A stretch of DNA of 64,000 nt. Source: Clostridium sp. 12(A). GTDB lineage: Bacteria > Bacillota > Clostridia > Lachnospirales > Lachnospiraceae. This document shows, in pieces, positions 1-64,000 of this stretch. Position 1 is the stretch's first letter. The number at the start of each line of letters is the position of its first letter. Both the position numbers and the translations under genes were made by a program. The DNA is taken from the NCBI GenBank assembly GCA_000526575.1, contig JAGI01000002.1, positions 744,001 through 808,000 on the forward strand, written 5' to 3'. The notes under the pieces were generated by a model. The model saw only the letters and a program-made list of their open reading frames with translations. It was not told the DNA's origin and made no database searches.

Positions 1-1439
1 TGATAATTGTTTTTTCCTACATAGATATGGAAGCCGTCGGATGAGATGTAATGAAATGGTTTACTGGTCACCTTCGGCTTTTTATCACCAGCACGGCGAT
101 GCTTGACATAACCGTACTCCATCAGCTCTTCTTTAATCTGAACCAAATCTTCTTCTTTCAGAGCAATATCCAAAGCTGCGCTCACGGATTCCAGATGATC
201 AATTTCCTGTCTGGTTTCCTTGATCTGTTCTGTAACAGCCTCAAAGGTACGCTTCAGCTTATTATATTTATCAAAAAACTTTTGTGCATTTTCCTTTGCG
301 GATAGCTGGTCGTCAAGAGGAATGGTAATCTCTTCGTTGGTATAGTAGTTTAAACAGGTGAATTTTTTCTCCCCGCCGGACAGCTCATATCCATAAGTGT
401 TTAAAAGCTCTCCATATACCTTGTATTTGTCTTTTTTCTCTGTATCCTTAAGCTGTTTTTCCTGTAGGTCAAACTTTTTATAGTTTCTCTCCAGTGCCGT
501 CTGAACAATTTTACGAAGGTCCACGGACTTTTGACGAATTCTTGTAATGGTATTTTTAGAAGCATAATAGCTTTCTAACAATGAGCTGATGGATGTAAAA
601 GAAACTGCCTCGTAGCCGTCACCTTCATAACAGGTCATAGGAAGTGCAGAAAATTCCACAGGCTCATCCTGGCGGTAAATGATATTAGGCGAAAATTTCT
701 CCTGCCTGATATCTTCCATAAGATGAGAGAAGGTCCGGTATAGATGAATCATCTCCATTTCAGACAGCTCGTTAGCTGAATGGTCACCGTCAATAGACGC
801 CAGGTGGCAGAGCTCGTGGCCCATAATAGGGCTAAAGCCAGTGAGCTTTAAATACAAGGCTTTTTGTATAGGGGCTGGCGTTGTGCCAATGGTCTTAATA
901 AACTCCTCCTGGGTGATGGTGAGAGGATCTCTTTTCTCAGTGGTCTGGGGGATAAAGTAGGTTCTGCCAGGAAGTACCTCCCGTACAGAGCTTACCTGGG
1001 CGGATATATGCTTGATGCTGTCTAAGATCATATCTTCCTCATTGCAGAAGATGATATTGCTGTGCTTGCCCATGATTTCAATGATAAGTTTTTTTACACG
1101 CTTGTCCCCTAATTCGTCTAAATGTTCAATCTCCAGACATAGAATACGTTCCAGTCCAGGCTGACTTATCTTTAAAATACGGCCATTTCCGATGTGTTTT
1201 CGCAAAAGCATACAGAAATTAGGCGCGGTCAAGGGACTTTGCTTGTTGGATTCTGTAAAGTAGACCAGTGGAAGACTGGCGCTGGCGGAGATTAAAAGCC
1301 TCCATGTATTTTTCTGATTTTTAATCGTAAACAGCAGTTCGTCTTTTTCGGGCTGGGCGATTTTTGCGATTTTTCCACCTTCCAGCCGGTTTTTCATTTC
1401 TGCTGCGAGATTAGCCATAACAATTCCGTCTAAAGCCAT
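1..1439 (-). CDS. rqcH: RqcH / NFACT-family ribosome quality control protein (3' end outside window)
   Basis: About 479 residues are visible on the minus strand, starting MALDGIVMANL after a GGAGG site. RqcH (also called FbpA or NFACT) binds obstructed 50S subunits and drives C-terminal alanine tailing of stalled peptides. The N-terminal NFACT-N part is seen early (LPLVYF, then a KHIGNGRI stretch), a central helical coiled-coil region follows, and the visible end HYISSDGFHIYVGKNN marks the start of the NFACT-R domain. Family members are about 580 residues, so roughly 100 C-terminal residues lie beyond position 1. It is transcribed divergently from yicC. Family assignment is firm; the function is taken from the family. 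Confidence 0.93.
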   Translation of the reverse strand, partial: MALDGIVMANLAAEMKNRLEGGKIAKIAQPEKDELLFTIKNQKNTWRLLISASASLPLVYFTESNKQSPLTAPNFCMLLRKHIGNGRILKISQPGLERILCLEIEHLDELGDKRVKKLIIEIMGKHSNIIFCNEEDMILDSIKHISAQVSSVREVLPGRTYFIPQTTEKRDPLTITQEEFIKTIGTTPAPIQKALYLKLTGFSPIMGHELCHLASIDGDHSANELSEMEMIHLYRTFSHLMEDIRQEKFSPNIIYRQDEPVEFSALPMTCYEGDGYEAVSFTSISSLLESYYASKNTITRIRQKSVDLRKIVQTALERNYKKFDLQEKQLKDTEKKDKYKVYGELLNTYGYELSGGEKKFTCLNYYTNEEITIPLDDQLSAKENAQKFFDKYNKLKRTFEAVTEQIKETRQEIDHLESVSAALDIALKEEDLVQIKEELMEYGYVKHRRAGDKKPKVTSKPFHYISSDGFHIYVGKNNY

Positions 1440-1480
1440 TGTATTATTTCCTCCGGTAAAAGTCTGATTAAAATAAGGAT

Positions 1481-1509
1481 AGTATACCACAAAAACGCGG
1501 TTGTGTAAA
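1481..1509 (-). promoter_or_regulatory. SigA-type promoter of rqcH
   Basis: On the minus strand there is TTTACA (1509-1504), a 17-base spacer and TATACT (1486-1481), about 45 bases before the rqcH start. Spacing is ideal and both boxes match consensus at five of six positions. Confidence 0.65.
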
Positions 1510-1521
1510 ATTTAAAACCAA

Positions 1522-1550
1522 TTGACTTGTTTTTTATTATGACTTATAAT
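1522..1550 (+). promoter_or_regulatory. SigA-type promoter of the yicC operon
   Basis: TTGACT (1522-1527), a 17-base spacer and a perfect TATAAT (1545-1550). Transcription would begin near 1557, which excludes an in-frame ATG at 1549 as the start of the next gene and supports ATG 1585. Confidence 0.75.
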
Positions 1551-1584
1551 GGTTAATATCTATGGCGAAAGAGAGGCATTTGCA

Positions 1585-2463
1585 ATGATTAAGAGCATGA
1601 CAGGTTTCGGCAGGTACGAGACCGTCACGGATGAATATAAGATTTCCGTCGAGATGAAAGCTGTAAATCACAGGTATTTGGATTTAAGCGTAAAGATGCC
1701 GAAAAAGTTTAATTTCTTTGAAGCAGGAATCAGAAATCTGTTAAAGAATTATATACAGCGGGGTAAGGTTGATGTTTTTATCAGCTACGAGGATTATACA
1801 GAGAATAAGCTGTGTTTAAAGTATAACAGCGCTCTGGCCGCTGAATATATGGATTATTTCGCAAAGATGGAGGCAGAGTTCGGAATCCAGAACGATATTA
1901 AGGTATCTGCCCTGGCAAAATGCCCGGAGGTTCTTACCATGGATGAGGTTCCTGAAGATGAGGACCAGATGTGGAAGCTCCTTTCTGAAACCATTGAAGA
2001 GGCTGCAAAGCGTTTTGTGGAAACCAGAATCACCGAAGGCGAGACCTTGAAGAATGACCTTCTTAAAAAGCTTGGACTGATGAACGACCTTCTTAACTTT
2101 ATCGAGGAACGCTCTCCAAGGATTCTTATGGAATACCGTGCTAAGCTTGAGGACAAGGTAAAAGAACTGCTGGCTGGTGCTTCCATTGATGAAGGAAGGA
2201 TTGCCACAGAAGTTACGATATTTGCTGATAAAATTTGTGTGGATGAAGAAACCGTTCGGTTAAGAAGCCACATTGATAATACCCGGACAGAACTGGAGGC
2301 TGGGGGAAGTGTAGGAAGGAAACTGGATTTCATCGCACAGGAGATGAACCGGGAAGCCAACACCATTCTTTCCAAGGCCAATGATCTGGAGATCTCTGAC
2401 AAAGCGATTACGTTAAAGACCGAGATTGAAAAGGTTAGAGAGCAGATCCAGAATATTGAATAG
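1585..2463 (+). CDS. yicC: YicC/YloC family endoribonuclease
   Basis: A 292-residue protein beginning MIKSMTGFGR, the characteristic YicC N-terminus. YicC/YloC proteins are conserved stress-related proteins; E. coli YicC has been described as a divalent-metal-dependent endoribonuclease. The C-terminal DUF1732 part is seen in GRKLDFIAQEMNREANT and the ending EKVREQIQN. The ATG at 1585 is chosen because it follows a GAGAGG site and matches the family N-terminus; the upstream in-frame ATG at 1549 overlaps the promoter. It leads the run yicC-gmk-rpoZ-rimO-pgsA-cinA. Family confident; substrate unknown here. Confidence 0.92.
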   Translation: MIKSMTGFGRYETVTDEYKISVEMKAVNHRYLDLSVKMPKKFNFFEAGIRNLLKNYIQRGKVDVFISYEDYTENKLCLKYNSALAAEYMDYFAKMEAEFGIQNDIKVSALAKCPEVLTMDEVPEDEDQMWKLLSETIEEAAKRFVETRITEGETLKNDLLKKLGLMNDLLNFIEERSPRILMEYRAKLEDKVKELLAGASIDEGRIATEVTIFADKICVDEETVRLRSHIDNTRTELEAGGSVGRKLDFIAQEMNREANTILSKANDLEISDKAITLKTEIEKVREQIQNIE

Positions 2464-2479
2464 GGAGTGTAACAGATTC

Positions 2480-3100
2480 ATGAATGAGCAAGGCATGTTG
2501 GCAGTAGTATCCGGTTTTTCAGGGGCTGGAAAAGGAACTCTTATGAAGGAACTCCTGAAACGATACGATAATTATGCGCTGTCCATATCTGCTACCACCA
2601 GAAGCCCGAGAGAAGGGGAAGCTGATGGGAGAGAATATTTTTTTGTAACAGAAGAATCCTTTCGGGACATGATTGAGAAAGATGCCCTGATTGAATATGC
2701 CCAGTATGTAAAACATTTTTACGGAACTCCCAAGGAATATGTTTTAAATCAGATGAAACAGGGCAAGGATGTTATTCTGGAAATTGAAATCCAGGGAGCA
2801 CTTAAAATCAAAGAACGTTTTCCTGAGACTATTTTGATTTTTGTTATGCCGCCAAACGCAGAGGAATTAAAGCGCAGGCTGATTGGAAGGGGCACGGAGA
2901 GCATGGAAGTAATCAACGCCAGGCTGAAACGGGCTGCAGAAGAAGCAGAGGGAATGGAAGCGTATGACTATATCCTCATCAATGACAAAATTGAAACCTG
3001 CGTGGAAGCAATGCACCAGATGATACAGGTCCAGCATAACCGGGCATCCAATAATACGGCATTTTTATCCCACATTCGGGAAGAATTAAAGAATATATAG
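2480..3100 (+). CDS. gmk: Guanylate kinase
   Basis: A 206-residue P-loop kinase converting GMP or dGMP to the diphosphate with ATP. The Walker A-type loop GFSGAGKGT is near residue 13, followed by TTRSPREGE, the GMP-binding region of the family, and the lid-region segment RRLIGRGTE. The length is typical (about 205). The start at 2480 follows a GGGAGTG site; an in-frame upstream start at 2426 lies inside yicC and would add a non-family extension. It lies 16 bases after yicC, in the usual Firmicute order before rpoZ. Confidence 0.96.
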   Translation: MNEQGMLAVVSGFSGAGKGTLMKELLKRYDNYALSISATTRSPREGEADGREYFFVTEESFRDMIEKDALIEYAQYVKHFYGTPKEYVLNQMKQGKDVILEIEIQGALKIKERFPETILIFVMPPNAEELKRRLIGRGTESMEVINARLKRAAEEAEGMEAYDYILINDKIETCVEAMHQMIQVQHNRASNNTAFLSHIREELKNI

Positions 3101-3123
3101 TTGACTTAGAAAGGGGAACAAAG

Positions 3124-3378
3124 ATGTTACATCCATCTTATTCAGATTTGATTAATGTAGTAAACAGTGAGGTTGAACCAGGAGATGCTCCTGTTGTCCA
3201 GAGCCGTTATTCTATCGTGATTGCAGCTGCGAAAAGAGCAAGACAGATCATTGGAGGTTCTGAACCTTCTGTACCGGGATACGGTAAAAAACCGCTTTCT
3301 GTTGCCGTAGAAGAGCTGTATGAAGGCCAAGTGAAGATTTTGAGCGAAGCGGACGCAACAGAAGAAGACGATAATTAA
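3124..3378 (+). CDS. rpoZ: DNA-directed RNA polymerase omega subunit
   Basis: An 84-residue omega subunit, which helps fold and hold the beta-prime subunit of RNA polymerase. The signature is the early segment SRYSIVIAAAKRARQI, with the conserved Ala-Lys-Arg-Ala-Arg helix. An AAAGGGGA site sits just upstream. The position right after gmk is the standard order in Firmicutes. The Asp/Glu-rich C-terminal tail is normal for the family. Confidence 0.95.
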   Translation: MLHPSYSDLINVVNSEVEPGDAPVVQSRYSIVIAAAKRARQIIGGSEPSVPGYGKKPLSVAVEELYEGQVKILSEADATEEDDN

Positions 3379-3447
3379 GAAGAAGGCCGTCTCCCTTTTG
3401 GTAGATGGCTTTTCTCATATACGAATATTTACGACAGGAGTTTTAGG

Positions 3448-4788
3448 ATGAAATTATTATGTGTTTCACTGGGCTGTGACAAGAATCTGGTTGATACGGA
3501 GATGATGCTGGGCCTTTTAAATAAAGACGGATATACCTTTACGGATGATGAATATGAGGCAGATGTTATTGTAGTTAACACCTGCTGTTTTATCGGAGAT
3601 GCAAAGGAGGAAAGCATCAATACCATACTGGAGATGGCTCAAAGAAAGGTAGACGCAAAATGCAAGGCACTTATTGTAACAGGTTGTCTTGCTCAGCGAT
3701 ATAAGCAGGAGATCATTGATGAGATTCCGGAAGTAGATGGAATTCTTGGAACCTCCACCTATGACGAAATTTCCAATGTGTTAAGGGAAGCTTTAAGCGG
3801 CGTAGAACACGTGCAGCGTTTCCACGATTTAGACGGAATTCCAGAGGTGGAGACTGGACGAGTTCTTACCACCGGAGGTCATTATGCATTCCTTAAAATT
3901 GCGGAAGGCTGTGATAAGCACTGTACTTACTGTATTATCCCTACCCTTCGTGGAAACTACCGCAGCGTTCCTATGGAGAGACTTTTAAAGGAAGCTCAAG
4001 AACTGGCTGAAAAAGGAGTAAAAGAGCTTATTTTAGTTGCACAGGAAACCACACTTTACGGCGTGGACCTCTATGGCAAAAAGTCTCTTCCTGAACTGCT
4101 GAAGAAACTTTGCCGTATCTCAGGCATTCAGTGGATCAGAATTCAGTATTGCTATCCAGAGGAAATTACAGATGAGCTGATTCAGACCATGAAGGAAGAA
4201 GCGAAGATCTGCCATTATCTTGACCTGCCGATTCAGCATGCCAGTGATCGTATTTTAAAGCGCATGGGACGAAGAACGACTCAGGATCAGCTTCGTGGAA
4301 TTGTGGAAAAGCTTAGAAAAGAAATCCCGGACATTGCCCTTCGAACCACACTTATTTCTGGTTTCCCTGGTGAAACAGAAGAAGACCATGAAGAACTCAT
4401 GGGATTTGTAGATGAGATGGAGTTTGAACGTCTTGGAGTATTTGCATATTCTGCAGAAGAAGATACACCAGCGGCTGGTTTCCCAGATCACGTAGATCAG
4501 GAAGTGAAAGAAGACCGCCGTGATGAAATTATGGAGCTTCAGCAGGAAATTTCATTAGAGCATTCAGAGTCTATGATTGGAAAGACCGTTGAAGTTATGA
4601 TCGAGGGTAAAGTGGCAGATGAAAATGCTTATGTGGGACGTACTTATATGGATGGACCTGGTGTGGATGGTATGATATTTGTCCAGACCGGTGTAGAACT
4701 GATGTCAGGTGATTTTGCCAGGGTTCGGGTTACCGGAGCTATGGAATATGATTTGATGGGAGAGTTGGAAGATGAATTTACCGAATAA
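3448..4788 (+). CDS. rimO: Ribosomal protein S12 (uS12) Asp methylthiotransferase RimO
   Basis: A 446-residue radical SAM methylthiotransferase that adds a methylthio group to an aspartate of ribosomal protein uS12. The N-terminal MTTase domain carries three cluster cysteines (SLGCDKN near residue 10, NTCCF, TGCLAQRY). The radical SAM triad is EGCDKHCTYC near residue 155, with SGFPGE later, and a TRAM domain closes the protein. The conserved GCDKNLVD segment separates RimO from MiaB, which has GCQMN there. The length matches the family. The 3' end overlaps pgsA by 17 bases. Confidence 0.95.
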   Translation: MKLLCVSLGCDKNLVDTEMMLGLLNKDGYTFTDDEYEADVIVVNTCCFIGDAKEESINTILEMAQRKVDAKCKALIVTGCLAQRYKQEIIDEIPEVDGILGTSTYDEISNVLREALSGVEHVQRFHDLDGIPEVETGRVLTTGGHYAFLKIAEGCDKHCTYCIIPTLRGNYRSVPMERLLKEAQELAEKGVKELILVAQETTLYGVDLYGKKSLPELLKKLCRISGIQWIRIQYCYPEEITDELIQTMKEEAKICHYLDLPIQHASDRILKRMGRRTTQDQLRGIVEKLRKEIPDIALRTTLISGFPGETEEDHEELMGFVDEMEFERLGVFAYSAEEDTPAAGFPDHVDQEVKEDRRDEIMELQQEISLEHSESMIGKTVEVMIEGKVADENAYVGRTYMDGPGVDGMIFVQTGVELMSGDFARVRVTGAMEYDLMGELEDEFTE

Positions 4789-5314
4789 GCTTACGATTTT
4801 AAGGGTTATCATGATTCCGTTTTTTGTTTTATTTCTTCTGTTAGAGGGTGGCACGAATGTTACTTACCGCTGGATTGCGGCGGCCATATTTGTGATTGCA
4901 AGCTTTACGGATATGTTAGATGGAATGATTGCGAGAAAATATGGACTGGTAACAAATTTCGGAAAGTTTATGGACCCGTTGGCAGATAAGCTTTTGGTCT
5001 GTTCTGGCCTGATTTGTTTTACCGCATTGAATCAGCTTTCAGCCTGGATCGTTATCGTTATTATAAGCCGTGAATTTATTATCAGCGGTTTCCGTCTGGT
5101 GGCTTCTGACAACGGCGTAGTGATTGCGGCAAGCCAATGGGGGAAATTTAAAACAGTCTCCCAGATGGTCATGTCTGTTCTTCTTATTGTAAATATACCG
5201 CTGCTATCACCGGTTACAGCCGTGTTTATCTGGCTTGCAACCATACTTACGATCGTATCGCTGGTTGATTATATTGTAAAAAATTATAAGGTTCTTACAG
5301 AAGGGAGCATGTAA
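4772..5314 (+). CDS. pgsA: CDP-diacylglycerol--glycerol-3-phosphate 3-phosphatidyltransferase
   Basis: A 180-residue integral membrane CDP-alcohol phosphatidyltransferase that makes phosphatidylglycerol phosphate, the committed step to phosphatidylglycerol and cardiolipin. The N-terminus MNLPNKLTILRVIMIPFF is typical. The family motif D-G-x2-A-R-x8-G-x3-D-x3-D is complete (DMLDGMIARKYG, then FGKFMDPLADK). About four to five membrane segments follow from hydrophobicity. It overlaps rimO by 17 bases, so the two are probably translationally coupled. Confidence 0.95.
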   Translation: MNLPNKLTILRVIMIPFFVLFLLLEGGTNVTYRWIAAAIFVIASFTDMLDGMIARKYGLVTNFGKFMDPLADKLLVCSGLICFTALNQLSAWIVIVIISREFIISGFRLVASDNGVVIAASQWGKFKTVSQMVMSVLLIVNIPLLSPVTAVFIWLATILTIVSLVDYIVKNYKVLTEGSM

Positions 5315-5319
5315 TCATT

Positions 5320-6567
5320 ATGGTTGTCGAACTTGTTTCAGTTGGAACGGAGCTATTGCTCGGAAATATTGTAAATACGAACACTCAGTACCTTGCACAA
5401 AAGTGTGCTCTTTTGGGATTATCCATGTATCATCAGGTAACGGTGGGTGACAACCGGGAACGTTTGTCCCAGGTGGTGGAGACTGCCTTAAATCGTGCAG
5501 ATGTAGTAATTTTAACCGGTGGTCTTGGACCAACGGAGGATGATCTGACAAAAGAGGTCTGTGCTGAAGTTATGGGATTTTCATTAGCGGAAGATACCCA
5601 TACCAGAGATCGGATCAGCGAGTATTTTAAAAACAGTATTTATAAAGAGATACCGGACAACAATTGGAAACAAGCCATGACTCCTCAGGGGGCCATGGTT
5701 CTCGACAACCATAATGGTACGGCTCCTGGTCTGATTATGGAAAAGGACGGGAAAACAGCAATTTTACTGCCCGGACCTCCAGGTGAATTAAAGCCTTTGT
5801 TTGAGGAACAGGTATTTCCTTATTTACAGAAGCATCAGCCGGAAGTGATTCGTTCCCAGATGATTAAAATTTGTGGTCAGGGAGAGAGCCAGGTGGAAGA
5901 CAAGCTGCTTGATTTAATTAGTTGCCAGTCAAATCCTACCATTGCTACCTATGCTAAGACAGCTGAGGTGCATTTACGGGTCACGGCCAAAGCTTCCAGT
6001 GAAGAAGAGGCAAAGGAGCTTTTAAAGCCTGTTGTAAAAGAGATTAAGAGTCGTTTCGGCAATGATGTCTATACCACAAAGGAAGAAGAGACCTTAGAAA
6101 TGGCAGTGGTCCGTCTTCTGAAAAAACATGAATTAACAGTGACAACGGCAGAATCCTGTACAGGCGGTCTGATTTCTGGCTGTATCGTCAATGTGTCGGG
6201 AGCTTCCCAGGTGTTTCGGGAAGGGTTTGTCACATACTCCAATAAGGCAAAGAGAAAGCATCTCAATGTAAATAAAAGCACTCTGAAAAAATACGGTGCC
6301 GTTAGCAAGCAGACGGCAAAAGAGATGGCGTTAGGCGGTGTCTTTGCTACAGGTGCGGATGTTTGTATTGCCGTGACAGGAATTGCAGGACCAGTATCCG
6401 AAGGAGAGAAGCCTGTGGGACTGGTGTATATTGCCTGCTATCTGAAAGATAAGGTGAAGGTGGAAGAATACCACTTTAAAGGAAATCGTGAGAAAATCAG
6501 AGAGCAGTCAGTTGTGAAGGCTCTGGATTTATTAAGGCGGTCCATTCTTACCAATTACAATACGTGA
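5320..6567 (+). CDS. cinA: CinA family protein (competence/damage-inducible, NMN deamidase type)
   Basis: A 415-residue two-domain CinA. Residues 1-170 form the MoCF/COG1058 domain (SVGTELLLGNIVNTN, TGGLGPTEDD, LLPGPPGE); the C-terminal 160 residues form the CinA/PncC deamidase domain (TTAESCTGGLISG with the catalytic Ser, then AVTGIAGP). The C-terminal domain of the family hydrolyses nicotinamide mononucleotide to NaMN, recycling the NAD by-product. It follows pgsA by 5 bases after an AAGGGAG site. In many Firmicutes recA follows cinA; here two unknown genes follow instead. Confidence 0.94.
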   Translation: MVVELVSVGTELLLGNIVNTNTQYLAQKCALLGLSMYHQVTVGDNRERLSQVVETALNRADVVILTGGLGPTEDDLTKEVCAEVMGFSLAEDTHTRDRISEYFKNSIYKEIPDNNWKQAMTPQGAMVLDNHNGTAPGLIMEKDGKTAILLPGPPGELKPLFEEQVFPYLQKHQPEVIRSQMIKICGQGESQVEDKLLDLISCQSNPTIATYAKTAEVHLRVTAKASSEEEAKELLKPVVKEIKSRFGNDVYTTKEEETLEMAVVRLLKKHELTVTTAESCTGGLISGCIVNVSGASQVFREGFVTYSNKAKRKHLNVNKSTLKKYGAVSKQTAKEMALGGVFATGADVCIAVTGIAGPVSEGEKPVGLVYIACYLKDKVKVEEYHFKGNREKIREQSVVKALDLLRRSILTNYNT

Positions 6568-6590
6568 CAGATTCCGAAAGGAGATATAAT

Positions 6591-7931
6591 TTGGATACCC
6601 GATTACTGAAAAAACAGATGACAGCAGCTTACCAGTATTCCTATGTAAGGCTTGCACTGAATTACTATACTCTATTTGAAGCTTTAGAAGAAGAGCTTCT
6701 TGTTTCTCCCCAAATTTCTGATTGCAGAATACGTCTGAATCAGCTTCTTTCTCATTATTATTCCGGTGAGGATGTACTGGAGGAAGTTTTGAAGCTTAGA
6801 GAAGATATTACTGGTAAGGTTGAGGTAATGACTTCCTATGCAGATTGCTTTCAGATCTATGAATACGTATTAAACCGCATGGAGAGAAAGTTTAATTCTA
6901 TGCCAGAAAGCTCTCTTTCTGATGATGAATTTGCAAAGCATTTGATGGAGTACATTACTGGATCCAGCGAAACAGCTGTGATGAATGGAAGAATCAAAGA
7001 GGTAATTGGTCAGTTACCAGTCCGGTTGACAAAACAGAAATTTTTCAGTCTGGTTATGGAGGGGTTATCGGTATATATCGGTTCTTCCATGGAAAGCCTT
7101 AAAGATATGATGTATACGCTCCGCACGGAATCCATGGTACAGCTTCCAAAAGATATGGGCCTGGGATATGAGGAGTTCTTTCAGCTTCTGGAGCAGCTTC
7201 AAAAAACCGATTATAAGAATATGACAGCAGAAGGCTTTGAGAGTGCTATGGATAAGCTTTTAGATGCTTCCGAAGGACTTACAAAGGAATCTGGTTTTTA
7301 TGTGATGATTCAGGAAATTGTGAATGATTTTTGTGTTCTTTTAATGGCTGGAAGAGATGCTGTTGTGGATGTGAAGGAAGAGGAGCTTTACTCCTCCATT
7401 GTAAAAGAAGTTCTGAAACAATCTCATAAGGAGGAAGGTTCTTTTGGATCCGATGAGCTTTTTCATAAGCTCACTCAGATGGAAGGCCGACAGGAAGCGT
7501 TCTTTGAACGGTATTTAAAGACTGAGCTTCCCCAGGAGAGTGAAGAATGGAACAGGGATCCGGATTATATAAGAGCAGTTAATGTAGATCGACTGCTGTC
7601 CGGAAGCAGTTTTGCAGAATTAAAGTACTTATCTTCTCAGGAAGAATCCGAAAAGACAGAGGAAGGGGAATTGGTAGACCGTATTTCTCTGGAAAAAGAA
7701 GCAGGTGCGTATTTTAAAGAACTGGAAGAAGTTTTTGCCGGGTCTTCCAAACAAGTGGTGCGTGCCATAATGGCGAAGGTTTTATCAGACCTTCCTGTGT
7801 ACTTTGGTTCGATGGATGAAATTCAGTCGTATATCACAGGAAGTCTTACAAGCTGTCTTGACGAAGCGGAAAAAGAAACCTGCAAGGAATTATTGGAAGA
7901 GCTGATGGATGATGAAAATAAGCTGGTTTGA
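6591..7931 (+). CDS. Conserved hypothetical protein, predicted helical and acidic
   Basis: A 446-residue protein I do not recognise. It is rich in Glu, Leu and Lys, with no signal peptide or membrane segment, so it is probably cytoplasmic and largely helical. The TTG at 6591 is preferred because AAAGGAG sits seven bases upstream; the in-frame GTG at 6564 has no such site and lies within the end of cinA. It begins directly after cinA and its 3' end overlaps the next gene by 23 bases, so it belongs to the same transcript. No catalytic motif is evident. Confidence 0.8.
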   Translation: MDTRLLKKQMTAAYQYSYVRLALNYYTLFEALEEELLVSPQISDCRIRLNQLLSHYYSGEDVLEEVLKLREDITGKVEVMTSYADCFQIYEYVLNRMERKFNSMPESSLSDDEFAKHLMEYITGSSETAVMNGRIKEVIGQLPVRLTKQKFFSLVMEGLSVYIGSSMESLKDMMYTLRTESMVQLPKDMGLGYEEFFQLLEQLQKTDYKNMTAEGFESAMDKLLDASEGLTKESGFYVMIQEIVNDFCVLLMAGRDAVVDVKEEELYSSIVKEVLKQSHKEEGSFGSDELFHKLTQMEGRQEAFFERYLKTELPQESEEWNRDPDYIRAVNVDRLLSGSSFAELKYLSSQEESEKTEEGELVDRISLEKEAGAYFKELEEVFAGSSKQVVRAIMAKVLSDLPVYFGSMDEIQSYITGSLTSCLDEAEKETCKELLEELMDDENKLV

Positions 7932-8241
7932 CCGTCTGTACGTAGGCGAAAAGGCCAAGAAGAAACGGTACAAAATTATACAGGGAATTCGTAAATCAAA
8001 GCCAAAACCTGATATTTATGTGATTATGCCCGCTTCAAATGGGAATAATATACTTGATATCTACCCCACTGCGGAGCTGTTTGCCCCATTTTTTAAGCTG
8101 GACGATGTTCTTATATTAGGCATTGCAGCCGATTACTGGGAAGCATTGGAGGTGGCCGGGCGAATGGTTCACGACATGTACCGGATAACAGGTGGCTTCA
8201 ATCTATCCGCCTTTTTGGAAGAGGAAGCCGGTAAGGTGTGA
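7909..8241 (+). CDS. Conserved hypothetical protein, about 110 residues
   Basis: A small basic-to-neutral protein with a strongly positive N-terminal part (KKKRYKIIQGIRKSK) and an IYVIMPASNGNNILDIYP segment, followed by a helix with EALEVAGRMVHDMY. I do not recognise the family. The start overlaps the preceding gene by 23 bases after a GGAAGAG site, and the next gene begins seven bases beyond its stop, so it is coupled to both neighbours. Its place between an unknown protein and the DUF2953-gerW pair might suggest a sporulation or envelope role, but that is weak inference. Confidence 0.78.
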   Translation: MMKISWFDRLYVGEKAKKKRYKIIQGIRKSKPKPDIYVIMPASNGNNILDIYPTAELFAPFFKLDDVLILGIAADYWEALEVAGRMVHDMYRITGGFNLSAFLEEEAGKV

Positions 8242-8248
8242 GGTGTCC

Positions 8249-9142
8249 ATGCTTCATATAATTTTAATGATATTAAAAATCTTAGGACTTCTTTTGCTGG
8301 TCATTCTGGGACTTGTTTTGGCGGTTCTTCTGGCCGTGCTTTTTGTACCTGTCAGGTATCGTGGTTCTGGTTCCTATTATGAGGAAGGAAAGGGAAGTGT
8401 CGGTATATCCTGGTTGCTACATATCCTTTCCATACGGCTGCGTTACGATAAGAGCCTGACGGTAACGGTTCGTTTATTCGGATTTCGAATTTTAAAGCAA
8501 AAAAAACTGGACAGAGAACTGGAAGAAGCAGAAGATATTATGGTTCATGCCATGGAAAGAATCGAGCCGGAGCCCGTAAAGGATGCCAAAGAGATGAAGG
8601 AGGAAGTTCAGGAGGAAATACAGGAACGTCCTGAACACATTCCACCAGCCAAAAAAGAAGTGAAAACAAAAAAAACTCCCTTTTATAAAACATGGTGGGA
8701 GAATGTGAAGCGAAGAGTCCTTAGGTTTTTCGCAAAACTTAAGTTTTTTTTTCACAGAGTATATGATACACTGAAGACAGTAAAAGATAAAAAAGATGAA
8801 ATTTTTTCCTGGATTAACAATGAGAATAACAAAAAAACAGTAAAGCTGCTTTTAAGGCAAGGGAAAAAACTCATCCGTCACGTTCTCCCCTTAAGGGGAA
8901 AAGGAAGTATTACATTTGGATTTGATGACCCTTATCTGACAGGTCAGGTGTTGATGTATGCAAGTGTGGTCTACCCGTTTTGTCATAAGCATCTGGATTT
9001 ATATCCGGTCTTTGACAGTGCGGTGTTTCAGGCAGAAGGAACATTTCGCGGAAGGATTCGGCTGGGTACAGTGCTGATGATAGGACTGCGTATGCTGATG
9101 GATAAAAACTTCAGAATTCTGTTGAGGAAATGGCTTCGATAA
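8249..9142 (+). CDS. DUF2953 family membrane protein (YtfI-like)
   Basis: A 297-residue protein with one strong N-terminal membrane segment (roughly residues 3-28, very rich in Leu and Val), a Lys/Glu-rich linker at about 95-150, and a C-terminal part with GKGSITFGFDDPYLTGQV, which fits DUF2953. In Bacillus subtilis the homologue ytfI precedes ytfJ (gerW), the same order as here. The start at ATG 8249 is chosen because it lies after the previous gene and directly precedes the membrane helix. Function is unknown; a sporulation or spore-envelope role is suggested by context. Confidence 0.82.
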   Translation: MLHIILMILKILGLLLLVILGLVLAVLLAVLFVPVRYRGSGSYYEEGKGSVGISWLLHILSIRLRYDKSLTVTVRLFGFRILKQKKLDRELEEAEDIMVHAMERIEPEPVKDAKEMKEEVQEEIQERPEHIPPAKKEVKTKKTPFYKTWWENVKRRVLRFFAKLKFFFHRVYDTLKTVKDKKDEIFSWINNENNKKTVKLLLRQGKKLIRHVLPLRGKGSITFGFDDPYLTGQVLMYASVVYPFCHKHLDLYPVFDSAVFQAEGTFRGRIRLGTVLMIGLRMLMDKNFRILLRKWLR

Positions 9143-9159
9143 AGGAGGAATTGCTTTCG

Positions 9160-9570
9160 ATGGCAGAGAATAATTTTACATCTACGGTAGAGGCCCTGTT
9201 TAAAGGGATGGATGCCTTTGTAGCGACGAAAACAGTAGTGGGAGATGCAGTTAAGGTTGATGATGCAATCATTCTACCCCTGGTTGATGTGACCTGTGGC
9301 ATGGCTGCCGGTTCTTTTGCAGAAAACGCAAAACAGCGGGGAGCAGGCGGAATGCACGCGAAGATGAGCCCCAGTGCCGTTCTGATTATTCAGAATGGAG
9401 TAACAAAGCTGGTAAACATCAAACAGCAGGATGCAGTTACTAAGATTCTTGACATGGTTCCTGATTTTGTGAATAAGTTTGCCGGAGGCTCAAAAGAGGT
9501 CTCTTCCGATGCGCTAAAAGTAGCAGAAGAAATGGCTGCCTCACAGGAGAAGGAAAAAGGAGAGGAATAA
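9160..9570 (+). CDS. gerW: GerW family sporulation protein (YtfJ)
   Basis: A 136-residue protein beginning MAENNFTSTVEALF with the family core DAIILPLVDVTCGMAAGSF and a GAGGGM-like glycine cluster (RGAGGMHAKMSP). GerW/YtfJ in Bacillus is a spore protein needed for normal germination. AAAGGAGG lies 11 bases upstream of ATG 9160; an in-frame ATG at 9130 lies inside the preceding gene without a good site. Pairing with DUF2953 is conserved. It supports the organism being an endospore former. Confidence 0.92.
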   Translation: MAENNFTSTVEALFKGMDAFVATKTVVGDAVKVDDAIILPLVDVTCGMAAGSFAENAKQRGAGGMHAKMSPSAVLIIQNGVTKLVNIKQQDAVTKILDMVPDFVNKFAGGSKEVSSDALKVAEEMAASQEKEKGEE

Positions 9571-9623
9571 GCAGGGGATAAGCCGCATAGGATATCATAT
9601 AGCTGAATGAATTGAGGGATGAT

Positions 9624-9761
9624 ATGAGAAGAGTATGCGGGCTTATGCTGTTCTGTTTCGGAGCAGGTATGGCGATCCTGCTATTTATCCCGGCGACAAT
9701 CGTTACGATCTTGTTCATTATTGGATGTCTGGTATTGGGATATAATCTGTTCTGCTGTTGA
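9624..9761 (+). CDS. Small hydrophobic membrane protein, 45 residues
   Basis: A short ORF with a good GAGGGATG ribosome site five bases before its ATG. It encodes a peptide starting MRRVCGLML and ending in NLFCC, almost wholly hydrophobic in the middle (two short helices split by a Pro at about residue 23). It lies 53 bases after gerW and before paired hairpins, so it is probably the last gene of the gerW transcript. No family is recognised; the hydrophobic pattern and ribosome site are the only support. Confidence 0.55.
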   Translation: MRRVCGLMLFCFGAGMAILLFIPATIVTILFIIGCLVLGYNLFCC

Positions 9762-9783
9762 GAGAGCATTGCCATAAATCATA

Positions 9784-9865
9784 AAAGGGGGACTGGTCAT
9801 GAGAAACCGTCCCCCTTTAAAAATTTATTATATAGGGGAGTTCGTAGAACTTTCCTATATAATAA
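9784..9865. terminator. Two hairpins between the convergent gerW and rpmB transcripts
   Basis: First hairpin: AAAGGGGGAC (9784-9793) pairs with GTCCCCCTTT (9809-9818). Second: TTATTATATAGG (9825-9836) pairs with CCTATATAATAA (9854-9865), with a nested AGTTC/GAACT. Neither has a long T-run on the plus strand, so they may act as a bidirectional end or RNA-stabilising structure rather than a classical terminator. Confidence 0.5.
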
Positions 9866-9894
9866 AAAAATACCCCTGACTGTAACCAGCCAGG
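9861..9894 (-). terminator. Rho-independent terminator of rpmB
   Basis: On the minus strand an 8-bp stem with one mismatch, CCTGGCTG/CAGTCAGG with a GTTA loop (9894-9875), is followed closely by seven T residues. It sits 13 bases beyond the rpmB stop. Confidence 0.75.
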
Positions 9895-9906
9895 AGTTTC
9901 CTTCGA

Positions 9907-10092
9907 TTAAGCTCTTTCAACTAATCCGGATCTTAAGCAGGAAGTACATACGTACATCTTCTTAGAGCCGCCTGTAACCTTCACCTTAACGGACTTTACA
10001 TTTGCTTTCCACATCTTATTGGATCTTCTATGGGAATGGCTCACTGCGTTACCAAAGTGAGCAGCTTTTTCACAAATTGTACATTTAGCCAT
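9907..10092 (-). CDS. rpmB: Large ribosomal subunit protein bL28
   Basis: A 61-residue bL28 that starts MAKCTICEKAAHFGN and contains SHSHRRSNKMWKANV. Four cysteines (C4, C7, C49, C52) form two CxxC pairs, so this is a zinc-binding C+ form. It is divergently placed upstream of the Asp23 and fakA-like genes, the same arrangement as rpmB-yloU-yloV in Bacillus. A strong AAGGAGG site precedes the start. Confidence 0.97.
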   Translation of the reverse strand: MAKCTICEKAAHFGNAVSHSHRRSNKMWKANVKSVKVKVTGGSKKMYVCTSCLRSGLVERA

Positions 10093-10260
10093 GATTGCAC
10101 CTCCTTAAAAGCTACTTGGATTTTTTATGGTTGAAAAATCCACAACAAGTGTATGATAACAGAAAACACCATGATTTGCAAGTGAAAAATAAAAATTTGT
10201 TTCTTTTTTTGGAAAAATCATGTATAATCAAAACAGACAGAAAGAACGGAGGTAGAGACT

Positions 10261-10617
10261 ATGAAGGGTTATATCAATAATAAACTGGGCGAAATCCAGG
10301 TAAGCCCTGATGTTATCGCTATGTATGCCGGAACTACTGCGGTAGAATGCTTCGGTATTGTCGGTATGGCGGCTGTCAGCATGAAGGATGGACTCGTAAA
10401 GCTTTTAAAGCGGGAGGGCCTGACTCACGGAATCAATGTGAATATTCAGGACAACCATATTATCATTGATTTCCATGTAATTGTTGCATATGGAATCAGT
10501 ATTTCTGCAGTAGCTGATAATCTGATTGAAAATGTAAAATACAAAGTAGAAGAATTCACCGGAATGACGGTAGATAAAATTAACATCTACGTTGAAGGCG
10601 TAAGAGTGATCGATTAA
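10261..10617 (+). CDS. Asp23/Gls24 family envelope stress protein (YloU-like)
   Basis: A 118-residue Asp23-family protein (GKINNKLGEIQVSPDVI-like opening, then IIIDFHVIVAYG and a VEEFTGMTVDKINIYVEGV ending). Asp23/YloU proteins are cytoplasmic and sometimes membrane-anchored by partners, and are linked to envelope or alkaline stress. ACGGAGGT lies just upstream. The following fakA-like gene starts 14 bases after its stop, the same order as yloU-yloV in Bacillus, so the two are co-transcribed. A likely -10 TATAAT lies at 10223-10228, but the -35 is poor. Confidence 0.92.
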   Translation: MKGYINNKLGEIQVSPDVIAMYAGTTAVECFGIVGMAAVSMKDGLVKLLKREGLTHGINVNIQDNHIIIDFHVIVAYGISISAVADNLIENVKYKVEEFTGMTVDKINIYVEGVRVID

Positions 10618-10631
10618 GGAGGAAACTACCT

Positions 10632-12302
10632 GTGGGTATGAAGTATATAGACGCCAAAATGCTGCAGAAGGCATTTCTGGCAGGTGCAAAAGGGCTGGAA
10701 GCCAAGAAAGAATGGATTAATGAATTAAATGTGTTTCCAGTACCGGATGGAGATACCGGAACGAATATGACCATGACAATTATGTCAGCGGCCAAGGAAG
10801 TTGCCGCCATTGAAAATCCAACCATGGAAACTTTGGCAAAAGCAATTTCTTCCGGTTCTTTAAGAGGAGCCAGAGGAAACTCAGGCGTAATTTTATCCCA
10901 GTTGTTCCGTGGCTTTACAAAAGAGATATCCGGAACAGAGCAGGTGACCACAACAGTTTTAGCCAACTCTTTTGTAAGAGCTACGGAGACTGCTTACAAA
11001 GCAGTAATGAAGCCGAAGGAAGGTACCATTCTTACTGTAGCAAAGGGTATGGCGGATAAAGCGGCAGAACTGGTGACTGAGACAGAAGATGTAATCGAAT
11101 TTTGCCAGAAGGTGATTGAACACGGAGATTACGTTTTAAGTCAGACTCCTGAGATGCTCCCTGTATTAAAGCAGGCAGGCGTTGTGGATTCCGGCGGACA
11201 GGGCCTCATGCAGGTGGTAAAGGGAGCCTTTGACTGCCTTATGGGTAAAGAGGTTGACCTTTCAGTAGAAGGAAGCAGCCAGCTGTTCCAGACCAGAACG
11301 GAAACCGCTCACCTGGGAGATATTGATATTAAATTCGGCTATTGTACCGAGTTTATTGTTAATCTGGAAAAACCATACGACGAAAAGACTGAACTGGAAT
11401 TCAAAGACTATTTAGAATCTATTGGCGATTCTCTGGTAGTCGTTTCTGATGATGATATGGTAAAGGTTCATGTTCATACCAATGATCCTGGGCTTGCCAT
11501 TCAACGGGCTCTTACTTACGGCTCTTTATCCCGTATGAAGATTGATAACATGAGAGAAGAGCATCAGGAGAAGTTAATTAAAGAGTCAGAAAAACTGGCG
11601 GAGCAGCAAAAAGCAGAAAGAGAGAAAAAGGCGGAACCAAGAAAGCCTTATGGATTTATTTCTGTTTCTGCAGGTGAAGGGCTTGATGAGATTTTCCGTG
11701 GTATTGGAGCCGATTATCTGATCGAAGGCGGCCAGACCATGAATCCAAGTACCGAAGATATGTTAAATGCCATTGACCGTGTAAATGCCGATACGGTCTA
11801 TATTCTTCCTAACAATAAGAATATCATCCTGGCAGCTGAGCAGGCAAAGGGACTGGTAGAAGATAAAAAGGTAGTTGTGATTCCGTCAAAGACCATTCCT
11901 CAGGGAATTACTGCAATTATCAATTTTGCGGCAGATCTTTCTCCGGAAGACAATGAAAGAAATATGATTGAAGAAATGTCCAGAGTAAAAACCGGACAGA
12001 TTACTTATGCAGTGCGCAATACTGTGATTGACGACATAGAGATCCAGGAAGGCGATATCATGGCTTTGGGTGATGACGGTATTCTGGCAGTTGGAAAAGA
12101 CATAGAATCTACTGTGCTACATTCCCTTAAGTCAATGGTAGAAGAAGAATCTGAGCTTGTGACTATTTACTATGGAAAAGATGTAAACCAGGACGATGCC
12201 AATGTTTTAAAAGAGAAAGCAGAGGAGATTTTCTCTGCCTGTGAAGTAGAGCTTCACGCGGGTGGGCAGCCCATCTATTATTATCTGATTTCAGTGGAAT
12301 AA
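10632..12302 (+). CDS. fakA: DAK2 domain-containing fatty acid kinase catalytic subunit (FakA/YloV-like)
   Basis: A 556-residue protein with an N-terminal DhaL/DAK2 kinase domain (residues about 10-200; NVFPVPDGDTGTNM and the SGSLRGARGNSGVILSQ glycine-rich segment), a middle domain with VKVHVHTNDPG, and a C-terminal FakA domain (YILPNNKNIILAAEQA). FakA phosphorylates fatty acids bound to a FakB (DegV-type) partner for phospholipid synthesis. Start GTG 10632 follows GGAGG by nine bases; ATG 10638 is equally possible. No fakB is in the window. Confidence 0.9.
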   Translation: MGMKYIDAKMLQKAFLAGAKGLEAKKEWINELNVFPVPDGDTGTNMTMTIMSAAKEVAAIENPTMETLAKAISSGSLRGARGNSGVILSQLFRGFTKEISGTEQVTTTVLANSFVRATETAYKAVMKPKEGTILTVAKGMADKAAELVTETEDVIEFCQKVIEHGDYVLSQTPEMLPVLKQAGVVDSGGQGLMQVVKGAFDCLMGKEVDLSVEGSSQLFQTRTETAHLGDIDIKFGYCTEFIVNLEKPYDEKTELEFKDYLESIGDSLVVVSDDDMVKVHVHTNDPGLAIQRALTYGSLSRMKIDNMREEHQEKLIKESEKLAEQQKAEREKKAEPRKPYGFISVSAGEGLDEIFRGIGADYLIEGGQTMNPSTEDMLNAIDRVNADTVYILPNNKNIILAAEQAKGLVEDKKVVVIPSKTIPQGITAIINFAADLSPEDNERNMIEEMSRVKTGQITYAVRNTVIDDIEIQEGDIMALGDDGILAVGKDIESTVLHSLKSMVEEESELVTIYYGKDVNQDDANVLKEKAEEIFSACEVELHAGGQPIYYYLISVE

Positions 12303-12315
12303 GGTATATTATTTC

Positions 12316-12349
12316 CCGGGCAGACGGGATTTCGTCTGCCCGGATTTTT
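12316..12349 (+). terminator. Terminator-like hairpin between fakA-like gene and recG
   Basis: A perfect 10-bp stem CCGGGCAGAC (12316-12325) / GTCTGCCCGG (12334-12343) followed by ATTTTT. The T-run is short, so some read-through into recG is likely. Confidence 0.75.
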
Positions 12350-12382
12350 GCTATTTAAAATGAACCTGGAGGTGTATGTTCC

Positions 12383-14434
12383 ATGAACCGTGAACCCATT
12401 GATACCTTAAAGGGAATTGGAGATAAAACCGGAAAATTGTTTCATAAAGTGGGAGTGGAAACGGTGGAAGATCTCCTGGAATATTATCCAAGAGCTTACG
12501 ATGCCTATGAGGAGCCGTCATTGATTGGAGATTTAAAGCCGGACCGTGTCATGACTGTGGCAGGAATGCTTTATAAAACTCCGGATGTAAAACGTTACAG
12601 TCATATTCAGGTAATTACAACGACTTTAAAGGATGCTACGGGGACCCTTGCCTTGACCTGGTATAATATGCCTTATCTACATTCCACTCTAAAGGCTGGT
12701 ATGAGGGCAATTTTCCGTGGAAGAATCGTAAAGAAAAGCGGCCGCCTTACCATGGAGCAGCCGGAGGTATTTACTCCAGAGGCTTATGAGCAGGTCGTTC
12801 ACTCCATGCAGCCGATTTACGGACAAACCAAGGGACTCAGCAATAAAACGTTGGTCAGAGCTATAAAACAAGCCTTGGAGAATCGTATGATGGTTCGGGA
12901 TTATATGCCTGCCGATTTAAGAAAGAAGCATGAACTGGCGGAATATAATTTTGCCATTGAACATATACATTTTCCGGAAGACCGGAAAGAACTGCTGTTT
13001 GCCAGAAAAAGACTGGTATTTGATGAATTCTTTTTATTTTTAATGGCGGTCAGGAGACTAAAGGAGCAGAGAGAAGATAAAAAAAGTAAGTTTTCTTTCC
13101 AGCTTTCTTCTACTGTGGAAGAGATAAAAGAACGCCTTCCTTATTCGCTGACAAAGGCCCAGGAAAATGTGCTGAAAGAAGTTTATAAAGATATTTCCGG
13201 AGGCCAGGTAATGAATCGTCTGGTACAGGGTGATGTTGGATCCGGTAAAACCATTATAGCCATTCTGGCACTTCTGCAAGCTGCTTATAACGGATATCAG
13301 GGAGCTCTTATGGTACCAACTGAGGTATTGGCAAAACAGCATTTTGAATCCATGACAGAGCTTTTTGAGGCTCATGGAATTGAGAAGGTACCAATCCTTG
13401 TTACCGGATCTATGACCGCAAAGGAAAAGAGGATTGCTTATGAAAAGATCGCTTCTCACGAAGCCGATATCATTGTAGGCACCCATGCTCTCATTCAGGA
13501 AAAGGTGGTATATGATAAGCTCGCCCTTGTAATTACGGACGAACAGCATCGGTTTGGAGTCGGGCAAAGAGAGCTGCTTGGAAAAAAAGGAGAAGAGCCT
13601 CACGTGCTGGTTATGAGTGCAACTCCTATTCCACGGACCCTTGCCATTATTATTTATGGGGATCTGGATATTTCAGTCATTGATGAATTGCCAGCAAACC
13701 GTCTTCCAATTAAAAACTGTGTGGTAGATACAGGATATCGGAAGAAAGCCTATGAATTTATTCGCCAGGAAGTTGCTGCTGGCCGTCAGGCCTATGTCAT
13801 CTGCCCCATGGTGGAAGAGAGTGAGATGATAGATGCCGAAAATGTAGTGGATTATACAAAGGTTCTTAAAGGAGAACTTCCAGACATTGCAGTAGAATAT
13901 CTCCATGGGAAGATGAAACCAAAAGAAAAAAATAAGATTATGGAGAGATTTGCCAGCGGGGAGATAAAAGTCTTAGTATCCACTACTGTAATTGAAGTAG
14001 GAGTTAATGTACCAAATGCTACCGTAATGATGATTGAAAATGCAGAACGGTTTGGTCTGGCTCAGCTTCATCAGCTAAGAGGTAGAGTTGGCCGTGGAAA
14101 ACACCAGTCCTATTGTATTATGGTGAATAGTTCTGATCAGGACGGAACAAAAGAACGGCTTGACATTCTAAACAAATCAAATGATGGCTTTTTTATTGCT
14201 TCTGAAGATTTAAAGCTTCGTGGACCTGGTGATATTTTTGGTATTCGGCAAAGCGGTGATCTGGAATTTAAGCTGGGTGATATTTTTACGGATGCCAATA
14301 TCTTAAAAACGGTATCTGAGGAAGTAAAGCTGCTATTTCAAGGTGATCCAGAGCTTCATAAAGAAGAGCATCATGAACTTAAGATTCGATTGGAAGAGTA
14401 TCTGGCTAAGAGCTATGATAAGCTGAATCTATAA
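12383..14434 (+). CDS. recG: ATP-dependent DNA helicase RecG
   Basis: A 683-residue superfamily 2 helicase that remodels stalled forks and branched DNA. The N-terminal wedge/OB region (residues about 1-250) holds the LKGIGDKTGKLFHKVG helix-hairpin-helix-like start. Helicase motifs follow: I GDVGSGKT, II DEQHRFG, III SATPIPRT, VI QLRGRVGRG. The C-terminal DLKLRGPGDIFGIRQSG is typical of RecG. The length matches the family. It lies 80 bases after the fakA-like gene beyond a hairpin, in the Bacillus-like order. Confidence 0.97.
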   Translation: MNREPIDTLKGIGDKTGKLFHKVGVETVEDLLEYYPRAYDAYEEPSLIGDLKPDRVMTVAGMLYKTPDVKRYSHIQVITTTLKDATGTLALTWYNMPYLHSTLKAGMRAIFRGRIVKKSGRLTMEQPEVFTPEAYEQVVHSMQPIYGQTKGLSNKTLVRAIKQALENRMMVRDYMPADLRKKHELAEYNFAIEHIHFPEDRKELLFARKRLVFDEFFLFLMAVRRLKEQREDKKSKFSFQLSSTVEEIKERLPYSLTKAQENVLKEVYKDISGGQVMNRLVQGDVGSGKTIIAILALLQAAYNGYQGALMVPTEVLAKQHFESMTELFEAHGIEKVPILVTGSMTAKEKRIAYEKIASHEADIIVGTHALIQEKVVYDKLALVITDEQHRFGVGQRELLGKKGEEPHVLVMSATPIPRTLAIIIYGDLDISVIDELPANRLPIKNCVVDTGYRKKAYEFIRQEVAAGRQAYVICPMVEESEMIDAENVVDYTKVLKGELPDIAVEYLHGKMKPKEKNKIMERFASGEIKVLVSTTVIEVGVNVPNATVMMIENAERFGLAQLHQLRGRVGRGKHQSYCIMVNSSDQDGTKERLDILNKSNDGFFIASEDLKLRGPGDIFGIRQSGDLEFKLGDIFTDANILKTVSEEVKLLFQGDPELHKEEHHELKIRLEEYLAKSYDKLNL

Positions 14435-14467
14435 TGGAATCATTTACAGTGAGAAAGGAGGAGTGTA

Positions 14468-15163
14468 ATGGATAGAAGAGAGTTAAAGATGGGAGCAAAG
14501 GAAGCCATGAGAGTTGCGGCAATCAGCCCATATGGTGTAACTATTATCTATGGTATTATCATGTTCATCATATCTGGTGTTCAAAAGGCTCTCGATGATT
14601 GGGGAATGATATTATTTCAGACGGGAGAATATGAAGATCTATCCCAATTATCATCGTATGTACTTATCAGCCTTGGATTTTTTATCATTTATTTTTTGTT
14701 TTCCTCAATTCTTGATTTTGGATACCAGCTGCTTTGTCTGAAATTTTCCAACAGGGATTCTTCTATGTCCTATAGTGATCTTTTCATTGGAATTCGGTAT
14801 CTGTTTAAAGTCCTTGGTTTATATCTAATGATGTTTATTTTTACCGTATTGTGGCTTTTTGTGTTTATTGTACCAGGTATTATTGCAACTTACCGCTACT
14901 CCCAGGCTGTATTTATATTGTCAGAGAATCCGGAAAAAGGAATTCTGCAGTGTATCAGGGAGAGTAAGGAAATGATGATCGGTCATAAATTTGAATATTT
15001 TGTTCTTGAACTGTCGTTCATTTTGTGGTTCCTGTTGTTATTTGCTACATTTGGCCTGGCATCTATTTATGTTAATCCGTATGTAACAGTAACCAAAGCT
15101 AATTATTATAATGCCTTAAAACCCAAAGCAGCTGTAGACTATGAATATACTGCGTTTACATAG
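14468..15163 (+). CDS. DUF975 family integral membrane protein
   Basis: A 231-residue polytopic membrane protein with about five to six hydrophobic segments. The N-terminus MDRRELKMGAKEAMR and the segments GIRYLFKVLGLYLMM, YRYSQAVFILSENP and KEMMIGHKFEYF are those of the DUF975 family, common in Lachnospiraceae. Function is unknown. A strong AAAGGAGGAG site lies eight bases upstream, 33 bases after recG. A hairpin terminator follows. Confidence 0.85.
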   Translation: MDRRELKMGAKEAMRVAAISPYGVTIIYGIIMFIISGVQKALDDWGMILFQTGEYEDLSQLSSYVLISLGFFIIYFLFSSILDFGYQLLCLKFSNRDSSMSYSDLFIGIRYLFKVLGLYLMMFIFTVLWLFVFIVPGIIATYRYSQAVFILSENPEKGILQCIRESKEMMIGHKFEYFVLELSFILWFLLLFATFGLASIYVNPYVTVTKANYYNALKPKAAVDYEYTAFT

Positions 15164-15172
15164 AATGATGAG

Positions 15173-15209
15173 AGGTTCAGTTCTTGCTTTCAGGAATTGA
15201 ACCTTTCTT
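15173..15209 (+). terminator. Terminator after DUF975 gene
   Basis: AGGTTCAGTTC (15173-15183) pairs with GAATTGAACCT (15193-15203) with one G-T pair, followed by TTCTTT. Confidence 0.65.
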
Positions 15210-15236
15210 TGGTGACAAATTAGTCTGGAAAAAGAA

Positions 15237-15265
15237 TTGAATATAACCATTGATTCTGCTAGAAT
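15237..15265 (+). promoter_or_regulatory. SigA-type promoter of the leucine-rich repeat gene
   Basis: TTGAAT (15237-15242), a 17-base spacer and TAGAAT (15260-15265). Transcription should begin near 15272, which rules out the in-frame ATG at 15266 and supports ATG 15308. Confidence 0.65.
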
Positions 15266-15307
15266 ATGTATGGTAAATATTTGAAATCAGCATTTAGGGA
15301 GCTTGAG

Positions 15308-17158
15308 ATGAAAATAACAGAATTAAAATGTAAGTCCTGTAATGGTACATTAAGAATTGATGAAAAAAACCCTCATATAGCAGTCTGCGAGTATTGCAAT
15401 ACAACGTATGCGATAGAATCAGACCACGATGACAATGTTCACTTTTCTCATGAAAAGGACGCAGGATCATTGGGCCAGGCGGAGAGAGTAAACTCAGGAG
15501 CTGGAATACTACCCAGGATTTTGTTGTTGGTACTTGTATTATTTATAATTAATGTGGTAGTCAGAGGTATCTTTTTCAAATCTGGGGCAAACAAAGGGGA
15601 AAGAGAAGTTCAGGCCACTGTTGATAGCAGTCAGACCTCTGTAAAACCCTTATCAGGGCCTCTTGGTATGATGGCAGAGGCTGCACTTGGCCGTCCGGCC
15701 CAGGAGCTGACAAAAGAAGAGCTGTCTAAGATTAAATGGCTTAACATTACATACACAATAGACGATCTTCAAATAGGATACAGCCTTGATAATCCTTATG
15801 AAGATACAAATGCGCAGCTTACATGGCTTTCATATCCAAAAGGAAGTGGAATATTTGATTATGATCTGGTGCCACGATTTACTGGTCTTAAAAAGCTGGA
15901 GATGGGCGGATATGTAAGTGAAGAATCTTTAAAGGGTCTTACTTTGGAAGGAATCAGCTGTAATATGGATTCTCCCTTAAAACTGGCAGAAATATATCCT
16001 GATGTATCTAATTTAAGAGAGGTACAATTTGTATCAGGTCTTTACAATCTGGAGGGGTTGGACCAATTTAAAAATCTAGAAAGTCTTACTATCAATGGTA
16101 TAAATATAAATGAAATTAAATCGCTGGTCACAGCCAAGTCCATAAAGAGCTTAACGATTACAAACGGAGACAGTATCAACGATTTTTCCGTACTTTCCGT
16201 ACTTCCTAATCTTGAAACGCTTTCCCTTGAATCAGAAATGATCCGGGATTTGAGCTTTTTATCAGGCATTACAAACTTAAAAAACTTTTCATTAAAAGAT
16301 GCTAAGATTTTAGATGTTAACGAACTTAGAAATCATTCTGGTCTGACGAATCTGACCATTGCAGATTGTGATGAGATAAAGGATTTGAGCGGAATCGAGG
16401 GACTTTCTGGGCTTAAGGAACTTTTTCTGGAAATACCAAGCACTAGTCCGCAGCCGGATATGACACACTTCCCTGGAATCACTAAGCTTAATTTGGTTCG
16501 GGCCTCTGATGTAGGCTTTTTAAGTTCTATGACTTCATTGGAAGAACTGAATCTGGATCGTTGTAAGGTGAACAATCCGGATGTTTTTGCCAGCCTTACA
16601 AATTTGAAAAAACTGACCTGCGGATGGTTATCCGGTAGTTTTCAAAATTTAAATTTTGTATCAGCCATACCGTCTCTTGAATATCTCAATGTAAGCGGAA
16701 TGTCGACGTATGAAGATGTTTCTAATATATTCCAGGTTCCATCGATACAGGAACTTTATTTAAACGGAGTAGAATGCGAACTTAATTTTGATAAAATTCA
16801 GCCCACAGAAACTTTGAAGGTTTTGGAAATGGACGGTGTAAAGTTATATAAGAACGTAAAAGTAGCCGGCGGTAACGGAATCTATTCCGTAGATTATGAT
16901 AAGGTGGTTCTTGACGAACACAAAGATTTTTTTGCGAAATTTCCAGGACTTAAGAAACTGAGTTTGGCAGATAATACTCTTACAGGGATTGAATTTGCTT
17001 CTTCTCTTCCGTTGCTGGAAGAACTTAACATCAGTGGAAATTATGTATCTGATTTAAAACCATTACAAAATTTAAATCAATTAAAAAAGGTCGTATGTAC
17101 AGATAATCCCATTGGGAATGACCGGGTACTAAGTGATAACGTTACCATAGTAAGATAA
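15308..17158 (+). CDS. Zinc-ribbon, single-pass membrane, leucine-rich repeat protein
   Basis: A 616-residue protein in three parts. Residues 1-40 form a zinc ribbon with two CxxC pairs (CKSC, CEYC). A hydrophobic segment at about 70-92 (PRILLLVLVLFIINVV) predicts one membrane pass. The rest, from about 190, is an irregular internalin-like leucine-rich repeat array (repeats such as LTNLKKL, LKKLSLADN and LEELNISGNYVSDLKPL). The likely topology is ribbon inside and repeats outside, suggesting ligand or surface binding; this is inferred. AGGGAG precedes ATG 15308. It has its own promoter. Confidence 0.8.
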   Translation: MKITELKCKSCNGTLRIDEKNPHIAVCEYCNTTYAIESDHDDNVHFSHEKDAGSLGQAERVNSGAGILPRILLLVLVLFIINVVVRGIFFKSGANKGEREVQATVDSSQTSVKPLSGPLGMMAEAALGRPAQELTKEELSKIKWLNITYTIDDLQIGYSLDNPYEDTNAQLTWLSYPKGSGIFDYDLVPRFTGLKKLEMGGYVSEESLKGLTLEGISCNMDSPLKLAEIYPDVSNLREVQFVSGLYNLEGLDQFKNLESLTINGININEIKSLVTAKSIKSLTITNGDSINDFSVLSVLPNLETLSLESEMIRDLSFLSGITNLKNFSLKDAKILDVNELRNHSGLTNLTIADCDEIKDLSGIEGLSGLKELFLEIPSTSPQPDMTHFPGITKLNLVRASDVGFLSSMTSLEELNLDRCKVNNPDVFASLTNLKKLTCGWLSGSFQNLNFVSAIPSLEYLNVSGMSTYEDVSNIFQVPSIQELYLNGVECELNFDKIQPTETLKVLEMDGVKLYKNVKVAGGNGIYSVDYDKVVLDEHKDFFAKFPGLKKLSLADNTLTGIEFASSLPLLEELNISGNYVSDLKPLQNLNQLKKVVCTDNPIGNDRVLSDNVTIVR

Positions 17159-17199
17159 AAAATGAATACGATCCAAAAGAGTTTAAAGGAGTGCGAAAG

Positions 17200-17817
17200 A
17201 TGAAAAGTGTAATAATAGGTATTGCCGGAGGAACCGGTTCAGGAAAGTCAACCTTTACGAATCGGTTAAAGGAGGCATTTTGTGACAACATAGCAGTCCT
17301 TTATCATGATAATTATTACAAAAAGCAAGATGGAGTTCCCTTTGAGGAAAGAAAAAAGATGAATTACGATCATCCGGAGGCATTTGAAACAGAGCTTTTG
17401 CTGAATCAGTTAACCATGCTGCGGGCAGGAGAAGCAGTGGAATGTCCTATCTATGATTATTCTATGCATAACCGCTCCGATGAAGTCGTAAGAGTGGAGC
17501 CAAAGAAAGTTATTTTAGTAGAAGGGATTTTAGTCTTTGCGGATGAACGATTAAGAAATATGTTTGATATTAAAATATTTGTAGAGGCAGATGCAGATGA
17601 GCGTATACTACGCCGTGTGATCCGGGATGTCAAAGACCGGGGCAGAGATATAGAAGGTGTGGTAGAGCAGTATCTTACAACGGTAAAGCCCATGCATTAT
17701 CTTTATGTTGAGCCCACAAAGCCGCTTGCTGATGTGATTATTAACAGCGGAATGAATGAAGTGGCATTTCAGCTTATGCGCACAAACATTGAAAAAATGC
17801 TGTCATCTGAATCATAA
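17200..17817 (+). CDS. udk: Uridine kinase family protein
   Basis: A 205-residue P-loop kinase with Walker A GGTGSGKST near residue 10, YHDNYYK, a YDHPEAFET segment and VEGILVFAD. Uridine kinases phosphorylate uridine and cytidine to UMP and CMP in salvage. The ATG at 17200 follows AAAGGA by nine bases; a GTG nine bases earlier is possible but closer to the site than usual. The length is typical. It stands alone between the repeat protein and a spore protein gene; no clear terminator is seen. Confidence 0.9.
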   Translation: MKSVIIGIAGGTGSGKSTFTNRLKEAFCDNIAVLYHDNYYKKQDGVPFEERKKMNYDHPEAFETELLLNQLTMLRAGEAVECPIYDYSMHNRSDEVVRVEPKKVILVEGILVFADERLRNMFDIKIFVEADADERILRRVIRDVKDRGRDIEGVVEQYLTTVKPMHYLYVEPTKPLADVIINSGMNEVAFQLMRTNIEKMLSSES

Positions 17818-17894
17818 ATATCCATTGCGTAAGAATGGTTATGAGGGTTAAAAAATTTCCTAAAATTTTCTAGTGTATTTCATTCTGTTTCAGC

Positions 17895-17952
17895 CATAAT
17901 AGGAGTGTAGCACAAAACACACCATGTAAAAAAAACAAACGAACACATGGTG
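17895..17952 (+). promoter_or_regulatory. SASP upstream region: possible SigG -10 and leader hairpin
   Basis: CATAATA at 17895-17901 fits the -10 consensus of forespore sigma G (CATnnTA), though no convincing -35 is at the right distance. Downstream an 8-bp inverted repeat CACCATGT (17920-17927) / ACATGGTG (17945-17952) would form a hairpin in the leader, 27 bases before the start codon. Confidence 0.4.
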
Positions 17953-17979
17953 AAATAGATGAAAAGGAGGCATTTTATT

Positions 17980-18183
17980 ATGTCAGGAAAATCTAACACT
18001 ACAAATGTACCAGAGGCAAGAGAAGCAATGGATCGTTTCAAAATGGAAGTAGCTAACGAATTAGGTGTTCCGTTAACAAATGGATACAACGGTAACTTAA
18101 CTTCCGCACAGAATGGTTCTGTAGGCGGCTATATGGTTAAGAAAATGATCGAATCCTATGAGAGACAGCTTGCAGGTAAATAA
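17980..18183 (+). CDS. Alpha/beta-type small acid-soluble spore protein
   Basis: A 67-residue SASP. These proteins coat forespore DNA, protect it from UV and heat, and are degraded by the GPR protease at germination. The family core is present: ARE-like PEAREAMDRFKMEVANELG near residues 11-29, and GNLTSAQNGSVGGYMVKKMIE. AAAAGGAGG lies ten bases before ATG 17980; an in-frame ATG at 17959 lacks a site. It is monocistronic, between a possible SigG promoter and a strong terminator. It is direct evidence for sporulation. Confidence 0.95.
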   Translation: MSGKSNTTNVPEAREAMDRFKMEVANELGVPLTNGYNGNLTSAQNGSVGGYMVKKMIESYERQLAGK

Positions 18184-18206
18184 TCTGTAAAAGAAAAAAG
18201 AAAAGT

Positions 18207-18260
18207 GGAGCCGCAGCCTGGTAAATAAGAATTTATTTACAGGGGCTGCGGCTCCTTTTC
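18207..18260 (+). terminator. Strong terminator after SASP gene
   Basis: A perfect 12-bp stem, GGAGCCGCAGCC (18207-18218) / GGCTGCGGCTCC (18244-18255), with a nested TAAAT/ATTTA in the loop, followed by TTTTCTTT. Confidence 0.9.
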
Positions 18261-18377
18261 TTTGTAAATTTTTAAGACGGAGCAACTTATAAATTTAAGA
18301 ATCTCAGGACAAAATCTTGTTGTATATCTTTAGGTTTCATACTATAATAGTTTGGATAAATAAAGTGAGGAATCGTA

Positions 18378-18932
18378 ATGAGAGTGATTGCAGGGAAAGC
18401 CAGAAGGCTTTTATTAAAAACAATAGAAGGTCAGGATACCAGACCTACCACAGACAGAATCAAAGAAACTCTTTTTAATATGATAAATACAGACATGGCT
18501 GATTGTTGTTTTCTGGATTTATTTTCTGGAAGCGGTGCCATTGGAATTGAAGCATTAAGCCGCGGAGCAAGATTTGCAGTTATGATAGAGCAAAACCCAA
18601 AAGCAGCGGAATGTATCCGGGAAAATTTGAAAACAACCAAACTGGAAGACTATGCAATTGTCATGAACTGTGACGCTTTAACAGGCATCTCCAGAATGGA
18701 AGGAAAGGGATATGTTTTTGACTATGTTTTCATGGATCCCCCTTATAACCTGGAATGGGAAAAAAGAGTTTTGGAAGCACTTGTTAATTCAACGATGATA
18801 GACGAGCATACCGTCATTATTACAGAGGCATCTTTGGAGACTTCGTTTGATTATCTGGATGATATGGGATATCAGATGGTAAAGGATAAGACTTATAAAA
18901 CGAACAAGCATATTTTTATAGAGAAAAAGTAA
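18378..18932 (+). CDS. rsmD: 16S rRNA (guanine966-N2)-methyltransferase RsmD
   Basis: A 184-residue SAM-dependent methyltransferase of the RsmD family that modifies G966 of 16S rRNA (E. coli numbering). It opens [15 protein letters not shown], then has the [14 protein letters not shown] segment, the SAM-binding [18 protein letters not shown] and the catalytic DPPY motif (MDPPYNLEW). The length is typical. A GTGAGGAATC site precedes it. It lies 19 bases before coaD, the order common in Firmicutes (rsmD-coaD-ylbJ). Confidence 0.96.
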
Positions 18933-18951
18933 TAGAGGGAAAGAGAAGCTT

Positions 18952-19440
18952 ATGAGAAAAGTAGTGTATCCGGGAAGCTTTGATCCGGTGACCTTTGGTC
19001 ATCTGGACATCATTGAACGTTCAGCCAGAATGTCCGATCATTTAATTATAGGAGTTTTAAATAATAATTCAAAAACGCCGTTGTTTTCTGTAGAAGAACG
19101 TGTTAATATGTTAAAGAGTCTAACCAGGGATTTAAAGAACGTGGAAGTAACAGCGTTTGGAGGACTTTTAGTTGATTTTGTACGAGCCAATCAGGCGGAT
19201 GCGGTTGTCCGTGGGCTTCGCGCTGTAACAGATTTTGAATATGAATTGCAGATTGCACAGACCAACCGTGTCATAGCACCGGAAGTGGATACTGTGTTTT
19301 TGACGACGAATCTTAAATATTCTTACTTGAGTTCCAGCATTGTGAAGGAGATTGCCGCTTTTGGCGGAGAGATAAACGCGTTTGTGCCGGAAGAAGTAGC
19401 GAAACGTGTGATGAAGAAAATGGAAGATAGAATGAAATAA
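18952..19440 (+). CDS. coaD: Pantetheine-phosphate adenylyltransferase
   Basis: A 162-residue nucleotidyltransferase performing the fourth step of CoA synthesis (4-phosphopantetheine plus ATP to dephospho-CoA). The phosphate-binding motif [10 protein letters not shown] is at residue 8; [14 protein letters not shown] and the [11 protein letters not shown] motif near residue 125 complete the active site. The length is exact for the family. A GAGGGAAAGAG site precedes it. It follows rsmD and precedes a coiled-coil gene. Confidence 0.97.
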
Positions 19441-19461
19441 AAGTAAGGAGTGTTCGAATTT

Positions 19462-20043
19462 ATGATGAGTAGAATTGAGCAGTTAATTGGTGAAATTGAA
19501 GAATATATTGATAGCTGCAAGTATCAGCCCCTGTCTAACAGTAAGATCGTGGTAAACCGGGACGAGCTGGAGGAGCTTTTAGTGGAACTGCGCCTTCGTA
19601 TTCCGGATGAGATTAAGCAGTATCAAAAAATCATCAGCAACCGGGATGCAATTATGAACGAAGCACGCCAGCAGGCGGATTCCATACTGGCCCAGGCCAA
19701 TGCTCAGACCAATGAACTGGTCAATGAACACGAAATTATGCAGAAAGCCTACGCCCAGGCCAATGAAATTATTGAACAGGCCAGCCTGCAGGGACAGCAG
19801 ATCGTAGAGAAGGCAGTGGCAGATGCAAACGGAATCAGACAGAGCTCTGTCCAGTATACCGATGATATGCTTAAAAGCCTGCAGACGATTATCAGCCACT
19901 CAATGGAAGGTGCACAAGGCCGTTTTGATGCCTTTATGACATCCATGCAGTCAAGCTATGATATCGTTTCCTCAAACCGTCAGGAACTGACCGGAGCTGT
20001 TATGGGAACGGAACAAGTGCCGGAACCCAGGACAGCAGAATAA
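19462..20043 (+). CDS. Coiled-coil protein, DivIVA- or V-ATPase-subunit-like
   Basis: A 193-residue, strongly helical cytoplasmic protein with a long Ala/Gln/Glu coiled coil at about 55-130 (repeats such as QANAQTNELVNEHE and YAQANEIIEQA). Similar proteins next to coaD in Lachnospiraceae are often labelled ATPase, but no nucleotide motif is visible, so that name is not supported. A GTG at 19450 overlaps the AAGGAG site; ATG 19462 is correctly spaced. The 3' end overlaps the convergent ylbJ by 44 bases. A role in division or sporulation is only a guess. Confidence 0.75.
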   Translation: MMSRIEQLIGEIEEYIDSCKYQPLSNSKIVVNRDELEELLVELRLRIPDEIKQYQKIISNRDAIMNEARQQADSILAQANAQTNELVNEHEIMQKAYAQANEIIEQASLQGQQIVEKAVADANGIRQSSVQYTDDMLKSLQTIISHSMEGAQGRFDAFMTSMQSSYDIVSSNRQELTGAVMGTEQVPEPRTAE

Positions 20044-20926
20044 ACAGGATAATGGTTAGGAGGCTGTGAAAAGCCTTCCATGCTACATAGTGCCGGATGG
20101 ATAATCCGGCATTTTTTATGACACTCTTTGTCTGAAAGATACCGGAAAATCCCCCGAAAGCAGAAGCGGCTGCAATCCATAATCCGCATAAGGCGCCGGG
20201 AAATGCTTCTGAAATGGCTTTGATTCCCGTGGTGATTTCCACAAGGCCAAGTATCACTGCCTTGTACTTTGGCGCATCCATGGGAAACTTTGTTATGTAA
20301 AGAGCTAAAATGGAAAACAGCATGATGTAGCCGCCTATTTTTACCATGACCTCGCAGGAATCCATCAGACTGTCATCAAAAGAACGCTGGGCCTTTTTGC
20401 TTACAGGCTGGGAGCGTTCTGGTTCTGTCACCTGGTAAAGTGCCTTTGCAGCCAGCGAGACCGGGAATATGGGAAGGTAAATGGAAAGAAGTAGTAGTGA
20501 AACCGGAACCTGGGCGGGCAGAGCGGAAGCGGCATAGCCAAGTAAAAACATGGGGCTTGGGTGATTGCAGATGGCAAGAAGGTATTTCCCTTCCTTATTT
20601 GAAATACGGCCGCTGTCCATAAAGTCGCTGCAGGTCCTTGCGCCCATGGGATAACCGCACAGGAGTCCGGATACCAGGGCATAGCTTCCGGCATCAGATA
20701 GGCAGAAAAACCGGTGCAAAAGTTTTTTTACCGGAAATATCAGGATATGAATTGCATTTAAGGTCACAATTACATTAGAACAGATCATGAATGGCAAAAG
20801 TGTGGGTACCACCACTGAGCCCCACAGAATAAGCCCATTTTTTGCTCCTTCGTAAGCAATGGCCGGCCGGAATAAGAGAAAAAGCAGGGCCGCTACGGAA
20901 AGCAGACGGAAAAAGGATTTTTTCAT
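20000..20926 (-). CDS. ylbJ: Sporulation integral membrane protein YlbJ
   Basis: A 308-residue polytopic membrane protein. The sequence has the YlbJ-type nucleoside-recognition (gate) features: LWGSVVVPTLLPFMICSN near the N-terminus, SGLLCGYPMGARTCSDF and ICNHPSPMFLLGY. About eight membrane segments are apparent. In Bacillus ylbJ is SigE-controlled and needed for spore cortex formation. The start at 20926 (MKKSFFRLL) is chosen since a 32-residue upstream extension is polar and unlike the family. It is divergent from an M23 peptidase gene and near coaD, as in Bacillus (coaD-ylbJ). Confidence 0.88.
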   Translation of the reverse strand: MKKSFFRLLSVAALLFLLFRPAIAYEGAKNGLILWGSVVVPTLLPFMICSNVIVTLNAIHILIFPVKKLLHRFFCLSDAGSYALVSGLLCGYPMGARTCSDFMDSGRISNKEGKYLLAICNHPSPMFLLGYAASALPAQVPVSLLLLSIYLPIFPVSLAAKALYQVTEPERSQPVSKKAQRSFDDSLMDSCEVMVKIGGYIMLFSILALYITKFPMDAPKYKAVILGLVEITTGIKAISEAFPGALCGLWIAAASAFGGFSGIFQTKSVIKNAGLSIRHYVAWKAFHSLLTIILFILLSWVPALVPFP

Positions 20927-20977
20927 GTGCACCTGAATAAATTGTTTTATATATTTATATGAGGGGGCGTGACCGAT

Positions 20978-21787
20978 ATGATGGTGATTCTTTTTTTGAT
21001 TCTGATCCTGTCCGTATTCCATGTGACCATGATCGATTATTTATATAATAATCCAACCTTTTATCAGCTAAATGCATATACTTGGGAAAGCGAGGATTTC
21101 AGGAGCTTAAAGCTTGGAAATATGGTTGCTGACTGGGATACCATTGATTACGATGTGCTGACCTCTCTTATGGTAGAGCATCAGTATGACCTGACAAAGG
21201 TGAAGGACAAGGACAACCATGGAAACCAGCTGCGGAAAATAAAGCCTCAGGAGTACCGAAAGCTTAAAAATGCTTATGTCACTTTGCTGGGGGATCTTAA
21301 GTTTTTTCCGGTACCATTGAATACAAAAGGGGATGCTCCTGAAATAACCTTTGAAAATGGTTGGATGCAGCCAAGGACCTATGGCGGTGACAGAGGACAC
21401 GAAGGGTGTGACATTATGGGAAATAAGAAGCCCAGGGGTTACTATCCGGTGGTAAGTATGAGTGATGGCGTGGTGGAAAAGGTAGGCTGGCTCAATAAGG
21501 GCGGCTGGCGGATTGGAATCCGGGCGCCAGGAGGGGCGTATATATATTATGCCCATCTGTATGGATACAGCAAAGAATGGAAAGCAGGGGATCCTGTGAA
21601 GGCGGGAGAACTGTTAGGATTTATGGGAGACACAGGATATAGTGAGATTGAGGGGACGACTGGGAATTTTGATGTTCATCTTCATGTGGGGATTTATTTA
21701 AAAACAGACCATAATGAGGAGATGAGCGTCAATCCATATTGGGCTCTTAAATATCTGGAAAAATACCGGTTGAAATATTCCTATTAG
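20978..21787 (+). CDS. M23 family metallopeptidase, membrane-anchored
   Basis: A 269-residue LytM-type peptidase. An N-terminal hydrophobic segment (residues about 1-22) acts as signal or anchor. The zinc ligands are seen in HEGCD (HxxxD) and HLHVG (HxH) of the C-terminal domain, with the YYAHLYGY segment between. It would cleave peptidoglycan crossbridges outside the membrane or in the intermembrane space. ATG 20978 follows GAGGGGG; the GTG at 20969 is too close. It is divergent from ylbJ by 51 bases, so a sporulation role is plausible. Confidence 0.88.
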   Translation: MMVILFLILILSVFHVTMIDYLYNNPTFYQLNAYTWESEDFRSLKLGNMVADWDTIDYDVLTSLMVEHQYDLTKVKDKDNHGNQLRKIKPQEYRKLKNAYVTLLGDLKFFPVPLNTKGDAPEITFENGWMQPRTYGGDRGHEGCDIMGNKKPRGYYPVVSMSDGVVEKVGWLNKGGWRIGIRAPGGAYIYYAHLYGYSKEWKAGDPVKAGELLGFMGDTGYSEIEGTTGNFDVHLHVGIYLKTDHNEEMSVNPYWALKYLEKYRLKYSY

Positions 21788-21831
21788 TATATTAAGATTG
21801 CTTACATAGACAGGAAACAGGAGCAAAACGC

Positions 21832-23196
21832 GTGAAAGAAATGAAAATTTCAAAAGAGTTTTTAAACAGAATGAAAGACTTACTTGGAGAAGAAGAATTC
21901 GAGGCTTACGTAAGAAGTTTTGAAGAGGAAAGGCTGTATGGCCTGAGGGTTAATACTCTTAAAATTTCTCCAGAGGAGTTTATAAATATAACGGATTTAA
22001 GCCTAAAACCAGTTCCATGGATCAGGAATGGTTTTTACTACAATGGGGACGAACGTCCAGCTAAGGATCCCTATTATTATGCTGGCCTCTATTATTTGCA
22101 GGAGCCAAGTGCCATGACTCCGGCGGACCTTCTTCCTGTGGTTCCGGGGGATAGGGTTCTTGATCTTTGTGCAGCGCCTGGAGGAAAAAGCACCGAGCTT
22201 GGAGCCAGGCTGCAAGGAAAAGGGATGCTGGTATCCAATGATATCAGTAACTCAAGAGCAAAAGCACTTCTTAAGAACTTAGAGCTTTGGGGCATTGAAA
22301 ACATCTGTGTTACCAGTGAGGAGCCAGGAAAGCTAAAAGAGACCTTTGGACCGTTTTTCAATAAGATTTTAATTGATGCACCATGTTCTGGCGAAGGGAT
22401 GTTCCGAAAGGATGCGGACATGGTCAAAAGCTATGAGGAGCATGGACCGGAGTATTATGCTGTTATTCAAAAAGAAATCGTAGCTCAGGCTGTGGACATG
22501 CTGGTTCCCGGCGGGCTGATGCTTTACTCCACCTGTACCTTTTCCCCATGTGAGGATGAGGATATTATCCGTTGGATGTTAGAAGAATATGAGGAAATGG
22601 AACTTGTGCCTCTTCCCCTGTTTGAGGGAGCATCGGATGGAATCGGTCTTTCCGGCTGCCTTAGACTTTTTCCGCACAAGGTAAAGGGAGAAGGTCATTT
22701 TATGGCATTGTTAAGAAAAAAACAAAGTCATAAAAGAGAAGATATTATTAGTAGAGAGACAGAGAAGGAAAAACCGCTTCCCGAGGAATTGAAAGAATTT
22801 CTTTCCCTGATTTCAAGACAATTTGACACCAGAAGAATCTATATGAAAGAAGACTGTGTCTATTATTTGCCGGAGTGTTTTCCGAAACAGGGAAAAAAGC
22901 TTCGTTATCTGCGAACTGGCTTACTGCTAGGAGAATTGAAAAAAGGAAGATTTGAGCCAGCTCAGCCTCTGGCTATGGCTTTAAAGCAGGGGGAATTTAA
23001 ACAGACAATCTCCTGGAACAAATCGGATGAAAGGGTAATCCGCTATTTAAAGGGAGAAACTATTTTCTTAACGGACGAGGAAGGGCAAAAAAAAGGCTGG
23101 TGTCTCATTTGTGTGGATGGGCATCCATTAGGCTTTGCCAAGGGGAGCGGAAACACATTGAAAAACAAATACTATCCTGGATGGCGGTGGCAGTAA
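21832..23196 (+). CDS. RsmF/RsmB-type rRNA (cytosine-C5)-methyltransferase
   Basis: A 454-residue NOL1/NOP2/Sun family enzyme. The SAM-binding DLCAAPGGKSTELGA is near residue 107; the catalytic cysteines lie in APCSGEGMFRK and YSTCTFSP. An RsmF-type C-terminal domain follows (NKSDERVIRYLKGETI, GWCLICVDG). It methylates cytosine in rRNA; the exact site is not known from sequence. GTG 21832 lies ten bases after GGAG; ATG 21841 is possible. The stop overlaps the start of the pseudouridine synthase gene by one base. Confidence 0.9.
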   Translation: MKEMKISKEFLNRMKDLLGEEEFEAYVRSFEEERLYGLRVNTLKISPEEFINITDLSLKPVPWIRNGFYYNGDERPAKDPYYYAGLYYLQEPSAMTPADLLPVVPGDRVLDLCAAPGGKSTELGARLQGKGMLVSNDISNSRAKALLKNLELWGIENICVTSEEPGKLKETFGPFFNKILIDAPCSGEGMFRKDADMVKSYEEHGPEYYAVIQKEIVAQAVDMLVPGGLMLYSTCTFSPCEDEDIIRWMLEEYEEMELVPLPLFEGASDGIGLSGCLRLFPHKVKGEGHFMALLRKKQSHKREDIISRETEKEKPLPEELKEFLSLISRQFDTRRIYMKEDCVYYLPECFPKQGKKLRYLRTGLLLGELKKGRFEPAQPLAMALKQGEFKQTISWNKSDERVIRYLKGETIFLTDEEGQKKGWCLICVDGHPLGFAKGSGNTLKNKYYPGWRWQ

Positions 23197-23942
23197 TGAA
23201 AGAAATCAGATTAGATAAATATTTAGGTGAAATGGGAATCGGAACCAGGAGCCAGATTAAGGAAATGGCAAAAAAAGGCAGGATCACGGTAGACGGCACC
23301 CCGGAGAAAAAGACAGAACGAAAAATAGACCCGGAGCTGACTGAGGTGGCGGTAGACGGTCATAGAATTGCCTATGCGGCCTTTGAATACTATATGCTGA
23401 ATAAACCGCAGGGGGTTGTTTCTGCAACGGAGGATAAGCGATATGAGACCGTGATCGGTCTTATCGGAGACCGAATGAGGGATGACTTATTTCCTGTGGG
23501 AAGACTTGATATAGATACCGAAGGACTCCTTCTGATTACTAACGACGGAGATCTGGCCCACCAGCTTCTTTCTCCAAAAAAACATGTGGACAAGGTTTAC
23601 TATGCTAAGATAGAGGGAGTGCTGCCTTCTGATGCGGCAAAGCAGATGGAGGAAGGAATTCTGCTTTCCGATGGAACGCCTACTCTTCCGGCCAGGCTTG
23701 AGATTTTGAAAGAAGGAGAGATATCTGAAATATTCCTTACTATACGAGAAGGAAAATTCCATCAGGTAAAACGTATGTTTGAAACATTTGGCACTCCTGT
23801 GGTATACTTAAAAAGGCTATCCATGGGAAGCCTTACACTGGATGAAACATTGAAACCAGGAGATTACCGTCCTCTGACCAATGAGGAATTAGAAGAACTG
23901 AAGCGTCATGGAAAGGAAAAGAGAACAAACCATGTTAAATGA
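23196..23942 (+). CDS. RsuA/RluB-family rRNA pseudouridine synthase
   Basis: A 248-residue pseudouridine synthase. The N-terminal S4 domain (MKEIRLDKYLGEMGIGTRS) binds RNA; the catalytic Asp is in GRLDIDTEGLL, the family II motif, and IREGKFHQVKRMF follows. The RluB/RluF versus RsuA target cannot be decided by eye. Its start codon overlaps the stop of the upstream rRNA methyltransferase, and an in-frame start at 23100 inside that gene was rejected. The tandem placement suggests coordinated rRNA modification. Confidence 0.92.
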   Translation: MKEIRLDKYLGEMGIGTRSQIKEMAKKGRITVDGTPEKKTERKIDPELTEVAVDGHRIAYAAFEYYMLNKPQGVVSATEDKRYETVIGLIGDRMRDDLFPVGRLDIDTEGLLLITNDGDLAHQLLSPKKHVDKVYYAKIEGVLPSDAAKQMEEGILLSDGTPTLPARLEILKEGEISEIFLTIREGKFHQVKRMFETFGTPVVYLKRLSMGSLTLDETLKPGDYRPLTNEELEELKRHGKEKRTNHVK

Positions 23943-24597
23943 GAAAAAAGCTGTGATTTTTGATCTGGATGGAACCCTGGTGGATTCCATGTGGATGTGG
24001 AAGTCCATTGATATAGATTTTTTAGGAGACAGAGGAATTGAATGCCCAGACGATCTCCAAAAGGATATAGAAGGTATGAGTTTTTCAGAAACTGCCTTTT
24101 ACTTTAAGGAGAGGTTTAAGCTGGAAGAGTCTCTCGATGAGATCAAGGATATCTGGGTAGGAATGTCCATTGAAAAGTATAGAAATGAAGTGCCCTTAAA
24201 GCCCGGTGCAGATAAACTGCTAAAATATATAGCAGAAAATGGGCTAAAAGCGGGTATCGCTACCAGCAATGGCCGGCAAATGGTAGAGGCAGTGCTTGAA
24301 TCCCTTCATATCGGGCAATATTTTCAGGTAGTGGCGACCTCCTGTGAGGTGGCGGCTGGAAAGCCTGCTCCGGATATTTACTTAAAAGTGGCCAGTGAGC
24401 TTTCTGTAGACCCTGCTCACTGTCTCGTCTTTGAAGACGTCCCTGCGGGCATTCTTGCAGGAAAGAGAGCCGGCATGACAGTTTGTGCAGTAGACGATGA
24501 TTTTTCCAAGGATATGGAAGAAGAAAAGAGAAGACTGGCAGATTATTTTATACATGACTATCATCAGATATTTAATAGAAATGGAGCAAACGAATGA
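23932..24597 (+). CDS. HAD-superfamily phosphatase (beta-phosphoglucomutase-like)
   Basis: A 221-residue HAD hydrolase with the nucleophile motif FDLDGTLVDS at residue 9, motif II in GIATSNGRQ, and motif III/IV around GKPAPDIY and VFEDVPAGILAGKRAGM. The helical cap between residues 20 and 85 and overall size place it in subfamily IA, near beta-phosphoglucomutase-like enzymes. The substrate is probably a small phosphorylated metabolite; unknown. It overlaps the preceding gene by 11 bases and the next by 4, so it is tightly coupled. Confidence 0.88.
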   Translation: MLNEKKAVIFDLDGTLVDSMWMWKSIDIDFLGDRGIECPDDLQKDIEGMSFSETAFYFKERFKLEESLDEIKDIWVGMSIEKYRNEVPLKPGADKLLKYIAENGLKAGIATSNGRQMVEAVLESLHIGQYFQVVATSCEVAAGKPAPDIYLKVASELSVDPAHCLVFEDVPAGILAGKRAGMTVCAVDDDFSKDMEEEKRRLADYFIHDYHQIFNRNGANE

Positions 24598-26531
24598 TAC
24601 ACGATTATCTTCCTATCAGCAGGACTGATATGAATATCAGAGGCTGGAAACAATGCGATTTTGTTTACGTCGTCGGAGATGCCTATGTAGACCACCCTTC
24701 TTTTGGACATGCCATTATCAGCCGTCTTTTGGAGGCCCATGGATATAAAGTTGGAATTATCGCACAGCCAGACTGGAAGGATAAAAAGAGCATTCAGGTC
24801 CTTGGGGAGCCGAGACTTGGATTTTTAGTTTCCGGCGGAAATATGGACTCTATGGTAAATCATTACTCTGTTTCAAAGAAACGGAGACAGCAGGATGCCT
24901 ATACCCCTGGCGGAGTCATGGGGAAGCGGCCGGATTATGCAACCACAGTTTACTGCAATTTAATCCGTTCCGTCTATAAGAATACTCCTGTTATCATCGG
25001 AGGCATTGAAGCCAGCTTGCGTCGGTTTGCTCATTATGATTACTGGTCTGACCGGTTAAAACACTCCATTTTAATTGATTCCCAGGCAGATTTGATTTCC
25101 TATGGAATGGGCGAAAAATCAATTGTAGATATTGCAGATGCCTTAAACAGCGGAATTGATATTAAAGATATTACATTTATTGAAGGAACGGTTTATAAGG
25201 CAAGCAGCCTGGAATCCGTTTATGATTATAAATTACTCCCATCCTATGACAGCATGAAGGCTGATAAGCTGGAATATGCAAAAAGCTATTATGTTCAGTA
25301 TTCCAATACCGATCCATTTCTCGGAAAACGCCTGGTAGAGCCGTATAAGGATAATTTATTTGTGGTTCAGAATCCTCCGTCAAAGCCATTGTCTGAGGAA
25401 GAGATGGATTTCACGTATGACCTTCCCTATATGCGCAACTACCATCCCTCCTACGAGGAACAGGGAGGAATTCCGGCAGTCAGGGAGGTAAAATTCAGCC
25501 TTATTAATAATAGGGGCTGCTTTGGAGCCTGCAGTTTCTGTGCTCTTACCTTTCATCAGGGAAGGATCATTCAGGCAAGAAGCCATAATTCCCTCATTGA
25601 TGAGGCAAAAAAACTGACAGAGGAACCGGATTTTAAAGGTTATATTCACGATGTTGGCGGCCCTACCGCAGATTTCAGGTATCCAGCCTGCGAAAAGCAG
25701 ACCACAAAGGGAGCCTGTTCCAACCGTCAGTGCCTGTTTCCGGAACCTTGTAAGAATTTAAGAGCAGACCACTCAGATTATATCGAGCTTTTAAGGAAAC
25801 TAAGGAATCTGCCTAAGGTGAAAAAGGTATTTATCCGTTCAGGGATCCGATTTGATTATGTTCTGGCAGATCCGGGCAAAAAGTTCTTAAAGGAGCTTTG
25901 TGAGCACCATGTCAGCGGTCAGTTAAAGGTCGCACCGGAGCACGTAGCAGATAAAGTTCTTTCCAAGATGGGCAAGCCCCAAAATCAGGTATACCGTCAG
26001 TTCGTAAAAGAGTATAACGAGATGAATGTGAGAATAGGCAAGAAACAGTTTCTGGTTCCCTATCTCATGTCTTCTCATCCAGGCTCTGGTCTTCATGAGG
26101 CCATAGAGCTGGCAGAATATTTAAGAGATCTGGGATATATGCCGGAGCAGGTGCAGGACTTTTATCCAACTCCTTCCACCATTTCTACGTGTATGTATTA
26201 TACCGGGCATGATCCCCGTACCATGGAAAAGGTCTACGTGCCGACCAATCCTCACGAAAAAGCCATGCAGAGAGCTCTCATACAGTACCGCAACCCTAAG
26301 AACTACGACCTGGTGGTAGAAGCGTTAAAGCAGGCAGGAAGAACCGATCTCATCGGTTTTGATAAAAAATGCCTCATTCGCCCTAAAACAGGTGGTCCTA
26401 AAAGTAATATGGATGGGAAAAACGGGAAATATAATGGTAATATGAGAAAAGCGGAAGCTTCGTCCCAGGAAGGACAAAAGAATCGCAAGAAAAAGACCAT
26501 ACGTAACGTTCATAAAAAAGCTGCCAAATAA
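24594..26531 (+). CDS. YgiQ family radical SAM protein
   Basis: A 645-residue UPF0313/YgiQ protein. It opens MIHDYLPISRTDMNIRGW, with a B12-binding-like region (VDHPSFGHAIISRLLE), then the radical SAM triad RGCFGACSFCAL near residue 308, and GYIHDVGGPTADFR. The C-terminal domain has PEHVADKVLSKMGKP and the DFYPTPSTIST segment, then a Lys-rich tail. The function is unknown for the family. It starts within the stop of the HAD gene. Confidence 0.92.
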   Translation: MIHDYLPISRTDMNIRGWKQCDFVYVVGDAYVDHPSFGHAIISRLLEAHGYKVGIIAQPDWKDKKSIQVLGEPRLGFLVSGGNMDSMVNHYSVSKKRRQQDAYTPGGVMGKRPDYATTVYCNLIRSVYKNTPVIIGGIEASLRRFAHYDYWSDRLKHSILIDSQADLISYGMGEKSIVDIADALNSGIDIKDITFIEGTVYKASSLESVYDYKLLPSYDSMKADKLEYAKSYYVQYSNTDPFLGKRLVEPYKDNLFVVQNPPSKPLSEEEMDFTYDLPYMRNYHPSYEEQGGIPAVREVKFSLINNRGCFGACSFCALTFHQGRIIQARSHNSLIDEAKKLTEEPDFKGYIHDVGGPTADFRYPACEKQTTKGACSNRQCLFPEPCKNLRADHSDYIELLRKLRNLPKVKKVFIRSGIRFDYVLADPGKKFLKELCEHHVSGQLKVAPEHVADKVLSKMGKPQNQVYRQFVKEYNEMNVRIGKKQFLVPYLMSSHPGSGLHEAIELAEYLRDLGYMPEQVQDFYPTPSTISTCMYYTGHDPRTMEKVYVPTNPHEKAMQRALIQYRNPKNYDLVVEALKQAGRTDLIGFDKKCLIRPKTGGPKSNMDGKNGKYNGNMRKAEASSQEGQKNRKKKTIRNVHKKAAK

Positions 26532-26565
26532 TAGGAATAGAAGTTCAGGAAAAGAAGGGATTAAT

Positions 26566-27390
26566 ATGAAGATTGCAATTGTAACCGGTGCATCTTCCGG
26601 TATGGGTAAAGAATTTGTCATGCAGATTGCCGATCGTTTTAACGGAATCGGTGAAATATGGGCCATTGCCAGAAGGCAGGAGCTCATGGAGGAATTATCT
26701 CCCCTGGTGCCTGTAAAGCTCCGGACCTTTTCGATAGATCTAACAGATGAAAGCTCCTTAAGAGAACTTCAGGAAATTCTTGAACGAGAGAAACCAGAGG
26801 TAAAAATGCTCATCAACGCAGCCGGTTACGGTAAAATCGGTACCGTGGGCAGCGTGAGTCTTTCCGACGAGATGGGAATGGTTGATTTAAACTGCAGAGG
26901 ACTTATTGCTGTTACTCATATGGTGATTCCATATCTTTCATCCAACAGCCGGATCATACAATTTTCTTCTTCTGCTTCCTTTTTACCCCAGCCAGGCTTT
27001 GCTATTTATGCTGCTACAAAATCATTTGTTTTAAGCTACAGCCGGGCATTGAATGAAGAATTAAATCATAGGGGTATATTCGTTACGGCAGTATGCCCTG
27101 GGCCTGTAAGAACAGAATTTTTTGATATTGCTGAAACAACAGGGCGTATTCCTGCTTACAAAAAGGTAGTCATGGCCGATCCTAAAAAAGTGGTTCGCCA
27201 GGCACTTCGGGAAAGTATGATGGGCCGTCCTGTTTCCGTTTACGGAGGAACGATGAAGACTCTCCGTCTGGCTGCAAAGGTAATGCCTCACAGCTTTATA
27301 TTACGCCTTTTTCGAGCAATTGGTGTAATGAAGGTAAAAATGAAAGACTCTAATGAGGATTACAGAAAGGATATCACATGCAGTCTTTGA
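26566..27390 (+). CDS. Short-chain dehydrogenase/reductase
   Basis: A 274-residue classical SDR. The nucleotide-binding TGASSGMGKEF is at residue 8, NAAGYGKIG follows, and the catalytic residues are the Ser in FSSSASFLP and the Tyr/Lys in YAATKSF. The PCPGPVRTEFF-like segment (VCPGPVRTEFFD) is typical of the DltE/COG0300 group. The substrate is unknown. The gene overlaps the RluA-family gene by 13 bases and sits in a run of RNA-modification genes. Confidence 0.9.
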   Translation: MKIAIVTGASSGMGKEFVMQIADRFNGIGEIWAIARRQELMEELSPLVPVKLRTFSIDLTDESSLRELQEILEREKPEVKMLINAAGYGKIGTVGSVSLSDEMGMVDLNCRGLIAVTHMVIPYLSSNSRIIQFSSSASFLPQPGFAIYAATKSFVLSYSRALNEELNHRGIFVTAVCPGPVRTEFFDIAETTGRIPAYKKVVMADPKKVVRQALRESMMGRPVSVYGGTMKTLRLAAKVMPHSFILRLFRAIGVMKVKMKDSNEDYRKDITCSL

Positions 27391-28340
27391 TTGTATCGAG
27401 TAATGAAGCAGGCCAGCGTCTTGACAAGCTGCTGACCAAATATCTAAATCTGGCCGGAAAAGGATTTCTTTATAAGATGATGAGAAAAAAGAACATCACA
27501 TTAAACGGCAAAAAATGTGACGGTTCGGAAAAATTATTATCAGGAGATGAAATCAAGCTGTTTCTGTCGGAAGAGACTATCTTAAAATTTTCCGAAGTAA
27601 AAATACCGGATGTTAAAAAAGTCAAATTAGATATTATTTACGAAGATGATAATATTGCGCTGGTAAATAAGCCTGCAGGGATGCTTTCCCAAAAAGCAAA
27701 GGACACAGATGAGTCTCTGGTGGAATACTTCATTGATTATTTATTATCCAGTGACCAGTTATCTACAGAACAGTTAAAAAGCTTCCGCCCTTCCATCTGC
27801 AACCGCCTTGACCGGAATACAAGCGGTCTTGTGGTAGGAGGAAAATCTCTTGCCGGGCTTCAAATTATGTCAGAAGTCTTTAAGGACAGAAGCATACACA
27901 AGTTTTATCAATGTGTGGTGAAGGGAGAGGTATCCGGACGTCAGACTATTAATGGCTTCTTAATTAAGGATGAAAAGACCAATCAGGTAACCATTCATAA
28001 AACATCAATACCTGGAAGCCTGCCGATAACCACAGAATATGAGCCTGTGCAGTATTTCGGAGGATATACTCTTTTAAAGGTCACCTTGATTACAGGGCGA
28101 ACCCATCAGATCAGGGCTCATCTGTCTTCCATTGGACACCCCATTGTGGGGGATTATAAATATGGGGACAGCCGGGTCAATGAAGAGGCAAAAAAGCTTT
28201 ACCATATTAGTTCCCAGATGCTCCATTCTTATCAGGTGATATTTCCTGAACTAAGAGAGCCTTTGGAGTATTTATCAGGTAAATCATATAAAGCCTCTCT
28301 TCCCAAAACATTTTCAAAGATATGCAGGGACTGGAGATAG
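27378..28340 (+). CDS. RluA-family pseudouridine synthase
   Basis: A 320-residue pseudouridine synthase. An S4 RNA-binding domain covers residues about 1-70 (GQRLDKLLTKYLNLAGKGFLY), followed by the catalytic motif CNRLDRNTSGLVVGGK with the active Asp, and GRTHQIRAHLSSIGHPIVGD. The target is rRNA (RluC/RluD-like) by inference. The start overlaps the upstream SDR gene by 13 bases. recU follows by 9 bases. Confidence 0.93.
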   Translation: MQSLIVSSNEAGQRLDKLLTKYLNLAGKGFLYKMMRKKNITLNGKKCDGSEKLLSGDEIKLFLSEETILKFSEVKIPDVKKVKLDIIYEDDNIALVNKPAGMLSQKAKDTDESLVEYFIDYLLSSDQLSTEQLKSFRPSICNRLDRNTSGLVVGGKSLAGLQIMSEVFKDRSIHKFYQCVVKGEVSGRQTINGFLIKDEKTNQVTIHKTSIPGSLPITTEYEPVQYFGGYTLLKVTLITGRTHQIRAHLSSIGHPIVGDYKYGDSRVNEEAKKLYHISSQMLHSYQVIFPELREPLEYLSGKSYKASLPKTFSKICRDWR

Positions 28341-28349
28341 GAGGGAGAT

Positions 28350-28883
28350 ATGGGAACCTGGAAAACTAGGGGGTTAAGGGGATCTACCCTGGAAGAACTG
28401 ATTAACAGAAGCAATGAAGGATATCGGGAAAAGGGACTTGCATTGATTCAGAAAATACCGACTCCAATCACACCAATCTCCATCGATAAGGAAAGCCGGC
28501 ATATTACACTGGCGTATTTTGACCAGAAAAGTACGGTGGATTATATTGGTGCGGTACAGGGAATTCCTATCTGTTTTGATGCAAAAGAGTGCGGAGCTAA
28601 TACCTTTCCCTTACAGAATATCCATCCTCACCAGGTCGCTTTTATGGAAGCCTTTGAGCAACAGGGAGGAATTGCCTTTATTATCTTATCCTACACCCAG
28701 AAAAACGAGATTTATTATCTTCCATTTGCCCGGTTAAAAGAATACTGGAAGAGAATGGAGGAAGGCGGCAGAAAAAGCTTCACCTACGAAGAGGTGGATA
28801 AGGCATGGAAGATTGGAAGCTGCCGTGATATTCTTGTCCACTATTTGGAGATGATTCAAAAAGATTTGACAGGAAGAGATTGA
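28350..28883 (+). CDS. recU: Holliday junction resolvase RecU
   Basis: A 177-residue RecU, the Firmicute junction resolvase that cuts four-way DNA junctions in recombination repair. The N-terminus with TRGLRGSTLEELINRSNEGY is characteristic; the PD-(D/E)xK nuclease residues lie in TVDYIG and FDAKEC, and PHQVAFMEAFEQQGG follows. The length is slightly shorter than Bacillus RecU (about 206), mainly lacking the N-terminal tail. GGAGGGAG precedes the start. The his operon promoter begins at its stop codon. Confidence 0.93.
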   Translation: MGTWKTRGLRGSTLEELINRSNEGYREKGLALIQKIPTPITPISIDKESRHITLAYFDQKSTVDYIGAVQGIPICFDAKECGANTFPLQNIHPHQVAFMEAFEQQGGIAFIILSYTQKNEIYYLPFARLKEYWKRMEEGGRKSFTYEEVDKAWKIGSCRDILVHYLEMIQKDLTGRD

Positions 28884-28908
28884 CAAGTCAGGATTTGTAA
28901 CCTATAAT
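28880..28908 (+). promoter_or_regulatory. Consensus SigA promoter of the his operon
   Basis: TTGACA (28880-28885), exactly 17 bases, then TATAAT (28903-28908): a full consensus match, with its -35 overlapping the recU stop codon. The leader would be about 98 bases. Confidence 0.85.
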
Positions 28909-28921
28909 AAACAGCACATCA

Positions 28922-28957
28922 TCGAATTATCACTTTACTACAATAAAGTAATTTCGA
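28922..28957 (+). promoter_or_regulatory. Hairpin in the his operon leader
   Basis: TCGAA (28922-28926) and TTTCGA close a stem-loop whose inner arms are ACTTTA and TAAAGT. No T-run follows, so it is not a terminator. A second weak pairing (GAAAT/ATTTC) follows. The leader is too short for a T-box and has no T-box sequence. Confidence 0.4.
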
Positions 28958-29012
28958 AGGATAATGCATGAAATAGAATTTCTTCACTGATTTCAGCAGT
29001 CAGGAGGTTTAT

Positions 29013-30275
29013 ATGGCAAATAAACTGTTACATACTCCGGATGGTGTCCGGGATATATACGGAGCAGAGTGTACCAGAAAGGCAGTCATACAGGAAAAGA
29101 TGTTAAAGGTATTTCATTTGTGCGGGTATCAGGATATAGAGACTCCTACCTTTGAATTCTTTGACATCTTTAATGAATCAAGAGGCAGTGTAAAGGCCAA
29201 GGAAATGTTCAAGTTCTTTGACCGTGACAATCATACCCTTGTACTTCGGCCCGATGAGACGCCTGCAATTGCAAGATGTGCGGCAAAGTATTTCCTTCAT
29301 GAGGATATGCCCATCCGCCTTTGTTATATGGAACGGACCTTTATCAATCATTCCAGCTATCAAGGCAGACTAAAGGAAGCCAGTCAGACCGGCGTAGAGC
29401 TCATCGGAGATGATTCCGCGGACTCTGACGGCGAGATTCTCGCTATGGTAATCTGGGCACTGATGAGTGCGGGACTTACGGAAATCCAGGTGGAATTAGG
29501 AGAAGTGGATTTCTTTAAAGGACTTTTAGAAGAAGCAGGCATGGACGAAGAGCAGGAAGAGCGTCTAAGAGAGCTGATTGAAAATAAAAATTACTTTGGG
29601 GTGGAGGAGCTTGTTAACTCTCAGCCTATATCCAATGAATTAAAGCAGGTGTTCTTAAAGCTTCCGGAGCTTTTTGGCTCCCTGGATCAGATTAAGGCAG
29701 CCAAAGAACTAACAAGTAATAAAAGAGCTTTAAAAGCCATTGAACGTCTGGAAGAGGTAAATGAAATCCTTTCCTTTTACGGGCTTTCTGATTACGTTTC
29801 CTATGATCTTGGAATGCTGAGCCAGTATCAGTATTATACAGGGATTATATTTAAGGCATACTCCTATGGAACCGGCGATTATATCGTAAATGGCGGAAGA
29901 TATGATAAGCTTTTAGAGCAGTTTGGCAAAGATTCTCCTGCCGTGGGATTTGGAATCTCTGTGGATGAGCTGCTTTTAGCTTTATCCAGACAAAAGATCA
30001 AAACAGAGATTCCTGTGACCAATACCATGATCCTTTATGAACAGGAATCCAGGGAACAGGCCATTTTGTTGGCAGATCATTTTAGAAGCACTGGTTTGTC
30101 GGTCCAGCTTCAGTCAAGGGATGGAAAGCGCTCCATGGAAGATTATGAAGCCTATGCCCTTCGCAGAGAGCTTACCAATCTTTTGTATCTGGATTCCCGG
30201 GGAATTGCTGTTACCATTAAAAATCTGTCTCTTGGAAGAGAAGATGAAATACCGCTTTCAGAATATTTAAAATGA
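29013..30275 (+). CDS. hisZ: ATP phosphoribosyltransferase regulatory subunit HisZ
   Basis: A 420-residue paralogue of histidyl-tRNA synthetase that lacks aminoacylation activity and serves as regulatory partner of short-form HisG. Class II synthetase features are visible ([44 protein letters not shown]), while the length and operon position favour HisZ over HisS. CAGGAGG precedes the start. It leads the his operon and is followed by short HisG, as HisZ requires. Confidence 0.94.
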
Positions 30276-30288
30276 CGGGAGGGAATGT

Positions 30289-30939
30289 ATGAGATATCTA
30301 ACCTTTGCCCTGGCAAAAGGGCGTCTGGCCAGCAAATCCCTCTCTATGTTTGAAAAAATAGGTATTACCTGTGAAGAGATGAAGGATAAAGACTCCAGAA
30401 AATTGATCTTTGTGAATGAGGAATTAGGCATCAGATTCTTCCTTGCAAAAGCCAGCGATGTTCCCACCTATGTGGAATACGGTGCGGCGGATATCGGCGT
30501 GGTGGGCAAGGATACCATATTGGAAGAAGGCCGTAAGCTTTACGAAGTGATGGATCTTGGCATGGGAAGCTGCCGCATGTGCGTCTGTGGTCCCGAGTCT
30601 GCCAGAGAGCTTTTAAAGCATCATGAAAGAATCCGGGTAGCAACCAAATATCCAGCCATTGCCAAGGACTATTTTTACAACAAGAAGCACCAGACTGTGG
30701 AAATCATTAAGTTGAATGGTTCCATTGAGCTGGCTCCTATTGTTGGACTTTCCGAGGTCATTGTAGATATTGTGGAAACAGGAGCAACCTTAAAGGAAAA
30801 TGGTCTTACAGTATTAGAGGAAATTTGTCCCCTATCAGCCCGAATGGTGGTAAATCAGGTAAGCTTAAAACGGGAAAATGACAGGATCACAAAGCTGATC
30901 CGTGATCTTCGCACCTTACTGCAGGAGGAAAACCAATGA
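30289..30939 (+). CDS. hisG: ATP phosphoribosyltransferase catalytic subunit, short form
   Basis: A 216-residue HisG of the short form, which needs HisZ. It condenses ATP and PRPP in the first step of histidine synthesis. Family segments are [40 protein letters not shown]-like [13 protein letters not shown] and the PRPP loop [14 protein letters not shown]. It lacks the C-terminal regulatory domain of the long form. It overlaps hisD by four bases (ATGA), so translation is coupled. Confidence 0.96.
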
Positions 30940-32237
30940 GAATCGTAAGATTAGATGAAACATCCAGAAAAAACATTCTCGCAGATCTCTTAAAACGGGA
31001 TCCCAATCAATATGGTACGTATGCAGATGCAGTCCAGAACATCATTGATACGGTAAAAAGGGACCGGGACAAGGCCGTTTTCGCATATACCAGAGAATTT
31101 GATCATGCGTATATCGATCCTTCCAACATCAGAGTAACAGAAGAGGAGATGGAGGAAGCGCTAAAGGAAGTAAAACCAGAGCTTTTGGAGGTAATGAAGA
31201 AATCCCTGAAAAACATTCAGGAATTTCACGAAAAACAGAAACAATACAGTTGGTTTGACAGCAAGCCAAACGGTACCATTCTGGGTCAAAAGGTCACTGC
31301 GCTGGAAAGTGCCGGTGTATACGTTCCAGGCGGGAAGGCCGCTTATCCTTCTTCTGTTTTAATGAACATCATTCCTGCAAAAGTGGCTGGAGTGGATCGC
31401 ATCGTCATGGTGACTCCTCCGGGAAGGGATGGAAAGGTCAATCCAGTTACCTTGACCGCTGCCCGTCTTTCAGGAGTCACTGAAGTATATAAAGTGGGAG
31501 GGGCCCAGGCAATCGCAGCCCTGGCATTTGGTACAGAATCCATTCCACGGGTGGATAAAATTGTAGGCCCTGGCAATATCTTTGTTGCCCTGGCAAAAAA
31601 GGCAGTCTACGGTCATGTGAGCATTGACAGCATCGCAGGACCAAGTGAGATTCTGGTCCTTGCAGACGAGAGCGCCAATCCCCGTTTTGTTGCAGCGGAT
31701 CTTCTTTCTCAGGCAGAGCATGATGAGCTGGCTTCTTCTATTTTAGTAACCACCAGCATGGAACTGGCCCAAAAGGTATCAGAGGAGGCAGAGCGGTTTA
31801 CAAACCAGCTTTCCCGAACTGAAATTATTCGAAAATCTCTGGATCAATACGGCTATATTCTGGTTGCAGATTCTATGAAGGAAGCCATTGAGACCGTCAA
31901 TGAAATTGCACCGGAGCATTTGGAAATCGTGACAAAGAATCCGTTTGAGGATATGACAAAGATCCGACATGCAGGAGCTATCTTCATCGGAGAATACAGT
32001 TCAGAGCCCCTGGGTGATTATTTTGCAGGTCCCAATCACGTGCTTCCCACCAATGGGACTGCCCGTTTCTTCTCTGCTTTAAGCGTGGATGATTTCGTGA
32101 AGAAGTCAAGCATTGTTTATTATTCCAAAGAAGCCTTATATGAGGTTCACCAGGATATTGAGGCTTTTGCAAATGCAGAATATTTAACCGCTCATGCCAA
32201 TTCGGTGAAGGTCCGGTTTGAGGAAGAGGAATCATAA
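30936..32237 (+). CDS. hisD: Histidinol dehydrogenase
   Basis: A 433-residue zinc enzyme oxidising L-histidinol to histidine in two NAD-dependent steps. The signature [17 protein letters not shown] and [16 protein letters not shown] with its metal-binding His are clear, as are [15 protein letters not shown] and [26 protein letters not shown]. The length is typical. It begins within the hisG stop and is followed 21 bases later by hisB. Confidence 0.97.
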
Positions 32238-32258
32238 CGCAGGGGAGGAATTAGGAAC

Positions 32259-32846
32259 GTGGGACGAAGTTGTGAGATTGAACGAGTGACAGCGGAAACA
32301 AACATTCACATGTGTCTTAATCTGGATGGACAGGGAGAGGCAGTGATAAACACAGGCATAGGCTTTTTTAATCATATGCTAAATAGTTTTACCCGTCATG
32401 GTTTTTTTGATTTAAATCTTTCTGTAGATGGGGATCTGGAAGTAGATACTCATCATACGGTAGAAGATACTGGAATTGTACTGGGAAATGCAATTAAAAA
32501 AGCCCTTGGTGATAAAAAGTCCATCAAACGCTACGGAAGCATGATTCTTCCCATGGACGAGACCCTGATTCTTTGTGCCATTGATTTATCCGGAAGACCT
32601 TATTTCAGCTTTGACGTTCCATTTACATCAGAACGAGTAGGAGATTTCGAGACTGAGATGGTAAAAGAGTTCTTCTATGCGGTTTCCTATGCCAGCGAGA
32701 TGAATTTGCATATCAGAAAACTGGCAGGAGAAAACAATCACCATATCATCGAAGGAATCTTTAAAGCATTTGCAAAGGCACTTGATGAGGCTACCATGAT
32801 AGATGATAGGATTCGTGGAGTGTTATCTACGAAAGGGACATTATAA
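32259..32846 (+). CDS. hisB: Imidazoleglycerol-phosphate dehydratase
   Basis: A 195-residue single-function IGPD catalysing the sixth step of histidine synthesis. The metal-binding repeats are seen in GFFNHMLNSFTRHG, DTHHTVEDTGI and later NNHHIIEG with FKAFAKALDEA. There is no fused phosphatase domain, so histidinol phosphatase must be elsewhere. GTG 32259 follows GGGGAGG by ten bases. Confidence 0.96.
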   Translation: MGRSCEIERVTAETNIHMCLNLDGQGEAVINTGIGFFNHMLNSFTRHGFFDLNLSVDGDLEVDTHHTVEDTGIVLGNAIKKALGDKKSIKRYGSMILPMDETLILCAIDLSGRPYFSFDVPFTSERVGDFETEMVKEFFYAVSYASEMNLHIRKLAGENNHHIIEGIFKAFAKALDEATMIDDRIRGVLSTKGTL

Positions 32847-32858
32847 AGGAGAATTCGT

Positions 32859-33602
32859 ATGCAGCTTTATCCAGCGATTGATTTAAAAAACGGGCAGTGC
32901 GTCCGCTTAAGACAGGGCGAATTTAAGGATATAACAGTATATTCTGACAGACCAGAAGAGATTGCTGCGAAATGGCAGTCAAAGGGAGCTACCTTTCTCC
33001 ATCTGGTGGACTTAGACGGTGCTCTGGCTGGTCATTCAGTGAACAAAGAGGTTGTGAAGAAGATTGCGGCGGAAGTTTCTATCCCTGTTCAGATGGGCGG
33101 CGGCATCCGAAAGGAAGAAGATATTGAGTTTATTCTGTCTCTTGGGGTAAGCCGTGTCATTATCGGAACAAAAGCTGCAGAAAATCCGGAATTTATTCGG
33201 CAAATGGTGAATAAATTTGGACAGGAGCGTATTGTAGCAGGAATCGATGCAAAAAATGGCATGGTTGCTGTAGAAGGCTGGGAGAAAATCAGCAATCTTT
33301 CCGCATCCCAGCTTGCAAACCAAATGAAAGAATACGGAATTCGTCATGTGGTGTATACAGATATCGCCAGAGATGGAATGCTGTCAGGTCCTAATGTGGA
33401 ATACACCAGGAAATTGACGGAAGAAACAGGTCTTGACATTATCGCTTCCGGTGGAATGTCTTCCATGGAAGATTTAGAGGAACTATACCATGCAGGCATA
33501 TGTGGTGCAATTATCGGAAAAGCTCTGTATGAGAACAGAATTGATTTAAAAGAAGCTATTGTTGCTTTTGAAGGACAGGACCATCAGGGGAGGAAAAGTT
33601 GA
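32859..33602 (+). CDS. hisA: ProFAR isomerase HisA
   Basis: A 247-residue beta/alpha barrel isomerase (phosphoribosylformimino-5-aminoimidazole carboxamide ribotide isomerase). It opens [17 protein letters not shown] with catalytic Asp8; the second catalytic Asp lies in [14 protein letters not shown]; the phosphate-binding [12 protein letters not shown] and [10 protein letters not shown] follow. hisH, which normally sits before hisA, is missing: hisB ends 12 bases upstream. It overlaps the following gene by one base. Confidence 0.96.
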
Positions 33603-34882
33603 TGGAATGCAAAAAACTGATTGCAGGTTTTGGCATACGGCAGGGCAAGGCGTGCAGGCTTGATGATTTACAGGTCTGTTATAAGGAAGACCTGCTTTCT
33701 TTGGCCCGTTATTTTGGAGACAGCGGGGCAGATGAACTATTTATTTATGATTTATCGGATACGGAAGAAGACCATGAAAAAACCATTGGTCTTATCAAAG
33801 AGATCGTCAGGCTTTCGGATATCCCTGTCATTGCCGGAGGCAGAGTAAAGCGGCTGGAAGATGTAAAAAAATATCTTTATGCAGGATCAAAAGCTGCATT
33901 TCTGGATGCTGGAGATGATGATAATGTGGATCTTATGAAAGAAGCCGCCGACCGGTTTGGAGACGATAAAATCTATGCTTATTTACCAGATTCCTCCTAT
34001 CTTAACCGAACCAGGGAATATGCTCAGCTTGGAGCCTCGGTCATGATACTTGGTGATCCAGACATTACAGAAGAGATTCTTTTCGCAATTTCCTCTTGTG
34101 AGGAACATTTTCTGCTGACTGGTTCTGATGAAAATATGCTTTCAGATTCCTTAAAGCTGGATCTGGTGGATGGCTTTATCGCCTGTCTGTTAGAAGATTC
34201 CGTATTCATGGATTTAAAACAGGAATTAAAGTCCCAGGGCATTGGAGTAGATACCTTTGAAAGCAGCGTGGATTTTTCCCAGTTTAAGTTAAATTCCGAT
34301 GGCCTGATTCCGGTGGTAGTTCAGGAATACCGCACTGGAGAAGTTCTCATGCTGGCGTATATGAATGAGGAAGCCTTTAAGGAAACATTAAAATCCGGCT
34401 GTATGACATATTATAGCCGCAGCCGTCAAAGTCTCTGGAAAAAAGGAGAGACTTCCGGCCATTTCCAATATGTAAAGGCTTTATCTCTTGATTGTGATAA
34501 TGATACGCTGCTTGCAAAAGTCAATCAGATCGGGGCTGCCTGCCATACAGGAGAGCAAAGCTGTTTCCACCAGAGCCTGATTAAAAAAGAATTCAAGGAC
34601 TCCAATCCACTTAAAGTATTCGAAGACGTCTTTCAGGTGATTCTCGATAGAAAAATCAACCCCAAAGAAGGCTCCTATACCAATTACCTCTTTGATAAGG
34701 GACTGGATAAAATACTGAAAAAGCTGGGAGAAGAGTCGACAGAAATTATCATTGCTGCTAAAAACCCTAACCCGGAAGAGGTAAAATACGAAATTTCAGA
34801 TTTTCTTTATCATATGATGGTTCTAATGGCTCAAAAAGGTGTTACCTGGGAAGACATAACCAGGGAACTGGCTAATCGTTAG
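33602..34882 (+). CDS. hisIE: Three-domain protein: degenerate HisF-like barrel fused to HisI-HisE
   Basis: A 426-residue protein. Residues about 230-325 are phosphoribosyl-AMP cyclohydrolase (HisI: metal motif DCDND at 297-301, with C314 and C321), and about 337-426 are phosphoribosyl-ATP pyrophosphatase (His[16 protein letters not shown]). Ordinary HisIE proteins are about 200-220 residues; here residues 1-220 add a barrel resembling HisF ([34 protein letters not shown]). Its N-terminus reads [11 protein letters not shown] where HisF has a CLDV-type catalytic Asp, so Gly replaces Asp11 and it is probably not an active cyclase. Start ATG 33602 follows GGGGAGG. HisI and HisE are firm; the barrel function is unknown. 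Confidence 0.9.
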
Positions 34883-34888
34883 AGAATT

Positions 34889-34937
34889 AAGGGTATCTTA
34901 TACATAGCTTTTAAAGCTTATGTTAGATGCCCTTTTT
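34889..34937 (+). terminator. Terminator of the his operon
   Basis: AAGGGTATCT (34889-34898) pairs with AGATGCCCTT (34925-34934) with one internal mismatch, enclosing a further ACATAGCTTT/AAAGCTTATGT pairing, then a run of five T. Confidence 0.85.
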
Positions 34938-34968
34938 GTGTACTTGAAATTTTGTGGATACCACAGCG

Positions 34969-34997
34969 TAGACAGTATAATATCACTATGGTATAAT
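34969..34997 (+). promoter_or_regulatory. SigA-type promoter of pepT
   Basis: TAGACA (34969-34974), a 17-base spacer, TATAAT (34992-34997), 60 bases before pepT. A second TATAAT at 34976-34981 with TTGTGG 18 bases upstream could be an alternative. Confidence 0.6.
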
Positions 34998-35057
34998 AAA
35001 CCAATTGGGATAAGGGAAAGCTATTAAAACTAAAATCATGAAAAAGAGGCGATTATT

Positions 35058-36284
35058 ATGTCAGAAGTACTAAATCATTTTTTAAAGTATATATCCTATG
35101 ATACCCAGTCAAAAGATGGAGTGGAGGCGGTTCCAAGTACAGAAAAACAAAAGGTGCTGGCACAGGAACTGGCCTTAGAACTTCGGGCCATGAAGGCAGA
35201 AGATGTGATCGTGGATGATCATGGCTATATTTACGCAACGATTCCTGCAACCACAGATAAGCCCGTACCAGTTCTGGGATTTGTTTCTCATATGGATACC
35301 TCTCCGGCATTTTCAGGAGCAGGAGTAAAACCACAGATTGTAAAAAATTACGACGGAAATGATATTTTGCTGAATCAGGAAACAGGACTCACCATGAAGG
35401 TAAGTGATTTTCCATATTTATTAAAATATAAAGGTCAGGATATTGTTACAACGGATGGCACCACCCTTTTAGGAGCTGATGATAAAGCCGGAGTAGCAGA
35501 GATTATGACGATGGCAGAATTCCTGTTATCTCATCCTGAAATTCCTCACGGAAAAATCCGTATTGGCTTTACTCCAGATGAAGAGGTTGGAAGAGGAGCT
35601 GATTTCTTTGATGTCAAGGGATTTGGTGCGGAGGTTGCCTATACCGTTGACGGCGGTGGTCTGGGAGAATTGGAATATGAGAATTTCAATGCAGCCTCTG
35701 CTAAGGTGAAGATTCATGGTACAAGCATTCATCCAGGCTCTTCCAAAGGAAAGATGAAGAATGCGCTATTAATGGCTATGGAATTCCATAACATGCTTCC
35801 TGCCTTTGACAATCCTATGTATACAGATGGCTACGAAGGCTTTTTCCACCTGGATTCCATGGAGGGAAGCGTTGAGGAAGCAGCCATGGATTATATTATC
35901 CGTGACCACAGCAAAGAAAAGTTCGAAGAGAAAAAACAGTTCATCCGCAGAGTGGAGGAGTATTTGAACAGCCGCTATGGAGCAGGCACTGTCGAGGTGT
36001 TGTTAAGAGACAGTTATTTTAACATGAAAGAAAAAATCGAGCCACATATGTACCTCATCGACATTGCGAAAGCAGCCATGGAGGAACTGGAAATTGAACC
36101 TTTGGTAACACCAATCAGAGGAGGAACCGATGGGGCCCGTCTTTCTTATGAAGGACTTCCTTGTCCTAATATCTGTACTGGTGGTTACAACTATCATGGT
36201 AAATTTGAATTTATTCCGGTTCAGTCCATGGAGAAGGTAGTAGAGTTATTGTTAAAGATTGTTGAGAAATTTACAGAGCGGTAA
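35058..36284 (+). CDS. pepT: Peptidase T (tripeptide aminopeptidase)
   Basis: A 408-residue cytoplasmic M20 family metallopeptidase that removes the N-terminal residue from tripeptides. Zinc ligands and catalytic residues are in [37 protein letters not shown] and [19 protein letters not shown]; the dimerisation lid has [27 protein letters not shown] and the final NYHGKFE His complete it. The length is typical. It is monocistronic, with its own promoter and a bidirectional terminator. Confidence 0.97.
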
Positions 36285-36303
36285 GCTTTTTACTGTTTCA
36301 AAT

Positions 36304-36363
36304 AAAAGAGCTGTTGGACGGCTAAAAGAATAGTTTCTTTGCCTTACCAACAGCTCTTTTTTA
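36304..36363. terminator. Bidirectional terminator between pepT and the ATPase operon
   Basis: A perfect stem AAAAGAGCTGTTGG (36304-36317) / CCAACAGCTCTTTT (36347-36360) with T-rich downstream sequence on both strands, ending just before the minus-strand stop at 36373. Confidence 0.9.
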
Positions 36364-36372
36364 TTTCTTCGA

Positions 36373-37377
36373 TTATCCTAATAGATCAGAAGTTAAATTG
36401 CTTCCTTTTCTAAGTTCCTGTCTTGCATGCTGAATGAGGGTATCCATCTTTTCCAGTTCCTTTAACAGCTCTTTTTCTTCGTCACTGGTATGAATGACTT
36501 TGCTGATTCCACCGTTTTTAATGACAATTCTCTTATCTGCCATAAGTGCAAGCAATGGGTCGTGGGTCGCCATCAAGACGATTTTGTCTGAAGTGACCAA
36601 CAGCTCCAGGGCTTTTTTTCGGTCAATTCCTGCATTTTCAATTTCATCAATCAGGACAATGGGAGAGGAGCTTAAAATAGCAGTATCTGCAATCATAAGA
36701 GCTCTTGACTGACCTCCGCTTAAGCTGGTTACGGGCGTGGTCAGATCAAACTTCTCGCCAGCCAGATTATTGGCCGCTTTTATAATTTCATTGATCACTG
36801 ACTGTGGATCCTCCACCAGACGGCTGACTGCATGCATATTTAAGAAATCTTGAACCGTTAAATCCATAACAAAATTCATGTTCTGAGAGAGCTGAGCGAC
36901 CAATCGGTTGTTGGAGGAAAAACGCCACTTATTATCCGGTACATCTCCGTTGATGCGGATGCTCCGGCCGGTAGGTGTATCATTTTGCGCTGCCCACTCG
37001 ATATCTGCAAGAAGGCGGCTTTTCCCGGAACCGGTAGGGCCTACAATAGAGATAATCTGAGAGGTGTGAATGGTCAGCTCCTCAAAGCCTTCTGTCACTC
37101 CTGACTTATCATGTCCCGCAAGAATGGTCAGAGAGAGTACCTGGTTCTTCTTTTCAATACCAAGAAACGCCTGCATCTGTTCGATATATACCGGAAGATC
37201 GGATAAAACCTTTTCTTTATCAATGGCCTGATCTTCTAATTCCACTTCGGAAAAATGATCCAAATATTCTTCCAGTGTCTGATTCTCAAAACCTGTGATA
37301 TCTAATTTATTCTGCTCAAAGTAAGACATAGAGTATGGGTATTCTTCTAATATCCTTGAAATTGTCCAGTTTGTCAT
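36373..37377 (-). CDS. Soluble ABC-type ATPase with DUF1858-like N-terminus
   Basis: A 334-residue ATPase. Residues 1-45 (EEYPYSMSYFEQNKLD, TLEEYLD) resemble the DUF1858/ScdA-N type helical domain. A full ABC nucleotide domain follows: Walker A GPTGSGKS at 113-120, signature LSGGQSRA near 219, Walker B VLIDEIE near 241, switch His272. No transmembrane region and no permease gene are nearby, so this is unlikely to be an ordinary transporter ATPase. It is last in a three-gene operon, overlapping the GTPase-like gene by four bases. Function unknown; the genes share the DUF1858 feature with the substrate-binding-like protein. Confidence 0.82.
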   Translation of the reverse strand: MTNWTISRILEEYPYSMSYFEQNKLDITGFENQTLEEYLDHFSEVELEDQAIDKEKVLSDLPVYIEQMQAFLGIEKKNQVLSLTILAGHDKSGVTEGFEELTIHTSQIISIVGPTGSGKSRLLADIEWAAQNDTPTGRSIRINGDVPDNKWRFSSNNRLVAQLSQNMNFVMDLTVQDFLNMHAVSRLVEDPQSVINEIIKAANNLAGEKFDLTTPVTSLSGGQSRALMIADTAILSSSPIVLIDEIENAGIDRKKALELLVTSDKIVLMATHDPLLALMADKRIVIKNGGISKVIHTSDEEKELLKELEKMDTLIQHARQELRKGSNLTSDLLG

Positions 37378-38075
37378 TTCCTATCAGCCCCCAAATCCAT
37401 TTTTTTAATATTACCCATCTGATAAGCTTCTCCGATCCTGGTCTCGCCAAGACAGTAGGAGCAGAGCGCAGATGGCATAGGAAACCGAAGCTTCATTCCC
37501 TGAACCGATTTTATATCCTGGTCTTCATCGTATAATAAGCTGCCAAGTTCATAAGCACCCTGTCCGGTCAGGCCATTTACATGCATGGTAACAGCACGGG
37601 GATTGACGGAGCTTACACAGGAAGCAAAAACTTCGCGTTCTGCCTGGGATACAATATCTCCCTTGGTGATGACTACAAAATCTGCGGACTTTAACATGGG
37701 GCCAATTTTTTTCGGAGTATTGATACCGGATAGGTTATCGATGACGCAAACGCCCTTAATGTCCTTTAAGTAAGGAGAACAGCGGTTGCACAGCCCTGCT
37801 GATTCTGTAATCAGGAGATCTAGTTTCTCCTGATTGCCCCAGCTGACCACTTCTTCAATGTTAGAGGCAAAGAAATGATCGGGACATAAAGCGCCGGATA
37901 ATCCCTTTTTTACGGGGATGCCTGCTTTTTCATAGGCAGCATCGTCATCGGTATACAAACAGTCGAATTTCACCACACCGACTTTAATGTTTCTTCTATT
38001 ATAAGAAGCGATGACCTTTAATATAATGGAGGTCTTCCCGGAAGAAGGGGGACCTGAAAATATAATCAGATTCAT
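37374..38075 (-). CDS. HypB/CobW-like P-loop GTPase-type protein with two CxxC pairs
   Basis: A 233-residue SIMIBI-class P-loop protein with Walker A GPPSSGKT at 8-15, a TDDDAAYEKAGIPV segment like that of HypB, a switch-like TESAGLCNRC at about 90-99 and TKGD at 137-140 where G3E GTPases have NKxD. Two cysteine pairs (C96/C99 and C205/C208) and C39, C64 could bind a metal or Fe-S cluster. HypB and CobW relatives insert nickel, zinc or cobalt into enzymes, so a metallochaperone role is a reasonable inference. It overlaps both neighbours by four bases, showing tight coupling. Confidence 0.82.
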   Translation of the reverse strand: MNLIIFSGPPSSGKTSIILKVIASYNRRNIKVGVVKFDCLYTDDDAAYEKAGIPVKKGLSGALCPDHFFASNIEEVVSWGNQEKLDLLITESAGLCNRCSPYLKDIKGVCVIDNLSGINTPKKIGPMLKSADFVVITKGDIVSQAEREVFASCVSSVNPRAVTMHVNGLTGQGAYELGSLLYDEDQDIKSVQGMKLRFPMPSALCSYCLGETRIGEAYQMGNIKKMDLGADRK

Positions 38076-39325
38076 AAAATCTCCTTTTCTGCCGCCTGAT
38101 AAAATTTCTGCTCTATGTTCTTTATCAGTTCGCCGATATCATGATTGTGGATAAAGTCCCAGCCAAGCCACATGAAATTCTGGTCTTCTTTTAGATTATT
38201 TTCAACCAGAGGATTGGTAGATGGGAATTTTCCGTTGGAGGAAAGGATCTCGCCGATCTCTTTAGAATAAAGAAGGTCTACGAAAGGCTTCACCTTATCT
38301 TTATTCTTTGCTCTCGCCAGAAGGAAGATTGGGCTTAAAATAGCGCCGTCTTTTGGCCATACAGGATGCATTGGTCCTTTTCCATCAGCCATGCTGGCAA
38401 AAAAGTAAGGGGTAACCGTAATGGTTGGAACTTTACCCTCTCCCTTTGCAAGATGTGCTTTCACCATCTGAGCAGGATGCATGCTGCGCAGAAGTGCCTT
38501 TCCCATTTTTTCTACGCCTTCTTCTCCGTAGTAGCGGTAGATATGGAGTAAGAATGCATTGAACATATCAAGATCCTTCATGGGAAGGCTGATGCTGTTT
38601 TCAAATTCAGGCTTCATTAAATCCGCCCAGCTTTCAGGCATAGGACGATCTCCAAGAACATTGGTATTTACCATGAAGATAGCTGGAACCACGCCAATAA
38701 TCGCGTACTGGCCCTTTGGGTCCTTTAAGGATATCTTTTCGTTATCAAAATCAGGATTAATATGATCCAGACCGGAGATATCTTCAAATTCTCCAGCTTC
38801 CCGGTAACGGCCCATCATTTCCTTATCAAAGAAAAGATCAAAGCCTGCGGATAAATACAGATCAGAAAGTGCATCTGCATTGCCATTTGCAGCAATCACA
38901 CGTTCTTTTACATCATCCAGGCCTAAATTGGCAGATTTCAAATTATAATCCACTTTATAGCCAAGCTTATCGGACTGCTCACTGAGCCAGGATTCGAATT
39001 TTTCCATCAGCGGAAGGCGGATGGGACAGGGAAGGACTCCTTCAATTCTGATATCACCGCCATCTTCCTTTACCATAGGAGCAAGTCCTGTGCCCGCATC
39101 CGGAAGTGCCTGATGGATGACTTCGTCAAGTTTTGCAAGGAATGCCTCCGCATTCATCTTTCTCATGGAAAGAGCCATTTCCAGTGTGACTGTCTTACCA
39201 ATGGTGTTTCGCATGATGGGATTGCTCATTTTATCAAAACCGTTAGCCACAAAGAAATTGATTGTCTCCGGGTATTTTTCTGTTATATCATATATAGTAT
39301 CAGTTACTTTTAAATGATTTGACAT
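38072..39325 (-). CDS. DUF1858 domain fused to a substrate-binding-protein-like domain, no signal peptide
   Basis: A 417-residue protein. Residues about 1-65 (KVTDTIYDITEKYPETINFF) fit DUF1858. From about 105 it resembles the periplasmic binding proteins of Fe3+-type ABC importers (ANGNADALSDLYLSAG, NTNVLGDRPMPESWADLMKPE, SPIFLLARAKNKDKVKPFVDLL). There is no signal peptide or lipobox, so the binding domain is in the cytoplasm. ATG 39325 with AAAGGAAG upstream is chosen; an in-frame start at 39436 would add 37 residues without a signal sequence. It is first in the operon with the GTPase and ABC ATPase. Confidence 0.8.
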   Translation of the reverse strand: MSNHLKVTDTIYDITEKYPETINFFVANGFDKMSNPIMRNTIGKTVTLEMALSMRKMNAEAFLAKLDEVIHQALPDAGTGLAPMVKEDGGDIRIEGVLPCPIRLPLMEKFESWLSEQSDKLGYKVDYNLKSANLGLDDVKERVIAANGNADALSDLYLSAGFDLFFDKEMMGRYREAGEFEDISGLDHINPDFDNEKISLKDPKGQYAIIGVVPAIFMVNTNVLGDRPMPESWADLMKPEFENSISLPMKDLDMFNAFLLHIYRYYGEEGVEKMGKALLRSMHPAQMVKAHLAKGEGKVPTITVTPYFFASMADGKGPMHPVWPKDGAILSPIFLLARAKNKDKVKPFVDLLYSKEIGEILSSNGKFPSTNPLVENNLKEDQNFMWLGWDFIHNHDIGELIKNIEQKFYQAAEKEIL

Positions 39326-39613
39326 AGTTTCTTCCTTTCTGATGGTAATAAGTGGTAATAAGTAAATGTTTTTCAAACTATCTTTCGTAGGTACTATCAT
39401 ACCATAACATTTCCTCTTTGTTTGTTGTAGATACAACCAAGTACCAAAACATTATTGATACAAATTATTATGAGACCTCATTGGAGGCATGTAACTAAAA
39501 TGATACCATACTTTGATAAAATTATTGTAGATTTTCTTATTATTTTTTTAAGTGAAAGCCTCGAAAAATCTGGAATTCTAAATATTTCTCATTAAAAACC
39601 TTAAAAATATCTG

Positions 39614-39731
39614 TCTTTGTGGCGCGGAAAAAGGATTGTGTTGTTTTAAGGTTTATGCTATACTTACTAAGGTTTGTCATTTTTTTGTAAAATGAATGCT
39701 AATTTTGTGTTAAAATGGCACGCCACAAAGA
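39614..39731. repeat. Separated 11-bp inverted repeat flanking the pit promoter
   Basis: TCTTTGTGGCG (39614-39624) is the exact reverse complement of CGCCACAAAGA (39721-39731), 96 bases apart with the promoter between them. It may be a two-site operator or a long-range RNA/DNA pairing. Confidence 0.6.
39636..39664 (+). promoter_or_regulatory. SigA-type promoter of the phosphate transporter operon
   Basis: TTGTGT (39636-39641), a 17-base spacer ending in ATGC, and TATACT (39659-39664); leader of about 120 bases. Confidence 0.6.
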
Positions 39732-39793
39732 ATATTGTTGACCGCTGATTATTTAGTATTTACTTTTGCGGCAAAAAATTTGGAGGTGATTGC

Positions 39794-40855
39794 TTGGGTG
39801 TTACCTTAGGTGAGTTTTTAGTGGAGCTGACAAAAAATCTGCCACTCCTTATCGTATCTGTTCTGACATTAGGTGTTATACTTGTTAATGGCTGGACTGA
39901 TGCACCGAACGCGATAGCGACATGCATATCCACCCGTTCTATGAGGCCAAGAACGGCGATTTTAATGGCGGCAATAATGAATTTTGCCGGGATTTTGATT
40001 ATGACCTCTTTTAATGCTACCGTTGCCATGACCATTTATAATATGGTAGATTTCGGGCAGGGAGCAAACCAGGCCGGTGATGCGCTGACCGCACTTTGTG
40101 CAGCATTGGCAGCTATCGTACTTTGGGCAGTTCTTGCCTGGAAGTTTGGTATTCCTACAAGCGAAAGTCATGCACTGATTGCAGGTCTTAGCGGTTCAGC
40201 CATTGCTCTTCACGGAAGCCTTTCCGGCGTAAACGGAAGTGAATGGGTGAAAGTATTGTACGGACTGGTGGCATCTGCAGTATTAGGCTTTAGCCTTGGA
40301 TGGATCATGACAAAGCTGACGGAACGCTTATGCCGGAACGTAGACAGAGGAGCTGCTCAGCCATTTTTTAAAGGGGCTCAGATTGCTGGTGCTGCGGCCA
40401 TGGCATTTATGCACGGAGCACAGGATGGACAGAAGTTCATGAGTGTATTTTTGCTGGGTACATTTCTTGCTAGAGGAAATGGTGGTGAAAGTACCTTTGC
40501 AGTGCCTTTCTGGCTCATGGTTCTTTGTGCCGCAGTTATGGGACTTGGAACCTCCATTGGTGGTATGCGCATCATCAAAACAGTAGGTATGAGTATGGTT
40601 AAATTGGAAAAATATCAGGGATTTTCTGCCGATATTGCGGCGGCTGCCTGTTTGATGGTTTCCACTCTGACCGGAATGCCGGTTAGTACCACCCATACAA
40701 AAACGACAGCAATGATGGGAGTAGGCGCTTCAAAGCGTATCAGTGCTGTAAACTGGGGAGTTGCAAGAGAGATGGCACTTGCATGGATTCTTACGTTTCC
40801 GGGTTGTGGATTGGTTGGATTTTTGATGACCCATCTGTTTTTGCGTATTTTTTAA
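39794..40855 (+). CDS. pit: PiT-family inorganic phosphate transporter
   Basis: A 353-residue membrane transporter of the PiT/PHO4 family, moving phosphate with H+ or as a metal-phosphate complex. The duplicated family signatures are visible: NGWTDAPNAIATCISTR near residue 36 and the matching C-terminal AAACLMVSTLTGMPVSTTHT; also GIPTSESHALIAGLSG and FMHGAQDGQKFM. About ten membrane segments. TTG 39794 follows GGAGGTGAT and is the best start, with no better ATG. It is followed 29 bases later by its usual DUF47 partner. Confidence 0.93.
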   Translation: MGVTLGEFLVELTKNLPLLIVSVLTLGVILVNGWTDAPNAIATCISTRSMRPRTAILMAAIMNFAGILIMTSFNATVAMTIYNMVDFGQGANQAGDALTALCAALAAIVLWAVLAWKFGIPTSESHALIAGLSGSAIALHGSLSGVNGSEWVKVLYGLVASAVLGFSLGWIMTKLTERLCRNVDRGAAQPFFKGAQIAGAAAMAFMHGAQDGQKFMSVFLLGTFLARGNGGESTFAVPFWLMVLCAAVMGLGTSIGGMRIIKTVGMSMVKLEKYQGFSADIAAAACLMVSTLTGMPVSTTHTKTTAMMGVGASKRISAVNWGVAREMALAWILTFPGCGLVGFLMTHLFLRIF

Positions 40856-40884
40856 AGTGAGTTATTCTGAAGGGAGATAAAGGA

Positions 40885-41508
40885 ATGGCAAAAAGAAGTG
40901 ACAATGAGTATTTTACGCTGTTTGTCAAAATGTCAGAGGTTGCGTTAAAGACTCATAAGATGCTGACAGAGATACTGAGTAATTTTGATCTGGACAAGCT
41001 GCCGGAACAGCTTGACAATCTTCACGAGCTTGAATCAGAAGGAGACCGTCATACCCATGAGCTTATGAAGAGAGTTGCAAAGGATTTTGTTACTCCAATT
41101 GAGAGAGATGATATCATTGCCCTTGGAAGAGAGCTTGATGATATTACAGATAATATAGAAGATATCCTGATTAAAATCTACATGTATAATATCAAATCCA
41201 TTACACCAGAAGCGATGGAAATGCTTAAAGTCGTTGGACAGTGTTGTGAAAAAGTGAACAGTTTAGTGGTAGAATTCTCAAACTTCCGTAAATCAGATAC
41301 TATCTTAAAGGACATTGTTGAGATCAACCATTTAGAAGAGCTCGGCGATGATTTATACATCAAAGCGTTCCGTAACCTTTACACAAAGGGCGGCGATCCT
41401 CTGGAAGTTATCGCCTGGTCAGAAGTTTACAAGCAGCTGGAAAAATGCTGCGACACTTGTGAACACGCTGCAGATGTTGTTGAGTGCGTCATTGTTAAAA
41501 ATACTTAA
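40885..41508 (+). CDS. DUF47 (PhoU-like) phosphate transport accessory protein
   Basis: A 207-residue helical protein of the DUF47/PhoU-like family (HELESEGDRHTHELMKRVAKDFVTP, ERDDIIALGRELDDITDNIED). Such proteins are cytoplasmic, bind metal through Glu/Asp-rich motifs and are paired with PiT transporters, whose activity they likely regulate. The pairing here is direct: 29 bases between genes, AAGGGAG upstream, and a common terminator after it. Confidence 0.93.
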   Translation: MAKRSDNEYFTLFVKMSEVALKTHKMLTEILSNFDLDKLPEQLDNLHELESEGDRHTHELMKRVAKDFVTPIERDDIIALGRELDDITDNIEDILIKIYMYNIKSITPEAMEMLKVVGQCCEKVNSLVVEFSNFRKSDTILKDIVEINHLEELGDDLYIKAFRNLYTKGGDPLEVIAWSEVYKQLEKCCDTCEHAADVVECVIVKNT

Positions 41509-41510
41509 TC

Positions 41511-41556
41511 AAAAAAACCTTGGTTTCTTTATAGAAAGAAAATCAAGGTTTTTTTG
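41511..41556. terminator. Bidirectional terminator between DUF47 and lysR genes
   Basis: AAAAACCTTG (41513-41522) pairs with CAAGGTTTTT (41544-41553), with an inner GTTTCTTT/AAAGAAAA pairing; T-run on plus and A-run (T-run on minus) at the other side. Confidence 0.85.
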
Positions 41557-41559
41557 ATA

Positions 41560-42474
41560 TCACATCATTACTTTCTTATTCTCTTTCATCTGTTTAAAGA
41601 AATCCAGTAATACATTTGTTTTTTCATATAACTGGGGATTATCGTCGTTAGCAGACAACTTCACAAGTCCAATGCCTGTTTTGACCGCACCTCTGATCCG
41701 ATAGTATGTAAGCTGGGGAAACATATAGAGATTAGCCAACTGCTTTGGCAGCAAGGCGCAGCCTCCCTTTTGAATCAGGATGGGAAAAATCATCATATGT
41801 CTTGGAACGGTACCTGATATTTCTTTTTTATATCCAATTTGATCTAACTGCATTTTAGCTAATCTATAGATATCTGAATTCTTAGAGATGGTATATACGT
41901 GATCCGGTTTAAAACCAGCCAGATCGATTTCACTTCCCTGTTCAAAGGGAAATGTATCCTTATTGCAAATGAGGACCATCTCATCTGTTACAAGAGGTAC
42001 GATGTCATATCCTTTATCCGGCAATAAATCAGTACGGCAGATCGCAGCGTCAATTTCCTTTTGTGTAAGCTGTTTCATCAGGTAGCTTTGATCTGATTCC
42101 GAGATCTGAACGGAATAGTTGGTGTATGTTTCTTGAAAATCCAGAAGCGGCTCCATGATTCCGCTTTCTGCCAAGCATGGGATTGTCCCAATGTTTAAGC
42201 GGTAAATACATGGAGAGATACCAAACTTATTTAGTTTGAGCCGGAGTTCATGGGAAAAATTCCGTATGTTAAGAGCGTATTCTAAATATATTTTTCCCGC
42301 TTCCGTTAGCTCTGCCTTTGTGTTGCTTCTTACAAACAATACTACACCAAGTTCATTTTCGATCGCTTTAATATGCTTTGATAACGCTGATTGTGAGATA
42401 TAAATACTATCAGCTGCTGTAGAAAAACTCTTGTGCTCCGCCAATGCCAAAAAATCGTCGATCCATCTGATCAT
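41560..42474 (-). CDS. LysR-type transcriptional regulator of the decarboxylase locus
   Basis: A 304-residue LysR regulator. The winged helix-turn-helix is at residues about 1-60 (LALAEHKSFSTAADSIYISQSALSKHIKAIE) and an effector-binding domain follows (LNIGTIPCLAESGIMEPLLDF). ATG 42474 has a G-rich AAGGGGGG site; a longer in-frame start at 42516 was rejected since the family begins at MIRWIDDFLALAE. Divergent position from the UbiD operon indicates it senses an aromatic acid or related effector and activates that operon; the effector is not known. Confidence 0.92.
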   Translation of the reverse strand: MIRWIDDFLALAEHKSFSTAADSIYISQSALSKHIKAIENELGVVLFVRSNTKAELTEAGKIYLEYALNIRNFSHELRLKLNKFGISPCIYRLNIGTIPCLAESGIMEPLLDFQETYTNYSVQISESDQSYLMKQLTQKEIDAAICRTDLLPDKGYDIVPLVTDEMVLICNKDTFPFEQGSEIDLAGFKPDHVYTISKNSDIYRLAKMQLDQIGYKKEISGTVPRHMMIFPILIQKGGCALLPKQLANLYMFPQLTYYRIRGAVKTGIGLVKLSANDDNPQLYEKTNVLLDFFKQMKENKKVMM

Positions 42475-42907
42475 GATTGGTGCCCCCCCTTTTGCCTCAT
42501 ATGGTCTATAAAGCATCTTTTGTAGTTATAAAATAATGAAAAATTGTCTTTTTATAAGATATTTTGTCATTGATCATATTATAATACAGAATCACCAGAA
42601 GGAAAATACAATTTTACTAATTTGTGCTGACATTTTAGAATAGGGCCAAGTGATTAAATTCGACAAACAGTGACATACAACTATACCTAATTTAGTACAA
42701 TTCATTTGTTATTCTTTGAATTCAACCTATTTTTTTGTTATTTCCTCCAAATGTAATGAGCCGATATGGAGTGCGTCTTTCTGTTTTGGAATATGCTCCC
42801 GTTTCTTTTCGAATTGCCATGGTTTCTTCAAATGCTATAATCGAAGAAACTGGTGGTATTTCACCTGGAAACCGCAAACAGGTCACAAAAGATCAGGAGG
42901 ATGAGTT
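42475..42907. promoter_or_regulatory. Divergent control region of lysR and the UbiD operon
   Basis: A 433-base region without a convincing gene. A candidate plus-strand promoter is TTTACT (42613-42618), 17 bases, TAGAAT (42636-42641), giving a leader of about 260 bases before the UbiD gene. LysR binding sites are expected here, but I could not single out one T-N11-A motif with confidence. An ATG-initiated frame at 42735-42953 lacks a ribosome site. Confidence 0.4.
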
Positions 42908-44347
42908 ATGGCAAACGTTTATCAGGATTTGCGAAGTTTTCTTTCCACGTTAGAAGAAAACGGTCAATTGGTTCGTATTAAGGAAGAAGTAAATCCAGAA
43001 CCTGACATTGCTGCGGCTGGCAGAGCTGCGGCCAATATCGAGAATGCTCCGGCAGTACTATTTGAAAAAGTCAAAGGGTATCCCTACAGCGTTGTAACCA
43101 ATGTACATGGTTCCTGGGCCAATCATGCCCTTATGCTTGGTATGCCTAAAACAGCTTCGACAAAAGAACAATTTCATGAGATTAACCGCAGATGGGAGAG
43201 CTTTCCTGTAAAGCCTGAGATTCTGGACCGGGATAAGGCGCCCTGCAAGGAGAATACCATTGATAATCCAGAGGATATCAATCTTTTTGAAATACTTCCC
43301 CTATACCGGATCAATGAACAGGACAGCGGTTTCTTCCTCTCAAAAGCTTCCATCATTACTGCTGATCCCAATGAGCCGGATAATTTTGACAAACTGAACG
43401 TAGGTACTTACCGCATCCAGGTCAAAGGAAAAAACCGTGTGGGAATTCAGGCTCTTGCTTTTCATGATATTGCCATACAGCTGGAGGCAGCCGAACGAAA
43501 GAATGAGAGAGTTCCTATCTGTATTACCGTAGGCAACAGTCCTCTTGTGACCTATATGGCTTCCACACCAGTCATGTATACACAAAATGAGTATGAATTT
43601 GTCGGCGCACTTCAAGATGGGGTTCCCACTCAAATTGTAAAATCAGATCTTTATGATAATCTATACGTTCCCGCCGGATCAGAGGTGGTACTGGAAGGCT
43701 ATATCGAACCGCGGGTTCGGGAAGTCGAAGGACCTTTTGGTGAATTTCCAGGCTCTTATTCCGGTTCCCGCCGTCAGTGTGTGATTACCATTACCCATGT
43801 AACTCACCGGACCAATCCCATTTTTGAAAATCTGTATCTGGGTATTCCCTGGACGGAGATTGATTACCTTATGGCTCTTAACACATCGGTTCCCCTATAC
43901 CAGCAGATCAAGCGGGATTTCCCAGAAGTCCAGGCCGTTAACGCCATGTACACCCATGGAATTGGCTGTATCATCTCTACCAAGGTACGTTTCGGAGGCT
44001 TTGGCAAGGAGGTCGCCTTCCGTCTGCTTTCTACACCCCATGGAGGCTCTTACAGTAAGATCATCATCATCGTAGATGAATTTGTGGATCCCTTTAATCT
44101 GCCCCAGGTAATGTGGGCCATGACAACAAGAGTACGTCCGGATAAGGATGTGGTAGTCATACCTAACTGTCCTGGAATGCCTCTTGATCCATCTTCCTTC
44201 CCGGCAGGTATGCATTCCAAGCTGATTATCGATGCTACCACACCAAAGGATCCGGAACCCAATCCACGTGAAGTAGAGCTTTTGGAGCCTCCTGTGGGTT
44301 ATGAAAAATATGAGACCTTGATTCGCGAACTGATGGCAAAGATGTAA
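42908..44347 (+). CDS. UbiD-family aromatic acid decarboxylase (large subunit)
   Basis: A 479-residue UbiD-type decarboxylase. These enzymes use prenylated FMN to remove or add a carboxyl group on aromatic or alpha,beta-unsaturated acids. Family segments include VVTNVHGSWANHALMLG, GPFGEFPGSYSGS, PIFENLYLGIPWTEIDYL and GMPLDPSS. The small zinc-ribbon subunit directly downstream and UbiX in the operon identify it as the C subunit of a hydroxyarylic acid decarboxylase (ShdC/VdcC or LpdC type). CAGGAGGATG lies seven bases before the ATG. The substrate (for example a hydroxybenzoate, vanillate or gallate) cannot be told from sequence. Confidence 0.93.
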   Translation: MANVYQDLRSFLSTLEENGQLVRIKEEVNPEPDIAAAGRAAANIENAPAVLFEKVKGYPYSVVTNVHGSWANHALMLGMPKTASTKEQFHEINRRWESFPVKPEILDRDKAPCKENTIDNPEDINLFEILPLYRINEQDSGFFLSKASIITADPNEPDNFDKLNVGTYRIQVKGKNRVGIQALAFHDIAIQLEAAERKNERVPICITVGNSPLVTYMASTPVMYTQNEYEFVGALQDGVPTQIVKSDLYDNLYVPAGSEVVLEGYIEPRVREVEGPFGEFPGSYSGSRRQCVITITHVTHRTNPIFENLYLGIPWTEIDYLMALNTSVPLYQQIKRDFPEVQAVNAMYTHGIGCIISTKVRFGGFGKEVAFRLLSTPHGGSYSKIIIIVDEFVDPFNLPQVMWAMTTRVRPDKDVVVIPNCPGMPLDPSSFPAGMHSKLIIDATTPKDPEPNPREVELLEPPVGYEKYETLIRELMAKM

Positions 44348-44373
44348 GACCATAATGGAAGGAGCAAAGAACT

Positions 44374-44580
44374 ATGAAATGTCCACGCTGTGACGGCAAT
44401 AAAATCGAAATAATTGCAACCTCACCCGTAGGGAATGTGTGGGAGGTTTATGAATGTATGGATTGTTTTTATTCCTGGCGGTCCACAGAGACTCCGGTTG
44501 TACACGAAAAATTTAAATTGACGAAAGAGCAGATTGACCATCTGCCTATGATTCCACCGATTCCGCCCCTGGATAAGTAA
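44374..44580 (+). CDS. Small zinc-ribbon subunit D of hydroxyarylic acid decarboxylase
   Basis: A 68-residue protein with two CxxC pairs (C3/C6 and C28/C31) predicted to bind zinc, ending in a Pro-rich tail (PMIPPIPPLDK). It matches the VdcD/ShdD-type small subunit that accompanies UbiD-type decarboxylases in non-oxidative decarboxylase operons. GGAAGGAGC lies upstream; it begins 26 bases after the UbiD gene. Its exact biochemical role is unsettled in the family. Confidence 0.9.
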   Translation: MKCPRCDGNKIEIIATSPVGNVWEVYECMDCFYSWRSTETPVVHEKFKLTKEQIDHLPMIPPIPPLDK

Positions 44581-44633
44581 ACGAACAGGGAATATCTTTA
44601 TGCAATGCCTTAGAATAGAAAGGAGTGTTTGCT

Positions 44634-46016
44634 ATGAAATGGAATAAACAGATCCTTGGTTTTTTCGGCGGTATCCTCGTTCTTGCCATCGTCTTATTTC
44701 TACCTTTAGAGGGACTGGCAAGGGAAGGTCGTATTTTTCTTGGATTAACGCTTATGACCGTTGTCTGGTGGGCCACGCAGGTGGCCCAGTCCGGATATGT
44801 AGGGGGATTCTATGTTGTTTGTTTATGCCTCTTAAAGCTGGCGGATACAAAGGTTATTTTTGCAAGCTGGACCGGCTCGACCCTTTGGCTGGTAATCGGT
44901 GCCTATATGATAGCCAATGCGGTAAAAAAATCTGGTTTGGGCGAGCGGATCTCTTATATGTACATCTTAAAATTTGTTAGATCATGGAGAAGTATTATTA
45001 TTGGAATCTTCGTACTCACACTTATTTTATCCCTCCTGATTCCAAACCCATGGTCCAGAGCCTTTCTGATTATGTCAGTGATGACAGTAATTATAAAGGC
45101 TGCAAAGATGCCAAAGGAGGATGCTGTTAAAGTAGGCTTTACTGTTTTTGCGGCGTCTGTACCAGTATCTTTGATCTTTATGACTGGTGATTCCATTATA
45201 AATCCGTTGGTGGTCAGCTATTCTACCTCCAGCAATATTAATTTTATCACCTGGCTTGTGATCATTGGTCCTCCTGCTGTTTTTTTAAGTTTAATGAATC
45301 TTTTTCTGATTCTTGTTCTGTTTAAACCGACCAGGGAAGTCACCATGGATTTTGAGGAAGTACGGAAAGCCAAGACCGATCTTGGCAGGATCAGCGAGAA
45401 AGAGATACGGACATTGGTGTGGATTCTCATAGCCATTGCCTTATGGGTTACCAACGGCATCACTGGGCTGGATATCGGCTGGGTAACTCTGGCTGTTGCC
45501 ATGTGTCTTTCCCTTCCTGTCATTGGCAATGTACTCACGCCAAAGGAATGGGGAGATGTACCAGTTCATGTTCTTGTATTCTTAACAGCTGCAATGGCAA
45601 TCGGAAAGGTTGGGGCAGCGACTGGTCTTAACGACTGGCTGGCGGTTACCTTGCTGCCTGACAAGCTGCCGGAGAACATCTTTATACTGGCAGTATTGAT
45701 TGGTGGGATTGCAATTGTAATTCACATGTTCATCGGCTCGGTCATTGCGGCAATGGGGGTGGCTGTTCCGGCTATTCTCGTATGTACCAATGCACTGGGA
45801 ATTGATCCTTTCGTGATTGCGGCCATTATCTACCTGGCAGTCTATACTCACTACATCATGCCGTTCCATCATCTTAATATCCTGGTGGGACAAGGGGAAG
45901 AAAACGGAATGTATACCCAAAAGGAAGTCATGAAAATGGGAATTCCGTTGCTGATTCCCGTATTTCTCACAGTTATCTTTGCAGTGATGTGGTTTACCGT
46001 ACTTGGCCTTGTATAA
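44634..46016 (+). CDS. SLC13-family (DASS) anion permease
   Basis: A 460-residue membrane protein with about 11-12 hydrophobic segments. The SLC13/DASS pattern is seen in LIPNPWSRAFLIMSVM, a SNT-like stretch, and the C-terminal MFIGSVIAAMGVAVPAILV with YTHYIMPFHH. DASS proteins move dicarboxylates, citrate or other organic anions with Na+. In this operon it most probably brings in the aromatic acid substrate, or exchanges substrate and product; inferred. ATG 44634 is eight bases after AAGGAG; a GTG at 44625 overlaps that site. Confidence 0.88.
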   Translation: MKWNKQILGFFGGILVLAIVLFLPLEGLAREGRIFLGLTLMTVVWWATQVAQSGYVGGFYVVCLCLLKLADTKVIFASWTGSTLWLVIGAYMIANAVKKSGLGERISYMYILKFVRSWRSIIIGIFVLTLILSLLIPNPWSRAFLIMSVMTVIIKAAKMPKEDAVKVGFTVFAASVPVSLIFMTGDSIINPLVVSYSTSSNINFITWLVIIGPPAVFLSLMNLFLILVLFKPTREVTMDFEEVRKAKTDLGRISEKEIRTLVWILIAIALWVTNGITGLDIGWVTLAVAMCLSLPVIGNVLTPKEWGDVPVHVLVFLTAAMAIGKVGAATGLNDWLAVTLLPDKLPENIFILAVLIGGIAIVIHMFIGSVIAAMGVAVPAILVCTNALGIDPFVIAAIIYLAVYTHYIMPFHHLNILVGQGEENGMYTQKEVMKMGIPLLIPVFLTVIFAVMWFTVLGLV

Positions 46017-46042
46017 GAAAAAATAGGAATGAGGTTGTATCC

Positions 46043-46606
46043 ATGCGAATCATTATTGGAGTATCTGGTGCTACCGGTGTTATCATGAGTTATTATCTGC
46101 TAAAAGCCTTAAAGGAAGTGGAGGGCTGTGAAACACACCTTGTGGTATCCGATTATGCAAAATTAAATTGGGAGCTGGAAACAGATCTGCCATTTCAGCT
46201 TCTGCTAGACAATGCAGATCAGTATTATGATGTACATAATCTGGCAGCCGCCATTTCCAGCGGCTCCTACCAAACCGACGGCATGATCGTTATGCCCTGC
46301 AGTATGAAAACTCTGGCGGGTATTGTAAGCGGATATACGGACAATTTACTGATTCGTGCTGCGGATGTTTGTATCAAGGAGAACAGAAAGGTTATACTTT
46401 GTACCAGAGAAATGCCTTTAAGCAAGCTGCATCTTCGCAATATGCAGTCAGCAGCTGATTTAGGCTGTACCATTATGCCCCCAATGCTGACATTTTACAA
46501 TAACCCGCAATCCCTTGATGACCAGATCAATCATGTAATAGGAAAAACGCTGATGCAGTTTGGTATCAATCATAAAAGCTTTATTCCCTGGAACGGAATA
46601 CATTAA
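46043..46606 (+). CDS. ubiX: UbiX-family flavin prenyltransferase
   Basis: A 187-residue flavoprotein that joins a dimethylallyl group to FMN to make prenylated FMN, the cofactor of UbiD. The N-terminal IIIGVSGATGVIMSYYLLKAL and DGMIVMPCSMKTLAGIVSG motifs are those of UbiX/Pad1, with REMPLSKLHLRNM later. GAGGTTG precedes ATG 46043; an upstream in-frame start lies inside the permease gene. It supplies the cofactor for the UbiD protein three genes upstream. Confidence 0.95.
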   Translation: MRIIIGVSGATGVIMSYYLLKALKEVEGCETHLVVSDYAKLNWELETDLPFQLLLDNADQYYDVHNLAAAISSGSYQTDGMIVMPCSMKTLAGIVSGYTDNLLIRAADVCIKENRKVILCTREMPLSKLHLRNMQSAADLGCTIMPPMLTFYNNPQSLDDQINHVIGKTLMQFGINHKSFIPWNGIH

Positions 46607-46630
46607 GACCATCGTATAAAGAAAGGCAGT

Positions 46631-47008
46631 ATGACTATGATAACTGAAACCTATGGAAATGGAAAATACATTGTGAATATTAGTGTCCATGATACCAATG
46701 GGGCCGGACTTGCTGTGTTTGTAAGAGGTGGGGATAAACCACATCTGGGAGGGGTCGCCCTGGCTTCCCCTGGAATTGAGATGCATGGCAGAACCTTATC
46801 AAAATGTGATCTCTGGACCATTACCGTTCCAGGGCATAAGGATGCGGAGCTCGCTCAGAGAATCGCAAAAAAGATCTGCATCGCATCCGGGGAGCCGGTA
46901 TCTGTCAGCCTGGGAATCCATGTGGAAAATGCAACTCCTGAGGAAATTGAGCTGATATGCACCAATGTGGATGAAGGCGTAGATGTGTTTCTTCAAAAAT
47001 ATCTATAA
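46631..47008 (+). CDS. LpdD-like protein, probable prenylated-flavin chaperone
   Basis: A 125-residue protein (NISVHDTNGAGLAVFVRGGDKPHLGGVALASPG, a GKPV-like SGEPVSVSLGIHVENAT segment). It resembles the small proteins associated with gallate decarboxylase (LpdD) that have been proposed to carry or deliver prenylated FMN. The operon position directly after ubiX supports that role. The assignment comes from memory of the family and from context. It overlaps the out-of-frame upstream region of idi but not the chosen start; the gap to idi is 16 bases. Confidence 0.7.
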   Translation: MTMITETYGNGKYIVNISVHDTNGAGLAVFVRGGDKPHLGGVALASPGIEMHGRTLSKCDLWTITVPGHKDAELAQRIAKKICIASGEPVSVSLGIHVENATPEEIELICTNVDEGVDVFLQKYL

Positions 47009-47024
47009 ATGGATTGGAGTTAAT

Positions 47025-47531
47025 ATGGATGAGCTAATATGCGTTGATGTTCTGGATCAGCCGGTTGGTAAGGCTACAAAGGAAATATGTCATAAGGAAG
47101 GACTCCTCCACAGAGCATTTTCTGTATTCTTATATCGGGATGGGAAGCTGCTTCTTCAGCAGCGTGCCAGGAATAAGTATCATTCCGGCGGGCTGTGGAC
47201 CAATGCATGCTGCTCTCATCCCCGATATGGGGAAGCTCTTGATGACGCTGTTAGAAGGCGTCTTAATGAGGAAGTGGGAGCCGTATGTCCCTGTAAGGAA
47301 ATCGGTCAGTTTATTTATTATCACCAGTTTGAACAGAATCTCTATGAATACGAATATGATCATGTATTCTTAGGGGAATACGAAGGCAAGGTATCCCCCG
47401 ATCCAAAGGAAATTATGGATGTGGCGTGGGTAGATGTAGATGAGCTGTCAAAAAGCCTTGTGACAAGCCCTCATCTGTATACGGTCTGGTTTTTAACAGC
47501 GGCACCAATGGTGATCCGCGAATTATCATAA
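47025..47531 (+). CDS. idi: Isopentenyl-diphosphate delta-isomerase, type I (Nudix)
   Basis: A 168-residue Nudix-fold isomerase converting isopentenyl to dimethylallyl diphosphate. The catalytic-Cys motif TNACCSHPRYGE near residue 64, the Nudix-like segment AVRRRLNEEVG and the YEYDHVFLGE motif are present. ATG 47025 follows TTGGAG; an upstream in-frame ATG at 46983 overlaps the previous gene. It is the last gene of the decarboxylase operon. Because UbiX uses dimethylallyl (di)phosphate, it probably supplies prenyl donor for the cofactor rather than bulk isoprenoids. Confidence 0.92.
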   Translation: MDELICVDVLDQPVGKATKEICHKEGLLHRAFSVFLYRDGKLLLQQRARNKYHSGGLWTNACCSHPRYGEALDDAVRRRLNEEVGAVCPCKEIGQFIYYHQFEQNLYEYEYDHVFLGEYEGKVSPDPKEIMDVAWVDVDELSKSLVTSPHLYTVWFLTAAPMVIRELS

Positions 47532-47534
47532 TCA

Positions 47535-47575
47535 TTTACTTTTGAAATCTGAAAGTAAATCGTTTACTTTTTTAC
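47535..47575 (+). terminator. Terminator with a competing upstream pairing after idi
   Basis: AAAGTAAA (47552-47559) can pair either with upstream TTTACTTT (47535-47542) or with downstream TTTACTTT (47563-47570), the second followed by TTT and forming the terminator. The identical flanking arms make two exclusive structures. Confidence 0.6.
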
Positions 47576-47680
47576 TAAAGACAATGAGCAGGAATAACCT
47601 GATAAAATGGCAGGATCCCAGTTGTTACTACGGAAGGAAAGAGACGGTTTCATTATAATTTACAAATGGGAGGTATCATT

Positions 47681-49480
47681 ATGAATGAAAAAAAGGCGGC
47701 TAAGGTGTATATGAAACGATTGCCGGTGAAATGGAAGCTTGCAGTGGGATTTGGTATTTTGTTTGTTATCCTGCTCTTATCTCTGGGCACCTCAGCAAAA
47801 AGTATTTCCAGCATCGGAAAGCAGGTGGAGATGTACTCCAGATTCACCTATCCCCTGACCAGCCGCAATCTGTCAGCACAGGTTGATATGTACTCTGTAC
47901 AGCGTTACCTTTTAATGGCGATTTTAGATAAGTCTGCCGGGAAAGATTATCAGGCTTCCCTTGACTTATCCAATGAGAGCGTAGATGGGTTTAAAACCAA
48001 TATGGAGTATTTTGCCTCCCATCAGCGAAGCAAAGCCAACGATGAGAATATTGCGCAGATCACACAGTATGTAACTGAGGCAGAGGCAGCAAGAATGAAG
48101 ATCATTGACATGATTAAGGATCCTTCAAAAAAAGATACCAAAGCCGCCTATGAGCTGTTCCAAAATGAATTTGTACCTACGTTTAATAAGATTGCAAAGA
48201 TCATGGATGATATGAATGCAGTAGGAGATCAGAAGGAAGCCCTTCAGAGTAAGACAGCTAAAACCATTGTATCCAATGCCTGGATCATACTTGCGATTGT
48301 TTTACTCAGCGCCATAGCAGCAACCATTGGTGTTATATATGTGCTGGTCCGTGCAATCCTGATTCCTGTGACTGAAATCCAAGAGGTCTACAAAGAAATG
48401 GCAAAAGGCAATCTTCATAAACAGGTTCAATACGAAAGCGACGACGAGCTGGGCCGGATGGCGTTGAACATTCGGGAGACAAATGCCAGACTCACTACAT
48501 ATATTGAGGACATTATTGATAAATTGTCCCGCCTTTCCAGAGGGGATATGTGTATTTCCATTGATCTCGACTATATGGGTGATTTTGCAGTAATCAAGCA
48601 GTCCCTTTTAAAAACCACAGAGGCACTTAATTCTACCATGCTGGTTATATCAACATCAGCGGATCAGGTGAGTTCCGGTGCCGGTCAGGTGGCAGATGCT
48701 TCCCAGGCACTTGCATCCGGGGCTACAGAGCAGGCTGCCACTGTGGAAGAATTAACGGCGGCGATTCAGAGCGTAACAGAAAAAGCAGAAAAGAATACAG
48801 TCTCTGTTCGTAAAGCAACGGAATATGTGGCTCAGGCAGGAGAGGGTGTATATGAAAGCAACGATCATATGAAGAACTTGAATGCTGCAATGAAGGAGAT
48901 CATCCAGTCTTCCGAGGAAATTTCCAAGGTAACAAAGCTGGTGGAAGACATTGCCTTCCAGACAAACATTCTGGCTCTCAATGCAGCGGTAGAAGCAGCA
49001 AGGGCAGGGGAAGCGGGAAAAGGCTTTGCAGTGGTTGCCGACGAGGTGAGAAATCTGGCAGCTAAGTCTGCAGAAGCAGCAAAGCAGACGGCAGAGCTGA
49101 TTCAACAGTCTAATAGGAAGGTTGCAGAGGGAGAAAAAATAGCAAGTCAGACCCTCGAGCTATTAAATGATGTTGCGGAAAAAGCGGCTATGGTGGATGA
49201 GGCAATCAAAGAAATTGAAGCAGATTCACAGGATCAGACCAATGCCATCGTTCAAATCAATCAGGGCTTATCTCAGGTATCCTCTGTGGTTCAAAATAAT
49301 GCTGCAACGGCAGAAGAAAGCTCAGCTTCCAGCGAGGAGCTCACTGCCCAGGCTCAGATTCTTCGGGGAGAGCTGTCTAAATTTAAGCTTTCCTTAAACA
49401 CCAATAAGGGAATGAGTGAAACCCATGAGCCGGAAAGCCACCTCTATGAAGACGGTGATACTGCATATGGAAAGTATTAG
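47681..49480 (+). CDS. Methyl-accepting chemotaxis protein
   Basis: A 599-residue chemoreceptor: a cytoplasmic start, TM1 at about 18-38, an extracellular four-helix-bundle-type sensor domain of about 160 residues, TM2 at about 202-225, a HAMP domain ([17 protein letters not shown]), then the signalling coiled coil. The tip [22 protein letters not shown]-like hairpin and [22 protein letters not shown] are conserved, and methylation-type Gln/Glu sites flank it. GGGAGG precedes ATG 47681. It stands next to the aromatic acid locus, so sensing of a related compound is possible but unproved. Confidence 0.94.
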
Positions 49481-49486
49481 ATTGTC

Positions 49487-49515
49487 TTGACTTTATGGTA
49501 GAAGTAAGATATTAT
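49487..49515 (+). promoter_or_regulatory. SigA-type promoter of the corrinoid uptake operon
   Basis: TTGACT (49487-49492), a 17-base spacer, TATTAT (49510-49515), 30 bases before the riboswitch. Confidence 0.65.
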
Positions 49516-49544
49516 ACCTATGAGTTTCAAATTACATAGGAAGA

Positions 49545-49722
49545 AATACGGTTCGGCCCTCTGCCGATTAATAGAGAAGTCAGGTGAGATTCCTGCATAG
49601 TCCCGCTGCTGTGATAGCGTAGGTTTTTTGTGAATCATTCAACCACTGAGAGCAATCTTGGGAAGGTAAAAAAACCGCTGAAGAAAGATTCGGAACGCTT
49701 AAGTCAGAAGAACTGCCGTATT
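49545..49722 (+). ncRNA. Cobalamin riboswitch
   Basis: Outer stem AATACGG (49545-49551) / CCGTATT (49716-49722). Inside are the class features: GTCAGGTGAGATTCCTGCA, the TCCCGCTGCTGTGAT segment, and the B12-box region CCACTGAGAGCAATCTTGGGAAGG, then AAGTCAGAAGAACTGCC. It is followed by an expression platform ending in the terminator at 49833-49878. Cobalamin binding should favour termination and shut off the importer. Confidence 0.92.
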
Positions 49723-49832
49723 TTATTGTGATTTCCTCGCGGATGACGATGGGAACAGCTTTATAAAAATCGTGTCAGTTACAGACAGGACATTATTGGT
49801 GTACCTGATGGCGGTTTGTTGTTCATGGTAAA

Positions 49833-49878
49833 ATACCCCTAGTATTTGCGTAAAGGCAGATATCAGGGGTTTTTCTTT
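49833..49878 (+). terminator. Expression-platform terminator of the cobalamin riboswitch
   Basis: ACCCCT (49835-49840) pairs with AGGGGT (49865-49870), extended inward by GTAT/ATAT and TGC/GCA, followed by TTTTTCTTTT. It lies 90 bases before the first gene. Confidence 0.8.
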
Positions 49879-49969
49879 TGTGATCTCCTTGTTCTTAGCA
49901 GGAACCATCAAGGCGGAGTTCTATGAAAATTATGAAATCAGAAAATAACAGAGGTTGAGGAGACAAAAG

Positions 49970-50989
49970 ATGAAAAAAAGATTAATTGCACTTGCAGCCG
50001 CCATAGTCCTTTCTGTGACAGGGTGTTCTACAGCAGCACCATCAGGCAGTAAACAGGCCGAAACATCAGGTTCCATAGCAGAAACAGCTGGTCAGCAAAA
50101 GGAAGCGTATGGCGTAGTAGTAATTCAAAATGGTGAAAGGACTATTACCTTTACCTCCATGCCCCAGAAAGTACTTTGCTGTAATTTATACAGTGCTGAA
50201 AACATGGTAATGCTTGGATTAAAAGATTATATAGCAGGAAGAAATGTACCAGCCAGTAAGGCAGAAACCCCTCTGCCGGAGCTGGCGGATGAGTTTGCCC
50301 CCATACCTGAAATAGAGGTCTCACATGAGAACGCTGTGGCTCTGGAAGCAGACCTTGTAATTGGACAAATCAGTTCCTTTCAGGAAAGCAAATGGGGAAC
50401 CTACGATATGTTCGGCAACAAAGGCGTGAACTGCTATACCATTACCGGCACCCTTGTAAAAGATGAAACCATAGAGGATGTTTATACCGACATTGAAAAC
50501 CTTGGTAAAATATTTAAGGTAGAAGACAGGGCTTCGGCTTTGATTGATAAGATGAAAAAGGAAATCACCGATATACAGTCCGCTGTCTCTGATATTGAGG
50601 AAACGGACAAAGTAAAGGTCTTTGTCATGGACAGCTTTAAGGGAAATGAAATATATACTACATCAGCTGGCTTGCAAAGCAACTTAATTGAACTGGCAGG
50701 TGGCATTAACGCAACCAGAAATATGGCTGACTCCCGTTGGTTCAACACCAGCGTGGAAACGCTTGTGAAAATAAATCCTGATATTATTATCTTTAATGAT
50801 TACGGCCAGCAGACCATGGAGGAAAAAATGGATTTTATGAATAATAATCCAGCACTTGCTGATGTTACAGCTGTTAAAAATAAGGCTTACTTAACGGTTC
50901 CTCTGGTAACGGTTATGCAGAATATCCGGTCAGCCAGCGCGTGCAAAAGCTTTGCAGAGTTTTTCTATCCGGAGAAATTTAAACAATGA
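49970..50989 (+). CDS. Corrinoid/metal-chelate ABC transporter substrate-binding lipoprotein (BtuF-like)
   Basis: A 339-residue lipoprotein: signal peptide with lipobox VTGCS (Cys at about 22), then a BtuF/FhuD-fold domain (QKVLCCNLYSAENMVMLG, VALEADLVIGQ, FVMDSFKGNEIYT, INPDIIIFNDYG). TTG 49955 is in frame, but ATG 49970 with GAGGAG upstream is better. Control by the cobalamin riboswitch indicates cobalamin, cobinamide or another corrinoid as ligand, though the fold also serves iron chelates. It overlaps the permease by four bases. Confidence 0.9.
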   Translation: MKKRLIALAAAIVLSVTGCSTAAPSGSKQAETSGSIAETAGQQKEAYGVVVIQNGERTITFTSMPQKVLCCNLYSAENMVMLGLKDYIAGRNVPASKAETPLPELADEFAPIPEIEVSHENAVALEADLVIGQISSFQESKWGTYDMFGNKGVNCYTITGTLVKDETIEDVYTDIENLGKIFKVEDRASALIDKMKKEITDIQSAVSDIEETDKVKVFVMDSFKGNEIYTTSAGLQSNLIELAGGINATRNMADSRWFNTSVETLVKINPDIIIFNDYGQQTMEEKMDFMNNNPALADVTAVKNKAYLTVPLVTVMQNIRSASACKSFAEFFYPEKFKQ

Positions 50990-52056
50990 GACAGGGAAAC
51001 GGTAAGAATTTAAGAGGAATCATGCTGTTTCCTGTACTGATTGCAGTCTTGCTGCTTTCTCTCCTGTTTGTGATATCCAAAGGCTCCACAGATATTTCCA
51101 TGTCTGTGGTCTACGGAATCTTAAATGACCAGGTCTTACATGGAGGTCGGGAATTAAAAGAGGGCTTATGGGGAAGGGCGGATTATCAGATCATCTGGAA
51201 TATCCGGCTTCCCAGAGTATTGTTTGGTATCTTATGCGGTGCCGGTCTTGGATTATGCGGTGCAGTGATGCAGGCTCTGGTTTTAAATCCCATTGCAGAC
51301 CCATATATTCTTGGCATCTCCTCAGGTGCATCTTCGGGGGCAGCCTGCGCGCTGCTTCTCCCGATTCCATTCTTCGGAGGCCAGTATCAGACTACAATCA
51401 TGGCTATGGCTGGCGCTTTGATATCCTCTGCTCTGGTGTACTTCATGGCGAAATTTGCTGGAGGGGGTAAGCTTCATCCGGTTACCTTATTGCTTTCCGG
51501 AACTGCAATCAATGCAGTAATGAGTGCTGTCACAGGTTTTTTGGTATTTATTGCAAAAAGCTCTGAAAGCATTGCAGCTGTGTATAACTGGCAGATGGGA
51601 AGCCTGGCAGCTGCTCAGTGGTCCACACTGACCATTCCAGCTCTTGGCGTTTTTCTTGGTCTCATCGTTTGTATCCTTCAGTCAGGGAATTTAAATCTGA
51701 TGATGATGGGAGATGAGGATGCGGCAGCTCTTGGTCTGTCAGTAAAGCATGTTAGAGCTGGTATGTTTATTGTCTGCTCGATAATCGTTGCATCCCTGGT
51801 TTCTGTTACCGGCATCATTGGCTTTGTGGGTCTGGTGGTTCCACATGTGGTTCGTCTGATGATTCGCTCCAGCAATAATAAACTGGTGATTCCACTCAGT
51901 GCATTGTCAGGAGCCATTTATCTGATGTGGGCAGACAGCCTGGCCCGCAGCGCATTCCGGGCGGCAGAACTTCCGATAGGAATTATAACTGCTTTTGTTG
52001 GAGCGCCATTTTTCCTTTTTCTTATGATCCGGAAACATTACGGAGTTAGAGCGTAA
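50986..52056 (+). CDS. FecCD/BtuC-family ABC permease
   Basis: A 356-residue permease with about ten membrane segments. Family motifs are NIRLPRVLFGILCGAGLGLCG, NPIADPYILGISSGAS, GDEDAAALGLSV (coupling helix area) and IGFVGLVVPHVVRLM. It starts within the stop of the binding protein gene. It forms the membrane channel of the corrinoid importer with the ATPase encoded 18 bases downstream. Confidence 0.94.
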   Translation: MRQGNGKNLRGIMLFPVLIAVLLLSLLFVISKGSTDISMSVVYGILNDQVLHGGRELKEGLWGRADYQIIWNIRLPRVLFGILCGAGLGLCGAVMQALVLNPIADPYILGISSGASSGAACALLLPIPFFGGQYQTTIMAMAGALISSALVYFMAKFAGGGKLHPVTLLLSGTAINAVMSAVTGFLVFIAKSSESIAAVYNWQMGSLAAAQWSTLTIPALGVFLGLIVCILQSGNLNLMMMGDEDAAALGLSVKHVRAGMFIVCSIIVASLVSVTGIIGFVGLVVPHVVRLMIRSSNNKLVIPLSALSGAIYLMWADSLARSAFRAAELPIGIITAFVGAPFFLFLMIRKHYGVRA

Positions 52057-52074
52057 AGGAAGAAAAGGAGTATT

Positions 52075-52827
52075 ATGAAGATAGAATATCAAGATGTTTA
52101 TGTGTCTATAGGGAGGACCAGGATATTATATGGAGTAAATCTGACTGCTGAAAGCGGTAATATAACGGGAATTGTAGGCCCAAATGGCTGTGGGAAGTCA
52201 ACTCTCATAAAAACAACTCTGGGTCTTCATTCCATGAAAGCTGGAGATATTTTATTAGAGGGTTCTTCCCTGACAGGATTAAACAACAAGCAGCTGGCCC
52301 AGCGTTTCGCTTACGTGGGTCAGGAAAACAGCTGTATGTTTGATTTTACCGCATATGAAATCGTATCCATGGCCGTTCCTATCCGTGGGAGATTGAATAA
52401 ACGGGCGGAAAGAGCTCTCGTTATGAATGCACTGGAGCAGTTAGGCATTGTACACCTAAGGGACCGGAATATTCAGAATTTATCTGGTGGAGAGCGGAAA
52501 TTGGTCTTCATTGCAAGGGCATTTGCTCAGGGTGTGGATACGATTATTCTTGATGAACCAACAAATCACCTGGATATCAAACATCAGCTTTATATTTTAG
52601 ATATCTTAAAGCAGAGTAAAAAGACCATTCTTATTGTCTTACACGATTTAAGGCTGGCTGCGCATTATTGCGATACACTGTATTTAATGAAGCAGGGAAA
52701 CGTTGTTTGCGGAGGCAGGCCGTCAGAGGTCCTTCAAAAGAAAAGGGTACACCAGGTGTTTGGAGTAGAAGGCTTTGCATTAGAATTAGAGGATGGGGCT
52801 CTTGACTTTCACCTTAAGATGAATTAG
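52075..52827 (+). CDS. ABC transporter ATP-binding protein (BtuD/FepC-like)
   Basis: A 250-residue ATPase with Walker A GPNGCGKST near residue 35, the Q-loop YVGQENSCMFDF, signature LSGGERK, Walker B IILDEPTNHLD and the switch His in VLHDLRLAAHYCD. The length and motifs match the iron-chelate/cobalamin importer ATPases. It is last in the riboswitch-controlled operon, followed by a terminator at 52898. Confidence 0.95.
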   Translation: MKIEYQDVYVSIGRTRILYGVNLTAESGNITGIVGPNGCGKSTLIKTTLGLHSMKAGDILLEGSSLTGLNNKQLAQRFAYVGQENSCMFDFTAYEIVSMAVPIRGRLNKRAERALVMNALEQLGIVHLRDRNIQNLSGGERKLVFIARAFAQGVDTIILDEPTNHLDIKHQLYILDILKQSKKTILIVLHDLRLAAHYCDTLYLMKQGNVVCGGRPSEVLQKKRVHQVFGVEGFALELEDGALDFHLKMN

Positions 52828-52897
52828 CTCTTTTACAAGTATTTTATTAAATAAAGCTTTAATAAATCTATTATTTGCATATGAAATATATAAATCG

Positions 52898-52926
52898 CCG
52901 TCAAGATTATCTTGACGGTTTTTTGT
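52898..52926 (+). terminator. Terminator of the corrinoid uptake operon
   Basis: A perfect 9-bp stem CCGTCAAGA (52898-52906) / TCTTGACGG (52910-52918) with a 3-base loop, followed by six T. Confidence 0.93.
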
Positions 52927-52987
52927 TTTTTCAGAAATAGAATTTATTTGTGGAATCAATCTTATAAGTTAGCAAGGGAGTGATTTT

Positions 52988-53092
52988 ATGTTAATATTGC
53001 GAAATATGTTGGAATATATCGAATTGAATGTTGAAAATAATATTATTTTGCATATAACTGTCATTAGCTCAATAAAACTTTATTTTGATTAA
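52988..53092 (+). CDS. Possible 34-residue peptide upstream of the two-component system
   Basis: An ATG preceded by a strong AAGGGAGTGATTTT site opens a 34-residue frame beginning MLILRNMLEYIELN and ending SSIKLYFD. It has a hydrophobic middle (NIILHITVISS). No family is recognised. It lies between the terminator of the corrinoid operon and the LytTR regulator, in very AT-rich DNA. It could be a leader or signal peptide, or a chance frame; the ribosome site is the only support. Confidence 0.35.
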   Translation: MLILRNMLEYIELNVENNIILHITVISSIKLYFD

Positions 53093-53185
53093 AAATAGTA
53101 TTATAATATATTTAATGTAAAATACAAAATGAAAGTAATATTGCATTATCATAATATACACTCATTATAATAAAGGGGAATGAAT

Positions 53186-53896
53186 ATGAAAATACATATC
53201 GTTGTTTGTGATGATGAGGCAAGCGCTGTTAAATTAATTAAAGAAAGGTTATGTACCATTCTTGATCCACTGATTCAATATACTTGCTATGAATTTACCG
53301 ACCCAAGACATGTTATTAGTATGGCAAAGGATACTCCTATTGATTTGCTTTTGATAGACATTGAGATGCCTGATATAAAAGGGTTAGATGTAGTTAAGGA
53401 AGTAAGAATATATAATCATCAGTTGCTGGTCTTATTCATTACAAACATGGACATGTATGTATATGAATCATTTAAACTCCAGCCATTCAGATTTATCAGA
53501 AAATCTCATATGAATGAATTAAATGAAGCATTGAGCAGCGCTGTATCTATAATAAAGAATAATTTGGATATTTTTAACGTGCCAATTAATCTGGTTACGC
53601 ACAAGGAAGTGAAGATTCATGATATTATCTATTTCGAATCATTGCATAATAATGTAAAAATAGTCTTAAATGGAGATTCATTTGTATTTAGATCTACTTT
53701 AAAACTCATTGAAAAACAATTGGAAGGCAAGACATTCGTTCGAATACATAGCGGATTTTTGGTTAATTTGAAATATATCTATCTTATCAGGGGGTCTGCC
53801 GTAGAAATTAGTTTTAATGATAATATAATTTCTCTTCCGCTTAGCAGAAATCGTAGAAACAATTTAATTTCTGAATATAAAAGGAGTTTACGATAA
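53186..53896 (+). CDS. LytTR-family response regulator
   Basis: A 236-residue response regulator. The receiver domain (residues 1-120) has acidic D9/D10 and the phosphoacceptor D58 in LLLIDIEMP. A LytTR DNA-binding domain follows from about 130 (KIHDIIYFESLHNNVKIV, FVRIHSGFLVNLKYI, ISLPLSRNRR). Regulators of this type (AgrA-like) often control peptide and bacteriocin genes. ATG 53186 is spaced seven bases from GGGG; ATG 53180 is too close. It sits with a GHKL kinase just upstream of two precursor peptide genes, whose expression it probably controls. Confidence 0.94.
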   Translation: MKIHIVVCDDEASAVKLIKERLCTILDPLIQYTCYEFTDPRHVISMAKDTPIDLLLIDIEMPDIKGLDVVKEVRIYNHQLLVLFITNMDMYVYESFKLQPFRFIRKSHMNELNEALSSAVSIIKNNLDIFNVPINLVTHKEVKIHDIIYFESLHNNVKIVLNGDSFVFRSTLKLIEKQLEGKTFVRIHSGFLVNLKYIYLIRGSAVEISFNDNIISLPLSRNRRNNLISEYKRSLR

Positions 53897-53904
53897 AATT
53901 AATC

Positions 53905-55182
53905 ATGAGTATATATCAATTCAGCCTTATTATATTTGACTCTTTACTCGCGGTTTTCTTTTTACTGCGATATAATGGATATAAATGGAATGACAAGCCT
54001 CAATTTTTAATGTTGTTTCCAATATTGATAATGAACATTTGGTATTCTGACAGAAATGTTCATGTTCTGGCTGTCATAGGAAATATTTTTGTTTCTTATC
54101 TTTTAATGATTATATTGAAATTTGAAGGTAGAACAAAATTTGGTCTTCTTTGGTCCTGCATTCTTTATTATGGAACATTAATGCTATCAAACTCCATGGT
54201 CTCCGTTTTGTTTCTGTTACTTATGAATAAAAGTCTTGGTTTTTTCAAGATTCCTCATGTATTTGCTGTTTTACTATGTCTGATCTTAAAAAGCTATCAA
54301 TGGGGAATTATTAGATTTTATATTTTTTTAGAAGAGAGAAATATTACGTCTGAAAATGATAACATTCAGCCAATGATAAGTAACTCGATTTATAATATTG
54401 CTTTTATAGTTGTTATCTTATATGCAATCAATAATAATATTTTAGAGGAACCATATGGTTTCTTACTCCTTATTATTGGAATTGTGGTCAGTCAGGTTAT
54501 ATTCTTTTATATGTATGCTAAAATGAACAGTAAAAGCAGACTCTCTCATGTAAAAAATCTCCTTATGCAGATATATGAAGATGAGCGGTACTTAATAGGA
54601 AATAATCAACAAGTTGACAGAATGGCCCGAATTAATCATGATATTAAAAACCATTTAACTTATATTGCTTATAATTTAGATAATAAAAATTATGATAAGG
54701 CAAAAGAGTATATTGTAGAATTAATAAACAATGCGGGTTTAAATTTTAATTTTATAAAGCTTACCGATAACTCTCTCAATTTTATCATTAATCATAAACT
54801 CAATCAGGCGTATAAAAAAAATATAAAGATTTTTGCTCAGATAGAAGATTTAAAGAAACCTTGCTTAGAAGAATTTGATTTATGTATATTACTATGTAAT
54901 GTTCTTGATAACGCAATAGAAGCAGTAGAAGGGCAAGAAAAAAAACAGATTCATATTGAGATATTTAATCATGCTGGCTATCAGACCTATTTTATAAAAA
55001 ACACAATTGAAACCTCTATATTAGAAGTGAATTCTGATCTCATTACCACTAAATATCAAAAGAAAGATCATGGATATGGATTTCAACAGATAAATGATAT
55101 TATCAATAAATACCATGGACATATTGATATCTACGAACTAGAAAGATTCTTCTGCATTAAAATATTAATTCCTACCTCATAA
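53905..55182 (+). CDS. GHKL-domain sensor histidine kinase (AgrC-like)
   Basis: A 425-residue kinase. About six membrane segments occupy residues 1-205; the cytoplasmic part has the phosphoacceptor H245 in INHDIKNHLTYI, the N-box NVLDNAIEA (332-340) and the G-box HGYGFQQI near 389. This is the AgrC/ComD layout, sensing a peptide or membrane signal and phosphorylating the LytTR regulator. The start ATG 53905 lies eight bases after the regulator stop but the AAGGAG site is 18 bases away, so translation may depend on coupling. Confidence 0.93.
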   Translation: MSIYQFSLIIFDSLLAVFFLLRYNGYKWNDKPQFLMLFPILIMNIWYSDRNVHVLAVIGNIFVSYLLMIILKFEGRTKFGLLWSCILYYGTLMLSNSMVSVLFLLLMNKSLGFFKIPHVFAVLLCLILKSYQWGIIRFYIFLEERNITSENDNIQPMISNSIYNIAFIVVILYAINNNILEEPYGFLLLIIGIVVSQVIFFYMYAKMNSKSRLSHVKNLLMQIYEDERYLIGNNQQVDRMARINHDIKNHLTYIAYNLDNKNYDKAKEYIVELINNAGLNFNFIKLTDNSLNFIINHKLNQAYKKNIKIFAQIEDLKKPCLEEFDLCILLCNVLDNAIEAVEGQEKKQIHIEIFNHAGYQTYFIKNTIETSILEVNSDLITTKYQKKDHGYGFQQINDIINKYHGHIDIYELERFFCIKILIPTS

Positions 55183-55296
55183 AAAGTGAAATTAAATTAT
55201 TACCCGTCTATCACATTTCTATAGTTCATTTAACGTATCTTTTATGAATTTTTCTTATTAGATTCATTTTGTGCTTAGTATACAAACAAAAATGAG

Positions 55297-55355
55297 AAAT
55301 GATAGGAATAAGCCTTTTTAAAATAAAGGGCTTATTTCTAATGTCATTATTTTTT
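55297..55355 (+). terminator. Terminator after the histidine kinase gene
   Basis: AATAAGCC (55307-55314) pairs with GGCTTATT (55329-55336), extended outward by an imperfect AATGATA/TGTCATT, then TTTTTT at 55350-55355. It separates the regulatory genes from the precursor transcript. Confidence 0.8.
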
Positions 55356-55399
55356 AACTTTAATTTAAAGTAGCCATTACATAATATCCCGGAAATATA

Positions 55400-55570
55400 T
55401 CAAATATCCCAAAATATTGATTGCATTTCAAATATCTTTTATATTATATAATGATAATAATTCGTCAATGCTTCGCGACAGTATATGATAGAGCATAATC
55501 AAAACTCAGCTTATTATCCATTTAGATTGCAAAATATTGATATTAAACATTTATTTCAGATGTTTAATAT
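55400..55570 (+). promoter_or_regulatory. Control region of the precursor peptide genes
   Basis: Candidate promoter TTGATT (55417-55422), 17 bases, TATATT (55440-55445). Exact direct repeats flank it: CAAAATATTGAT at 55410-55421 and 55530-55541, and TCAAATATC at 55400-55408 and 55428-55436. In the leader a perfect 11-bp hairpin ATATTAAACAT (55540-55550) / ATGTTTAATAT (55560-55570) stands 33 bases before the first precursor. The rest of the 55183-55603 gap holds no gene. The repeats are candidate regulator sites; none matches a classic LytTR box. Confidence 0.5.
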
Positions 55571-55603
55571 AAACAACATTTATTATTGAAAGGTGGTGGA
55601 AAT

Positions 55604-55762
55604 ATGAACAAAAATCAAGTACAAACAAATGTAAAGCAAGGTTTTATCATTCCTGAGGATCGCCGTGTTCGTCTTCAGGTCAACAGTAAAAGCAGTACCA
55701 ACTGTAACCGTCCTGGTGGATTCTTATGGGGAGGTAATGGTCAGAGCCAATGTACCTGTTAA
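55604..55762 (+). CDS. RiPP precursor peptide 1 (52 residues, three Cys)
   Basis: A 52-residue peptide starting MNKNQVQTNVKQGF after a GAAAGGTGGTGG ribosome site. The N-terminal half is charged and leader-like (IPEDRRVRLQV); the C-terminal half is rich in Ser, Asn, Gly and Cys (NSKSSTNCNRPGGFLWGG, then GNGQSQCTC), with C34, C50 and C52. It shares 43 of 52 residues with the second peptide; residues 24-43 are identical. Position before a radical SAM/SPASM enzyme, protease and exporter makes it the likely substrate. I do not recognise the peptide family; thioether or other radical crosslinks are inferred. Confidence 0.88.
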   Translation: MNKNQVQTNVKQGFIIPEDRRVRLQVNSKSSTNCNRPGGFLWGGNGQSQCTC

Positions 55763-55825
55763 TTATTATTTGATTGGCCCAACAGGAAAGATATTGTTAA
55801 ATCAGCTGTGACTTTGCTATGGCAA

Positions 55826-55854
55826 TTGACGCATAATCTCAGCTTGTGTACAAA
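55826..55854 (+). promoter_or_regulatory. Possible promoter of the second precursor gene
   Basis: TTGACG (55826-55831), a 17-base spacer, TACAAA (55849-55854). The -10 is weak (four of six), so this is tentative; it would give the second peptide its own transcript start. Confidence 0.35.
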
Positions 55855-55950
55855 GGAAGATACATGTGTTATCAGAATATAGAAAACTGTGAATCTGATT
55901 GAATGAGAACATATATACATACTATTTAACTTTGAAAGGGTGGTGTGAAT

Positions 55951-56109
55951 ATGAACAAAAACCATGAGCAATCTAATGTTAAACAAGGTTTTACCATTCC
56001 TGAGGACAACCGTGTTAAGCTTCAGGTCAACAGTAAAAGCAGCACCAATTGCAACCGTCCCGGCGGCTTCTTGTGGGGGTCCAATGGTAAAAGCAATTGT
56101 ACCTGTTAA
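55951..56109 (+). CDS. RiPP precursor peptide 2 (52 residues, three Cys)
   Basis: A second 52-residue peptide starting MNKNHEQSNVKQGFT after GAAAGGGTGGTGTG. It differs from peptide 1 at nine positions: 5, 6, 8, 15, 20 and 23 in the leader-like half, and 44 (Gly to Ser), 47 (Gln to Lys) and 49 (Gln to Asn) near the C-terminus. C34, C50, C52 and the RPGGFLWG motif are kept. The pair probably arose by tandem duplication, and the third-region changes may give two related products. Two hairpins follow before the radical SAM gene. Confidence 0.88.
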   Translation: MNKNHEQSNVKQGFTIPEDNRVKLQVNSKSSTNCNRPGGFLWGSNGKSNCTC

Positions 56110-56110
56110 T

Positions 56111-56190
56111 AATTCCTGAGGCATTTAACAGGAATTAGATTACTTATATCGCTGCGGCTATGTTTTGATACTCAATGCATTGGCCGCAGC
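56111..56190 (+). terminator. Two stem-loops between precursor 2 and the radical SAM gene
   Basis: AATTCCTG (56111-56118) / CAGGAATT (56129-56136) and GCTGCGGC (56151-56158) / GCCGCAGC (56183-56190). Neither is followed by a long T-run. They probably act as partial terminators or mRNA processing/stabilising structures that keep precursor RNA more abundant than enzyme RNA. Confidence 0.55.
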
Positions 56191-56213
56191 TTGCTGTAGA
56201 AAGGAAACTATAT

Positions 56214-57551
56214 ATGTTATTAGAATATAATAATCAAATTCATTTTACCAGTAGATACAGTTCTATAAAAATTGATCATTTTAATTTGGTTCTTTTTCCT
56301 GAATTCAAGAATTATTTTGTTACGGATGATGAAGGAATGGATTGCTTTCAAAAGCTATATGACGGTATGAGTATTGGTGAAGCCTTTGAACATTACAGCA
56401 GCCAATTCATTGATTGTACGGAAGAAGAAATTCGTCAGAAATATCAAAAACTTCTTGGTGATATTGTACATGCCAATAAACATACTGAGCCCTTTGACAC
56501 TGCTGATGAAATCCTTGATATTAAATTTGATATGACATATAAATGCAACGCAGAGTGCGTTCATTGTTTTGCTACTGATTTCCCTGATATGACGAGCGCA
56601 GATACCAATACATTCTGCAGGGTTTTTGATGAGCTTCTCAATATTTTCCCGCATAAGCCTAAGGTGGCAATATCCGGTGGCGAACCGCTGTTAAATGCAG
56701 AATTATTAACGGATTTTGTCCGTTATATTAAGCCTAATACAGCAGGAATAACTCTTTTAACAAATGGATTTTTATTCAGTGACTGGATTGATAAAGATGA
56801 GGCTAAAATCAACTTTTTATTGGAAAATGTAAATGATTTTCAGATTAGTCTTGATGGCTTTACAGAAGAAATTTTTGATAAAGTTCGAGGTAAGGGCAAT
56901 TTTAAAAAGGTTATGAACACTTTGTATTATCTCAATAAAAAGGGAATCAGCCTTAATATGCATACCACAGTTACAAGGATTAATGAAAAAGACATAAGGG
57001 AGAACTTCATTCCCTTTTTAATCGAAAACCGCTCCTTAATAAATAATAGAAATCATTTTTCTTTTTCCATCGCCAGAGCTGTTGGCAGAGGAAAGGATCT
57101 GGCTGAACAGGGCCTTATCTGTAGTTACACGGATTTTGAAAAACTATTATTTGACGTACATACCCAGCTTATTAAAAATCATCTCTGTGATTCTGCGCCT
57201 ATGCCTATTACCTTCCGGGAAATATGCGGAATCGGAAAGCAGATAACCGTATCACCTGATGGCAGCTGCTATTTGTGCGGAATACCTACCTCAGAAATTC
57301 TTGGAAATGTTCTCACAGACGGGCATGAGGTAATCAAAAAGCGGACATTAAATACCAGAAATCTCTACCACCTGGACAAGTTTGAATTCTGTAAGGGCTG
57401 CGATGTCAGTGGTCTATGTATGGGAGGGTGCCGTGTTTATAACAAAACATTAAAAGGGGATTATTGTGCTCCTGCCTGTAACGATGATTATAAGGAATCC
57501 ATATATCGGATGCTAATAAGAGAATACGAAATAGGCATGGTCAATATATGA
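56214..57551 (+). CDS. Radical SAM/SPASM peptide maturase with PqqD-like N-terminal region
   Basis: A 445-residue enzyme. Residues about 20-90 look like a PqqD-type recognition element (LFPEFKNYFVTDDEG, an acidic helix) for binding a precursor leader. The radical SAM cluster is C111/C115/C118 (CNAECVHC), with SGGEP at 154-158. A SPASM domain holds nine Cys (C338, C352, C355, C393, C396, C402, C406, C418, C422), enough for two auxiliary 4Fe-4S clusters. Such enzymes form thioether or carbon-carbon crosslinks in RiPPs. ATG 56214 is well spaced from AAAGGAAA. It overlaps the next gene by four bases. Confidence 0.92.
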   Translation: MLLEYNNQIHFTSRYSSIKIDHFNLVLFPEFKNYFVTDDEGMDCFQKLYDGMSIGEAFEHYSSQFIDCTEEEIRQKYQKLLGDIVHANKHTEPFDTADEILDIKFDMTYKCNAECVHCFATDFPDMTSADTNTFCRVFDELLNIFPHKPKVAISGGEPLLNAELLTDFVRYIKPNTAGITLLTNGFLFSDWIDKDEAKINFLLENVNDFQISLDGFTEEIFDKVRGKGNFKKVMNTLYYLNKKGISLNMHTTVTRINEKDIRENFIPFLIENRSLINNRNHFSFSIARAVGRGKDLAEQGLICSYTDFEKLLFDVHTQLIKNHLCDSAPMPITFREICGIGKQITVSPDGSCYLCGIPTSEILGNVLTDGHEVIKKRTLNTRNLYHLDKFEFCKGCDVSGLCMGGCRVYNKTLKGDYCAPACNDDYKESIYRMLIREYEIGMVNI

Positions 57552-59047
57552 TAACCATATCGAAGCAATCTGAAAATATGCGTGTGGAGATTATGGAGTT
57601 TGATCGGGATGAATTTATCTTATGGAATGAGCAAACCAAATCTATTTATTATTTCATGCGCCGGCATCTTGACAATCATAACCAGACATTTAATTTATTC
57701 AGCAGATTATTTCGTAAAAACTCTTTACTTGCAGTATTGCTTATAGATGACAAAATAGAAGGACTGATTACATGGAAGAGAGTGAAACGGGCTGGTGACT
57801 GGCTGGTACATATTGATATTCTGATTATTTCAGATGAATTTCGGGGAAGCAAAAGGATGTTTTTCTTTATTGAACAGGCTTTTTTATATTTAAATTCCTG
57901 CTTTGAAACTCCAGACCAAGAAATTTTACTTATAGCGGAGACTAGATACAATTCTGTTTATAAGTATATTGATAAATTTTTCACTATATTGCCTGCGCCT
58001 GGATCTAATAGGGATTCCCAGACAGATCGTGATAAGTTAATTCATTTATTTTATCAGGACTTTGTCGAACATTATTTGCAGGGAATGTATTACAATGGGG
58101 ATACCCATACCATTCGTCTGAAAGGAGTAGAACCAGCGGATACAGATATCTATTCCGAGTTTGACTGTCTTGGTAAATTAAATATTACATTAGATGAATA
58201 CAGTGTAATATTCTGCCGAATTACCAAGGAACAGATCAATAAAATCAAAAGGTTTCATGAAGTAGAAGTTTGCAGTAAAGCAGAACTCTTAAAAAATTGT
58301 CTTCTTCTGAATCAGGTCAATAAGGATGGCCCGGGAAGAAATAAACAAACGAAAGTGGCTATTATAGATACTGGAATAAGTCAGAATAGAAAAGTAAATC
58401 TTATAGGTGGAGTTCATGTTTTTTATGAAAATGGGAGTGTAAAAACAGATAATGATTTTTATTCCAATGAAGAACATGGAAACCTGGCAGTAAGAATCAT
58501 AGAAAGCATATATCCTGATGCGGAATTTTTTATTGTAAGAGCTCTCTCAGGCAGAGACTGCAGATGTGAAAATATGATTAAAGGCATATATTTAGCAGCT
58601 GATTCTGGTGCAAATGTTATTTCCATTGGCGGTGCAACCTTATCACAGGATTTTAAAGATGATTTGCAGAATGCGTGTGACTATGCGGTATCAAAAGGTT
58701 GTATTATCATAGCTCCCCGGGATATTGAAACGACAAAGGAATGCTATCCATTTTCTTTTTCTAATGTTTTAGGTATCGGAATTACTTCTATTTATAATAT
58801 GATATTATTGGACAGAACTTTTAATATAGTAAAGGCAACTCCAGAATGGATTGATTATGATGATGATTCTGACAGGTTGATAGGAAATGTTTCTCTTGGT
58901 TCCAGCGTTGCAAACTATATTATTACAGCCTTGGTCGCAAAGCTGTGGAAGACTTATTCCTTAACTGGTTATGAGGATCTATGGAATCAACTGGAGAAAA
59001 TCGGAATGCCAGCGGAAGAAATTGAACATTATTTATTTGATGAGTGA
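57548..59047 (+). CDS. GNAT-like domain fused to an S8 subtilase, cytoplasmic
   Basis: A 499-residue protein with no signal peptide. Residues about 60-150 look like a GNAT acyltransferase fold (LLIDDKIEGLITW, HIDILIISDEFRGSKRMFFF). Residues about 265-470 form a subtilase: D274 in AIIDTGIS, H310 in EEHGNLAVRI, and Ser453 in LGSSVANYI. Where subtilisin has the oxyanion Asn (AAGN), this has APRD, so Asp392 probably takes its place. Position directly after the maturase, with overlapping ATGA, suggests it removes the precursor leader in the cytoplasm. The GNAT-like role is unknown, and could be structural. Confidence 0.82.
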   Translation: MITISKQSENMRVEIMEFDRDEFILWNEQTKSIYYFMRRHLDNHNQTFNLFSRLFRKNSLLAVLLIDDKIEGLITWKRVKRAGDWLVHIDILIISDEFRGSKRMFFFIEQAFLYLNSCFETPDQEILLIAETRYNSVYKYIDKFFTILPAPGSNRDSQTDRDKLIHLFYQDFVEHYLQGMYYNGDTHTIRLKGVEPADTDIYSEFDCLGKLNITLDEYSVIFCRITKEQINKIKRFHEVEVCSKAELLKNCLLLNQVNKDGPGRNKQTKVAIIDTGISQNRKVNLIGGVHVFYENGSVKTDNDFYSNEEHGNLAVRIIESIYPDAEFFIVRALSGRDCRCENMIKGIYLAADSGANVISIGGATLSQDFKDDLQNACDYAVSKGCIIIAPRDIETTKECYPFSFSNVLGIGITSIYNMILLDRTFNIVKATPEWIDYDDDSDRLIGNVSLGSSVANYIITALVAKLWKTYSLTGYEDLWNQLEKIGMPAEEIEHYLFDE

Positions 59048-59086
59048 CGAGCTTATCAGAGGCAGGTTTATACAAGGAGGTAGCAG

Positions 59087-60847
59087 TTGAAAGAATATTG
59101 GATCAGATTTAGGGAAGGCGTTATGGCAATTAAGAGTATCAGATACTTCTTACCATCCAGAAAACTTGTCATATTCGCCATCCTTGCTGCCTTGTTTGAA
59201 ATTGTGGCTACTGTTGTAACACCAGTAGCTGTCATGGATATAATTGACAACCCTCTTATGGAAGTTCATTTGAGCATATTCAAGTATTTGCCTGTTCTTA
59301 CGATCTTATTTATAAAACTGCTTATCTCATCTTTTCACTATCTCATGCTTTCCAATCTGGCCGCGGGTCTGTTAAAAAATCTGCGGCTTAAAATCTGGGA
59401 AAAAATATTACGGCTTCCGATTTCCTTTTATGATTCTGTCAGCAATGGTGAAACCATGAGCCGGTTAACGAATGATGCTATAGTTATTAAAGATTTTTTT
59501 ACTACTGAGACATTTTCCGTTATTTCAGGAAGCATTTACCTTGTGATTATTGGAGCAATTATTTTTATTATTGATTGGAAGATATCATTGTTAATTATTT
59601 TCGCAATTCCTGCGACGCTTTTATTGATTTCCTTTATTGCCCGACGAGAATATGATATATCTCAATCCATACAAAGAGAAACGGAAGAATTTCAGAATAG
59701 GATTAATCAGGTTCTCTATGAAATCAGAACGATTAAATCCAGCCAGGCAGAGGAGTATGAAAGTATTCAGGGCCAAAAAATTATCAGAAATTTATTCCGC
59801 CTCAGCAGTATGGAGAACAAAATATTTGCCTTGATTCAGCCTTGCGCAAACATCTTACTTATGCTATTGTTCTTGGTTATCTTTGGGTACTGCAGTATTA
59901 GAGTTTCTCAAGGAAGCTTATCAGCCGGTCAGTTTGTGGCTGTCATATTCTATCTTTTTGAATTGACTGGCCCAGTCACTATCTTTGGAAGCTTCTCTGC
60001 AAAGCTTCTTAAATTTATTGTATCAGCCGGAAGGATTAACCAGCTTTTTGCAGAGGAAGAAGAACCTGGGATTTCAGGAAAACTGTCAGCAAGCCTTTTA
60101 CCGCCTCAGGATATAGAAGTGCAGGGTTTGAACTTTGGGTATCAAAATAACAGAATGATACTTCAATCTGTTGATTTTAGGATTCAAAAAGGATCAGTTA
60201 CTGCAATTATTGGTGAAAGTGGTGTGGGAAAGACTACTTTTTTTCTTTTATTAGAAAGGTTTTATCTTCCCTCCTCCGGGAATATCTGTTATGGGGGTGT
60301 GCCTATTCAGGACTATGATCTTTATGAGTGGAGAAATAAGATCGCATATGTCTCTCAAGAGGCCCCATTAATGCAAGGGACTATTCATGATAATCTAACT
60401 TATGGAATTGAAGACTATGACAATGAAGAGCTTACAAAAGCCTTATTGGATGTTGGATTGCTTGAATTTATCGAAAAGCTTCCAAAAGGAATACATACAA
60501 AAGTAGGGGAACGGGGAACAAACCTGTCAGGAGGACAGCGGCAAAGAATTGTAATAGCCAGGGCGCTCATAAGAAAACCAGAAATCCTTCTCTTAGACGA
60601 GGCCACATCCCATCTTGACAGTACTTCCGAATACCTGGTTCAGAACTCTTTAAACAAGCTGATGAAAGGACGAACAACAATAATAATCGCTCACCGTTTA
60701 TCAACTATTGAAAACTCAGACCAAATCATTATTTTAAAGGATGGAAAAACCGCTGGAATCGGATACCATAGAGAGCTAATGGAGAATAATAGATTATACC
60801 GCTCTTTAGTGTCAAAACAGCAAATTTATGAAAGTCCATTTGCTTAA
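59087..60847 (+). CDS. ABC exporter (fused permease-ATPase) of the peptide cluster
   Basis: A 586-residue half-transporter. The N-terminal membrane domain has about six segments (residues about 25-310). The C-terminal ATPase carries Walker A GESGVGKTT, signature LSGGQRQR, Walker B LLLDEATS and switch His in IIAHRLST. There is no N-terminal C39 peptidase domain, so cleavage must be done elsewhere, consistent with the neighbouring subtilase. TTG 59087 follows AAGGAGGTAGCAG. It is the last gene of the peptide operon and most likely exports the mature peptides. Confidence 0.92.
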   Translation: MKEYWIRFREGVMAIKSIRYFLPSRKLVIFAILAALFEIVATVVTPVAVMDIIDNPLMEVHLSIFKYLPVLTILFIKLLISSFHYLMLSNLAAGLLKNLRLKIWEKILRLPISFYDSVSNGETMSRLTNDAIVIKDFFTTETFSVISGSIYLVIIGAIIFIIDWKISLLIIFAIPATLLLISFIARREYDISQSIQRETEEFQNRINQVLYEIRTIKSSQAEEYESIQGQKIIRNLFRLSSMENKIFALIQPCANILLMLLFLVIFGYCSIRVSQGSLSAGQFVAVIFYLFELTGPVTIFGSFSAKLLKFIVSAGRINQLFAEEEEPGISGKLSASLLPPQDIEVQGLNFGYQNNRMILQSVDFRIQKGSVTAIIGESGVGKTTFFLLLERFYLPSSGNICYGGVPIQDYDLYEWRNKIAYVSQEAPLMQGTIHDNLTYGIEDYDNEELTKALLDVGLLEFIEKLPKGIHTKVGERGTNLSGGQRQRIVIARALIRKPEILLLDEATSHLDSTSEYLVQNSLNKLMKGRTTIIIAHRLSTIENSDQIIILKDGKTAGIGYHRELMENNRLYRSLVSKQQIYESPFA

Positions 60848-61030
60848 TTGCCAATTTTTAAATCATGTTGCCTAATGCAGAAAAATCCTATATAATTATG
60901 CGTAGTGTTGAATGCTATTTATGGAAGCAAATGGCTATCAGAGAATGCATTGCATAAATCACCTTCAATATTTTATGCAACACAATCAATTATAAAATGT
61001 GATTGATTCACATGTAAAAAAGGAATAGGC
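60848..61030. other. Intergenic end of the peptide island
   Basis: A 183-base AT-rich gap between the exporter gene and the housekeeping radical SAM gene. Repeated TGCATTGCATAAAT-like and ATGCAACACAATCAATT segments are seen, but no clear terminator or promoter. It marks the right boundary of the AT-rich region. Confidence 0.4.
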
Positions 61031-62896
61031 ATGAGAAAATTAGCTTTAAGTGATGAAATTTTAATGAAAATTGAAAAACCTGCCCGTTATATCGGTAACG
61101 AGGTAAATATGGCCAGGAAGGATCCGAACGAAGTGGATATCCGCTTTGCCATGTGTTTCCCCGACGTATATGAGATTGGTATGTCCCATCTTGGAATGCA
61201 GATTTTATACGATATGTTTAACCGCAGAGATGATATTTACTGTGAACGCATCTATTCTCCATGGACCGATTTGGACAAGATTATGAGGGAAGAAAACATC
61301 CCTCTTTTTGCGCTGGAATCACAGGACCCTATTAAAGAATTTGACTTTATCGGAATCACCTTGCAATATGAGATGTGCTATACTAATATCTTGCAGATTC
61401 TCGACTTAGGCAAGATTCCGTTCCATGCCGAGGACAGGACAGAGGAAGACCCTATCCTGATCGGTGGTGGACCATGCGCTTATAATCCAGAGCCTCTGGC
61501 TCCATTCTTTGATTTGTTTTATATCGGAGAAGGAGAAACGGTCTACTTTGAATTAATGGACCGCTATAAGGAAAATAAGAAAAATGGCGGAACCCGTAAG
61601 GAATTCCTTCAGATGGCTGCAGAAATCGAAGGAATTTACGTTCCTGCCTTTTATGATGTTACTTATAAAGAAGACGGAACCATCGAAAGCATGAAACCCA
61701 ACAATCCTCATGCAAAGGAAATGGTGACCAAGCAGATCGTCACCAACATGGATGATGCTTATTTTATTGAAAAGCCTGTGGTACCATTTATCAAAGCCAC
61801 CCAGGACCGGGTTGTTTTAGAGATACAAAGAGGCTGTATTCGTGGATGCCGTTTCTGCCAGGCCGGCAATGTATACCGTCCTTCCAGAGAACACAGTCTT
61901 GATTATTTGAAAGATTACGCCCATAAGCTTTTAAAAAGCACCGGACATGAAGAGATATCCTTAAGCTCTTTAAGCTCCAGTGATTATTCTCAGTTAGAAG
62001 GAATCGTGAATTTTCTGATTGATGAATTTAAGGGAAAAGGGGTAAATATTTCCCTTCCATCCCTTCGTATTGATGCATTCTCCCTGGATGTAATGAGTAA
62101 AGTTCAGGATATTAAAAAGAGCAGTCTGACCTTTGCACCGGAAGCAGGTTCCCAGAGGCTTCGTGATGTTATTAACAAAGGACTTTCAGAGGAAATCATA
62201 TTAAAGGGAGCCAGTGACGCATTCCGCGGAGGCTGGAACCGGGTCAAGCTTTATTTTATGCTTGGTCTGCCAACAGAGACGGTAGAGGACATGGAAGGAA
62301 TTGCGGAGCTTTCTGAAAAGGTTGCAGAAGCTTATTACGAGATTCCAAAAGATCAGCGAAACGGAAAAGTACAGGTCGTGGCAAGCTCCTCCTTTTTTGT
62401 TCCAAAGCCATTTACCCCATTCCAATGGGCAAAAATGTGCACCAAGGAAGAGTTTTTAGAGAGAGCTTACATCGTGAAAGACAAATTCCGTGAAATGTTG
62501 AACCGAAAGAGCTTAAAATACAATTACCATGAGGCAGATTTAACCGTTTTAGAAGGCGTGCTTGCAAGAGGCGATAGAAAGATATCGGCTCTCATTGAGG
62601 AGGTCTACAAAAACGGGGCAATTTATGATTCCTGGTCAGAGCATTTTAAAAATGATATCTGGATGAAGGCATTTGAGACCTGTGGCATTGATCCTGACTT
62701 TTATACCATAAGAGAACGTGATCTTGATGAAGTATTTCCATGGGATTTTATTAATGCAGGCGTAACCAAAGAGTTTTTAAAGAGAGAGTGGCAGAATGCC
62801 ATCGGCGAAAAAGTAACTCCAAACTGCCGTCAGCAATGTACAGGCTGTGGAGCCATGAGTTTCAAAGGAGGAATCTGCTATGAAGGTAAGAATTAA
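61031..62896 (+). CDS. TIGR03960-family B12-binding-like radical SAM protein
   Basis: A 621-residue radical SAM protein. An N-terminal B12-binding-like region (FAMCFPDVYEIGMSHLGMQILYD) precedes the cluster motif QRGCIRGCRFCQAG near residue 277, then SLPSLRIDAFS and the C-terminal CTGCGAMSFKG. In Lachnospiraceae this is constantly followed by a DUF2344 protein and RNase G, as here. Its substrate is unknown; linkage to RNA metabolism is inferred. The next gene overlaps its 3' end by 17 bases. Confidence 0.93.
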   Translation: MRKLALSDEILMKIEKPARYIGNEVNMARKDPNEVDIRFAMCFPDVYEIGMSHLGMQILYDMFNRRDDIYCERIYSPWTDLDKIMREENIPLFALESQDPIKEFDFIGITLQYEMCYTNILQILDLGKIPFHAEDRTEEDPILIGGGPCAYNPEPLAPFFDLFYIGEGETVYFELMDRYKENKKNGGTRKEFLQMAAEIEGIYVPAFYDVTYKEDGTIESMKPNNPHAKEMVTKQIVTNMDDAYFIEKPVVPFIKATQDRVVLEIQRGCIRGCRFCQAGNVYRPSREHSLDYLKDYAHKLLKSTGHEEISLSSLSSSDYSQLEGIVNFLIDEFKGKGVNISLPSLRIDAFSLDVMSKVQDIKKSSLTFAPEAGSQRLRDVINKGLSEEIILKGASDAFRGGWNRVKLYFMLGLPTETVEDMEGIAELSEKVAEAYYEIPKDQRNGKVQVVASSSFFVPKPFTPFQWAKMCTKEEFLERAYIVKDKFREMLNRKSLKYNYHEADLTVLEGVLARGDRKISALIEEVYKNGAIYDSWSEHFKNDIWMKAFETCGIDPDFYTIRERDLDEVFPWDFINAGVTKEFLKREWQNAIGEKVTPNCRQQCTGCGAMSFKGGICYEGKN

Positions 62897-63590
62897 GTTT
62901 ATAAAGCACGGCCCAGTGAAATTCATCGGGCATTTGGATATTATGCGTTATTTCCAGAAAGCAATCAGAAGGGCAGAAATCGATATTAAATACAGTGAAG
63001 GCTTCAGTCCTCACCAGGTCATGTCATTTGCAGCGCCTTTAGGCGTAGGGCTTACAAGCAATGGAGAGTATATGGACATCGAAGTAAATTCCATGACAGA
63101 TACAAAGACCATGATGGATCAGTTAAATGCAGTGATGGTAGAGGGTATTTCAGTTACAGACTGCCACGTACTGGACGAACGTGCCAAAAATGCAATGTCA
63201 CTGGTTGCTGCAGCTGATTACACACTTACCTTCAGGGAAGGAAAGGAACCGGCTGATTTAGAAGGCTTCTTTCAGGGGCTTTCTGAATTTATGAAGCAAT
63301 CTGAGATCCTTATAACCAAGAAAACAAAAAAAGGGGAAAAGGAAGTAGATATTAAGGCTGGAATTTATGAGCTTTCTGTAGATGGAGAGCGTATTTTTAT
63401 GAAGGTATCTTCCGGTAGTGCAGATAATTTAAAGCCAGAGCTTGTTATGGAGGCCTATTATCAGTTCCTTGGCCTTACACTTCCTGAATTTGCATTTCAT
63501 ATTCAAAGAGAGGAAGTATACGGCAATACAGGAGACGATGAAAACCGGAACCTGGTGCCGCTTGGCCTGATGGGAGCAGCCTGTGAATAA
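62880..63590 (+). CDS. DUF2344 (TIGR03936) radical SAM-linked protein
   Basis: A 236-residue protein opening MKVRIKFIKHGPVKFIGHLDIMRYFQKAIRRAEI-like (shown in parts: KHGPVKFIGHLD, RYFQKAIRRAEI), typical of DUF2344. It always accompanies the TIGR03960 radical SAM protein, and in some organisms the two are fused. AAAGGAGG lies just upstream, within the end of the partner gene. Function unknown; partner in the same complex is likely. Confidence 0.93.
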   Translation: MKVRIKFIKHGPVKFIGHLDIMRYFQKAIRRAEIDIKYSEGFSPHQVMSFAAPLGVGLTSNGEYMDIEVNSMTDTKTMMDQLNAVMVEGISVTDCHVLDERAKNAMSLVAAADYTLTFREGKEPADLEGFFQGLSEFMKQSEILITKKTKKGEKEVDIKAGIYELSVDGERIFMKVSSGSADNLKPELVMEAYYQFLGLTLPEFAFHIQREEVYGNTGDDENRNLVPLGLMGAACE

Positions 63591-64000
63591 GCTGATTATT
63601 ACCAGATGGAATGGAGGGATTGTAACCCTCCTTCATTCTGGTAAGGAAGTACTTCAGATTAACGTGGAAGCGGAGCAGCAAGGGTTTTCTTTGGGCAATG
63701 TTTACATTGGAAAGGTTAATAAGCTGGTAAAGAATATTAACGCAGCCTTCGTCGATATTGGCAATGGTCAGATGGGGTATCTATCTTTAAGTAAAGGAAT
63801 GGTACTTTATGCCGATGGCCGGACGTGGGATGGAAGGCTGAAACAGGGAGATGATATTATCGTTCAGGTAGAACGGGATGCCGTTAAATCAAAGGCACCT
63901 GTTTTGACCGGAAATATTAATCTTACCGGACGGTATTTTGTTCTTACAACTGGTAAAAAGCAAATTGGATTTTCTTCTAAGATAACTGATCAGACGTGGA
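63583..64000 (+). CDS. rng: Ribonuclease E/G family protein (3' end outside window)
   Basis: About 139 residues visible, starting (M)NKLIITRWNGGIVTLL from GTG 63583, which overlaps the stop of the preceding gene by eight bases. The S1-like region with FSLGNVYIGKVNKLVKNINAAFVDIG and GYLSL matches the N-terminus of RNase E/G, endoribonucleases that process 16S rRNA and degrade mRNA. The catalytic domain is beyond the window. The order TIGR03960-DUF2344-rng is conserved in the group. Confidence 0.92.
   Translation, partial: MNKLIITRWNGGIVTLLHSGKEVLQINVEAEQQGFSLGNVYIGKVNKLVKNINAAFVDIGNGQMGYLSLSKGMVLYADGRTWDGRLKQGDDIIVQVERDAVKSKAPVLTGNINLTGRYFVLTTGKKQIGFSSKITDQTW

Follow-up and report, generated by a model that had tools for sequence, protein, structure and literature searches.

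RiPP clusters that combine a radical SAM enzyme with unknown precursors turn up often, and the locus analyzed here can be set beside the Qhp, streptosactin, and SCIFF ranthipeptide systems. In the Qhp system, the radical SAM enzyme QhpD is described as making Cys-to-Asp/Glu thioethers, QhpE as a subtilisin-like protease that cuts a 28-residue leader off the crosslinked protein, and QhpF as the exporter of that crosslinked protein (PMC7876137). Our island has its genes in the order radical SAM, S8, ABC, the counterparts of QhpD, QhpE, and QhpF, and implies a like order of events, beginning with radical SAM modification, continuing with removal of the leader by the S8 protein in the cytosol, and ending with ABC export. 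It differs from Qhp in that its product would be a short peptide rather than a 9-kDa enzyme subunit, and in that its S8 protein carries an additional domain at the N-terminus and falls far under the cut-off of the QhpE model (NF049966, 54.1 of 165 bits), even though this is the top NCBIfam model for that protein. The streptosactin cluster (GggA/GggB) is described as combining a radical SAM/SPASM maturase, a small Cys-containing precursor, a protease, and regulators, and as showing that products of this type can come under quorum control and target the producer's relatives (PMC8172795). The island shares this set of components, but its core differs, its regulators are LytTR and GHKL proteins, it has a protein of S8 type, and its maturase scores only 77.5 of 625 bits against the streptosactin maturase model StsB (NF045574, aligned over 34-429 of the 458-aa frame). 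SCIFF precursors are reported to carry six cysteines in 45 residues (PMC8326336), and these ranthipeptides reportedly act in clostridial quorum sensing (cited in PMC11316579); the precursors of the island have three cysteines each, unlike the substrates of CteB and other SCIFF ranthipeptide systems.

The window, a stretch of 64,000 nucleotides, is part of a 4.6-Mb genome (G000), and the island within it consists of seven co-directional genes (53180-60847); these genes and all features located below are on the + strand. The initial annotation had set the extent at 52928..60847 and listed a regulator, a kinase, two precursors, a radical SAM enzyme, a GNAT-subtilase fusion, and an exporter. Gene positions, strand, and every part except the GNAT half of the S8 protein held up, but comparison with two empty sites places the unit at a slightly larger span, about 52828..60865, between an ABC ATPase gene and a gene at 61031. 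Those empty sites come from two (G633 and G721) of the 22 genus genomes that lack the maturase; in them the flanks adjoin, the aligned parts being separated by about 120 and 170 bp, and the insertion measures about 8.0 kb. A terminator-like hairpin with a 10-pair stem and a T run lies at the left edge (52897..52919), and GC content drops to 28-36% (2-kb windows, 52001-60000) from 37-45% elsewhere in the window. The same block is found in a second genome of this species (G321) and in one of the same genus (G691). The maturase is present at 97% identity or more in 3 of 25 genus genomes, with six more giving matches of only 25-30%, and this distribution, together with the clean empty sites in both genomes examined, suggests that the island is a strain-level acquired trait. 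Neither an integrase nor a transposase is among the seven genes, and no dedicated immunity gene was recognised in the island, which does not bear out the completeness claimed in the initial annotation.

The two precursors, A1 (55604..55762) and A2 (55951..56109), are each 52 residues long, 83% identical to each other, and both have orthologues in G691 (90% identical for A1). They are real genes and not chance ORFs, because the 30 base differences between them are skewed across codon positions (6, 5, and 19 at positions 1, 2, and 3) and their paralogue dN/dS is low (0.118 overall, 0.244 for residues 1-26, and 0.046 for residues 27-52). Cys34, Cys50, Cys52, and the stretch RPGGFLWG are invariant across the four sequences from two species, while positions 44, 47, and 49 differ consistently between A1 and A2 in both species, so the duplication predates the species split and both copies have been retained. 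A2 is constrained against its G691 orthologue (dN/dS 0.047); for A1, a single synonymous and six non-synonymous changes give a dN/dS of 1.49, from too few changes to judge constraint. No family in NCBIfam release 20.0 matches either peptide at E≤1, the Clo7bot and SCIFF precursor models included, and Pfam gives nothing for A2 and for A1 one match to an unrelated DUF (E 0.29) that we take as chance. The earlier impression that these peptides fall outside known precursor families holds up in these searches: relative to the libraries searched (NCBIfam and Pfam), A1 and A2 are, by sequence, a new precursor family. Precursors (matches at E<1e-36) and maturase are shared by one set of 3 genomes among the 25 of the genus, and the other 22 have neither. 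A further 14 genus genomes give weak precursor matches (E 0.03-0.93), as do 29 genomes besides its own in a family sample of 299 (E 0.0015-0.1). Within 1.5 kb of 14 of these weak family loci, none matches the maturase and one has a generic ABC match, and the weak matches in family genomes are taken as chance.

That the island encodes one RiPP pathway for a modified peptide, as had been proposed from the gene content, is well supported by the presence of the gene set in three genomes, by purifying selection, seen in six genes out of seven, by the co-occurrence of precursors and maturase, and by the RRE fold predicted for the maturase. The selection estimates derive from a single informative divergence, window versus G691, whose maturases are 97% identical, so the evidence for conservation is shallow; the seventh gene is A1, with its few changes. 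We think it somewhat probable that this pathway is regulated and Qhp-like, the radical SAM enzyme crosslinking first, the S8 protein then removing the leader in the cytosol, and the ABC exporter acting last, on account of the counterparts described above, the rank of QhpE among models for the S8 protein, and the lack of a detected leader peptidase domain in the exporter. Under this reading, the GHKL kinase and LytTR regulator would sense a peptide from outside the cell, perhaps the pathway's own product, and turn on the precursor operon. The RRE of the maturase would then bind the conserved leader at about residues 10-26 (VKQGFxIPEDxRVxLQV, with a putative leader boundary), and the maturase would crosslink the C-terminal core (about residues 27-52, including Cys34, Cys50, and Cys52), most likely through Cys thioethers. 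The S8 protein, which has no membrane segment by hydropathy, would act in the cytosol and cut off the leader once the core is modified; the finished product would then be secreted by the exporter, whose sequence yields no leader peptidase domain. Given the precedents of streptosactin and the ranthipeptides, such a product may serve quorum-type signalling or may act on kin. If this reading is right, radical SAM peptides would gain a precursor family that none of the searched libraries models, as well as a leader peptidase that works in the cytosol and carries an unusual additional domain, and the compact, transferable cassette would make crosslink chemistry, protease order, and possible self-signalling each testable.

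The regulatory genes encode a LytTR-type response regulator (53180..53896; Response_reg 48.3 bits and LytTR 59.2 bits, both above Pfam gathering) and a GHKL sensor kinase (53905..55182; HATPase_c_5 78.5 bits, E 4e-22), a multi-pass membrane sensor with about six separate membrane segments by hydropathy. A multi-pass GHKL kinase paired with a LytTR regulator is an arrangement of AgrC/ComD type; nothing resembling agrB or agrD was noticed in the list of ORFs. The position of these genes next to the precursors raises the possibility of a signalling-only island, one whose peptide acts solely as a pheromone on the neighbouring kinase and which makes nothing antimicrobial. The sensor half of the kinase has a dN of 0.089, the highest among the island parts measured, and a dN/dS of 0.313 against 0.16 in the kinase half (0.235 for the kinase gene as a whole and 0.231 for the regulator gene, window versus G691), which, like the clostridial quorum sensing role reported for SCIFF ranthipeptides, would suit a pheromone. 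However, both species retain the differences between the A1 and A2 cores (positions 44, 47, and 49), which would suit a two-peptide product equally, and we regard a pure pheromone as rather unlikely.

Control of transcription may be organized around the stretch between the regulatory and precursor genes. A strong hairpin at 55303..55340 (-19.5 kcal/mol, z -6.9) is a possible terminator, with a T run that begins only about 10 bases past the stem, and is absent from the terminator scan; because this hairpin lies downstream of the kinase gene, the island may be transcribed as two units instead of a single one. The precursors may have their own promoter, for which the scan gives a candidate, TTGATT-17-TATATT (55417-55445), although a single promoter-like site means little when 50 were found against 40.8 expected by shuffling. 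Immediately upstream of it, the scan gives a candidate regulator site in which AATATCCC occurs twice with a 12-base gap (55383-55410), a layout that we take to resemble LytTR sites and that may also be a chance repeat. By a rough hand estimate, a repeat of this kind would arise by chance in about one in seven to eight such stretches, so that alone it is no evidence; five near repeats were counted in the stretch against a shuffle mean of 3.5. Both copies of AATATCCC and both promoter hexamers are unchanged in G691, with indels farther upstream, and the agr-type LytTR consensus has no match in five intergenic stretches. The tandem repeat beside a promoter-like site is only suggestive of quorum control.

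The maturase (56214..57551) belongs to the radical SAM superfamily by Pfam (67.8 bits) and would comprise an RRE (about 56214-56483), a radical SAM domain, and a SPASM-like domain, the last with a sub-threshold Pfam score (15.6 bits against a gathering score of 21.5). The full frame spans 56175-57551 and encodes 458 aa, but the ATG at 56214 is the likelier start, because the upstream ATG lies inside a strong hairpin and a stretch reading AAGGA precedes 56214. That hairpin, between A2 and the maturase (56151..56190; -24.4 kcal/mol, z -4.7), has no T run, is identical in G691, and is possibly an attenuator or RNA-stability element. The N-terminal region had been called PqqD-like in the initial annotation; Pfam gives no PqqD match there, but the predicted structure does have the arrangement of an RRE fold, three strands (residues 16-20, 23-28, and 33-38) and then three helices (39-49, 54-62, and 70-87), with block pLDDT values of 86-96 over residues 11-90. 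The gene is under purifying selection (dN/dS 0.068, window versus G691).

The chemistry of this enzyme cannot be read from its family, since every radical SAM maturase model among the best 25 of 71 matching NCBIfam models stays below its curated cut-off; the top one, mycofactocin MftC, scores 89.2 bits against 265. Assignments to StsB, MftC, or any other model among these 25 were rejected for this reason, as was assignment of the S8 protein to QhpE. The best fold match of the predicted structure is CteB, a thioether-forming enzyme, in an alignment that spans the domains at an rmsd of 6.5, although a common fold demonstrates no chemistry. Instead of thioethers, the maturase could form a C-C or C-O crosslink, as in streptide or the cyclophanes, within the invariant R-P-G-G-F-L-W-G, leaving the cysteines for disulfides or metal. 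All three cysteines are as invariant as that stretch; among the top fold matches, the alignments with CteB and TigE begin at residues 12 and 2, covering the RRE, whereas that with SuiB starts only at 94-96; and StsB, a sactipeptide maturase, is the sole model among the best 25 of 71 whose alignment enters the N-terminal region. We consider a C-C or C-O crosslink unlikely on these grounds, and Cys thioethers the most likely chemistry.

The S8 protein (57548-59047) passes Pfam narrowly (23.0 bits, with gathering set at 21.8) and divides into an N-terminal domain (57548..58087) and an S8 (subtilisin) domain (58328..59047). In the latter, the triad D274, H310, and S453 sits in a predicted subtilisin fold, as expected of an S8 protease, and is kept in the window, in G691, and in a distant Tepidibacter S8 protein; protease activity is not assured, because the oxyanion-hole region is unusual, reading APRD where thermitase has AAAGN. 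This region and the Pfam score of just 23 bits would fit a protein with a dead active site that acts as a scaffold or immunity factor rather than as a leader peptidase, but the retained triad, a dN/dS of 0.102 in the S8 half, and the exporter's lack of a detected C39 domain argue against this, and we find it improbable. That exporter (59087..60847) is MsbA-like, with ABC_membrane and ABC_tran domains above Pfam gathering and a dN/dS of 0.077 against G691. Double-glycine export (RPGG before FLWG) was set aside as the main route because Pfam finds no C39 peptidase domain in the exporter.

The GNAT-subtilase fusion named in the initial annotation is the most surprising part of the island, yet the least secure. 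Over the first 180 residues, neither Pfam nor a PDB sequence search returns any match at E 10, and a profile comparison with GNAT (hhalign) gives a score of 19.4 and a probability of 3%, against 9.6-13.8 for ten controls. The predicted strand-helix order is one that we take to fit GNAT, in a model whose block pLDDT reaches just 33-52 across residues 1-120 and drops further after them. GNAT enzymes have an acyl-CoA loop motif, R-x-x-G-x-G/A; the corresponding loop here would be R99-G-S-K-R-M104, with both glycine positions absent. In structure searches with the S8 protein, the 50 matches listed by each are subtilases and like proteases, since the S8 half dominates, and we found no relevant paper on a GNAT-subtilase RiPP fusion in the open-access literature searched. 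The GNAT label thus comes down to a low-confidence strand-helix order and a sub-threshold profile match, which do not establish it. The domain is under constraint and no obvious relic, given its dN/dS of 0.169 (0.143 for the linker). An elaboration in which the subtilase half would cut off the leader inside the cell and the GNAT-like half would immediately acylate the N-terminus thus exposed, yielding an exported, N-capped, crosslinked two-peptide product that is its own autoinducer via the adjacent kinase, strikes us as very doubtful.

Beyond the genus, the island appears to be rare rather than unique, the genome samples being a fraction of existing genomes. The maturase is found in 3 of 397 genomes of a family sample (its own, one of the same species, and one match at 27%) and, at E≤1e-30, only in its own genome among 391 of a class sample. 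The S8 protein with its N-terminal domain occurs in an order sample (n=392) in its own genome, the same species, and G691, with four others matching the S8 part alone, as do all but its own among 22 matching genomes in a phylum sample of 398. On viral contigs, neither the maturase, the precursor alignment, nor a two-row maturase alignment finds a relative, whereas a broad maturase alignment finds 20, at 21-41% identity over the best segment. Phages give no match to the S8 protein, and plasmids none to it or to precursor A2; with the maturase, plasmids give distant matches only (60 records, all under 60% identity). A scan of genome contigs returned at least 587 stretches and at least 396 relatives, the best 80 of 396 all at 34% identity or less, and is not a fair census as it matched generic radical SAM patterns. 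Outside the genus, among the matches listed (153 loci), only one locus found by radical SAM search also has an S8 domain. This locus, from a Tepidibacter MAG (L085), resembles the island in having radical SAM genes, short Cys-containing precursors, an S8 protein, and an ABC exporter, but its S8 protein lacks the N-terminal domain, its precursors are unrelated by eye, and its radical SAM-like frames number three, of which two were checked against Pfam. It also has, by eye, agr-like genes nearby.

The gene at the left edge of the island, encoding an ABC ATPase (window 52075-52827), is only 83.7% identical to its counterpart in G691, a relative within the genus that carries the same island, with a dS of 0.80, whereas the genes on either side of it are 93-94% identical with a dS of about 0.2. 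Because this gene diverges from G691 more than both of its neighbors do, the sequence comparison suggests a recombination tract at the island insertion point.

Outside the window, a radical SAM gene in genome G278, from the same family as the window (locus L005, 1432-3122), aligns to the island maturase at 24-27% identity across most of its length, and may mark a separate RiPP locus; a 52-amino acid frame lies upstream of it, with CYC as its C-terminal end. A Tepidibacter MAG holds a further RiPP-like radical SAM locus with a subtilase (L085, 5267-18279). Read mostly by eye, this locus carries agr-like genes for regulators and three frames that resemble radical SAM enzymes, along with a pair of short Cys-rich peptides that have the leader MLKIKKIQNKEEIEVLAQ in common, an S8 protein and ABC transporters. 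In genome G1229, a short S8 protein adjoins an MsbA-like ABC exporter (L173, 10069-12597), the same pairing as in the island, and no radical SAM gene was noticed within the part of this locus listed.

Elsewhere in the window, the histidine operon contains, as read by eye, a putative fusion of a HisF-like domain to HisI-HisE (33599-34882).
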